A stretch of DNA of 28,212 bases from a virus. The notes beneath the pieces were generated by a model, which ran no database searches, was not told where the DNA came from, and saw only the letters and a list, made by a program, of their open reading frames with translations. Location of the stretch: the IMG/VR virus record IMGVR_UViG_3300020166_000088, positions 1 through 28,212 of that record; one strand, given 5' to 3'. The position numbers were made by a program, and so were the translations under genes. This document shows, piece by piece, positions 1 to 28,212 of this stretch (position 1 is the first letter of the stretch; every line of letters starts with the position of its first letter).

Positions 1-386
1 TTGTAATCAACTTCTTTCTCAGGTTGCCAAACATCTAACCCCCAATCATTCAGTTCTGCATTATCCCATTCATTAGCCAACATATCCCAATCCCATTCAC
101 CAAAACCAACATTGTCTTTCACAATAAATTCTCTCTGTTTCTTCACTGTTAATTTATCTGCCTTTATAATATGCACTTCTTTTAAACCAGCTTCTTGACA
201 AGCCTTTAAACGCATATTACCACCAAGAACAACCATATCATCATTAACAACAATTGGCCTTATTTCCAACATCTCTGGAAACTCTTTTATTGACTTTACT
301 AACTTATGAAATTTATTGTCCTTTATTAGTCGTGGATTCTCTGGGTTTCTTTTTACTTGCGATATTTTTACTTTCTGTGTTTTCAT
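1..386 (-). CDS. ParB-like (ParB/Srx fold) protein, C-terminus cut by window edge
   Basis: The frame opens at ATG 386 and runs off the left edge, so only the first 128 residues are visible. The N-terminus resembles the ParB-like nuclease domain: KISQVKRNPENPR, then a stretch ending EIRPIVVNDD, then MVVLGGNMRLKACQEAGL, which matches the family's conserved GG/N-x-R-x-x-A box. An acidic, Trp-rich stretch follows (WDWDMLANEWDN, LNDWGLDVW), as in phage ParB-domain proteins that sit near terminase genes. Family members bind DNA or hydrolyse CTP/ATP; some phage copies are fused to methyltransferases, and the missing C-terminus could hold such a domain. It lies 26 bases after the 125-aa gene and ends the visible early operon. 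The family call is fairly secure; the biochemical role is not. Confidence 0.8.
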   Translation of the reverse strand, partial: MKTQKVKISQVKRNPENPRLIKDNKFHKLVKSIKEFPEMLEIRPIVVNDDMVVLGGNMRLKACQEAGLKEVHIIKADKLTVKKQREFIVKDNVGFGEWDWDMLANEWDNAELNDWGLDVWQPEKEVDY

Positions 387-412
387 CTTTAAAAAATTTT
401 AATAGTTTTCTT

Positions 413-790
413 TCAATTGCTTTTATTTTCTCGTTCATATTCATATTCGTTGTATAATCTCTTTATGGTTTCTACTAAACCTTTAACGCAACTGCCACAA
501 CTTGAAGCTTCTTTATTAGTGTTAAATACTCTATTGTGTATGTTTAATAATGCTTTTTGTTCGTTTGCGTTTACTACGTTTTTATTTAAAGCAAAGAATC
601 CTTTTAAATACATATATTCATCTTCATTTAAACATTCTATATTTTTATAAGGAAATAATTTATTTAGCTTTTCTTTTCTTGTATCGCATCCACAGTCTTT
701 ACCTAACTTGTCAAATATCCAATCAGTAGCTTGTTTTACTCCTGTAGCTTTTGTTATCTTTTCTATGCTATCTCCAAGTCCTTTACTCAT
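413..790 (-). CDS. Conserved phage protein with CxC and CxxC motifs, function unknown
   Basis: A 125-aa protein, with ATG at 790 preferred over an in-frame GTG at 793. It starts MSKGLGDSIEKITKATG and has cysteines at about residues 33, 35, 53, 98 and 101 (GKDCGCD, IEC, SCGSC), a spacing that could bind zinc or iron; this is inference. The N-terminal pattern followed by a CGCD box recurs, to my knowledge, in uncharacterised proteins of flavobacterial phages encoded near sigma-like or terminase genes. The start overlaps the end of the sigma-like gene by 8 bases, so translation is probably coupled. The C-terminus is a charged Tyr/Glu-rich helix. No enzymatic motif is visible. Confidence 0.85.
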   Translation of the reverse strand: MSKGLGDSIEKITKATGVKQATDWIFDKLGKDCGCDTRKEKLNKLFPYKNIECLNEDEYMYLKGFFALNKNVVNANEQKALLNIHNRVFNTNKEASSCGSCVKGLVETIKRLYNEYEYERENKSN

Positions 791-1292
791 CACTAATTTT
801 TTTTTTAATTTCTTTAATACAATTGTTTATTGTTCTCCATACAACCACGTTTGATATATTAGTTGCTGCAGATAGTTTTCTAATACTGTGGAATTTCTTT
901 CTATATAAATTAAATAACTTTCTATCAAACCAGTAAAAATCATTTACTATATCATCAACTACTTTTTCTATATCTACATACTTTGTGTTATCTGCTTCTA
1001 TAATGTTTTTTAAGTCTTTATCAATTAGTAAATCTTTGTCAACTCTTATAGTATCAATGAATATATTATGCATCATCTTATATATAAACGCTTTATTTAA
1101 AGAATCGTTATATAGAATATCGTTAATTTTTACTTTTTTACTATCAATTTTACTATGTAAAGCAATGTAAAAGTCGTGTAATAAATCTTTTGCTGGTATT
1201 TTACTGTTGCTGGTTATTTCCTCAGCCATAGATAGCCAAGTTTTTTCATCTTTAACCAAGATGTGTAATATATTATTTACTTCTGTACTCAT
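783..1292 (-). CDS. Sigma-70-like / ECF-type RNA polymerase sigma factor candidate
   Basis: A 169-aa protein with the two-part layout of a small sigma factor. Residues about 28-100 resemble region 2 (KDLLHDFYIALHSK, then FIYKMMHNIFIDTIR). Residues about 118-165 resemble a region 4 helix-turn-helix (FDRKLFNLYRKKFHSIRKLS, ISNVVVWRTINNCIKEIKKK). Such proteins would recruit host RNA polymerase to phage promoters, plausibly the late ones. It overlaps the upstream nuclease gene by 20 bases and the downstream 125-aa gene by 8, near the end of the early operon, a fitting place for a middle or late switch. The similarity is weak, and a plain helix-turn-helix DNA-binding protein is the main alternative. 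Confidence 0.65.
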   Translation of the reverse strand: MSTEVNNILHILVKDEKTWLSMAEEITSNSKIPAKDLLHDFYIALHSKIDSKKVKINDILYNDSLNKAFIYKMMHNIFIDTIRVDKDLLIDKDLKNIIEADNTKYVDIEKVVDDIVNDFYWFDRKLFNLYRKKFHSIRKLSAATNISNVVVWRTINNCIKEIKKKISDE

Positions 1293-1623
1293 CTAATTCA
1301 AGAAGTATATTTACAAAATCATCGTATTGTAAAGCAATATAATCTTTTTCAAAGTTCTTAGTAAATACAACTACAGGAGTTTTTAGTGTACCACGTGCAT
1401 CACCTTCACTTTGTTCTAATGCTTTCCAGATATTTAATTTCTCTTGGTTTTTACATTCCCAGCTATATTCTGATAGTATTCCACTTGTGGTCATAATATC
1501 ACCTTTAATACTTAATCCACCGCTGTTTGGTGTCCTTCTTATATTAGTATCAAACTTCTTTGCTAAATCTTTAGCAATTTTTAACTCGAATCTTTTACCT
1601 TTTTGATTTGCATTTAAACTCAT
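1273..1623 (-). CDS. PD-(D/E)XK nuclease, Holliday-junction-resolvase-like
   Basis: A 116-aa protein with the compact PD-(D/E)XK arrangement: Glu13 in GKRFELKIAKDL, RRTPNSGG at about 29-36, Asp42 in KGDI, and Glu56-Cys-Lys58 in WECKNQEKLNIWKALEQ. This combination matches archaeal Hjc-like and phage VRR-NUC-like resolvases, which cut branched DNA during recombination and before packaging. The catalytic acids and lysine are all present and the length suits a single-domain enzyme. Its start overlaps the stop of the 54-aa ORF (ATGA) and its end overlaps the sigma-like gene. It could instead be a general structure-specific endonuclease; the fold call is firmer than the substrate. Confidence 0.75.
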   Translation of the reverse strand: MSLNANQKGKRFELKIAKDLAKKFDTNIRRTPNSGGLSIKGDIMTTSGILSEYSWECKNQEKLNIWKALEQSEGDARGTLKTPVVVFTKNFEKDYIALQYDDFVNILLELDEYRSK

Positions 1624-1784
1624 ATTTTTTGGAAATGTTTTCTAACTATTGCTCCAAGTTCAGCATCATTAGTATATATTCTACACAACAAAGCAATGTT
1701 GTACTCAATAGGAGAATCATCACTACGGTAGTGAGAGTCCTTAGTTTGTCTGTATTCATTTAATGTTCTCTTTTTACTTTTCAA
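1620..1784 (-). CDS. Small conserved phage protein (54 aa), TTG start
   Basis: This ORF fills an apparent gap. It runs from TTG at 1784 to a TGA whose ATGA overlaps the start of the nuclease gene. The protein is basic at the start (KSKKRTLNEYRQTKDSHYRS) and continues through DDSPIEYNIALLCRIYTND to a basic end (VRKHFQK). The EYRQTKDS box recurs, as I recall, in small proteins of flavobacterial phages, which supports it as real. A stop codon lies three codons upstream of TTG and no ATG is available in frame, so TTG is the only plausible standard start. The start overlaps the end of the 32-aa membrane ORF by 11 bases. Function unknown. Confidence 0.65.
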   Translation of the reverse strand: MKSKKRTLNEYRQTKDSHYRSDDSPIEYNIALLCRIYTNDAELGAIVRKHFQKI

Positions 1785-1872
1785 GATATTTTTTTATAAT
1801 TACAACAATTAAAGAACCAGAGATAAAGCTGGTTATGTGTGATAGTATTAACATTAATAATATAGTTTTCAT
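1774..1872 (-). CDS. Single-pass membrane peptide (32 aa)
   Basis: ATG at 1872 overlaps the stop of the 86-aa gene (ATGA), and the ORF ends at 1774. The peptide is almost one hydrophobic segment (MKTILLMLILSHITSF, then SGSLIVVIIKK) with a lysine-rich C-terminus, consistent with an inner-membrane peptide. Translational coupling at both ends argues that it is expressed. No family was recognised. It could act as a small membrane effector, but that is speculation. Confidence 0.55.
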   Translation of the reverse strand: MKTILLMLILSHITSFISGSLIVVIIKKYLEK

Positions 1873-2129
1873 AGTATTTTTTTAACTTCTTTTTTTAACC
1901 TTGCAGTTTCTTTATAAGTTTCTATGCTTTGCAATTTTATAGAAATAATTTCACTTTTCAAAACTTCAATGTAATTTTCTTGTCTTAACATAACGTTTAA
2001 GGCTAAATATAGCGATTTTAAGGAACTTTCAGCTTCGGCTGGTATATTTCCATCACTATACTTATTTTCTATCTTTAGAATTAATATTTCTAATTTATTT
2101 TTAGCGTGTATTAAATCTATGTCATTCAT
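1869..2129 (-). CDS. Coiled-coil protein (86 aa), function unknown
   Basis: An 86-aa, largely helical protein with heptad-like spacing of Leu/Ile: LIHAKNKLEILILKIENKY at the N-terminus and a C-terminal helix ending ARLKKEVKKIL. It overlaps the genes on both sides by ATGA junctions in the early operon, downstream of the helicase group. No catalytic or metal-binding motif is seen. An oligomeric accessory protein is possible but unsupported. Confidence 0.7.
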   Translation of the reverse strand: MNDIDLIHAKNKLEILILKIENKYSDGNIPAEAESSLKSLYLALNVMLRQENYIEVLKSEIISIKLQSIETYKETARLKKEVKKIL

Positions 2130-2365
2130 CTTTTTAAATCCATTGTGTAAAGCAACTCATCCCCTAACTTACTATCTATTGTTTTTATGGTTCTGTATAT
2201 ATCTATGCTTTTTCTTTTAACTTCTTCTTTCTCTGCTTTAGAAGAATCAATTCCTAAGTGTGCGTATAATGAACAATCTATTCTTAATAACTCATCTATT
2301 TTTTGTTTATCTGTCCAGCTTGTAAAATGTGTAAACTTTTCTATGTCTTTGTATTTGTAATTCAT
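2126..2365 (-). CDS. Hypothetical early protein (79 aa)
   Basis: A 79-aa mixed-charge protein beginning MNYKYKDIEKFTHFTSWTDKQKIDE. The pattern suggests two or three helices, with a central segment around IDCSLYAHLGIDSSKAEKEEVKR. It joins both neighbours by ATGA overlaps, in the stretch after the helicase. Such small proteins near phage helicases are sometimes loaders or inhibitors, but nothing here shows that. No family recognised. Confidence 0.7.
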   Translation of the reverse strand: MNYKYKDIEKFTHFTSWTDKQKIDELLRIDCSLYAHLGIDSSKAEKEEVKRKSIDIYRTIKTIDSKLGDELLYTMDLKR

Positions 2366-2673
2366 AATTTTATTTTATTTGCTATTGTTTTCATTTGTTT
2401 TAAACCTTCAATATTATTCACCGCCATCCAAAAATATTTATCTTCAATTATAGGTTGTAAATTTTTCTTATACTTATAATAAATATTTAAAAAAATAACG
2501 TTTTTCATATTTTCAATAGATATTTTTTTTTCAAACCTTACGTAACATTCATATAAATTATTATACTGTTCGTCATAAAATTCTTCTGTTTGGTCAGATA
2601 GATAGTCAACAATTTTATAATAAATATTAAATAGTTCGTTAATTTTTTTTTCATTTATTTTTCTTTTCCTCAT
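2362..2673 (-). CDS. Hypothetical early protein (103 aa), Lys/Tyr-rich
   Basis: A 103-aa protein with a strongly basic N-terminus (MRKRKINEKK) followed by Tyr-rich helices (ELFNIYYKIVDYL, FYDEQYNNLYECYVRFEKK). It starts 4 bases after the helicase stop and overlaps the next gene by ATGA. The basic start suggests nucleic-acid contact, but no motif confirms this. Function unknown. Confidence 0.7.
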   Translation of the reverse strand: MRKRKINEKKINELFNIYYKIVDYLSDQTEEFYDEQYNNLYECYVRFEKKISIENMKNVIFLNIYYKYKKNLQPIIEDKYFWMAVNNIEGLKQMKTIANKIKL

Positions 2674-2677
2674 AACT

Positions 2678-3529
2678 TTATTTTAAAACATTATTACCAC
2701 CAATTGTGAATCCTAAACCACTATTATAATCAAATCTTAATGGCTCTGCGAGGTTGGTGGGTTTACCCCCAGTTTCTTTATCTTTTATTTTATAAACGTA
2801 TACCTCTGTTTGCATCCATAAATCTTTATGAGCTACTAACCTGTGTAAACAAAGGAAGTTGTCAACTCTGTTTGGAAACACTTGCCCACCTTCACAGTCA
2901 GCTTTACGTGGTGCTTGTATATGCCCGTTTAAAGGGTGGTCAGGTGGGTATACTCTTCTTGCCGCTTCTGTTTGTGGGTGTATAGAAATATAAATTGTTT
3001 TTTTAGTTCTATTACAAAACTCTCTTACATCATTACATATTTGGTAATTCCTATCAAATTGACCAACTCTTCTATTATGGTTTAAGCCAGTAAAAGGGTC
3101 TATAAAACCACCATTACAATCTGTTTCTTCAAATATTTTAAGTAGTTGTTTATGGTCGTATAATTTTCTATTATCTATAAAATAAAAGTATTTATTTATA
3201 ATATTATGATAATTTTCAATTTCACTTCTTTTAAGTTCTTTAATGTTTTCACCAACCCAAAATTGTATAATATCTCTTTTTAATTGTCCAACTTTATTTT
3301 CACCAGACCAAATGCACCATTTCTTTTTATACTTTTTAGTAAGAGCAGTTAAATACCACAACAACCAGTTTGTCTTACCAACGTTGTCCAACCCTAAGAA
3401 CATATTAAACTCACCTTGTTTGTAAACGTAATAGTCATCTAATAAACAACCAATACCTAATCCTTTCTTTATTTTACCATCCCTGTAGTCAAATAAATAC
3501 TTTAATGAATCTTGATTATTACTTAGCAT
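2678..3529 (-). CDS. RecA-fold replicative helicase (RepA/DnaB-like), ATPase domain only
   Basis: A 283-aa P-loop ATPase. Walker A is GLDNVGKT at residues 46-53. A SGEN segment near 75-78 supplies a likely catalytic glutamate, Walker B is GGFIDPF around 140-146, and YISIHPQTEAAR at about 180-191 matches the conserved sensor-like histidine motif of DnaB, gp4 and Twinkle helicases. It lacks the DnaB N-terminal domain, so it resembles RepA-type or stand-alone phage helicase cores that form hexamers on DNA. It is preceded, with an 11-base overlap, by a DUF6291-like replication protein that may load it. This is the clearest replication gene in the window. A RecA-like recombinase is less likely, because this histidine motif favours the helicase group. 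Confidence 0.8.
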   Translation of the reverse strand: MLSNNQDSLKYLFDYRDGKIKKGLGIGCLLDDYYVYKQGEFNMFLGLDNVGKTNWLLWYLTALTKKYKKKWCIWSGENKVGQLKRDIIQFWVGENIKELKRSEIENYHNIINKYFYFIDNRKLYDHKQLLKIFEETDCNGGFIDPFTGLNHNRRVGQFDRNYQICNDVREFCNRTKKTIYISIHPQTEAARRVYPPDHPLNGHIQAPRKADCEGGQVFPNRVDNFLCLHRLVAHKDLWMQTEVYVYKIKDKETGGKPTNLAEPLRFDYNSGLGFTIGGNNVLK

Positions 3530-3941
3530 TTTTTAAAACTTCTAAGACTTCAGGTTGTAATTTTAAAACATTGTCATCTTGATATTTATTATACCCTTTA
3601 CCTTTCTCTTTTACTTTACCTTTCCCTTTACCTTTACCTTTCCCTTTACCTTGTAGGTCAGGGGGTGTGTCAACCCCTTGCTTACCCCCTTCCGTAGGGG
3701 TGTTTGATAGTTTGTTTCCAGTCTTGGTTTCATAACCACTAACTTGACCGTCAATACTGTTTGTTTGACTGATATAAGCAAACTTTGCCATCCCTTTTAA
3801 ATCAGTTGGTTTAATGCCTAAAAACTGTCTATTTAATAAAGCATCAATAAATTGTACTTTATCTGTGTCATTTTCAAGTTCATTATAGACATCAAAATAA
3901 CTTCTAAAGAAATTAAATCCTTTTCTTTTTGTTAGTTTCAT
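3519..3941 (-). CDS. DUF6291-like replication-associated protein with Lys-Gly repeat
   Basis: A 140-aa protein. Residues 1-75 match the pattern I associate with DUF6291 proteins: KGFNFFRSYFDVYNELEND, VQFIDALLNRQFLGI, then a GMAKFAYISQTNSIDGQVSGY box. These proteins usually sit just upstream of phage or ICE helicases and are often annotated as replication or loader-like. The middle (about 84-118) is disordered and ends in an almost pure Lys-Gly repeat, followed by a short C-terminal helix (LQPEVLEVLKNAK) that could dock a partner such as the helicase. It overlaps the helicase by 11 bases and the upstream gene by ATGA. The loader role is inferred from position. Confidence 0.65.
   Translation of the reverse strand: MKLTKRKGFNFFRSYFDVYNELENDTDKVQFIDALLNRQFLGIKPTDLKGMAKFAYISQTNSIDGQVSGYETKTGNKLSNTPTEGGKQGVDTPPDLQGKGKGKGKGKGKVKEKGKGYNKYQDDNVLKLQPEVLEVLKNAK
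3594..3653 (-). repeat. Hexanucleotide repeat encoding Lys-Gly tract
   Basis: About 60 bases built from alternating units reading GGTAAA and GGGAAA on the minus strand, with one imperfect stretch containing TTTTACTTTA on the plus strand. They encode the alternating Lys-Gly segment of the DUF6291-like protein. The unit length is a multiple of three, so gain or loss of units would change tract length without breaking the frame. Confidence 0.8.
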
Positions 3942-4339
3942 AATTGATTAGTTTGATTTGATTGTTTTAATATATAAAAATATTTATTTATTTTTTGATT
4001 ATTTTTAAATTCAGTTTGATAGGAAGCTTGTTTTATTACCACTTTACTATTAATTAATTCATTTTTTAATTCAGTTAAATTAAATATCCTAACCTCATTA
4101 TCTATAACTATGTAGTATGCGTGTTTATTATAATATTCAGCAGCCATTAATAAACAAAAAAATTTATCTACTTGTATGTATTTTTCTTCATAATATTTAT
4201 TTCTAAATTTAAATTCAATAATTCTTTTATCATCTTGAGCATCCCATAAATCAAATTGACCAGTTGTTTTTTTTATAAATAAATTAAATTTTTTATTTAA
4301 CCAATCAATTGTAAGTATAGTTTTTTCTTGCTCAGTCAT
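3938..4339 (-). CDS. PD-(D/E)XK-like nuclease candidate
   Basis: The start is set at the internal ATG 4339, giving 133 aa, because the longer frame from 4414 would overlap the upstream gene by over 80 bases while this one overlaps by 8. After MTEQEKTILTIDWLNKKF comes TGQFDLWDAQDD, then IIEFKFRNKYYEEKYIQVDKF. An Asp followed by E-x-K, with a downstream Asp/Lys helix, fits a PD-(D/E)XK core like VRR-NUC or other phage accessory nucleases. A later strand pair (AYYIVIDNEVRIFNL) continues the alpha/beta pattern. It would cut or process DNA during replication or host takeover. The motif is short, so the fold needs structural comparison. Confidence 0.5.
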   Translation of the reverse strand: MTEQEKTILTIDWLNKKFNLFIKKTTGQFDLWDAQDDKRIIEFKFRNKYYEEKYIQVDKFFCLLMAAEYYNKHAYYIVIDNEVRIFNLTELKNELINSKVVIKQASYQTEFKNNQKINKYFYILKQSNQTNQL

Positions 4340-4652
4340 TATATAATTCTTTTTCGCTTTTAGATAATTCTGCATATGTGTAGTGTTGTGTGTTTTCTCC
4401 ATATAACATTTCATCTTTATAGTATGGAAGAACTTTTGAACCTAAATTTGTTTTATAACCATCAAGTATATAACAATATTTATTTTTTATATACGCTGTA
4501 CTAAGTCCAAATCTTTCACAAACTCTATCAAGTGTTCTAATTCTATTAACACCTTTTATGCTTTTACTTAAAAGATAGGGGATAAGTTTTCTATCCTCAT
4601 CCCCTAAATGATAATTAAATATATAATCACTTTTATCTTTTTTCATTTTCAT
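4332..4652 (-). CDS. Hypothetical early protein (106 aa), possible HTH
   Basis: A 106-aa protein. ATG at 4652 shares a TAATG junction with the SSB-like gene. A central helical stretch, TLDRVCERFGLSTAYIKNKYCYILDG, looks like a winged or simple helix-turn-helix (a helix, the FGLS turn, then a helix with basic residues). The C-terminus is acidic and Tyr-rich (HYTYAELSKSEKELYND). It could be a small DNA-binding protein of the replication cluster, but the motif is weak and no family was recognised. Confidence 0.65.
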   Translation of the reverse strand: MKMKKDKSDYIFNYHLGDEDRKLIPYLLSKSIKGVNRIRTLDRVCERFGLSTAYIKNKYCYILDGYKTNLGSKVLPYYKDEMLYGENTQHYTYAELSKSEKELYND

Positions 4653-4963
4653 TAGAAAGGTAAATCAGATTTAACTGGTTCTTGAGTTACTTCCTTTTTT
4701 TCTTCTGGTTGGTAAGTATCAACACTTAAAGAAACATCCTTGTCGTATTGGTCAGGCTGGTCTTTAATGTTAATATTTAACTTTAAGTAAGTTTTACCTT
4801 TGTATTCAAAAAAGTGTTCTTTGGCTTTATCTAAATGAACTGTTACTTTTAACCAGTCAGCTCCCATTTTTTTACCGCCTCCACAATATATTGTTTTTTG
4901 TTTTTCCATTGTTATTTGTTTTTGTTTATAATCTGGCATCCAACGCCATTCTTTTTTAATCAT
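4652..4963 (-). CDS. Small SSB-like / OB-fold protein with DLPF tail
   Basis: 103 aa as drawn from ATG 4963. An internal ATG at 4909 (MEKQKTIYCGGGKK) may be the true start, since similar phage proteins I recall begin there. The core has alternating strands (WLKVTVHL, YLKLNININ-like, KDVSLSVDTY) as in a compact OB fold. The C-terminus is charged and ends SDLPF, closely resembling the DDIPF tip that SSB proteins use to bind partners. It probably coats single-stranded DNA and recruits the neighbouring exonuclease or helicase. The tail is less acidic than in bacterial SSB, and the core is too short for a full canonical SSB domain. Confidence 0.55.
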   Translation of the reverse strand: MIKKEWRWMPDYKQKQITMEKQKTIYCGGGKKMGADWLKVTVHLDKAKEHFFEYKGKTYLKLNINIKDQPDQYDKDVSLSVDTYQPEEKKEVTQEPVKSDLPF

Positions 4964-5119
4964 TTAAAATTTATATGTTATTCCTACAGCTACAAAAAAA
5001 CTCCCTGTAGCTATTGCGAATGTGTGAGGATTTAAATTTAACTTCTGCTTATGCCATAGCATATTAGTTGTTCCAGCAGTCATTAAACTTAACCCCCCTA
5101 TTATTGCGATTTTTTTCAT
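4964..5119 (-). CDS. Small membrane-associated protein (51 aa)
   Basis: An ORF from ATG 5119, overlapping the exonuclease stop by ATGA, to TAA at 4964, directly abutting the next ATG at 4963. The protein has a short hydrophobic start (MKKIAIIGGLSLMTAGTT), a polar middle (LWHKQKLNLNPH) and a second hydrophobic stretch (TFAIATGSFFVAVGITYKF), suggesting two short membrane segments. Exact packing against both neighbours supports translation. Function unknown. Confidence 0.6.
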   Translation of the reverse strand: MKKIAIIGGLSLMTAGTTNMLWHKQKLNLNPHTFAIATGSFFVAVGITYKF

Positions 5120-5775
5120 AATTTAATTGTTTTTATATATTCTCTACAAGCCTTAACTCTATCAATAATATTTTCTATTACTTCTTCATCATAGCTTATT
5201 TCAAATATTTTTATTCTGTATTTATCTTCTAAATTATTATATGTATAATCCTTTTTAAATTCTTCATAAATAGATATATCATTTGAATAATTAGGAGATT
5301 TAAAAAATTCTTTTTCAATTAAATCTTCTGGAGTATCCATTAATGTATAAATCAATTTAGCTTTCTTTAATCCAGATAAATGCATATAACCTTGAGCCTG
5401 ATAAAAATAACCTTTAGTTGGTATCTCTGTTTCTAATAAAGGAAAAGTGAAGCAATTCCAACTGTTTTTAACTTCTAATATTTCATCTTTAGTTATAACA
5501 TCAGGAGTGCCAGTCATAAAATTATTTTCAAAAGATTTATAGTTTTTTCTAAGTTTTTTATATTCTAATTGTTTTCCTATAAATTCAATTGATTCATCTT
5601 CCACGCTGTTTCCTTTAAACATATACTTGCTAGAAACTTCTTCTTTACGACCATATATTTGTTCGGTGTACCACTTCTTGCAATATGTTTCAGCTCCAGC
5701 AGAAACCAACCTATCTTTTTTAGGTTTAGTCATAATGCTATTAATAGCAGAACATCTTATTTTAAAGTCAATCAT
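5116..5775 (-). CDS. YqaJ-family PD-(D/E)XK exonuclease
   Basis: A 219-aa protein with the lambda-exonuclease/YqaJ signature in order: GNSVEDESIEFI at about 55-66 (Glu), MTGTPDVI at 87-94 (catalytic Asp92), EVKNSW at 101-106 (Glu101-x-Lys103), and the YFYQAQGYMHLSGL box at about 124-136. The family degrades one strand of duplex DNA ends, leaving single-stranded tails for annealing. The length matches the family. It overlaps the upstream 124-aa gene by ATGA, the place where phages usually encode the annealing partner, and an SSB-like gene lies two genes downstream. Confidence in the family is high; processivity and polarity cannot be read from sequence. Confidence 0.85.
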   Translation of the reverse strand: MIDFKIRCSAINSIMTKPKKDRLVSAGAETYCKKWYTEQIYGRKEEVSSKYMFKGNSVEDESIEFIGKQLEYKKLRKNYKSFENNFMTGTPDVITKDEILEVKNSWNCFTFPLLETEIPTKGYFYQAQGYMHLSGLKKAKLIYTLMDTPEDLIEKEFFKSPNYSNDISIYEEFKKDYTYNNLEDKYRIKIFEISYDEEVIENIIDRVKACREYIKTIKL

Positions 5776-6146
5776 TGTTTCTTAAAGCTATCTGCTTCCT
5801 CTTCTGAATAAACACCATATTCGTAAGCATTGATTAATTTTAGCACTAACCTATCTTTTAAACGTTTCTCAGCCATTGACCAAGGGTATACCATCTTGCA
5901 ATTCTTAGGTGATGCTTCACCAGTTGACCACATAACTTTATTACCACGTTTTGCATCTCCTACTATTGCAATATCTTGGTTGCCATCCCTGTATATTGTA
6001 GGCGCTCCAAATTGTATGTTTTCTTTTGCTGCTATCTTTTCGCAAGCATCGTGAGTAATTATCCACATTGAACGTGCGCCTCTTTTTAATTCCCAAAAGT
6101 CATCTTTGGATAAATTATATTTTTCTGCTAATTGTTTTATATTCAT
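5772..6146 (-). CDS. Conserved phage protein, candidate single-strand annealing partner of the exonuclease
   Basis: A 124-aa protein beginning MNIKQLAEKYNLSKDDFWEL, then a KHDACEKIA-like helix (HDACEKIAAKENI), strands around DIAIVGDAK, and the box CKMVYPWSMAEKRLKDRLVLKL followed by YSEEEAD. I recall this SYPWxMAEKRAKDRxxLKL pattern in many unnamed phage proteins. A terminal Ala/Lys/Arg-rich helix after beta strands is reminiscent of the ERF/Sak/Rad52-like annealing proteins, and the ATGA-coupled exonuclease strengthens that idea. No experiment I know of establishes the function. It may instead be a replication accessory protein. Confidence 0.5.
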   Translation of the reverse strand: MNIKQLAEKYNLSKDDFWELKRGARSMWIITHDACEKIAAKENIQFGAPTIYRDGNQDIAIVGDAKRGNKVMWSTGEASPKNCKMVYPWSMAEKRLKDRLVLKLINAYEYGVYSEEEADSFKKQ

Positions 6147-6466
6147 AATTGTTGTATTTGTTTTATTGATTGTTTTATTATTAATAGTCGTTTGGGATTG
6201 TATCGCATTCCAATAGTGCGTAATTGTTTTTCAATTTGATTTAACTCATTTATAAAGCTGTCCATTCTGTTTTTATGTATCTCCCTATCGTTTGAGTTAA
6301 ATTTATTTTCCTTAATCATTTGTTTAACTACCCCCCTGTTCCATTTCACTCTTGTTATAAGATTAATCAACCTATCTTCTAAATAGCTTGTTGTTTCGTA
6401 TGCCCACCATTCTTTGATTTGCTCGTTATGGTGGTGTTCATTATGTGGATGTGGATAGGGTATCAT
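6143..6466 (-). CDS. His-rich hypothetical early protein (107 aa)
   Basis: A 107-aa protein with an N-terminus packed with histidines (MIPYPHPHNEHHHNEQIKEWW), a possible metal-binding patch, followed by long charged helices (ELNQIEKQLRTIGMRY) and a basic C-terminus (KRLLIIKQSIKQIQ). It overlaps both neighbours by ATGA junctions. No family was recognised. The helical body could form a coiled coil or contact DNA. Confidence 0.7.
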   Translation of the reverse strand: MIPYPHPHNEHHHNEQIKEWWAYETTSYLEDRLINLITRVKWNRGVVKQMIKENKFNSNDREIHKNRMDSFINELNQIEKQLRTIGMRYNPKRLLIIKQSIKQIQQL

Positions 6467-6606
6467 TTTCGGTTATATTCTTTTATAAGGAACATTAGTA
6501 CTTGAGAATAAGATTTCCACCCTTCCTCTTTGCATTTTTCTTGAAATTTATGTAGCTCATCTACTTCTTCAGCTGGCACATAAAAAGTTTTATTTGTATA
6601 ACTCAT
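6463..6606 (-). CDS. Ribbon-helix-helix-like small protein (47 aa)
   Basis: An ORF from ATG 6606 to TGA 6463, joined to both neighbours by ATGA overlaps. The layout fits a minimal Arc/CopG-type ribbon-helix-helix: a short N-terminal strand (NKTFYVP), a first helix (AEEVDELHKFQEKCKEEG), a turn with Ser-Tyr-Ser (KSYSQ), and a second helix (VLMFLIKEYNRK). Such dimers bind operators, so it may regulate early genes. It is short but complete for the fold; no operator was identified. Confidence 0.6.
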   Translation of the reverse strand: MSYTNKTFYVPAEEVDELHKFQEKCKEEGWKSYSQVLMFLIKEYNRK

Positions 6607-6887
6607 AATTTATTTTTTATTAATTGTGTCATTTCTTTTTTTATTCTTTGTTCTTTTTTTTTATGTTCTTCAATACAATAAGATAACATATGCGGTAAAT
6701 CATTATATAATGTTTCTAAGTTCCAAACGATTGTTCCTTGTTCACATTCTATATGTAATTCGCCACTATCTTCCCAAAATGTATTTGTTTCGTGTACATA
6801 AATATGTTTATTATTTCCTAGAAGTTCTTTAAGTTCATTTTGCAACTTAATAACCTTGTCTCTTAAAATGTTATTATTTTTTTCCAT
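6603..6887 (-). CDS. Hypothetical early protein (94 aa)
   Basis: A 94-aa protein with an N-terminal leucine-spaced helix (ILRDKVIKLQNELKELLG), a central beta-type region (HIYVHETNTFWEDSGELHIE, EQGTIVWNLETL) and a C-terminal Lys/Glu-rich helix (EEHKKKEQRIKKEMTQL). It lies early in the operon and overlaps the RHH-like ORF by ATGA. No recognised family. Confidence 0.7.
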   Translation of the reverse strand: MEKNNNILRDKVIKLQNELKELLGNNKHIYVHETNTFWEDSGELHIECEQGTIVWNLETLYNDLPHMLSYCIEEHKKKEQRIKKEMTQLIKNKL

Positions 6888-6979
6888 AATGATAAATTTA
6901 ATAAAATAAATGTTGTTAACTTATATGCTATGTAAATCATCGCGGCAAACATAGTTCCTTCGTATATAAATTTTTTCAT
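6863..6979 (-). CDS. Small membrane peptide (38 aa)
   Basis: An ORF from ATG 6979 to TAA 6863. It starts 2 bases after the stop of the 97-aa gene and overlaps the 94-aa gene by 25 bases. The peptide (MKKFIYEGTMFAAMIYIAYK, then LTTFILLNLSLWKK) has one or two hydrophobic segments with basic ends, typical of a small inner-membrane protein. The tight fit supports it, but the long overlap and small size leave some doubt. Confidence 0.5.
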   Translation of the reverse strand: MKKFIYEGTMFAAMIYIAYKLTTFILLNLSLWKKIITF

Positions 6980-6981
6980 AA

Positions 6982-7275
6982 TTAAAAGTCTGCTATTATA
7001 AATGAAAAATCGTCAATGTGAATTACAGATGTGTAGTCAGATAAATCGTGTATATCTTTTATATAACTAAAATCTCCACCGTAATTATCTAATAACTCTC
7101 TAAGGCTTGAGTACTCTGTGTATTCTGTGCATATAGCTATTGGGTCAAATTCCATCCCCTCATCAACTTCTTCAAAGTATTCGTATAAAGCTCTTAACCC
7201 TTCAACTGAAAAGTTGTTTGGTCTTATTTCTAAAAAGCGATTTATAAATTGTGTTTCTGTTAGTGTGATTATCAT
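6982..7275 (-). CDS. Acidic first early protein (97 aa), function unknown
   Basis: The first gene after the early promoter. It encodes 97 residues, of which roughly a quarter are Asp or Glu and few are Lys or Arg. Recognisable segments are SVEGLRALYEYFEEVDEG, FDPIAICTEYTEYSSLREL, NYGGDFSYIKDI and the end SVIHIDDFSFIIADF. This layout (FDPIAI, then a VI..DD.SFII.DF end) recurs, as I recall, in many phage and plasmid proteins without known function. The high negative charge and immediate-early position are typical of DNA-mimic anti-restriction or host-inhibiting proteins, but this is inference only. Its start is about 20-25 bases after the predicted transcription start. Confidence 0.8.
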   Translation of the reverse strand: MIITLTETQFINRFLEIRPNNFSVEGLRALYEYFEEVDEGMEFDPIAICTEYTEYSSLRELLDNYGGDFSYIKDIHDLSDYTSVIHIDDFSFIIADF

Positions 7276-7301
7276 AATATTTGTTTTTAAGTTTGTTAGA
7301 A

Positions 7302-7309
7302 CAAATATA
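7302..7309 (-). promoter_or_regulatory. Early promoter, -7 element TATATTTG
   Basis: The minus strand reads TATATTTG, an exact match to the Bacteroidota -7 consensus TAnnTTTG, about 27 bases upstream of the first early ATG (7275). Transcription would begin near 7297. A clear TTTG at -33 is not seen; the upstream DNA is a TA/T-rich run. It lies just after a hairpin terminator, so it probably starts the early operon independently of the late transcript. Confidence 0.6.
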
Positions 7310-7335
7310 TTATAATATATTATAAATAAAAAACA

Positions 7336-7356
7336 TTTTAGAACTTTTTTCTAAAA
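7336..7356 (-). terminator. Hairpin terminator at the end of the late transcript
   Basis: A perfect inverted repeat with 8-bp arms (TTTTAGAA / TTCTAAAA) and a 5-base loop, followed on the minus strand by TGTTTTTTATTT. It lies 15 bases after the metallophosphoesterase gene and before the early promoter. The stem is AT-rich and therefore weak, but the following T run and the position support termination or attenuation. Confidence 0.5.
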
Positions 7357-7371
7357 AAATTATTCTACCCC

Positions 7372-8433
7372 TTAAAATAAATGTGTTATTCTGGCTACTT
7401 GGCCATTGTTCTTAGAGAAGATAAAACCTTCTATTGCTTGGTTATTAGAAGAAGTATAACCCATTTTATGATGCCAACTATCTGCTGGTGATGGACTACG
7501 TAAACTTTCTAAACTGCATCCAATTAAATCTTTACTCACTTTGTGATGTACGTGATGTGCAAACATATATCTGTATTTTGTTTCGCTCCATTCTTTACAC
7601 TCATCAGCCATTAATAAAGGTAATAAATCCCACTTTGCGCCATCTCCGTGTGTACTGCCAATTAAATTATTATAATAAGTATAATACTTTCTATGTTGTA
7701 AACTAATATCAAAAGTTATATTTTTACTATTTCTAAAGTATGTAGCAATAGTATCAGCCAAGCAAAAACCAGTTAAATAATCGTGGTTACTACTATTATA
7801 CACAACGTGTAAATCAGGATAGAAAGAAACTAATGTTTCAATAATATTTATATATAATCTTTTTGCAATATGGAAATGCTCAAAAAACATACCGTCAACA
7901 TCCTGAACCGTTCCTTTCGTAGTCTTTCCACCACTAGGAGTGTCAATATGCATTACATCATTACCTATACAAAGGACAATTTTATCTATATTAAAACCGT
8001 TACTTTTTTGTAGTATTCCATCAACTGCTTCAAGAGTTCTTTGAACTGCAATTTGTTTGTTATACTCTTCACCACTTACAAAAGATTTACATAATTTACC
8101 AATATGTATATCAGCTGGAGATATTAAAAGACAATGACCGTCATTTACTTTAGGTTTAACGACCTTTTGAAAGTTTGGTGCGTATTGTTTTAAGTCTGAC
8201 AGTAACTGTTGCTTAAACTCCTTTAAATCGTTTTTCTTAAAATTTGGATTTTTAAAATATAAACTGGCTTTTTTATTTTTTATCCAGCCACTATGAATAT
8301 CATTTGGATTTAATCCCTCAGCTTGTGCTTCTTGCTTTAATCTTCTATAGTCATTTATGATTTGCGCCTCATCTGAATTGAGTCTGTAGCGTGGATTACC
8401 TGAATCTTTCCACCTTTTTTTATGTTGTTTCAT
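7372..8433 (-). CDS. Calcineurin-like metallophosphoesterase
   Basis: A 353-aa protein. Residues 1-95 are a charged N-terminal region. Residues 100-353 carry the metallophosphoesterase motifs in order: ADIHIGK (Asp108, His110), CIGNDVMH (Asn158-Asp159), NSSNHDYL (Asn216-His217), STHGD (His262) and AHHVHHK (His293-297). These bind two metal ions and hydrolyse phosphodiesters; relatives include SbcD/Mre11-type nucleases and phage 2H/MPE enzymes. It is the last gene of the late block, after the lysis genes, with a short AT-rich spacer on each side. Likely substrates are DNA or nucleotides; sequence cannot decide. Confidence 0.85.
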   Translation of the reverse strand: MKQHKKRWKDSGNPRYRLNSDEAQIINDYRRLKQEAQAEGLNPNDIHSGWIKNKKASLYFKNPNFKKNDLKEFKQQLLSDLKQYAPNFQKVVKPKVNDGHCLLISPADIHIGKLCKSFVSGEEYNKQIAVQRTLEAVDGILQKSNGFNIDKIVLCIGNDVMHIDTPSGGKTTKGTVQDVDGMFFEHFHIAKRLYINIIETLVSFYPDLHVVYNSSNHDYLTGFCLADTIATYFRNSKNITFDISLQHRKYYTYYNNLIGSTHGDGAKWDLLPLLMADECKEWSETKYRYMFAHHVHHKVSKDLIGCSLESLRSPSPADSWHHKMGYTSSNNQAIEGFIFSKNNGQVARITHLF

Positions 8434-8461
8434 AAATCTAATTTACGAAAAAAAAATTAAA

Positions 8462-8902
8462 TTACTTTTTTGAGCTTGTACCGTAATAAAAAGCAAAGAT
8501 ATTCCCAATGACCACACCCTCAACCATCCCCATCAAATGAATGAATAGTTCGTTTTCTAAAACTTGCGGAATATATACGACTGCATAAACTATAAAAACA
8601 AAACAGAATAAACCAATAACACCAGTTAAATTCATCATCCAGTCATTAGCTCCAGATTTAGCCATTTCAACCTCTCTATTTCTAGCTGAATTTCGATCTT
8701 CAACCTCTAGCTTATACATCTCAACAACTTGTCTATGAAGTTCTTCTTTTTCTTGAGCAGTTAAATCAGGATCTTTAGAAATAATGTTTTTTAATATACC
8801 CATAGTGCCATTAGAAGGCAACACATCGCCAATAAGCTCTAATATTTTAGGTGCTTTCTCTTTTAGTAATAAACCTATTTTAGTATCTTTTAGCTTCTTC
8901 AT
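8462..8902 (-). CDS. Holin-like membrane protein (3TM/GTA-holin type)
   Basis: A 146-aa protein. The first half is helical and charged, ending in the box EVEDRNSARNREVEMAKSG, followed by DWMMNLTGVIGLFCFVFIVYAVVYI and a second hydrophobic segment (FIHLMGMVEGVVIGNIFAFYYG), with a Ser-Lys tail. This layout matches the GTA_holin_3TM-like proteins found in phage lysis cassettes. It would form the membrane lesion releasing the amidase. It is separated from the amidase gene only by the 38-aa ORF. Two clear membrane segments are seen rather than three. Holin versus a membrane-anchored structural protein cannot be settled from sequence. Confidence 0.65.
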   Translation of the reverse strand: MKKLKDTKIGLLLKEKAPKILELIGDVLPSNGTMGILKNIISKDPDLTAQEKEELHRQVVEMYKLEVEDRNSARNREVEMAKSGANDWMMNLTGVIGLFCFVFIVYAVVYIPQVLENELFIHLMGMVEGVVIGNIFAFYYGTSSKK

Positions 8903-9015
8903 CCACTACAGCTTTCGCAAGTTTCATCATCAATATTACAAGTTCTTTCTGGTACTGGTAAATTCTCCATTCTCTTAATTAAGTCCTCTAAGTTAGTTTG
9001 ATTATTTTTTTCCAT
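8899..9015 (-). CDS. Cys-rich acidic peptide in the lysis cassette (38 aa)
   Basis: An ORF from ATG 9015, inside the 3' end of the amidase gene (14-base overlap), to TGA 8899, which shares ATGA with the holin-like start. The protein is helical at first (NNQTNLEDLIKRMENLP), then ends in a cysteine cluster (CNIDDETCESCSG) with three Cys in eleven residues. It has no signal peptide or lipobox. Exact coupling to both neighbours argues it is expressed. It may bind metal or act in the lysis timing; function unknown. Confidence 0.55.
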   Translation of the reverse strand: MEKNNQTNLEDLIKRMENLPVPERTCNIDDETCESCSG

Positions 9016-9508
9016 TTAATTTATCCTTTGCTTTTTTTGATTTTGGTTTGAAAGATTTTGGTTGTAGCTCAAGGTACTCAATTTCTGCTGAGAAACAAGG
9101 ACACATTTTCATAAATTCGTGTTCCTCAACTCCATCGCCATCTTTGTCAGGAGAATAATCTCTATGGCCGTGAATACTTGCTTGTGGATAAATGTTTTTT
9201 AATACTTTTAGTATTTTAATTAGTGATGCTTTTTGTGCTTCTGTTCTTGTATCTTTTGCTTTACCGTTAGAATCTAAGCCACCCGTATATGCAATTCCGA
9301 TGCTATCACTATTTCCTGAGCGTACGTGAGCACCTTGCTTAGATACTGGCCTACCAGCATTTATTTTACCTTCAATACCAATAATATAATGATAACCTAT
9401 ATCTGAAAAACCTCTGTTTAAATGCCATCTTTTTATAGTGGCTGGACTTACATTGTTTCCTTCTTTGGTAGCTGTACAATGTATTACAATCTTATTTACT
9501 TTTCTCAT
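9002..9508 (-). CDS. N-acetylmuramoyl-L-alanine amidase (T7-lysozyme type endolysin)
   Basis: A 168-aa amidase_2-family enzyme that cuts the bond between MurNAc and L-Ala in peptidoglycan. Visible motifs: IVIHCTAT with zinc ligand His10, GFSDIGYHYII at 33-43, GAHVRSGNSDSIGIAYTGG at about 59-77, HGHRDYSP with His113/His115, and MCPCF with Cys136/Cys138 as the final zinc ligand. Between HRD and CPCF is an EF-hand-like DKDGDG loop (121-126) that may bind calcium, as in other Bacteroidota phage amidases. There is no signal peptide, so it depends on a holin. The C-terminus is basic and Lys-rich. It overlaps the upstream coiled-coil gene by 17 bases. Confidence 0.9.
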   Translation of the reverse strand: MRKVNKIVIHCTATKEGNNVSPATIKRWHLNRGFSDIGYHYIIGIEGKINAGRPVSKQGAHVRSGNSDSIGIAYTGGLDSNGKAKDTRTEAQKASLIKILKVLKNIYPQASIHGHRDYSPDKDGDGVEEHEFMKMCPCFSAEIEYLELQPKSFKPKSKKAKDKLNGKK

Positions 9509-9818
9509 TATTTTTTCTATTTACTTTTTTTTTAGCACTATTTATCAAGCGTGCTTCCATCTTAACAACCTTAACTCTTAGTTGAATATTTTCTTCAATA
9601 AGTAATTCTATTTTAGTTTCAAGTTGTGTAATTTTATTAGTAAGAATTTCAATCTGTTTTGTATATAAACTTTCTTCACGTTCATCTTTCTTAGCACCTA
9701 TATCAATCTTTTGCTTTACAATTCCCCATATTTCTTTAATGCCTAAAGCGCCAATTAAAGTGCTAACTACCATTAAAATTGAGTGGTCTTCCATTCTTAC
9801 ACTTTTTAAATTGTTCAT
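9492..9818 (-). CDS. TM plus coiled-coil protein, holin or inner-spanin candidate
   Basis: The start is set at ATG 9818, which forms an ATGA overlap with the upstream gene, rather than the longer frame from 9842. The 108-aa product has one N-terminal hydrophobic segment (HSILMVVSTLIGALGI) and then a long coiled coil (IEILTNKITQLETKIELLIE, then NIQLRVKVVKMEARL) ending in a very basic tail (KKKVNRKNNEKSK). A single N-terminal anchor followed by a coiled coil is the layout of Rz-like inner spanins and of some phage holin accessory proteins. It lies directly before the amidase. No outer spanin lipoprotein was found nearby, so the role is open. Confidence 0.55.
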   Translation of the reverse strand: MNNLKSVRMEDHSILMVVSTLIGALGIKEIWGIVKQKIDIGAKKDEREESLYTKQIEILTNKITQLETKIELLIEENIQLRVKVVKMEARLINSAKKKVNRKNNEKSK

Positions 9819-10066
9819 TCTTCTGGCATTGGCTCTGACCAAGCTGACGTTTGCAATAATTCAAGGGCTTCTGTTTGATTCATAATATCACCAACAGGCA
9901 CTACAGAACCATCACTTATAAAACTTGGTGTAACACTATAGCTTAATAAACCTTGAGTGTTTGCTAAGTTTCTTCCCCTACTTTGTGCAGAAGATTGTGA
10001 AACTTGCGACCATAGCACGCTATCCGTTGAACTTAAACTAATTACTATATAACTTCTATTATTCAT
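9815..10066 (-). CDS. Hypothetical protein (83 aa) between fibre and lysis genes
   Basis: An 83-aa Ser-rich protein (YIVISLSSTDSVLWSQVSQS, then SRGRNLANTQGLLSYSVTPS) ending with acidic residues (WSEPMPEE). Similar small proteins sit after tail-fibre genes in flavobacterial phages, in my recollection. It could be a structural or fibre accessory protein. It is coupled by ATGA to the TM/coiled-coil gene and starts 19 bases after the LamG gene ends. Confidence 0.65.
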   Translation of the reverse strand: MNNRSYIVISLSSTDSVLWSQVSQSSAQSRGRNLANTQGLLSYSVTPSFISDGSVVPVGDIMNQTEALELLQTSAWSEPMPEE

Positions 10067-10085
10067 TTTTATTTATTTTAAAATT

Positions 10086-11621
10086 TTAACTTGGTGTATC
10101 TGTTACCCTGTCTAAAACATCCATATTTACACTTAAAGAATTGGCTGTGCTATAAGGTGCATCTCCAATAACTTCATCTCCTCCCATTCCTGAACTTAAA
10201 CCATTTGCATAACTACCAACACCATCTACTATATCATCCTCAGTCATATTGCTTGAAGTTCCATTGTTGCCACTTGCAGTTACTTCATCTAATACAGTCC
10301 AGTTAGTATTAAAAGAACTATTACTTCCTAACTGCCACCAGCTTACTAAGTTTGAATATGCACTATGGTTGTTTAGGTTAGATGGTACTCCTTCATTATA
10401 AAGTTCTGTTACTTGAGAAGATGTTAAATCTGTGTTCCAGATTGAAGCATTTGAAAGTTTTCCATCCCAATAATAACTACTTAAAGCAAAATATTTACCA
10501 ATTTGAAAATTGTTGCCTATATTAGTACTTGGAGCAACTACTGTAACTGGAGATGTGTTTTGTTTAACCCCATTTAAATACACATCTAAAGAAGTTCCAT
10601 TATGAACTGTTACAATGTTATACCAATTTCCTACACTCATACTTGATGTAGTTACAATAGTATTACCATTATAGCCATATCTAATCTGATTAGAGCTATA
10701 TAATTGTACATAGAACCTATTGTTTGAAGCACTACCACCAGATAAAAACATATGAGAAGAAGCACCACTAATAGTTCCCTCATAATTAATCCAAGTAGAT
10801 GTAGAAAAAGCACTTAAATTGTTTAAAGATGTTATATTTCCACAATCTATATAATTTGAACTGGCAGCATCAAAATCTAAAGCATAAGGAGAGTAACTTG
10901 TAGCTATATCTCCGTCATCTTCTTCAGCAGCAATATTAGGCACTAAATAATTAGCTCCATTAAAAGCATCTTGGTCTCCTAAAGGATAGTAAGCAACTGG
11001 CTTTGGACTTAAACTCATTGGATTACCTATACCAGTAGAGCTTGAACCATAAAGAGTTGTTATTTGGCTTGTAGAAAGAGCGTAATTAAAAATGGCTACT
11101 CCGTCTATTTGGCCGTTAAATTCATTTTGGTAACTTGTGCTAAATCTTCCTATTTCTATTGTGTTAACTGTAGAAGCAGCTATTGCCCCGCTTGGGCTTG
11201 GTGTGCTTGTGTTTGTAACATCTACAGTGTCAAAATATATTTTATGAGTAGAACCATCATAAACAACTGCTACGTGATGCCAGTTACTATCTCCATAAGT
11301 AATAGTGTTTGTTGTAGTTGTTGTAAAAGTTGAAGTTTTAAGATAAGATTTTAAGCTGGTAGAATTATTTATATAAATATCAAAACCATTTCCACCACCT
11401 GAATAGGGTATAGATAAAATACATTTTCCAGCATTTGATGTTGTATTAGTAGTTTTAAACCACAAAGAAAAAGAACCTGAACTTTTATCGGCTAATCCAC
11501 TAAAATTTGATGCTTTTATGTGTTGAACATTCCCATCAAAGTCCATAGAATAGTTACTCTGCTTGTCTTTATTCTCATTGTTAGGCAAACGCCATTGTCT
11601 ATTTGTAAACTGTGTACTCAT
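10086..11621 (-). CDS. Double LamG-domain protein, probable tail-fibre or adhesion protein
   Basis: A 511-aa protein with two concanavalin-like LamG domains. The first (about 24-190) contains SFSLWFKTT, NWHHVAVVYDGSTHKIYFD and GQIDGVAIFNYALS. The second (about 245-420) contains YIDCGN, NWYNIVTVHNGTSLDVYLNG and GKLSNASIWNTDL. The C-terminus (about 425-511) is Ser/Asn-rich. LamG domains bind carbohydrate or protein ligands, so a receptor-binding or virion-decoration role is likely. It starts 1 base after the stop of the Ig/LamG gene, and the two share the motif style of an adhesion pair. There is no signal peptide, as expected for a virion protein. Confidence 0.75.
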   Translation of the reverse strand: MSTQFTNRQWRLPNNENKDKQSNYSMDFDGNVQHIKASNFSGLADKSSGSFSLWFKTTNTTSNAGKCILSIPYSGGGNGFDIYINNSTSLKSYLKTSTFTTTTTNTITYGDSNWHHVAVVYDGSTHKIYFDTVDVTNTSTPSPSGAIAASTVNTIEIGRFSTSYQNEFNGQIDGVAIFNYALSTSQITTLYGSSSTGIGNPMSLSPKPVAYYPLGDQDAFNGANYLVPNIAAEEDDGDIATSYSPYALDFDAASSNYIDCGNITSLNNLSAFSTSTWINYEGTISGASSHMFLSGGSASNNRFYVQLYSSNQIRYGYNGNTIVTTSSMSVGNWYNIVTVHNGTSLDVYLNGVKQNTSPVTVVAPSTNIGNNFQIGKYFALSSYYWDGKLSNASIWNTDLTSSQVTELYNEGVPSNLNNHSAYSNLVSWWQLGSNSSFNTNWTVLDEVTASGNNGTSSNMTEDDIVDGVGSYANGLSSGMGGDEVIGDAPYSTANSLSVNMDVLDRVTDTPS

Positions 11622-11622
11622 A

Positions 11623-13314
11623 TTAATCTCCCATTCTATTCCAGTACTTTAGGTTTGAACCTGATACTGTGGTTAAGTCTTTAGTTAAATTAGTTCCTGT
11701 TGCGTTATATATCTCCGATACTTGTGTAGATGTTAGAGCTGTATCCCAGATTGCTACTTCGTCTATAAGTCCATCAAAGAATCTATATAAAACTCCGCCA
11801 GTATTATATCCAGCACCTATTAATAAATCTAAAGAGCTTTGCGGGTCTGTTAGATTTTCATCTCCAAATGTAGTTGTATTTAAAGTTTGTGAAACTCCAT
11901 TAACATATATTTTATTATTACCAGTACCAGCCCTAACTATTACAAGATGATGCCAATCACCATCAGTTAAATTTGCTGCCGTTGTATAAATACCTTTATT
12001 TGCTCCACCAAGCACATTATAAAATAATATGGTGTTTAATTCTATTTGAATAACCCAACCATTTGTATTAACGTTTCTTGTACCTAAAACAACTTGTGTT
12101 CCAGTTACAGATGTTTTTAGCCATACTGAAAAAGTTCTAACACCTGTTCCAATAACACCAATCGAAGAACCAGCATCAATATAATCCGAACTTGCAGAAT
12201 CAAAATTCATACTGTAATTATTAGCAATTCCAGCCAAAGCTATTTCTACTGTTTGTGTAGATGTATTTGGACAAACACTTGAACCACTTGAAGTAGTATT
12301 ATAAGTAATAGTATGACTTGCAACAGTAGAAGCACTTAAATCTATTTCACCAGTAGTTGAATTAATTACTAAACCAGTCGTTCCGCTAAACGTTCCACCT
12401 GTTAATCCTGTTATAGTTGGTGTTGGGTCTGCATCTGTTGGTTCGTAACTACTTGCAGAGTAACTAAATGCAGCGTTGTCAGCAGCGTTTATAGTTAGGT
12501 TAACACTTTGGTTAGCTGAACACACCCCAGTAGTTGTATAAGTAATTGAATAAGCTCCAACTGTAGAAGCATCTAAATCTATTTCACCAGTTCCACTATT
12601 AATAATCAATCCAGCAGTAGAAGTGAATGCACCGCCAGTAGTACCAGTTATTGTTGGTGTTGGGTCTGTACCATTAGCACAATAAGCACTTGCAGAATAA
12701 CTAAAAGCAGCACTGTCTTGAGCATTTACAGTAATTGTAGTTGCACCAGTATTAGTACAACCATTTGAATCTGTACCTGTTGCAGTAAATGTAGTTGTAG
12801 TAGTAGGTGATACTGTTCTTGGATTATCTGTATTACCATCATTCCATACATAAGTAGAAGCACCACTTGCTGTTAGTATTGTGCTTTCACCATCACAAAT
12901 AGTACCAGCAGAAACACTTACAATAACAGTAGGTAAAGCATTAATAGTTAAATTGAATGTTGCAGTTGCAGCATCTGTATCTGTATATGTAATTAAATAA
13001 CTTCCTACAGTAGAAGCATCAATATCAACTTCACCAGTTGTTGTGCTAATAAATACTAATCCAGTAGTAGAACTAAATGTACCAGCACCAGCATTATTTT
13101 GTATAGTTGGTGTAGGGTCGCTTGCATCAGCACAAAAAGCACTTGCAGAATAAGTTATTGATACAACAGGTTGCCCACCAGCAATATTAGTATCACCACT
13201 TGGCGAACTATCATAAACAGCACCAAAGCTATTGGTAGAATTAGCTTTTGCTTTTCCCCAATCGTTGCTGTTGTTAACACCACCTTGTCCCCATTCTATG
13301 TTATTATCTGGCAT
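11623..13314 (-). CDS. Ig-like repeat plus LamG protein, probable receptor-binding virion protein
   Basis: A 563-aa protein. The start (EWGQGGVNNSNDWGKAKANS) resembles the N-termini of Bacteroidota phage fibre proteins. Residues 53-125, 204-276 and 283-358 are three related repeats (YSASAxCA, DPTPTI, GEIDLDASTVGxYxITY). Between the first two, at about 128-198, is a different Ig-like domain (TICDGESTILTASGASTYVW). A LamG domain follows from about 367 to 550 (SFSVW-like, WHHLVIVRAG, GLIDEVAIWDTAL). The repeats look like the SprB/gliding-adhesin and cell-surface repeats of Flavobacteriia, suggesting contact with the host surface. It follows the connector gene by 9 bases. No catalytic motif. Confidence 0.75.
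   Translation of the reverse strand: MPDNNIEWGQGGVNNSNDWGKAKANSTNSFGAVYDSSPSGDTNIAGGQPVVSITYSASAFCADASDPTPTIQNNAGAGTFSSTTGLVFISTTTGEVDIDASTVGSYLITYTDTDAATATFNLTINALPTVIVSVSAGTICDGESTILTASGASTYVWNDGNTDNPRTVSPTTTTTFTATGTDSNGCTNTGATTITVNAQDSAAFSYSASAYCANGTDPTPTITGTTGGAFTSTAGLIINSGTGEIDLDASTVGAYSITYTTTGVCSANQSVNLTINAADNAAFSYSASSYEPTDADPTPTITGLTGGTFSGTTGLVINSTTGEIDLSASTVASHTITYNTTSSGSSVCPNTSTQTVEIALAGIANNYSMNFDSASSDYIDAGSSIGVIGTGVRTFSVWLKTSVTGTQVVLGTRNVNTNGWVIQIELNTILFYNVLGGANKGIYTTAANLTDGDWHHLVIVRAGTGNNKIYVNGVSQTLNTTTFGDENLTDPQSSLDLLIGAGYNTGGVLYRFFDGLIDEVAIWDTALTSTQVSEIYNATGTNLTKDLTTVSGSNLKYWNRMGD
12241..13158 (-). repeat. Three about 75-aa Ig-like repeats within the fibre protein
   Basis: Three units encoding YSAS, DPTPTI, TTGLVI and GEIDLDASTV blocks lie at about 13158-12940, 12705-12487 and 12468-12241. 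Copies 2 and 3 are adjacent; copy 1 is separated by a different Ig-like domain. Copy number could vary by in-frame recombination. Confidence 0.7.
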
Positions 13315-13323
13315 AATATATTT

Positions 13324-13827
13324 TTAAAGTACCCAACCCCCAAAATCTGCAACATCATCTGGATACATATCTTCTTGAGAATTACTATAATACTCAGGTA
13401 TTAATCCAGCTGCGTTATTTTGCATATAATCTATAAATCTGTTTGTGTAAAACTGTGCTGTTGTTCTACTTCTTTCAACTAAGCTATCTACGTGTTCTTT
13501 TGTTAATGCTGTGCTATTTTCAGGATTCTTAGTATATATACCACCGTTTGAAATATTAACTCCAGCATAAGGTAAGTATTCAACCATACTCCAATGTAGT
13601 AGCATTGGTTTTATATAATCGTTTAATAAAGCTAAGTAAGGATTTGCTAAAGTACCAGCAACTATTTCATTTTGTATTTTAACATATAACTCAGTACCTA
13701 AGTAATTTTGTATGTGTATATCTTGCGCTTGGTTAATATACGGTAATATTTTATCATTATCTATATTACCATTAGCAGCAGTAAATACTGATATATCGTG
13801 TCTTGTTACAAATAATGCTTTACTCAT
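13324..13827 (-). CDS. Head-tail connector protein (DUF6712-like)
   Basis: A 167-aa protein. Its N-terminus (LFVTRHDISVFTAANGNID then KILPYINQAQDIHIQNYLG) matches the helical connector pattern of head-tail adaptor proteins such as the DUF6712 group of Bacteroidota phages, followed by LLHWSMVEYLPYAG. It would form the ring joining portal to tail. It starts by ATGA overlap at the end of the portal gene, the usual place for a connector. The acidic C-terminus (DMYPDDVADFGGWVL) is unassigned. Good support from both pattern and position. Confidence 0.7.
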   Translation of the reverse strand: MSKALFVTRHDISVFTAANGNIDNDKILPYINQAQDIHIQNYLGTELYVKIQNEIVAGTLANPYLALLNDYIKPMLLHWSMVEYLPYAGVNISNGGIYTKNPENSTALTKEHVDSLVERSRTTAQFYTNRFIDYMQNNAAGLIPEYYSNSQEDMYPDDVADFGGWVL

Positions 13828-15608
13828 TTTCCTGTATAATTTGGGTGATGTCCATTATTAGGCATATTTACTGGAGCTTTTTTTGCTTGTTTTCTACCTC
13901 TTGGTTTTGGTTCGTAACTCTTTGGTATAGTTTTACTTTTCTTGTAATCATCTAAATCATCACTACCAACTTCTTTTCCTTTTTTAATTTTGTATAAAAT
14001 CTGTTGCCATTTATGTCTGCAATATACCCCCCCTTTAAATTTAAACAAATCGTATTTTTGGCCTTTGTGCATTGGTAATTTAGCAGCTTTAAAGTTCATA
14101 TCTCTACTTGCTTTATCAATATCTTCTAATCTATAAACAATACCAGCTCCAGTTCTGCTCATCATCTCTTTGCAAAACTCTCTGCTTTCTCCACCTCTAC
14201 TGCTACCTTTTGCATATTTGTATCTTACTTTATACATTGATTTATCTAAAGTAGAAAATCCATCTTCTTTGCTATCTACAACATCACTTAATTTAATCAT
14301 AGATTTAGCCCAATCCTCAACACTTTCATTTTCATCATCTAAATCTCTAATATCAACTATTTCAAACTCTTCAGAATCCATTTTAACGCCTTTAAGCGAA
14401 TCTAAAGCATCTTTTAGTAGTTCATCACTATCTTTATTAGAAACACTCTTAGAAGCCATTATTTCAAGCTCTGTGCTTTCTTCTTCTTCCTTTATTCCAG
14501 TTTGTTCTTCAATAGCTTCTTCGCCTTCAACATTCTCTAAATCCATAAACTCAAGTGGTTCAATAGTTTTAAAGTAAAGATTTAAACTAATATCATTAAC
14601 TGCTAAAATTGCATCTAAGCTATCAATTAAAAGGTTTTGATATGGTTGTATTACGACGTTGTTAAAAAGCCTTGAGGCGTTCTCTATTTCATCAGCATTG
14701 CTTGAAAAACCATTAGCAGAAGATAAACCTAATAACAACGGTGAAGTAACTCTATGTGTTAACATAATTTTTCTACTACATTCTTCACTTAAATAAGTGT
14801 AATGTGCTGGAGCATCATTTAGTGGTATATCCTCAACAGTTGTTTTACTTTCTGCATTATTGTTAAATGCAACAATTACTTTCTCACCATAACTACCAGT
14901 AAGTTTTTGCATTACATCATTCTTAATAGCTAATTGCTTTTCTCTATCTGGTACACCATTGTTAAAGTTTACCACCTTTGTACCACTAAAACCATTTTGA
15001 GTATCGTTAATTAAATAACAAGCAATTTCGTTTTCAAGTGTTGCATAAGCAGTATTATAATCCGCTGGCGAATAATAATAAAAACCAGTTACATATCTTT
15101 TAATAATAAATATTTCATTTTGTGCGCCACTACCAAAAACAGGAAACTTTTTAAGTTTTGTATTTCTATCAACTTTGCTCCAATCAGCAGAGTAAAAATA
15201 GTTTTTTATTTCTCCATTATCATTCATCTTTTCAGCTCTTAACGTTTCTCTTGGAAAATGTGTTATTGCTGATATTTTATTACCATTGTAAGTTATTTGA
15301 AAAGCTGCTTCACCTAATAGCTTTAAATCTTGGCAAACGTTTCTTAAATCGTGAGGTTTTACCAAACTTTTCATTTGTGCATACTGGTCAGGCTTTTGTG
15401 CTGAATCAGTTGCATCTAATCCTTTACCATATATTTGATTAACAACACCGTTAATTACTGCATTGTTTGTTGTGCTATCCATATAAGCATCTATCAAACT
15501 TTGGTAATAGTCGTTGTTATCGCCTATTGAAACCCAATCTTTGTTGCGTTCTTCTGTGATTGTTGGCCTTTCGTATTGGCCTAATTGTATTAAATGTAGA
15601 TTATCCAT
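13824..15608 (-). CDS. Portal protein with extra C-terminal domain
   Basis: A 594-aa protein. Residues about 1-360 match a phage portal: a clip/stem-type region with DYYQSLIDAYMDSTTNNAVI, NVCQDLKLLGEAAFQITYNG, HFPRETLRAEKM, and the HRVTSPLLLGLSSANGFSSN segment. This forms the dodecameric gate for DNA packaging. Residues about 360-440 are acidic and probably disordered. Residues about 455-560 carry a separate conserved-looking domain (SRGGESREFCKEMMSRT, YRLEDIDKAS, KYDLFKFKGGVYCRHKWQQ), which I associate with other phage head proteins but cannot name. The tail is basic (KPRGRKQAKKAP). The portal lies downstream of the capsid gene rather than next to terminase. Confidence 0.8.
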   Translation of the reverse strand: MDNLHLIQLGQYERPTITEERNKDWVSIGDNNDYYQSLIDAYMDSTTNNAVINGVVNQIYGKGLDATDSAQKPDQYAQMKSLVKPHDLRNVCQDLKLLGEAAFQITYNGNKISAITHFPRETLRAEKMNDNGEIKNYFYSADWSKVDRNTKLKKFPVFGSGAQNEIFIIKRYVTGFYYYSPADYNTAYATLENEIACYLINDTQNGFSGTKVVNFNNGVPDREKQLAIKNDVMQKLTGSYGEKVIVAFNNNAESKTTVEDIPLNDAPAHYTYLSEECSRKIMLTHRVTSPLLLGLSSANGFSSNADEIENASRLFNNVVIQPYQNLLIDSLDAILAVNDISLNLYFKTIEPLEFMDLENVEGEEAIEEQTGIKEEEESTELEIMASKSVSNKDSDELLKDALDSLKGVKMDSEEFEIVDIRDLDDENESVEDWAKSMIKLSDVVDSKEDGFSTLDKSMYKVRYKYAKGSSRGGESREFCKEMMSRTGAGIVYRLEDIDKASRDMNFKAAKLPMHKGQKYDLFKFKGGVYCRHKWQQILYKIKKGKEVGSDDLDDYKKSKTIPKSYEPKPRGRKQAKKAPVNMPNNGHHPNYTGK

Positions 15609-15954
15609 AATATATAAATTGATTGTCTCCTGTGCTTTGTTCTATATAAACACCGTTTGAAATTTCATAGTCTGAAAGTGTTTGGTCTGAACAATACATT
15701 TTATCTTTAAAAATTATTGCGTTATCTGTTGTATTAGTGATTGTAATAGTATAGTAATTATTCTCAATTAATGCTTGAGTAGTTGAATATTGATAATAGT
15801 AATCTAATTCAGCAAATGTTGCATTAACATCTGTAAATAAAACTTTATTTTGAGCTTCTGACTTTATCACTAATTTATAAGTTTTAGTACCTAAAATTGT
15901 TTCTCTTGGTATAAAGTTAATAATTCGTGTGCCACTTGTAGTTAATATTTGCAT
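15601..15954 (-). CDS. Hypothetical structural-block protein (117 aa)
   Basis: A 117-aa, beta-rich protein (RIINFIPRE, YKLVIKSEAQNKVLFTD, NYYTITITNTTDNAIIFKD) with a pattern like a single Ig-type sandwich. It overlaps the portal start by 8 bases and follows a strong terminator hairpin, so it may start a separate transcript. It could be a minor head or tail decoration protein. No family was recognised. Confidence 0.7.
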   Translation of the reverse strand: MQILTTSGTRIINFIPRETILGTKTYKLVIKSEAQNKVLFTDVNATFAELDYYYQYSTTQALIENNYYTITITNTTDNAIIFKDKMYCSDQTLSDYEISNGVYIEQSTGDNQFIYYG

Positions 15955-15962
15955 ATTTTTTT

Positions 15963-15996
15963 AATAAAAAAGGGGAGGCTAATCACTTCCTCCCCT
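15963..15996 (-). terminator. Rho-independent terminator after the tail-tube gene
   Basis: On the minus strand, an 8-bp perfect stem (AGGGGAGG / CCTCCCCT, six G-C pairs) with a 10-base loop is followed directly by a run of six Ts. It lies between the tail-tube candidate (ends 16048) and the 117-aa gene (starts 15954). This is the best intrinsic terminator in the window and probably ends or attenuates the abundant capsid/tail-tube transcript before portal. Confidence 0.85.
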
Positions 15997-16047
15997 CCAA
16001 TCAAACTATATATTATGAATCACACAATTAATTTAATCGCGTATTTT

Positions 16048-16596
16048 TTAACTATTTGTACCTACAGTAACTGTTACAGTTGCAGAACTCATTCCAGCAA
16101 AAGGGTCAGCAGCAGTACCACCACTAATAAAATTAGCCGGCTCTAATTCTTGACCAGTTAATGTTAGTGAGTAACCGCTTAAGTCACCAAAAGCAGTTCC
16201 TGTAGCTATACTTCCACCAGTTACTTCCATACCGTGCTCTAATCCACATAGTAAAAAGTTACCGTTTCTATCCTCAACAGCAATGTGAGGTCTACCGTAA
16301 GCCATAAGTTTTAATTCCTTATTATCTTCTTTAGATAATTTAGGTAGTGTTAAAGTTAATGTTTCTTCAAAGAATGTTGTTCCATTCTCTCTACTTGAGG
16401 TAATAGCAGTTTCTAAACTGTTTGTACCTTTTAAATCGTATTGAAAGCAAGTAAATGTACCAGATAAATCGGTGATTTCATCGTCTACTTTAGTTACAGT
16501 TCCTAAGTCTCCAAAGTCAACGAACCAAGCTCTTACTATACCACCAATAACATCTTTACAAGGCACTTTTCTTCCAGCTGTTAAATCGCAAGCCAT
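16048..16596 (-). CDS. Tail-tube / major tail protein candidate
   Basis: A 182-aa beta-rich protein with an N-terminal segment MACDLTAGRKVPCKDVIGGI, then AWFVDFGDLGTVTKVDDE, TTFFEETLTLTLPKLS, and the distinctive HIAVEDRNGNFLLCGLEHG followed by SGYSLTLTGQELEPANFI. The alternating strands and the size match tail-tube subunits. It directly follows the capsid gene and is flanked by hairpins, which fits a high-copy structural protein. A capsid decoration protein is the main alternative. Confidence 0.6.
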   Translation of the reverse strand: MACDLTAGRKVPCKDVIGGIVRAWFVDFGDLGTVTKVDDEITDLSGTFTCFQYDLKGTNSLETAITSSRENGTTFFEETLTLTLPKLSKEDNKELKLMAYGRPHIAVEDRNGNFLLCGLEHGMEVTGGSIATGTAFGDLSGYSLTLTGQELEPANFISGGTAADPFAGMSSATVTVTVGTNS

Positions 16597-16616
16597 ATTG
16601 TTATTGTTTTAAATTA

Positions 16617-16636
16617 AGGGAGCATTTCAGCTCCCT
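16617..16636 (-). terminator. Hairpin after the major capsid gene, attenuator-like
   Basis: A 7-bp perfect inverted repeat (AGGGAGC / GCTCCCT) with a 6-base loop, in the 57-base gap between capsid stop and tail-tube start. On the minus strand it is followed by TAATTTAAAAC, a poor T run, so it is more likely an attenuator or an mRNA 3'-end stabiliser than a full terminator. Confidence 0.5.
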
Positions 16637-16653
16637 AATTATTATTTTATTTC

Positions 16654-17589
16654 TTAAGCGTGGTAAAGAACAACGTCAGAACCTATTCCGTAATTTACAG
16701 CACTTGTATATCTCATTATAACTCTTACATTTTGAGAGCCATCTAAATCAGCCATATCAAGAACTTTTACTTCGTTCATATCGTTTAATAAACCAGTACC
16801 AAAGTATAGATTAGATTTTTGAGCAGCCATTGCAGTATCATCAGCTAATCCATTAGCAACGAAGATTTTTACACCATCAAAAGATAGCTGTCCACCAGCG
16901 TTATACCATTGTGTTCCTTGTGCGTTAACACCATTTGAACCAATAGAAGTAGCAAATCCACCTAAAGCTCTAACATAAGCTCTTGCAATGTTTTGTGATA
17001 CGTAAATATGTAAATCTTCTTTATTGTAAAGAGCAGAAGGTACTGCATCAACAATAGAACCTAATTTATCAATTACGTTAGCAGCAGTTACAGCAGCGTG
17101 TCCAGCAACATCTACTACATCAGCATCAGCTAAAGCTAAAGTTACTAATCCATCAAATTCTCCAGCAGTTGCATTAACACCTTGCCAAATATTTTGTTCA
17201 GTTTTTTCAGCTACTAAACCAGCAACGTGGCCAATAATGAAATCTGAAAATTTAGGTGGCATTTTATCAAATGCAGAATATCCCATTTGAGCAGCTTCCC
17301 AATCAGATTGAAAATCTTGCTTACAAAATTGTAAGTTTACTTGAAATTCTTCTGGTTGTAGTAATCTCTCAGTTAATGTTACTGTAGCAGTTGCATCAAA
17401 ATCGCAAGAAGCGTTTTTAATTACATTTGCATCAGTAGCTACTTTTTTCATAGTAGACTTATATTTGATATTAGGCATTACTTCTATACCGCCTTTATCA
17501 ATTGTGTTAGCACTTAAAAGAGCAGCAGAGATATATTTCCCAGCAAATTCTCCAGCGTAAGTACTTGTTATACTTGTTGTTGTCGCCAT
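16654..17589 (-). CDS. Major capsid protein (HK97-fold)
   Basis: A 311-aa protein in the position after protease and scaffold. It starts with a flexible N-terminus (TTTSITSTYAGEFAGKYISA), then LLQPEEFQVNLQFCKQDFQSDWEA, the segment YNKEDLHIYVSQNIARAYVRAL with an A-domain-like pattern, GVKIFVANGL, and a C-terminal strand region (NVRVIMRYTSAVNYGIGSDV). Length and arrangement suit HK97-fold capsids, which form the icosahedral shell. The gene is flanked by the acidic scaffold candidate upstream and a hairpin downstream. No long N-terminal delta domain is present, consistent with a separate scaffold gene. Sequence identity to known families was not tested. Confidence 0.8.
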   Translation of the reverse strand: MATTTSITSTYAGEFAGKYISAALLSANTIDKGGIEVMPNIKYKSTMKKVATDANVIKNASCDFDATATVTLTERLLQPEEFQVNLQFCKQDFQSDWEAAQMGYSAFDKMPPKFSDFIIGHVAGLVAEKTEQNIWQGVNATAGEFDGLVTLALADADVVDVAGHAAVTAANVIDKLGSIVDAVPSALYNKEDLHIYVSQNIARAYVRALGGFATSIGSNGVNAQGTQWYNAGGQLSFDGVKIFVANGLADDTAMAAQKSNLYFGTGLLNDMNEVKVLDMADLDGSQNVRVIMRYTSAVNYGIGSDVVLYHA

Positions 17590-17600
17590 TTTTTATTTAT

Positions 17601-18209
17601 TTAATTATTGTTAAAAATTTTATCAAAAACCCTGTCTTTAGTTGTTTGTGTTCTATTGCTTGCAATATGAAAATTTACTTTATTATCAACTTCAGCTTCA
17701 GGATTATGTTTTACAGGTTCAGGAGCAACAGCAGAAAGTTCTTCTTTTGTATCTTCTATTACTTCTTCCTTCATTTCTTCTTTGTTACCAAGTTTTTCGT
17801 CAATCATTGCTTTGATTTCTTCAACAGCAGATGTAAACTCTTCTTTGGTTACATAGTTCATTTCTTCTTTTTCTTCTTCCTCTAATTCAGTTTCTTTAAC
17901 TTCTTCAGATTCTTCAGATAATTCTTCTTCAACTACTTCTTCTTTAGCAGCTTCTTTAATACTGTCAATTAAACCTTCTTCAGATACAACTAAAATTCTA
18001 TCACCTTCTAATTCATATTCACCAACTGGTAGAGCAATTTGCTCATCTTCAGTTTTAATAAATACAGATTTTCCAGCTTCAAAAGATTCTGCAACTAATA
18101 CAGTTCCGTTTTCTAATGTAATTTCAGCCATTTCTATTTTTTCTTCAGAAAGATTAACTTTTTCACCAACAATATTTTTTATTTTGTTTAGTATTTCGTT
18201 TGCTTTCAT
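17601..18209 (-). CDS. Scaffolding protein candidate, very acidic
   Basis: A 202-aa protein. Residues about 30-80 look like a small beta domain (AEITLENGTVLVAESFEAGK, then FIKTEDEQIALPVGEYELEG). Residues about 85-160 are extremely Glu-rich and helical (EEELSEESEEVKETELEEEE). The C-terminus (SNRTQTTKDRVFDKIFNN) is short and basic. A charged, helical protein just before the capsid gene is typical of phage scaffolds, which guide capsid assembly and are then removed by the nearby protease. It is 11 bases upstream of the capsid start. Confidence 0.65.
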   Translation of the reverse strand: MKANEILNKIKNIVGEKVNLSEEKIEMAEITLENGTVLVAESFEAGKSVFIKTEDEQIALPVGEYELEGDRILVVSEEGLIDSIKEAAKEEVVEEELSEESEEVKETELEEEEKEEMNYVTKEEFTSAVEEIKAMIDEKLGNKEEMKEEVIEDTKEELSAVAPEPVKHNPEAEVDNKVNFHIASNRTQTTKDRVFDKIFNNN

Positions 18210-18273
18210 AATTTGAGTATATACCTATAAACGTTTGAAAACCTTTACTGTTATATTTTTTTTCAACTTTATT

Positions 18274-18414
18274 TTATATCTTACCTATACCTTGCGCTTG
18301 TAAGCTACCATCACAGCACTTATTACTGTATCTTTTGCCATCAGGACACAAACAACCACGCTTGGTATTTTTAGGTGATGTATTACTTGGTGTTTTAAAT
18401 TTTTTACTTCTCAT
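18274..18414 (-). CDS. Cys-rich small protein (46 aa) in the head cluster
   Basis: An ORF from ATG 18414, two bases after the protease stop, to TAA 18274. The protein has a basic N-terminus (MRSKKFKTPSNTSPKNTKRG) and then a cysteine box (CLCPDGKRYSNKCCDGSLQA) with C-x-C and CC pairs, followed by GIGKI. This RGCLCPDG...CCDGSLQAQGIG pattern recurs, as I recall, in flavobacterial phages near capsid genes. It may bind zinc or be a disulphide-rich virion component; no function is known. The 64 bases downstream, before the scaffold start, hold no clear gene. Confidence 0.65.
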   Translation of the reverse strand: MRSKKFKTPSNTSPKNTKRGCLCPDGKRYSNKCCDGSLQAQGIGKI

Positions 18415-18416
18415 AA

Positions 18417-19550
18417 TTATTTTAATTTATGTTCTTTACAAGGCATATACCATTCTTTGCCTTCAAACTCGTGAACGTGAAAACCTTCACAATCTATATT
18501 CAATGCCATCTCTTCAGCTTTTTCTTGTGTGCTGTAAGCTAACCTATCATCAATAATTGCAAAAGATTCATCAACTACCATAGAAGATAAATTTATTTCT
18601 CCTAATTCTTTTAACTTGCTTTCAGACCATCTTAAACCAGCTTTACCACCCCACAATAAATAAGAAATAGTACCGCAAGCTTCTTTATCGCCTTCATCAT
18701 AATATTCTTGCGCTCTACTTAAATATGAATACATCCTTTTTAAAGTTTGTAAACTGATGTTTTCTTTTTGTGCTAATTGTTGCGCTCTTATTTTACCTAC
18801 TTGTGTTGCACATTTATTATTTACTTTTTCGTTTAGTTCTATACCTCTTTTAGCATTGTTACTAACTGCTTGTGGATAATCGTTATAACTTTCTAATTCA
18901 ATATTTTTACCTGATTTAGTTCTTTTATCTTTTTTAATTAAAGCCTTAATATTACTAAGCATATATTCTGCTTCAGCTTCTTCAATAGCTTCAAGCTCTT
19001 TGCTCCATTGTGATTTTAAACTTGGGTCTTTAACTTGTGCTTTATCTGCAAAATAACCTTCAATTGAGAATCCTTTAACTTTACCAGTTTTTATATAATC
19101 ATTCCATACTTCTTGATTTTCTACTTTCATTGAAATCATCCACGTACCTTTAGGTACACTTAAACCATACTTCTTAGATTTATCCATTTCAGTATCTTCT
19201 ACAATCCACGATTCAACAACTGTTAAATTGTTAATCTCCATTTCGTGCTCTAAGGTTGCGTTGTTCTGCATACTGTTTTGAAAGAATAATTCACTTGCTC
19301 TCCTGACTGTTTTCTCAGAAAAGTACACATAAAAAGTATTCTCTCCGTTCTTTCTAAAGATTGGCTTGTTAGGGATTAAAGCAGCTCCCATTAGTAAACG
19401 CTTTTCATCATCTACTTTAGCCAATTTTATTTCTTGCTCTGATAGTGCTACAAAATCAGATTCTATTGCTGGCATTTCTACGATGCTAACAGCTTCAATT
19501 CCAGTTAGCCCTTCGCTATCTTCATCTAATATTAATTCTATTATATCCAT
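18417..19550 (-). CDS. XkdF-type prohead protease with conserved C-terminal domain
   Basis: A 377-aa protein. Residues about 1-175 match the XkdF-like phage serine protease: MGAALIPNKPIFRKNGE, then TLEHEMEINNLTVVESWIVE, KKYGLSVPKGTWMISMKV and GKVKGFSIEGYF, with His and Ser in positions expected for catalysis. Residues about 215-325 form a second module (SNNAKRGIELNEK, RAQQLAQKENISLQTLKRMY, ACGTISYLLWGGKAGLRWS) seen, as I recall, as a C-terminal region in other phage head proteins. The final 40 residues include HVHEFEGKEWYMPCKEH. It would cleave scaffold and capsid precursors. It comes after tape measure (11-base gap) and before the capsid genes. Confidence 0.75.
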   Translation of the reverse strand: MDIIELILDEDSEGLTGIEAVSIVEMPAIESDFVALSEQEIKLAKVDDEKRLLMGAALIPNKPIFRKNGENTFYVYFSEKTVRRASELFFQNSMQNNATLEHEMEINNLTVVESWIVEDTEMDKSKKYGLSVPKGTWMISMKVENQEVWNDYIKTGKVKGFSIEGYFADKAQVKDPSLKSQWSKELEAIEEAEAEYMLSNIKALIKKDKRTKSGKNIELESYNDYPQAVSNNAKRGIELNEKVNNKCATQVGKIRAQQLAQKENISLQTLKRMYSYLSRAQEYYDEGDKEACGTISYLLWGGKAGLRWSESKLKELGEINLSSMVVDESFAIIDDRLAYSTQEKAEEMALNIDCEGFHVHEFEGKEWYMPCKEHKLK

Positions 19551-19561
19551 TGTATTTTATT

Positions 19562-21532
19562 TTAAAAAGTTGCTTGTGTAATTGTATTATTTTGTAGTTG
19601 TTGAGCTGTAGTTACATTTCCAGCTACTACATATGCTTGTGTTGGTGGTTGTTGTCCTAATGCTCCAGCAATTTGATTAAATCCTGATTGTCCTACTACG
19701 TTAAAACTTGGTGGTTGTGTTGGTGATGTTGCTGCTCCACCTCCACCAATAGACGGAGGAGAAACGCTTGGTGGTTGTGGCCCTTTAGCTCTACTTAAAA
19801 CATTTTTAGCTTGTGCTGCTGCGCTTAAAACTGCTGCTACTTGTGTAGCATAAAATATTGGAAACGCTACTGCTGCGCCAGGTCCTGTTGCTTTTGCTGA
19901 TTTTTGTGCAATATCTAAACCTTGTATAAATCCAACACCAGTGCCAATTATGATATCAGCTATTGCTGCTACCTTAGCTATTTTAGTTCCTTCTCCAGCT
20001 AATTGTGCTATACTTCCTAAAGCTGAAGATGTAGCACTTACTAATGCTTCTTCTAAACTTATTCTTGCATCTGTAATTTCTTTATCTTTTTTAAATAAAT
20101 CATCAGAAAACTCATTAAACTCAGCTTCCATTTCATCCCAATGTGCTTTTTGGTCTGCAAGTTTTTGGTCTTGTATTTCTTTATCTCTTGTTTTATTTTT
20201 TTGTCTTGACTGTTCTAAGAACTCATTATAAGCAATTTCTGCATCTATTCTTGCTTGTGTTCCAGCATTAGCATTATTTATTACATCTTGTAATCTTGCA
20301 GTTTCTATCTCTTGTTCTTCTAAATCAATTTCTTTTAATCTTTCTAACTTCTCTAATTCATCTTCGATTTGTTCTGCATCAAATCTTTTTCTTTTAATAG
20401 CTAAATTATTTTCTGATTTAAGTGCTGCTTCAGTTCTTTTTAATGCTGCATCATCAATAGCTTTTTTCTCGTCAGCAATTCTTTTATTTTCTGCTTGTAT
20501 TTGTTTATTAAGAGTATTTAATTCTCTTTGTGTTGTTCTTTGTTGGTTGGCTCTTGTTGCTGCTATTCTATTAACTGCTGCTATTGCTTCTGCCTCTTTG
20601 TCAAGGTTTTCTATATTACTTCTTGCAAATGTATTTTCTTCTACCTGTGCATCACGTCTTAATTTTAAAACTTCTGTTTCTTTTTGTAGTAATTCATCTT
20701 CTAATTTTTGCGCATCCAATAAAGCTTGTTTTCTTTCTTCTGAGTTAAATTCTTCTTCTTGCCTTGACTTTAATCTTAAATTAGCAATCTCACTTTCCAA
20801 CTTAGACCGCTGAACTAACAATTCTCTTTCAAGTTTTGCAGCTTTAGCTCGCATATCAGCAACACCTGCTGCTTTTTTTGCTTCTTCAATATTTTCTGCA
20901 ATAAATTCTTTTGTAGCTTGTGTTGCTGCCTGTATTTTTTCTGTAACATCTTCAACACCAAGAACAACTTTACCAACTGCATTTGTTGCCACTTTTCCAG
21001 CTTCTGAAAAATCACCACTAAAAACTAATTGAACTGCTTTACCAAGTGCTGGTATTAATTCCATTAAACCATTAATTCTATTAATTACTTGGTTTTTTAA
21101 TAAATTAACAAAAGACATTAGTGCCTCTTGTGGGTTTTCAAAAGCTGATATTATAGCTTCCCCAAAATCAGCAAACAAGTCTAAAACATTATCAACTACA
21201 GTTCCGAGAACTTTTAAAATTTTACTAAATTTATTTGCACCTTCTTCACTATCTGTAAATGCAGCCATCAATGAAGAAACAACAAGCACTAAAGCACCTA
21301 TACCAGTTGCAATGATTGCACCTCTTAATGTTTTAAAACCTTTTACTACCCCTTTAATAGCACCAACAGAACCTTTAAAACCACTAACTAATCCACCTGT
21401 GGCTTTATCAGCCATATTTTCAACACCAGATAAATCAGTTTCTGTTTTTTTAAGATCTTTATTTAAATCTTTTACATTAGTTTGAGCATCTTTAGTATCT
21501 GCCTTAACTGTTACTATAACTTCTTTACTCAT
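19562..21532 (-). CDS. Tail tape measure protein
   Basis: A 656-aa protein with typical tape-measure architecture. The N-terminal coil (VKADTKDAQTNVKDLNKDLK) precedes a hydrophobic segment at about 70-90 (AIIATGIGALVLVVSSLMAA). A long Glu/Lys/Arg-rich coiled coil runs from about 200 to 480 (LERELLVQRSKLESEIANL and similar). A second hydrophobic/Ala-rich stretch (VAAIADIIIGTGVGFIQGL) and a Pro/Gln-rich end (TQPPSFNVVGQSG) follow. It would set tail length; at the usual ~0.15 nm per residue this suggests a tail near 100 nm. It is coupled by ATGA to the 45-aa ORF. It is unusual in lying before the protease and capsid genes. Confidence 0.85.
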   Translation of the reverse strand: MSKEVIVTVKADTKDAQTNVKDLNKDLKKTETDLSGVENMADKATGGLVSGFKGSVGAIKGVVKGFKTLRGAIIATGIGALVLVVSSLMAAFTDSEEGANKFSKILKVLGTVVDNVLDLFADFGEAIISAFENPQEALMSFVNLLKNQVINRINGLMELIPALGKAVQLVFSGDFSEAGKVATNAVGKVVLGVEDVTEKIQAATQATKEFIAENIEEAKKAAGVADMRAKAAKLERELLVQRSKLESEIANLRLKSRQEEEFNSEERKQALLDAQKLEDELLQKETEVLKLRRDAQVEENTFARSNIENLDKEAEAIAAVNRIAATRANQQRTTQRELNTLNKQIQAENKRIADEKKAIDDAALKRTEAALKSENNLAIKRKRFDAEQIEDELEKLERLKEIDLEEQEIETARLQDVINNANAGTQARIDAEIAYNEFLEQSRQKNKTRDKEIQDQKLADQKAHWDEMEAEFNEFSDDLFKKDKEITDARISLEEALVSATSSALGSIAQLAGEGTKIAKVAAIADIIIGTGVGFIQGLDIAQKSAKATGPGAAVAFPIFYATQVAAVLSAAAQAKNVLSRAKGPQPPSVSPPSIGGGGAATSPTQPPSFNVVGQSGFNQIAGALGQQPPTQAYVVAGNVTTAQQLQNNTITQATF

Positions 21533-21666
21533 TTCTTCATTCTTAATTGGTTTAAACCTTCTCTAATAGTCATTGGCACTTTGTTAATACCTAATGCTAT
21601 TCTTATATGTTTATCATATAATTTATTCTCCTTACAAAATTCTAATGCTTCTAATATTGTTTTCAA
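21529..21666 (-). CDS. 45-aa ORF with TTG start before the tape measure gene
   Basis: The ORF exactly fills the gap between the 742-aa tail gene and tape measure. TTG at 21666 overlaps the upstream stop (ATTGA), and its TGA forms ATGA with the tape-measure start. The peptide is helical and basic (KTILEALEFCKENKLYDKHI, then RIALGINKVPMTIREGLNQL). A stop lies seven codons upstream in frame, so no ATG start is available. It sits where other phages place a tail-assembly chaperone, but it is too short to be a recognised one. Moderate support from packing only. Confidence 0.5.
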   Translation of the reverse strand: MKTILEALEFCKENKLYDKHIRIALGINKVPMTIREGLNQLRMKK

Positions 21667-23891
21667 TTTGGTTCGTTTAATAGTTCAAAATTTGTTTCTC
21701 CACTTTGTAATTTAGTAGACATTTTATTTATTGTGTAAGCTCTTGTGCCAACTACAATTAAATCATCTAATGTTAAAGTCAATAAAACTTTTAAAGGCAA
21801 TACAGCAGAGAATTTGAATATCCTTGTTTTCTTGTTAAATACTCTTGTTATGTAATTAGTATAATAAGTTTGAAATAAGCTATTATTATTACCAGCATAA
21901 TCAGTTAGTGTGTAGGTGTTTATTTCACTACCAAAGTTTAAATTGTATGTAGGTGGTGTTGAGGATGTGCCTAATTCATTGCAAGCACTTGGAATCCAAT
22001 AATCATCTAAAGAAGAATTTGTTCCTGTTGGGCATAAAGCGCCATAAGTTTCAGGTCTTGTACTATCTAAAAAGTTAATTGATGTAGCTACATTGTTTTG
22101 ATAGATACCGTAAAACATTAAGGGTTGCCCAATTTCAGGACTTAATTCTGTATTTAAAAAACTACCAACTTGTACTGTAGTTAAAGCACTACTTGTTTTA
22201 TCTTGTAACCTTTCAAATAACATATGCTCAAAAGGAAGTTTAATTTGGTAAATACTTTTCTTACTAACATCAGTTACATAATTAAGTTCTCCATACTTTT
22301 GGTTATTTACTAATTGAAATTGCTCTGCTAAAATGCTCTTTGGTTCTGAGTATTCAAAATCTACTTCACTAAATGGTATTACATCACAAACAGTATGTTC
22401 ATCAGTTTTTACAAATTGTGTTATATCTTGAGTATCTCCACCAGCATAATAATTATCTAAAGTTTTAACTACTATCTCATTATTAAAATCAACATAAGCA
22501 GTTAGATTAAATTGTCTAAATAAACCATTTAAAAAATCTTTAATCTTAAGCTTTGGCATCTGCTCAGTAACAACAACTAATTTATCTTGTGGAGATAGTG
22601 TTGTTGAATTACTTGTAAATGTTCCACTCCAATTAAAACTTAATACAGTACCATCAAAATTATTAAAACTAAAATCTCTTGTAATTGTAAACTTTGATTG
22701 AAATTGAATTGAAGATTCTGTCATTAATCTACCTACAAAATCATTGCCATTAGGATTAAAAGAAACTAATGATGCTACATCTAAACCATTAGCACCACCA
22801 ATTGTTAATGTAACAGAACTTGTTCCACTTTTGTTTTCTACTTTAGCGAATGATTCCCAATTATTAGCACGTACTATTTCTAAACTATATTCAACTGCTG
22901 TAAACCCACTTGCTGGAGTTACTTCAAAAGTTATAGTAGTTACATCTGTATCTGGTCCAAGATTAGAGTTCCATTTATATATGCCAGTATTTAAAGTAAA
23001 GTAACCTGTGAATCCAGCAGTATCTGTTAGCTCTGTGCAATTAGCACCACTACAAGTATAAGTATCACTATTGCCAATCCAAGTGCCAGCAGTTGCCATT
23101 TTACCTTTTTCTCTATGTAGCCATAAATACAAATTAGTCATAGCAGCAGAGTCAAGAAATTCACCAGTTTTAAAAGTTATGTTGTATTGCTCTTCAATAG
23201 CTTTAATTATATTTTTAACTGTTACTGCTGGTTTTAAATCTTCTGGAACTACACCCCTTTGTTGATGGTGTGTTGTGTTAGTACTAATATTTAAACCATT
23301 GCTTAAATTAGCAGAACCATTTTGGTTATCATAAATATAGCTTTGTGAATGTGCTATTAATGGATATATTATTGCATCGTTATAAGCAACAGAATTAACA
23401 GTAAAATTTAAACCATTTTCTAAACCATCTTTTACATTAGTAACTGTTGCACTATGATTAAATTCATTAAGCCAAACTAAATCAGATAGTTCATCTTCAT
23501 TTATAGCGTTTTTAAAAGTTGTTGTTTCACCAAAGAATGTTACCTTATACATAGAAGGTTCTCCAAACTTCATTGCAACCTCATTTAATTGTATTTTACC
23601 AAATCTAAAATGTAAATGATTTAGCTCAATTCTTGCACTACAAAAAACACTTGAATCAAAACCATCTATATCTGGATTATACCAATGCTTAAAAATCTTA
23701 TTATTTGTTTTACTTGCTGGTAAATTAAAAGTCCTTGAATAATCTGTAAATATTTTTTCTATATCATTTACATCTTGAATAACCTGAGTTAATTCAATTA
23801 AATCTTCTTCCATTAAATCAACTCTAACAAAGTCTTGTGTAGTTGTTGTATTTCTTAACTGTGGCTGTATGTATAGAATAACTTTCTGCAC
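21663..23891 (-). CDS. Large tail/tip protein (742 aa)
   Basis: A 742-aa protein. Its N-terminus (VRVDLMEEDLIELTQVIQDV, then DYSRTFNLPASKTNNKIFKHWYN) matches a domain I recall from flavobacterial phage tail proteins, where it caps a conserved tail-tip or baseplate-like component. The middle (about 250-420) is beta-rich with a CSGANCTELTD segment, and the C-terminal part contains LKIKDFLNGLFRQFNLTAYV and VGTRAYTINKMSTKLQSGE. It probably forms part of the tail tip or hub. It overlaps the preceding 376-aa gene by one base. It precedes rather than follows tape measure, unlike lambda. Confidence 0.6.
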   Translation of the reverse strand: MQKVILYIQPQLRNTTTTQDFVRVDLMEEDLIELTQVIQDVNDIEKIFTDYSRTFNLPASKTNNKIFKHWYNPDIDGFDSSVFCSARIELNHLHFRFGKIQLNEVAMKFGEPSMYKVTFFGETTTFKNAINEDELSDLVWLNEFNHSATVTNVKDGLENGLNFTVNSVAYNDAIIYPLIAHSQSYIYDNQNGSANLSNGLNISTNTTHHQQRGVVPEDLKPAVTVKNIIKAIEEQYNITFKTGEFLDSAAMTNLYLWLHREKGKMATAGTWIGNSDTYTCSGANCTELTDTAGFTGYFTLNTGIYKWNSNLGPDTDVTTITFEVTPASGFTAVEYSLEIVRANNWESFAKVENKSGTSSVTLTIGGANGLDVASLVSFNPNGNDFVGRLMTESSIQFQSKFTITRDFSFNNFDGTVLSFNWSGTFTSNSTTLSPQDKLVVVTEQMPKLKIKDFLNGLFRQFNLTAYVDFNNEIVVKTLDNYYAGGDTQDITQFVKTDEHTVCDVIPFSEVDFEYSEPKSILAEQFQLVNNQKYGELNYVTDVSKKSIYQIKLPFEHMLFERLQDKTSSALTTVQVGSFLNTELSPEIGQPLMFYGIYQNNVATSINFLDSTRPETYGALCPTGTNSSLDDYWIPSACNELGTSSTPPTYNLNFGSEINTYTLTDYAGNNNSLFQTYYTNYITRVFNKKTRIFKFSAVLPLKVLLTLTLDDLIVVGTRAYTINKMSTKLQSGETNFELLNEPN

Positions 23892-25021
23892 TATCTAATG
23901 TTGTTTACTAAACTGAATGATTTTTCAAAACTCATTGTGTAATTAATTAACCTATCGTTTAATCCTGTCTTTTTAGCAAAGGAGCTTTCTTTTAAATTAA
24001 CTGGAAATATGTTAGCACTTGAATCTGTTAGCCATATGTATTCACTAACCATCAACTCCTCAAAATATGGATTCATTAATTCGTTAACAAAACCAGTATT
24101 TAAAACAATTGATTCTGTAGCATTAGCATTAAATGTTTTCTTTGCGTGTGCAGTAGTTGAGTAAGTATTAAATGTTAATGATTCTTGGCAAGCATCACCA
24201 GGTGTTTCAGGTGGGTCTAATTGAACAGCTCTTGCTTCAAAAATACTTGCATTAAAATTTTCTCTTGTTGCATCTAAACTTTCTGTTGATTTCTTAAAGA
24301 AGAATAAATCTTGTAAAGCTCCCCATCTATTTACAAACGTAATTTTGTTAACTGGATACTTGCATTCTTCTACTTGTTCTAAAGTTATTGTAGTAGTGCT
24401 TCCACTATCATAAGTTATTAAAGCATTATCTAAAAAAGTACCAGCAGTAAATAAAGCAAATTGTATCTTTTGGTTTTGGTTGCCGTTGTCTGTAAAAGTA
24501 TCTGTCTCTCTTACGCTTGTACCGTTTCTCCATTCAACTTGCGTAACCCTTTCTACATTTACTGGTATTGTAATTGTGCTTCCTTTATGATTTTGAATGT
24601 AATTACTACTTAGCATTGCAATAGGTTCTGTTGTGTAGTTTACACCTTCTTTAAATTTATTGAATCCTTCTTGAGCTAAGTAAGTGTTTGTAGTTACAGA
24701 ACCAATTACAGTACCATCTGATTGTCTTGCTGATGTTGCTACAGTTACCCAAATAGAACTTTTAGCAGCAGCATAAGTACCAGTAAATATTTGTTCTATA
24801 TGGTCATTAACTATTTCGCTAATGTCAAATGAAACAGAATTTTCAGCTCCTAATGGTTTCTTTTGTAGTGAGTAAGTTGCATATAAATCATCACATATTT
24901 CAGTTGAAGAACTCAAACCACCAAATACAGTTATGTTTATTTGAAAATAACTAAGGTTAGCATCTGCTTCTTGTGGTGTTCTTATAAAAAATGGGCTTCT
25001 TGTTCTAATAATTGTACTCAT
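23891..25021 (-). CDS. Tail structural protein (376 aa), distal-tail-like
   Basis: A 376-aa beta-rich protein (SPFFIRTPQEADANLSYFQI, then STEICDDLYATYSLQ). A distinctive segment YPVNKITFVNRWGALQDLFFFKK at about 230-252 resembles a conserved NKFGGLQDLWFF motif of flavobacterial phage tail proteins. The remainder (FVNELMNPYFEELMVSEYIW, then INYTMSFEKSFSLVNNIR) alternates strands and helices. It is adjacent to the 742-aa tail protein and probably assembles with it. It could be a distal tail or an adhesion-ring component; the role is inferred from position. Confidence 0.6.
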   Translation of the reverse strand: MSTIIRTRSPFFIRTPQEADANLSYFQINITVFGGLSSSTEICDDLYATYSLQKKPLGAENSVSFDISEIVNDHIEQIFTGTYAAAKSSIWVTVATSARQSDGTVIGSVTTNTYLAQEGFNKFKEGVNYTTEPIAMLSSNYIQNHKGSTITIPVNVERVTQVEWRNGTSVRETDTFTDNGNQNQKIQFALFTAGTFLDNALITYDSGSTTTITLEQVEECKYPVNKITFVNRWGALQDLFFFKKSTESLDATRENFNASIFEARAVQLDPPETPGDACQESLTFNTYSTTAHAKKTFNANATESIVLNTGFVNELMNPYFEELMVSEYIWLTDSSANIFPVNLKESSFAKKTGLNDRLINYTMSFEKSFSLVNNIR

Positions 25022-25497
25022 TGTAAATCTAATTTATCTTCTAAATAACCAGCAACTATTTCATCTCCATATAAATCTAAACCACGTTCAAACGGTTTAG
25101 TAAAAAATAATGTTGCTCTAATACCTTTGTTTTTAATACTTCTTGCAATTAAAAAATTTAATGATTGCCTACTAACAAACCTACCTTGTTTATCTCTTGG
25201 TGCAATACCTTTTCTAATACTCCACTTGTCAAATACAGAACTTGGTGGTTGTTTAGTAGTGTATTTAAATGGACTTGCTGAGCTTTCAGGATATGTAGAT
25301 TTAGAACCTTTTACACCTTTATCTATAAACTCGCCATACTTCTCGCTAAGAAACGAAATCTTATCTCCTTGTATTCTATACTCTAAACTATTATATAATT
25401 GCTTAGAAGCGTTGTTTTTCTTTTTAGTTAGGTTGCTCCTTGACTGTTGAATAACATACTTAGCGTATTTCTCTAATGCCTTTTTAAATTCACTCAT
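25018..25497 (-). CDS. HK97 gp10-like neck / tail completion protein
   Basis: A 159-aa protein with an N-terminal amphipathic helix (FKKALEKYAKYVIQQSRSNL), the segment LYNSLEYRIQGDKISFLSEK, and YGEFIDKGVKGSKSTYP, which matches the gp10-type head-tail joining pattern (strand then Y-x-x-F-I-D-x-G). Its C-terminal half is basic and suits contact with DNA or the tail. It is joined by an ATGA overlap to the 376-aa gene and by one base to the 151-aa gene. It probably helps join head and tail. Confidence 0.6.
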   Translation of the reverse strand: MSEFKKALEKYAKYVIQQSRSNLTKKKNNASKQLYNSLEYRIQGDKISFLSEKYGEFIDKGVKGSKSTYPESSASPFKYTTKQPPSSVFDKWSIRKGIAPRDKQGRFVSRQSLNFLIARSIKNKGIRATLFFTKPFERGLDLYGDEIVAGYLEDKLDLQ

Positions 25498-25952
25498 TAG
25501 CAGTAAGTCATTTCATCGTTTGTACCAGCATCAAAAGTAACTGCCCAACCAGCAAGCATATTATCAAACCTTTCTGTGAACGGTTCACAAGTAGCTGGAT
25601 TAATTAATTCAAATTTATCTTTATATAAATCACTCTTTTGTAAAACTCTAATAACCCTTGTTGCTAATGCTAACTGAGTGTTTAATATATCTTGCCTATT
25701 GTCATTACCTCTATATAAATCTGTTACTTGTTCATTGCTAATATCTACTAAATCCATAAAGAAGATAGTAATATTAAATGTTACATAATTGTTATTTATT
25801 GTACTATTATTAACCATCACGTGAGATAGTGGAAACAAGCTCTGCTTCTTTAAATCAATATCAGCTATATCACCAAAAGTTATTTCGTTGTTAAATGGTT
25901 CTGCAACAATTACTTCTTTTATTTTATCTATTATATTGTAAAAACTGTTCAT
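25497..25952 (-). CDS. Tail-terminator-like protein (151 aa)
   Basis: A 151-aa protein with an N-terminal helix (NIIDKIKEVIVAEPFNNEI), a strand-rich middle (HVMVNNSTINNNYVTFNITI), the helix RQDILNTQLALATRVIRVLQ, and the end MLAGWAVTFDAGTNDEMTYC. The alpha/beta order and the neighbours (gp10-like and tail proteins) fit a tail terminator that caps the tail tube. It overlaps the neighbours by 1 to 4 bases. The assignment is mostly contextual. Confidence 0.5.
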   Translation of the reverse strand: MNSFYNIIDKIKEVIVAEPFNNEITFGDIADIDLKKQSLFPLSHVMVNNSTINNNYVTFNITIFFMDLVDISNEQVTDLYRGNDNRQDILNTQLALATRVIRVLQKSDLYKDKFELINPATCEPFTERFDNMLAGWAVTFDAGTNDEMTYC

Positions 25953-26215
25953 ACTACTTTTATATATCTTGGAGTGTGTACTCCTAAATCTTGATTAATA
26001 AATTCATCTAAGTCATCAATAGCATTATCAAAATCCATATTATCACGCTGTATTAATAAATCTAAACATATCCAATAATCATATATTGCTTGTACTGGAT
26101 TGTTAGCTGTAATACCTAAAAATGCTTCTTCAAAACCATCAACTAAAATAATGTGTTCATTCTCAATTAATAAATCTCGTTCTGTTAATTCTTCTAATAT
26201 ATCATCCTTTGTCAT
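25949..26215 (-). CDS. Small conserved phage protein (88 aa), function unknown
   Basis: An 88-aa acidic protein: ILEELTERDLLIENEHIILV, DGFEEAFLGITANNPVQAIY, DYWICLDLLIQRDNM, then FDNAIDDLDEFINQDLG. The GFEEAFxG / AxYxYxKxxExL layout is common in phages and plasmids, as I recall, usually outside the structural genes. Here it lies inside the neck cluster. It is coupled by ATGA on both sides. Role unknown. Confidence 0.75.
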   Translation of the reverse strand: MTKDDILEELTERDLLIENEHIILVDGFEEAFLGITANNPVQAIYDYWICLDLLIQRDNMDFDNAIDDLDEFINQDLGVHTPRYIKVV

Positions 26216-26280
26216 CGTTGGCTTCTTTTTAATATTTGTTGTTCTAATTCATATTTATCTTTTTCAAATGCTAAGTGCAT
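26212..26280 (-). CDS. 22-aa ORF bridging two structural genes
   Basis: ATG at 26280 shares a TAATG junction with the 223-aa gene stop, and the TGA at 26212 shares ATGA with the 88-aa gene start. The 22-residue peptide is one charged helix (MHLAFEKDKYELEQQILKRS then QR). Perfect overlap at both ends suggests it is translated, perhaps to carry ribosomes across. No family; could also be a chance ORF used only for coupling. Confidence 0.45.
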   Translation of the reverse strand: MHLAFEKDKYELEQQILKRSQR

Positions 26281-26951
26281 TAAACAAGTGTGGAGTTTTG
26301 ATTTGGTAATTTCATTGTATTTGAGAATGTCTCCATTAGTAAGTCCGTAGATAGATTGATACCAGCCCCATTTAGCAGAGAATCCTGCAGATGCTGAGGC
26401 AGCTCTATCTCCTTCTGAGTTGCTAAATAATTCAGGATAGTTTTCTGTAATTCGTTCTTTAAACTGTAAAAAAAAACAAGCGAACCAAATACAACATCTA
26501 AAGTAACTTCTGTCATATCGTACTTTTCAGCACTTTCATAATCTTCTATTAAATACTGTTTCTTCTTCTTGTAGGTTATTGGTCTATATAAAACGCCAAT
26601 TGCTTTATTCATAAGCTCCCAGTCTGCAAGGTATGTATCAAGATCAACGTATTCACCAAAAGAAATATCATCCAGCTTAGGTATAAAACCAAATTCTTTA
26701 TCATTTATTGTAAACCTATCTATAAACTTAGGTTCGTTATTAAATAGTTTTGTAAGTTCTTCGCAGATGTTGTTTATATCAGATGCTTTAATTTGTAATA
26801 CTTGCTTTAGTGGTATATTACAAAATATCTCTACCATCTTTTGTTGTAAGAATGAATCCAGTTCTTTACCATCAGCAATCTTTAACCACTTTTGGTATTG
26901 CTTTAAAGTAACTTCATTAAGTGTTTCTGGTATGTTAATAGTTAGTTTCAT
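26280..26951 (-). CDS. Conserved phage protein (223 aa), tail-assembly-chaperone-like candidate
   Basis: A 223-aa protein: NIPETLNEVTLKQYQKWLKI, FCNIPLKQVLQIKASDINNI, RFTINDKEFGFIPKLDDISF, then GEYVDLDTYLADWELMNKAI and GVLYRPITYKKKKQYLIEDY. The order of segments (VTLKQYQ, FCNIP, FGFIPxLDDISFGEYxDL, AIGVLYRPI) recurs in flavobacterial phages, as I recall, at the start of the tail module. The position before neck and tail genes suggests a tail-assembly chaperone or adaptor, but no programmed frameshift site was identified. It is the first gene after the intergenic gap that holds the plus-strand element. Confidence 0.6.
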   Translation of the reverse strand: MKLTINIPETLNEVTLKQYQKWLKIADGKELDSFLQQKMVEIFCNIPLKQVLQIKASDINNICEELTKLFNNEPKFIDRFTINDKEFGFIPKLDDISFGEYVDLDTYLADWELMNKAIGVLYRPITYKKKKQYLIEDYESAEKYDMTEVTLDVVFGSLVFFYSLKNELQKTILNYLATQKEIELPQHLQDSLLNGAGINLSTDLLMETFSNTMKLPNQNSTLV

Positions 26952-27025
26952 TTATTTATAAACGTTTTAATTAGTGAATCGTTATATACGAATGTAATAA
27001 AATTTTTAAAACTAATATTTTTTTG

Positions 27026-27033
27026 TATCTTTG
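27026..27033 (+). promoter_or_regulatory. Plus-strand promoter, -7 element TATCTTTG
   Basis: TATCTTTG is an exact match to the Bacteroidota TAnnTTTG -7 consensus, in the only sizeable gap of the right half, on the strand opposite to every gene. It is preceded by an A/T-rich run, but without an obvious TTTG at -33. Start of transcription would be near 27037-27040. It is followed within about 60 bases by a terminator. Confidence 0.55.
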
Positions 27034-27037
27034 AAGT

Positions 27038-27090
27038 GTTCAGTACTTGAAGGGTTGTTGTTTATGTTTTCATATCTTCAGCCCTTTTTT
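27038..27090 (+). ncRNA. Candidate small plus-strand RNA
   Basis: Between the TATCTTTG promoter element and a terminator is a transcript of about 50 bases with no meaningful ORF. It is mostly the terminator hairpin, whose loop contains a further 4-bp stem (TATG / CATA, loop TTTT). A possible 5' hairpin (AAGTG / TACTT, loop TTCAG) begins at 27034 and may be only partly transcribed. It lies antisense to the gap just past the terminase stop. No known RNA family was recognised. Confidence 0.45.
27050..27090 (+). terminator. Rho-independent terminator, plus strand
   Basis: AAGGGTTG pairs with CAGCCCTT (8 bp with one G-T wobble), enclosing a 21-base loop region, followed by a run of six Ts at 27085-27090. 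Only the plus strand has the T run after the stem; read on the minus strand the stem would have a C-A mismatch and no T tract. It ends 2 bases before the complement of the terminase stop codon, so it would protect the terminase gene from opposing transcription. Confidence 0.65.
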
Positions 27091-27092
27091 AT

Positions 27093-28212
27093 TTAATATA
27101 AATGATACTCCCCTAAATTCGGGTTCTGTAATTGATAACTTACTGCATACCTCAACGCATCAATAGCGTGATTCCAATTATCAGATGGAGTCTGGCTTTT
27201 CTTTTCTAACCAAACATAATTGTTAAGTTCCTTTATTAAATCTGTACTATCTGGGTGAATAATTAAATCATAGTCTTGTAACAAGCTAATCCCATAAGTA
27301 ACGCTGCCCTGACCTTTAATGGCTGGAACTACTGAACAATCTCTGCTTAATTCATTGATTAATCTAGGTTCTGCTGAATCACCTACAATTAAATTATCTT
27401 CTGCAAACTTTTTATTAAGTGTTGATATATCGCTTGTAGTTAACTTAGTTTGATAGAAACACAATTTAACATATATAATCTTTTTTTCTTTGTCTATACT
27501 TGTCTTAACCAATGTTGAAGGGTCATTACTAAACCCATAATCTTGTCCAAATACAACTTTACCTACTTCTTTAAATTCGCCTAAACTCCAGTTGCTAAAT
27601 ATAACTCCTTCAGCTTTTTCTAACCAAGCACCCTCAATAGTGTGTTTATATCTTTGAGGCCTGCGTTCTTTCATTTCTTTAATTCTATTTAAATAACTTT
27701 GTGAAAGATGTTCTATATTATCTAAGTATGTAGAATGACAATAAGTTGTTTCTCCTTTTATTCCAGAGTAACCAGCTTGCACTCCAGCACCTTCATAAAA
27801 CCTTTGGTAAATCCAATGCTCTTTTGTTGAGGGGTTCATAACCATTACAACCCTATTCTTTGCTCCCTTTTGTCTAACTGAAAAATCTATCTTGTCAAAT
27901 ATATCCTCATCAACCATTTCTTCAGCTTCATCTATTATCCAAGTTGTTATACCTTGTAGTGATTTAAGGTTTGCTGTTTGATCTCCTGAGCTTGTTCTTA
28001 TACCCCTAAATAAAATCTTACTTCCAGTTAATAGATTAGTAATTTCGTTGCTGGTGATATGGAAAAAACTTTCCCAACCCATTAACTCAATCTTTTCTTT
28101 AAATTCTGGTATAATAGAAATAGAAGCTGATTTAAGAGTGTACCTTGTAAATAGTATCTTATGTTGGCATTTATTATCTAATGATAAAATTAAAGTGTTT
28201 AAAGCAACTGCA
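27093..28212 (-). CDS. terL: Terminase large subunit, N-terminus cut by window edge
   Basis: The frame stays open to the right edge: 43 residues precede the first ATG at 28082, beginning AVALNTLILSLDNKCQHKIL, the segment expected just after the Walker A loop, which therefore lies outside. Visible motifs are LFRGIRTSSGDQT, Walker B (TTWIIDEAEEMVDED), the coupling segment VVMVMNPSTKEHWIYQRF, and the RNase-H-like nuclease: FGQDYGFSNDPSTL, IVGDSAEPRLINEL and NHAIDALRYAV. The enzyme drives DNA into proheads and cuts concatemers. The layout matches PBSX-like / Terminase_3-type proteins. No small subunit is in the window; it is probably just beyond the edge. Confidence 0.92.
   Translation of the reverse strand, partial: AVALNTLILSLDNKCQHKILFTRYTLKSASISIIPEFKEKIELMGWESFFHITSNEITNLLTGSKILFRGIRTSSGDQTANLKSLQGITTWIIDEAEEMVDEDIFDKIDFSVRQKGAKNRVVMVMNPSTKEHWIYQRFYEGAGVQAGYSGIKGETTYCHSTYLDNIEHLSQSYLNRIKEMKERRPQRYKHTIEGAWLEKAEGVIFSNWSLGEFKEVGKVVFGQDYGFSNDPSTLVKTSIDKEKKIIYVKLCFYQTKLTTSDISTLNKKFAEDNLIVGDSAEPRLINELSRDCSVVPAIKGQGSVTYGISLLQDYDLIIHPDSTDLIKELNNYVWLEKKSQTPSDNWNHAIDALRYAVSYQLQNPNLGEYHLY

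Follow-up and report, generated by a model that had tools for sequence, protein, structure and literature searches.

A putative plus-strand promoter-terminator unit beside terL in a flavobacterial phage, and the variable junction in which it lies

Why should a phage whose sizeable genes all lie on the minus strand carry a compact pair of transcription signals pointing the other way? The question is raised by the window analyzed here, a stretch of 28,212 nucleotides that makes up positions 1 to 28,212 of IMG/VR record IMGVR_UViG_3300020166_000088. In the 141 bp of noncoding DNA that separate terL from the next gene, an exact match to TAnnTTTG (TATCTTTG, 27026-27033, +) is followed on the same strand by a hairpin with a T6 run (27049-27090, +). 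The first-pass annotation had pointed out this arrangement against minus-strand genes, with nothing coding between promoter and terminator, and both observations hold, the stem being 9 bp long. The unit is thus real as a sequence feature, and what has to be decided is what, if anything, it makes, and whether it is peculiar to this phage.

TAnnTTTG is the -7 consensus in Bacteroides and Flavobacterium (PMC7366714, PMC9723704). In F. psychrophilum the -7 box occupies -12 to -5 (PMC9723704), which places the predicted start at 27038 and gives a predicted RNA of about 53 nt (27038-27090, +). The element is preceded by the T-tract AATATTTTTTTG, and no -33 TTG/TTTG element is found 17-21 nt upstream of it; since the -33 element reported for Bacteroides was not identifiable in Flavobacterium johnsoniae (PMC7366714), we treat it as optional for flavobacterial hosts. 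The predicted RNA would begin with an 11-nt unpaired 5′ end, GTTCAGTACTT, and continue into an intrinsic-terminator-like hairpin whose arms, GAAGGGTTG (27049-27057) and CAGCCCTTT (27079-27087), form 9 bp with one internal and one closing G-U pair around a 21-nt loop that holds a small inner stem. Two bases separate the T6 run (27085-27090) from the complement of the terL stop codon. At -14.5 kcal/mol, hairpin and T6 together constitute the strongest plus-strand terminator-like site in the window, one that a simple terminator scan overlooks because the loop is longer than 8. Folding gives -15.8 kcal/mol (z -4.5) for the plus strand as against -7.4 (z -1.8) for the minus, or gene, strand, and because this asymmetry comes from G-U pairs, the plus strand appears to be the one that matters. 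By itself, the predicted RNA folds at -15.0 kcal/mol; a small 5′ stem (27034-27048) seen in the fold of a longer plus-strand stretch would be cut by a start at 27038. The only ATG-started frame in this RNA has 10 codons and a stop beyond the T-tract, which means that the RNA does not serve as a message.

How readily could such a unit arise in AT-rich sequence? The promoter motif alone is not rare: it occurs 40 times in the window, with 53 expected, and 29.5% of shuffled gaps contain it on some strand. A TAnnTTTG-to-terminator pair on one strand is found just once when both strands of the window are scanned, and shuffles of the 141-bp gap produced such a pair in 2 of 600 cases and a terminator of -14 or better in none of 600. 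When the whole window was shuffled, a unit at least this strong appeared in 7 of 200 trials, corresponding to a look-elsewhere chance of about 3-4% before the intergenic position is counted.

The unit is flanked by genes of two operons. Domain matches (Terminase_3, Terminase_3C) identify terL, the large terminase, at 27093-28211 (-), with its 5′ end outside the window; the first gene of the next operon (26280-26951, -) encodes a 223-aa protein of unknown function that matches phrog_32199. Immediately upstream of the latter lies a leader (GTATATAACGATTC...CGTTTATA; 26952-26988, -), the sole part of the gap that is conserved across close relatives, and next to it a degenerate gene-strand -7 element, TACATTCG (26989-26996, -), at the place where relatives with hairpin A, described below, have TATATTTG. 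No gene-strand terminator is recognizable between terL and the next operon in this gap. Elsewhere in the window, an ECF-sigma-like protein (783-1292, -; TIGR02937, E 4.7e-5, below the curated cut-off) contains within its frame, at 1078-1131, a copy of the leader of the 26280-26951 gene with 80% identity over 55 nt. Both copies recur in dozens of relatives; the protein and the repeated sequence may be a phage sigma factor together with its own promoter or operator. Another contig, L163, matches the window with 100% identity over 21633-28212 and 91% over 2-1852; its positions 6580-8657 fill about 2.1 kb absent between the two ends of the window, for a genome of about 30.3 kb.

Among named phages, those with the closest terL genes infect marine and other flavobacteria, and IMG/VR holds many relatives of the window's phage. 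The unit itself is carried by a single genotype, comprising the window and two IMG/VR contigs that are identical there. L004, of the same genotype, differs from the window only at 23628-24205, so variation within the genotype is uninformative on the unit. The closest other phages (L006, L010 and L041; terL 93-97% identical) lack it, their gap being 97 bp long, and it was not found in any of the remaining relatives outside the genotype. Conservation of stem and promoter among relatives had been set in advance as a test; because the closest relatives lack the unit, the outcome speaks mostly against a conserved function. One partial counterpart exists. In L096 (terL 84% identical) a second antisense pair of a promoter-like element and a terminator occupies the same place with a different stem: a similar T-tract precedes TATATTAG, which has one promoter mismatch, followed by the arms AAGGGGATTC/GAGTTCCCTT and T6. 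It folds at -13.8 on the plus strand versus -6.1 on the minus, and its terminator abuts the terL stop, a configuration present in 2 of 176 distinct terL ends (the window and L096). On the strength of two sequences, the L096 unit is analogous to that of the window and not clearly homologous.

Wider searches returned no homologue. Besides the same genotype, exact 17-mers of the unit had two unrelated coding matches in IMG/VR and 16 scattered matches in GTDB genomes, of which the three from Bacteroidota that we viewed lacked such a unit. Searches with blastn in phages and plasmids gave chance-level matches, and none was detected in 397 Flavobacteriaceae genomes, a weak test that had no positive control. 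Genome contigs contained no terL relatives, and Rfam matched the window solely with chance-level eukaryotic families, elsewhere in the stretch.

What relatives have in place of the unit proved more interesting than the unit, and went beyond the view of the first-pass annotation: the gap is a slot that holds other cassettes, on the gene strand. Its length after terL varies from 31 to 1543 bp among relatives, and 73 such gaps contain 39 gene-strand promoter-RNA-terminator units, which are not independent events because the relatives share ancestry. For 40 gaps that were also shuffled, 33 gene-strand cassettes were observed versus 0.2 expected. Cassette A ends in a hairpin, AAAGTAGGTA-GTCGGCAAAAGAGCGT-TACCTACTTT, with a T-tract, followed directly by TATATTTG of the next operon; the hairpin that defines it is GGTA-GTCGGCAAAAGAGCGT-TACC, on the gene strand ahead of that operon. 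In the stem, 3 pairs contain 14 double-changed cells, pairing is kept in 98.6% of cells, and no shuffle reached as high a covariation score. An intact TAnnTTTG is present in all 51 gaps with hairpin A and in none of the 11 without, which, the window included, have TAnnTTCG or GTTTCG in its stead. The window itself contains no match to cassette A at up to 3 mismatches, and none by model R1. Cassette B (GAGGCAGCCGA...AGCGTAAGTCCTC plus a terminator) is a weaker case, with one pair showing a double change. Neither cassette had an Rfam match in the eleven related loci searched, and we found no published name for either.

Several observations on the contents of these gaps stand by themselves. The covarying hairpin A, joined to the next operon's promoter, occurs in L016, L043, L034, L049 and about 50 other loci, and was not found in 199 Flavobacteriaceae genomes. 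Element B, which is RNA-like, has the form GAG(G/C)CAGCCGA-N-AGCGTAAGT(C/G)CTC and usually precedes a terminator (L009, L012, L043, L065, L171 and others); in L065 its apical part is swapped for a small stem. Directly after the terL stop, in L007, L016, L022, L055 and others, there is on the gene strand a GCTTAAG hairpin and then the purine run GATAAGATAAGAAAAGATAAGATA, a combination absent from the window.

The flanks of the slot bear on how its contents change. In L005 and L043 the next gene is 97-98% identical while terL is only 73% identical, which marks the gap as a recombination junction; in Nonlabens phage P12024S, a more distant isolate, terL and the next gene touch and there is no gap. 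We tentatively propose, at somewhat less than even confidence, that in this marine flavobacterial phage lineage the terL/neck junction serves as a swap slot in which one small noncoding RNA gene can take the place of another, and that autonomous promoter-RNA-terminator cassettes (A, B and the rare antisense type) are exchanged there by recombination between terminase and neck regions, as other phages swap accessory protein genes. Cassettes A and B share with the window's unit the slot between terL and the next operon and the promoter-RNA-terminator design; they differ from it in lying on the opposite strand and in having no sequence relation to it, and cassette A further differs in its fusion to the next operon's promoter and in its covarying stem.

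The design is also recurrent beyond this lineage. The pattern TTGTAnnTTTG, a short stretch, GAAGGG and CCCTTTTTT was found at 22 loci in IMG/VR, and the window's unit represents a single instance of this recurrent design; the loci form a few groups whose RNA sequences are unrelated, and those inspected are intergenic or nearly so and mostly on the gene strand. These phage units (L342-L364) resemble the window's in their T-rich TTGTAnnTTTG start, their GAAGGG/CCCTTTTTT end and their shortness, measuring 77-88 nt from element to element, but they contain different RNAs, occupy other genomic places and, in the inspected cases, mostly follow the gene strand. Among them, a 77-nt promoter-terminator unit is situated amid the structural genes of another phage group (L343, L344, L348, L350, L361 and others); two sequence variants of it exist, with terminator stems that differ yet pair, and another TATCTTTG directly follows it.

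The nearest known systems are bacterial. Bacteroidota intergenic sRNAs, such as GibS of B. thetaiotaomicron (PMC7366714) and Rfp18 of F. psychrophilum (PMC9723704), combine the same kind of sigma-A promoter with an intrinsic terminator on one strand, and, like the window's unit, they are noncoding between these signals and have an unpaired 5′ stretch ahead of the terminator hairpin. In B. thetaiotaomicron, 8 of 9 Northern-validated intergenic sRNAs have a start site and an intrinsic terminator, and 27 of 49 high-confidence sRNAs are strain-specific (PMC7366714). Of the features that characterize this class, the window's unit has the -7 element, the same-strand terminator and the noncoding interval, and lacks the -33 element, which is optional, and conservation, which is supporting but not required. 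It departs from the bacterial examples in being phage-borne, shorter (about 53 nt), not conserved and antisense to the neighboring operons, and in being known from sequence alone.

Taken together, these data lead us to favor, with modest confidence, the reading that the unit encodes an accessory small RNA of about 53 nt, on the strand opposite to all phage genes and antisense to the junction between terL and the neck genes. The earlier suggestion of a small phage RNA of about 50 bases is therefore retained as the best reading, encouraged by the strand-specific fold and the L096 unit and tempered by the absence of the unit from the closest relatives. We infer that the unit is transcribed: the host's RNA polymerase, carrying its primary sigma factor, would start at about 27038 from TATCTTTG, and the transcript would end at the hairpin and T6 just before terL. 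The RNA would most likely act by pairing over its full length with the phage's own late mRNA, at the point where terL gives way to the neck genes; because no recognizable gene-strand terminator separates terL from the next operon, a read-through transcript would hold the exact complement of the whole RNA. As a perfect cis-antisense, the pairing could trigger cleavage at the junction or hinder read-through. The suggested control of terL or neck genes gains no support as an effect in trans: among 41 phage gene start regions the best target scored -22.9 against a shuffled mean of -24.9, and none beats chance. Nor does anything speak for a role in packaging, and no specific part in terL regulation is supported.

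The main rival holds that the terminator alone matters, as a guard against stray plus-strand transcription running antisense into terL, and that the promoter is incidental. The distance of just 2 bases between the T-tract and the complement of the terL stop fits this view, as do the terminator of L096, which likewise abuts terL behind an imperfect promoter, and the frequency with which shuffled gaps contain TAnnTTTG. We nevertheless consider it unlikely, as an antisense terminator at the stop in only 2 of 176 distinct terL ends indicates that terL does not generally need one, and this reading does not account for an exact -7 element at a fitting distance. Chance comes next and is slightly less probable: an AT-rich gap with T-tracts may simply have yielded a -7 match and a hairpin. 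That the unit is private to one genotype, that TATCTTTG is one of 40 such motifs in the window and that about 3.5% of whole-window shuffles do as well all speak for it; the 2 of 600 gap shuffles with a pair, the absence of a -14 terminator from all 600, the strand-specific fold through G-U pairs and the second such unit at this position in L096 argue against it.

Two further readings are both highly improbable. That the unit works as DNA in packaging or recombination, as a cos/pac-like site or a junction sequence, is suggested by the adjacency to terL and by the gap being a recombination junction, but a packaging site should be conserved and the unit is not, even where terL is 97% identical; what is conserved in the gap is the leader. 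The last and least probable, a minus-strand terminator of the terL transcript, would suit a position at the 3′ end of terL in a gap where relatives have gene-strand terminators, and is already contradicted by an internal A-C mismatch in the minus-strand stem, its weak fold (-7.4, z -1.8) and the lack of a T-tract after it.

Small RNAs of Bacteroidota phages are hardly known, and our literature search for phage sRNAs at terL returned nothing relevant. Against this background the predicted antisense RNA offers one precise, testable candidate. If the proposal for the junction is true, the slot, with a covarying cassette that has no counterpart in Rfam, would show that phages trade accessory cargo in the form of RNA genes at one fixed junction.
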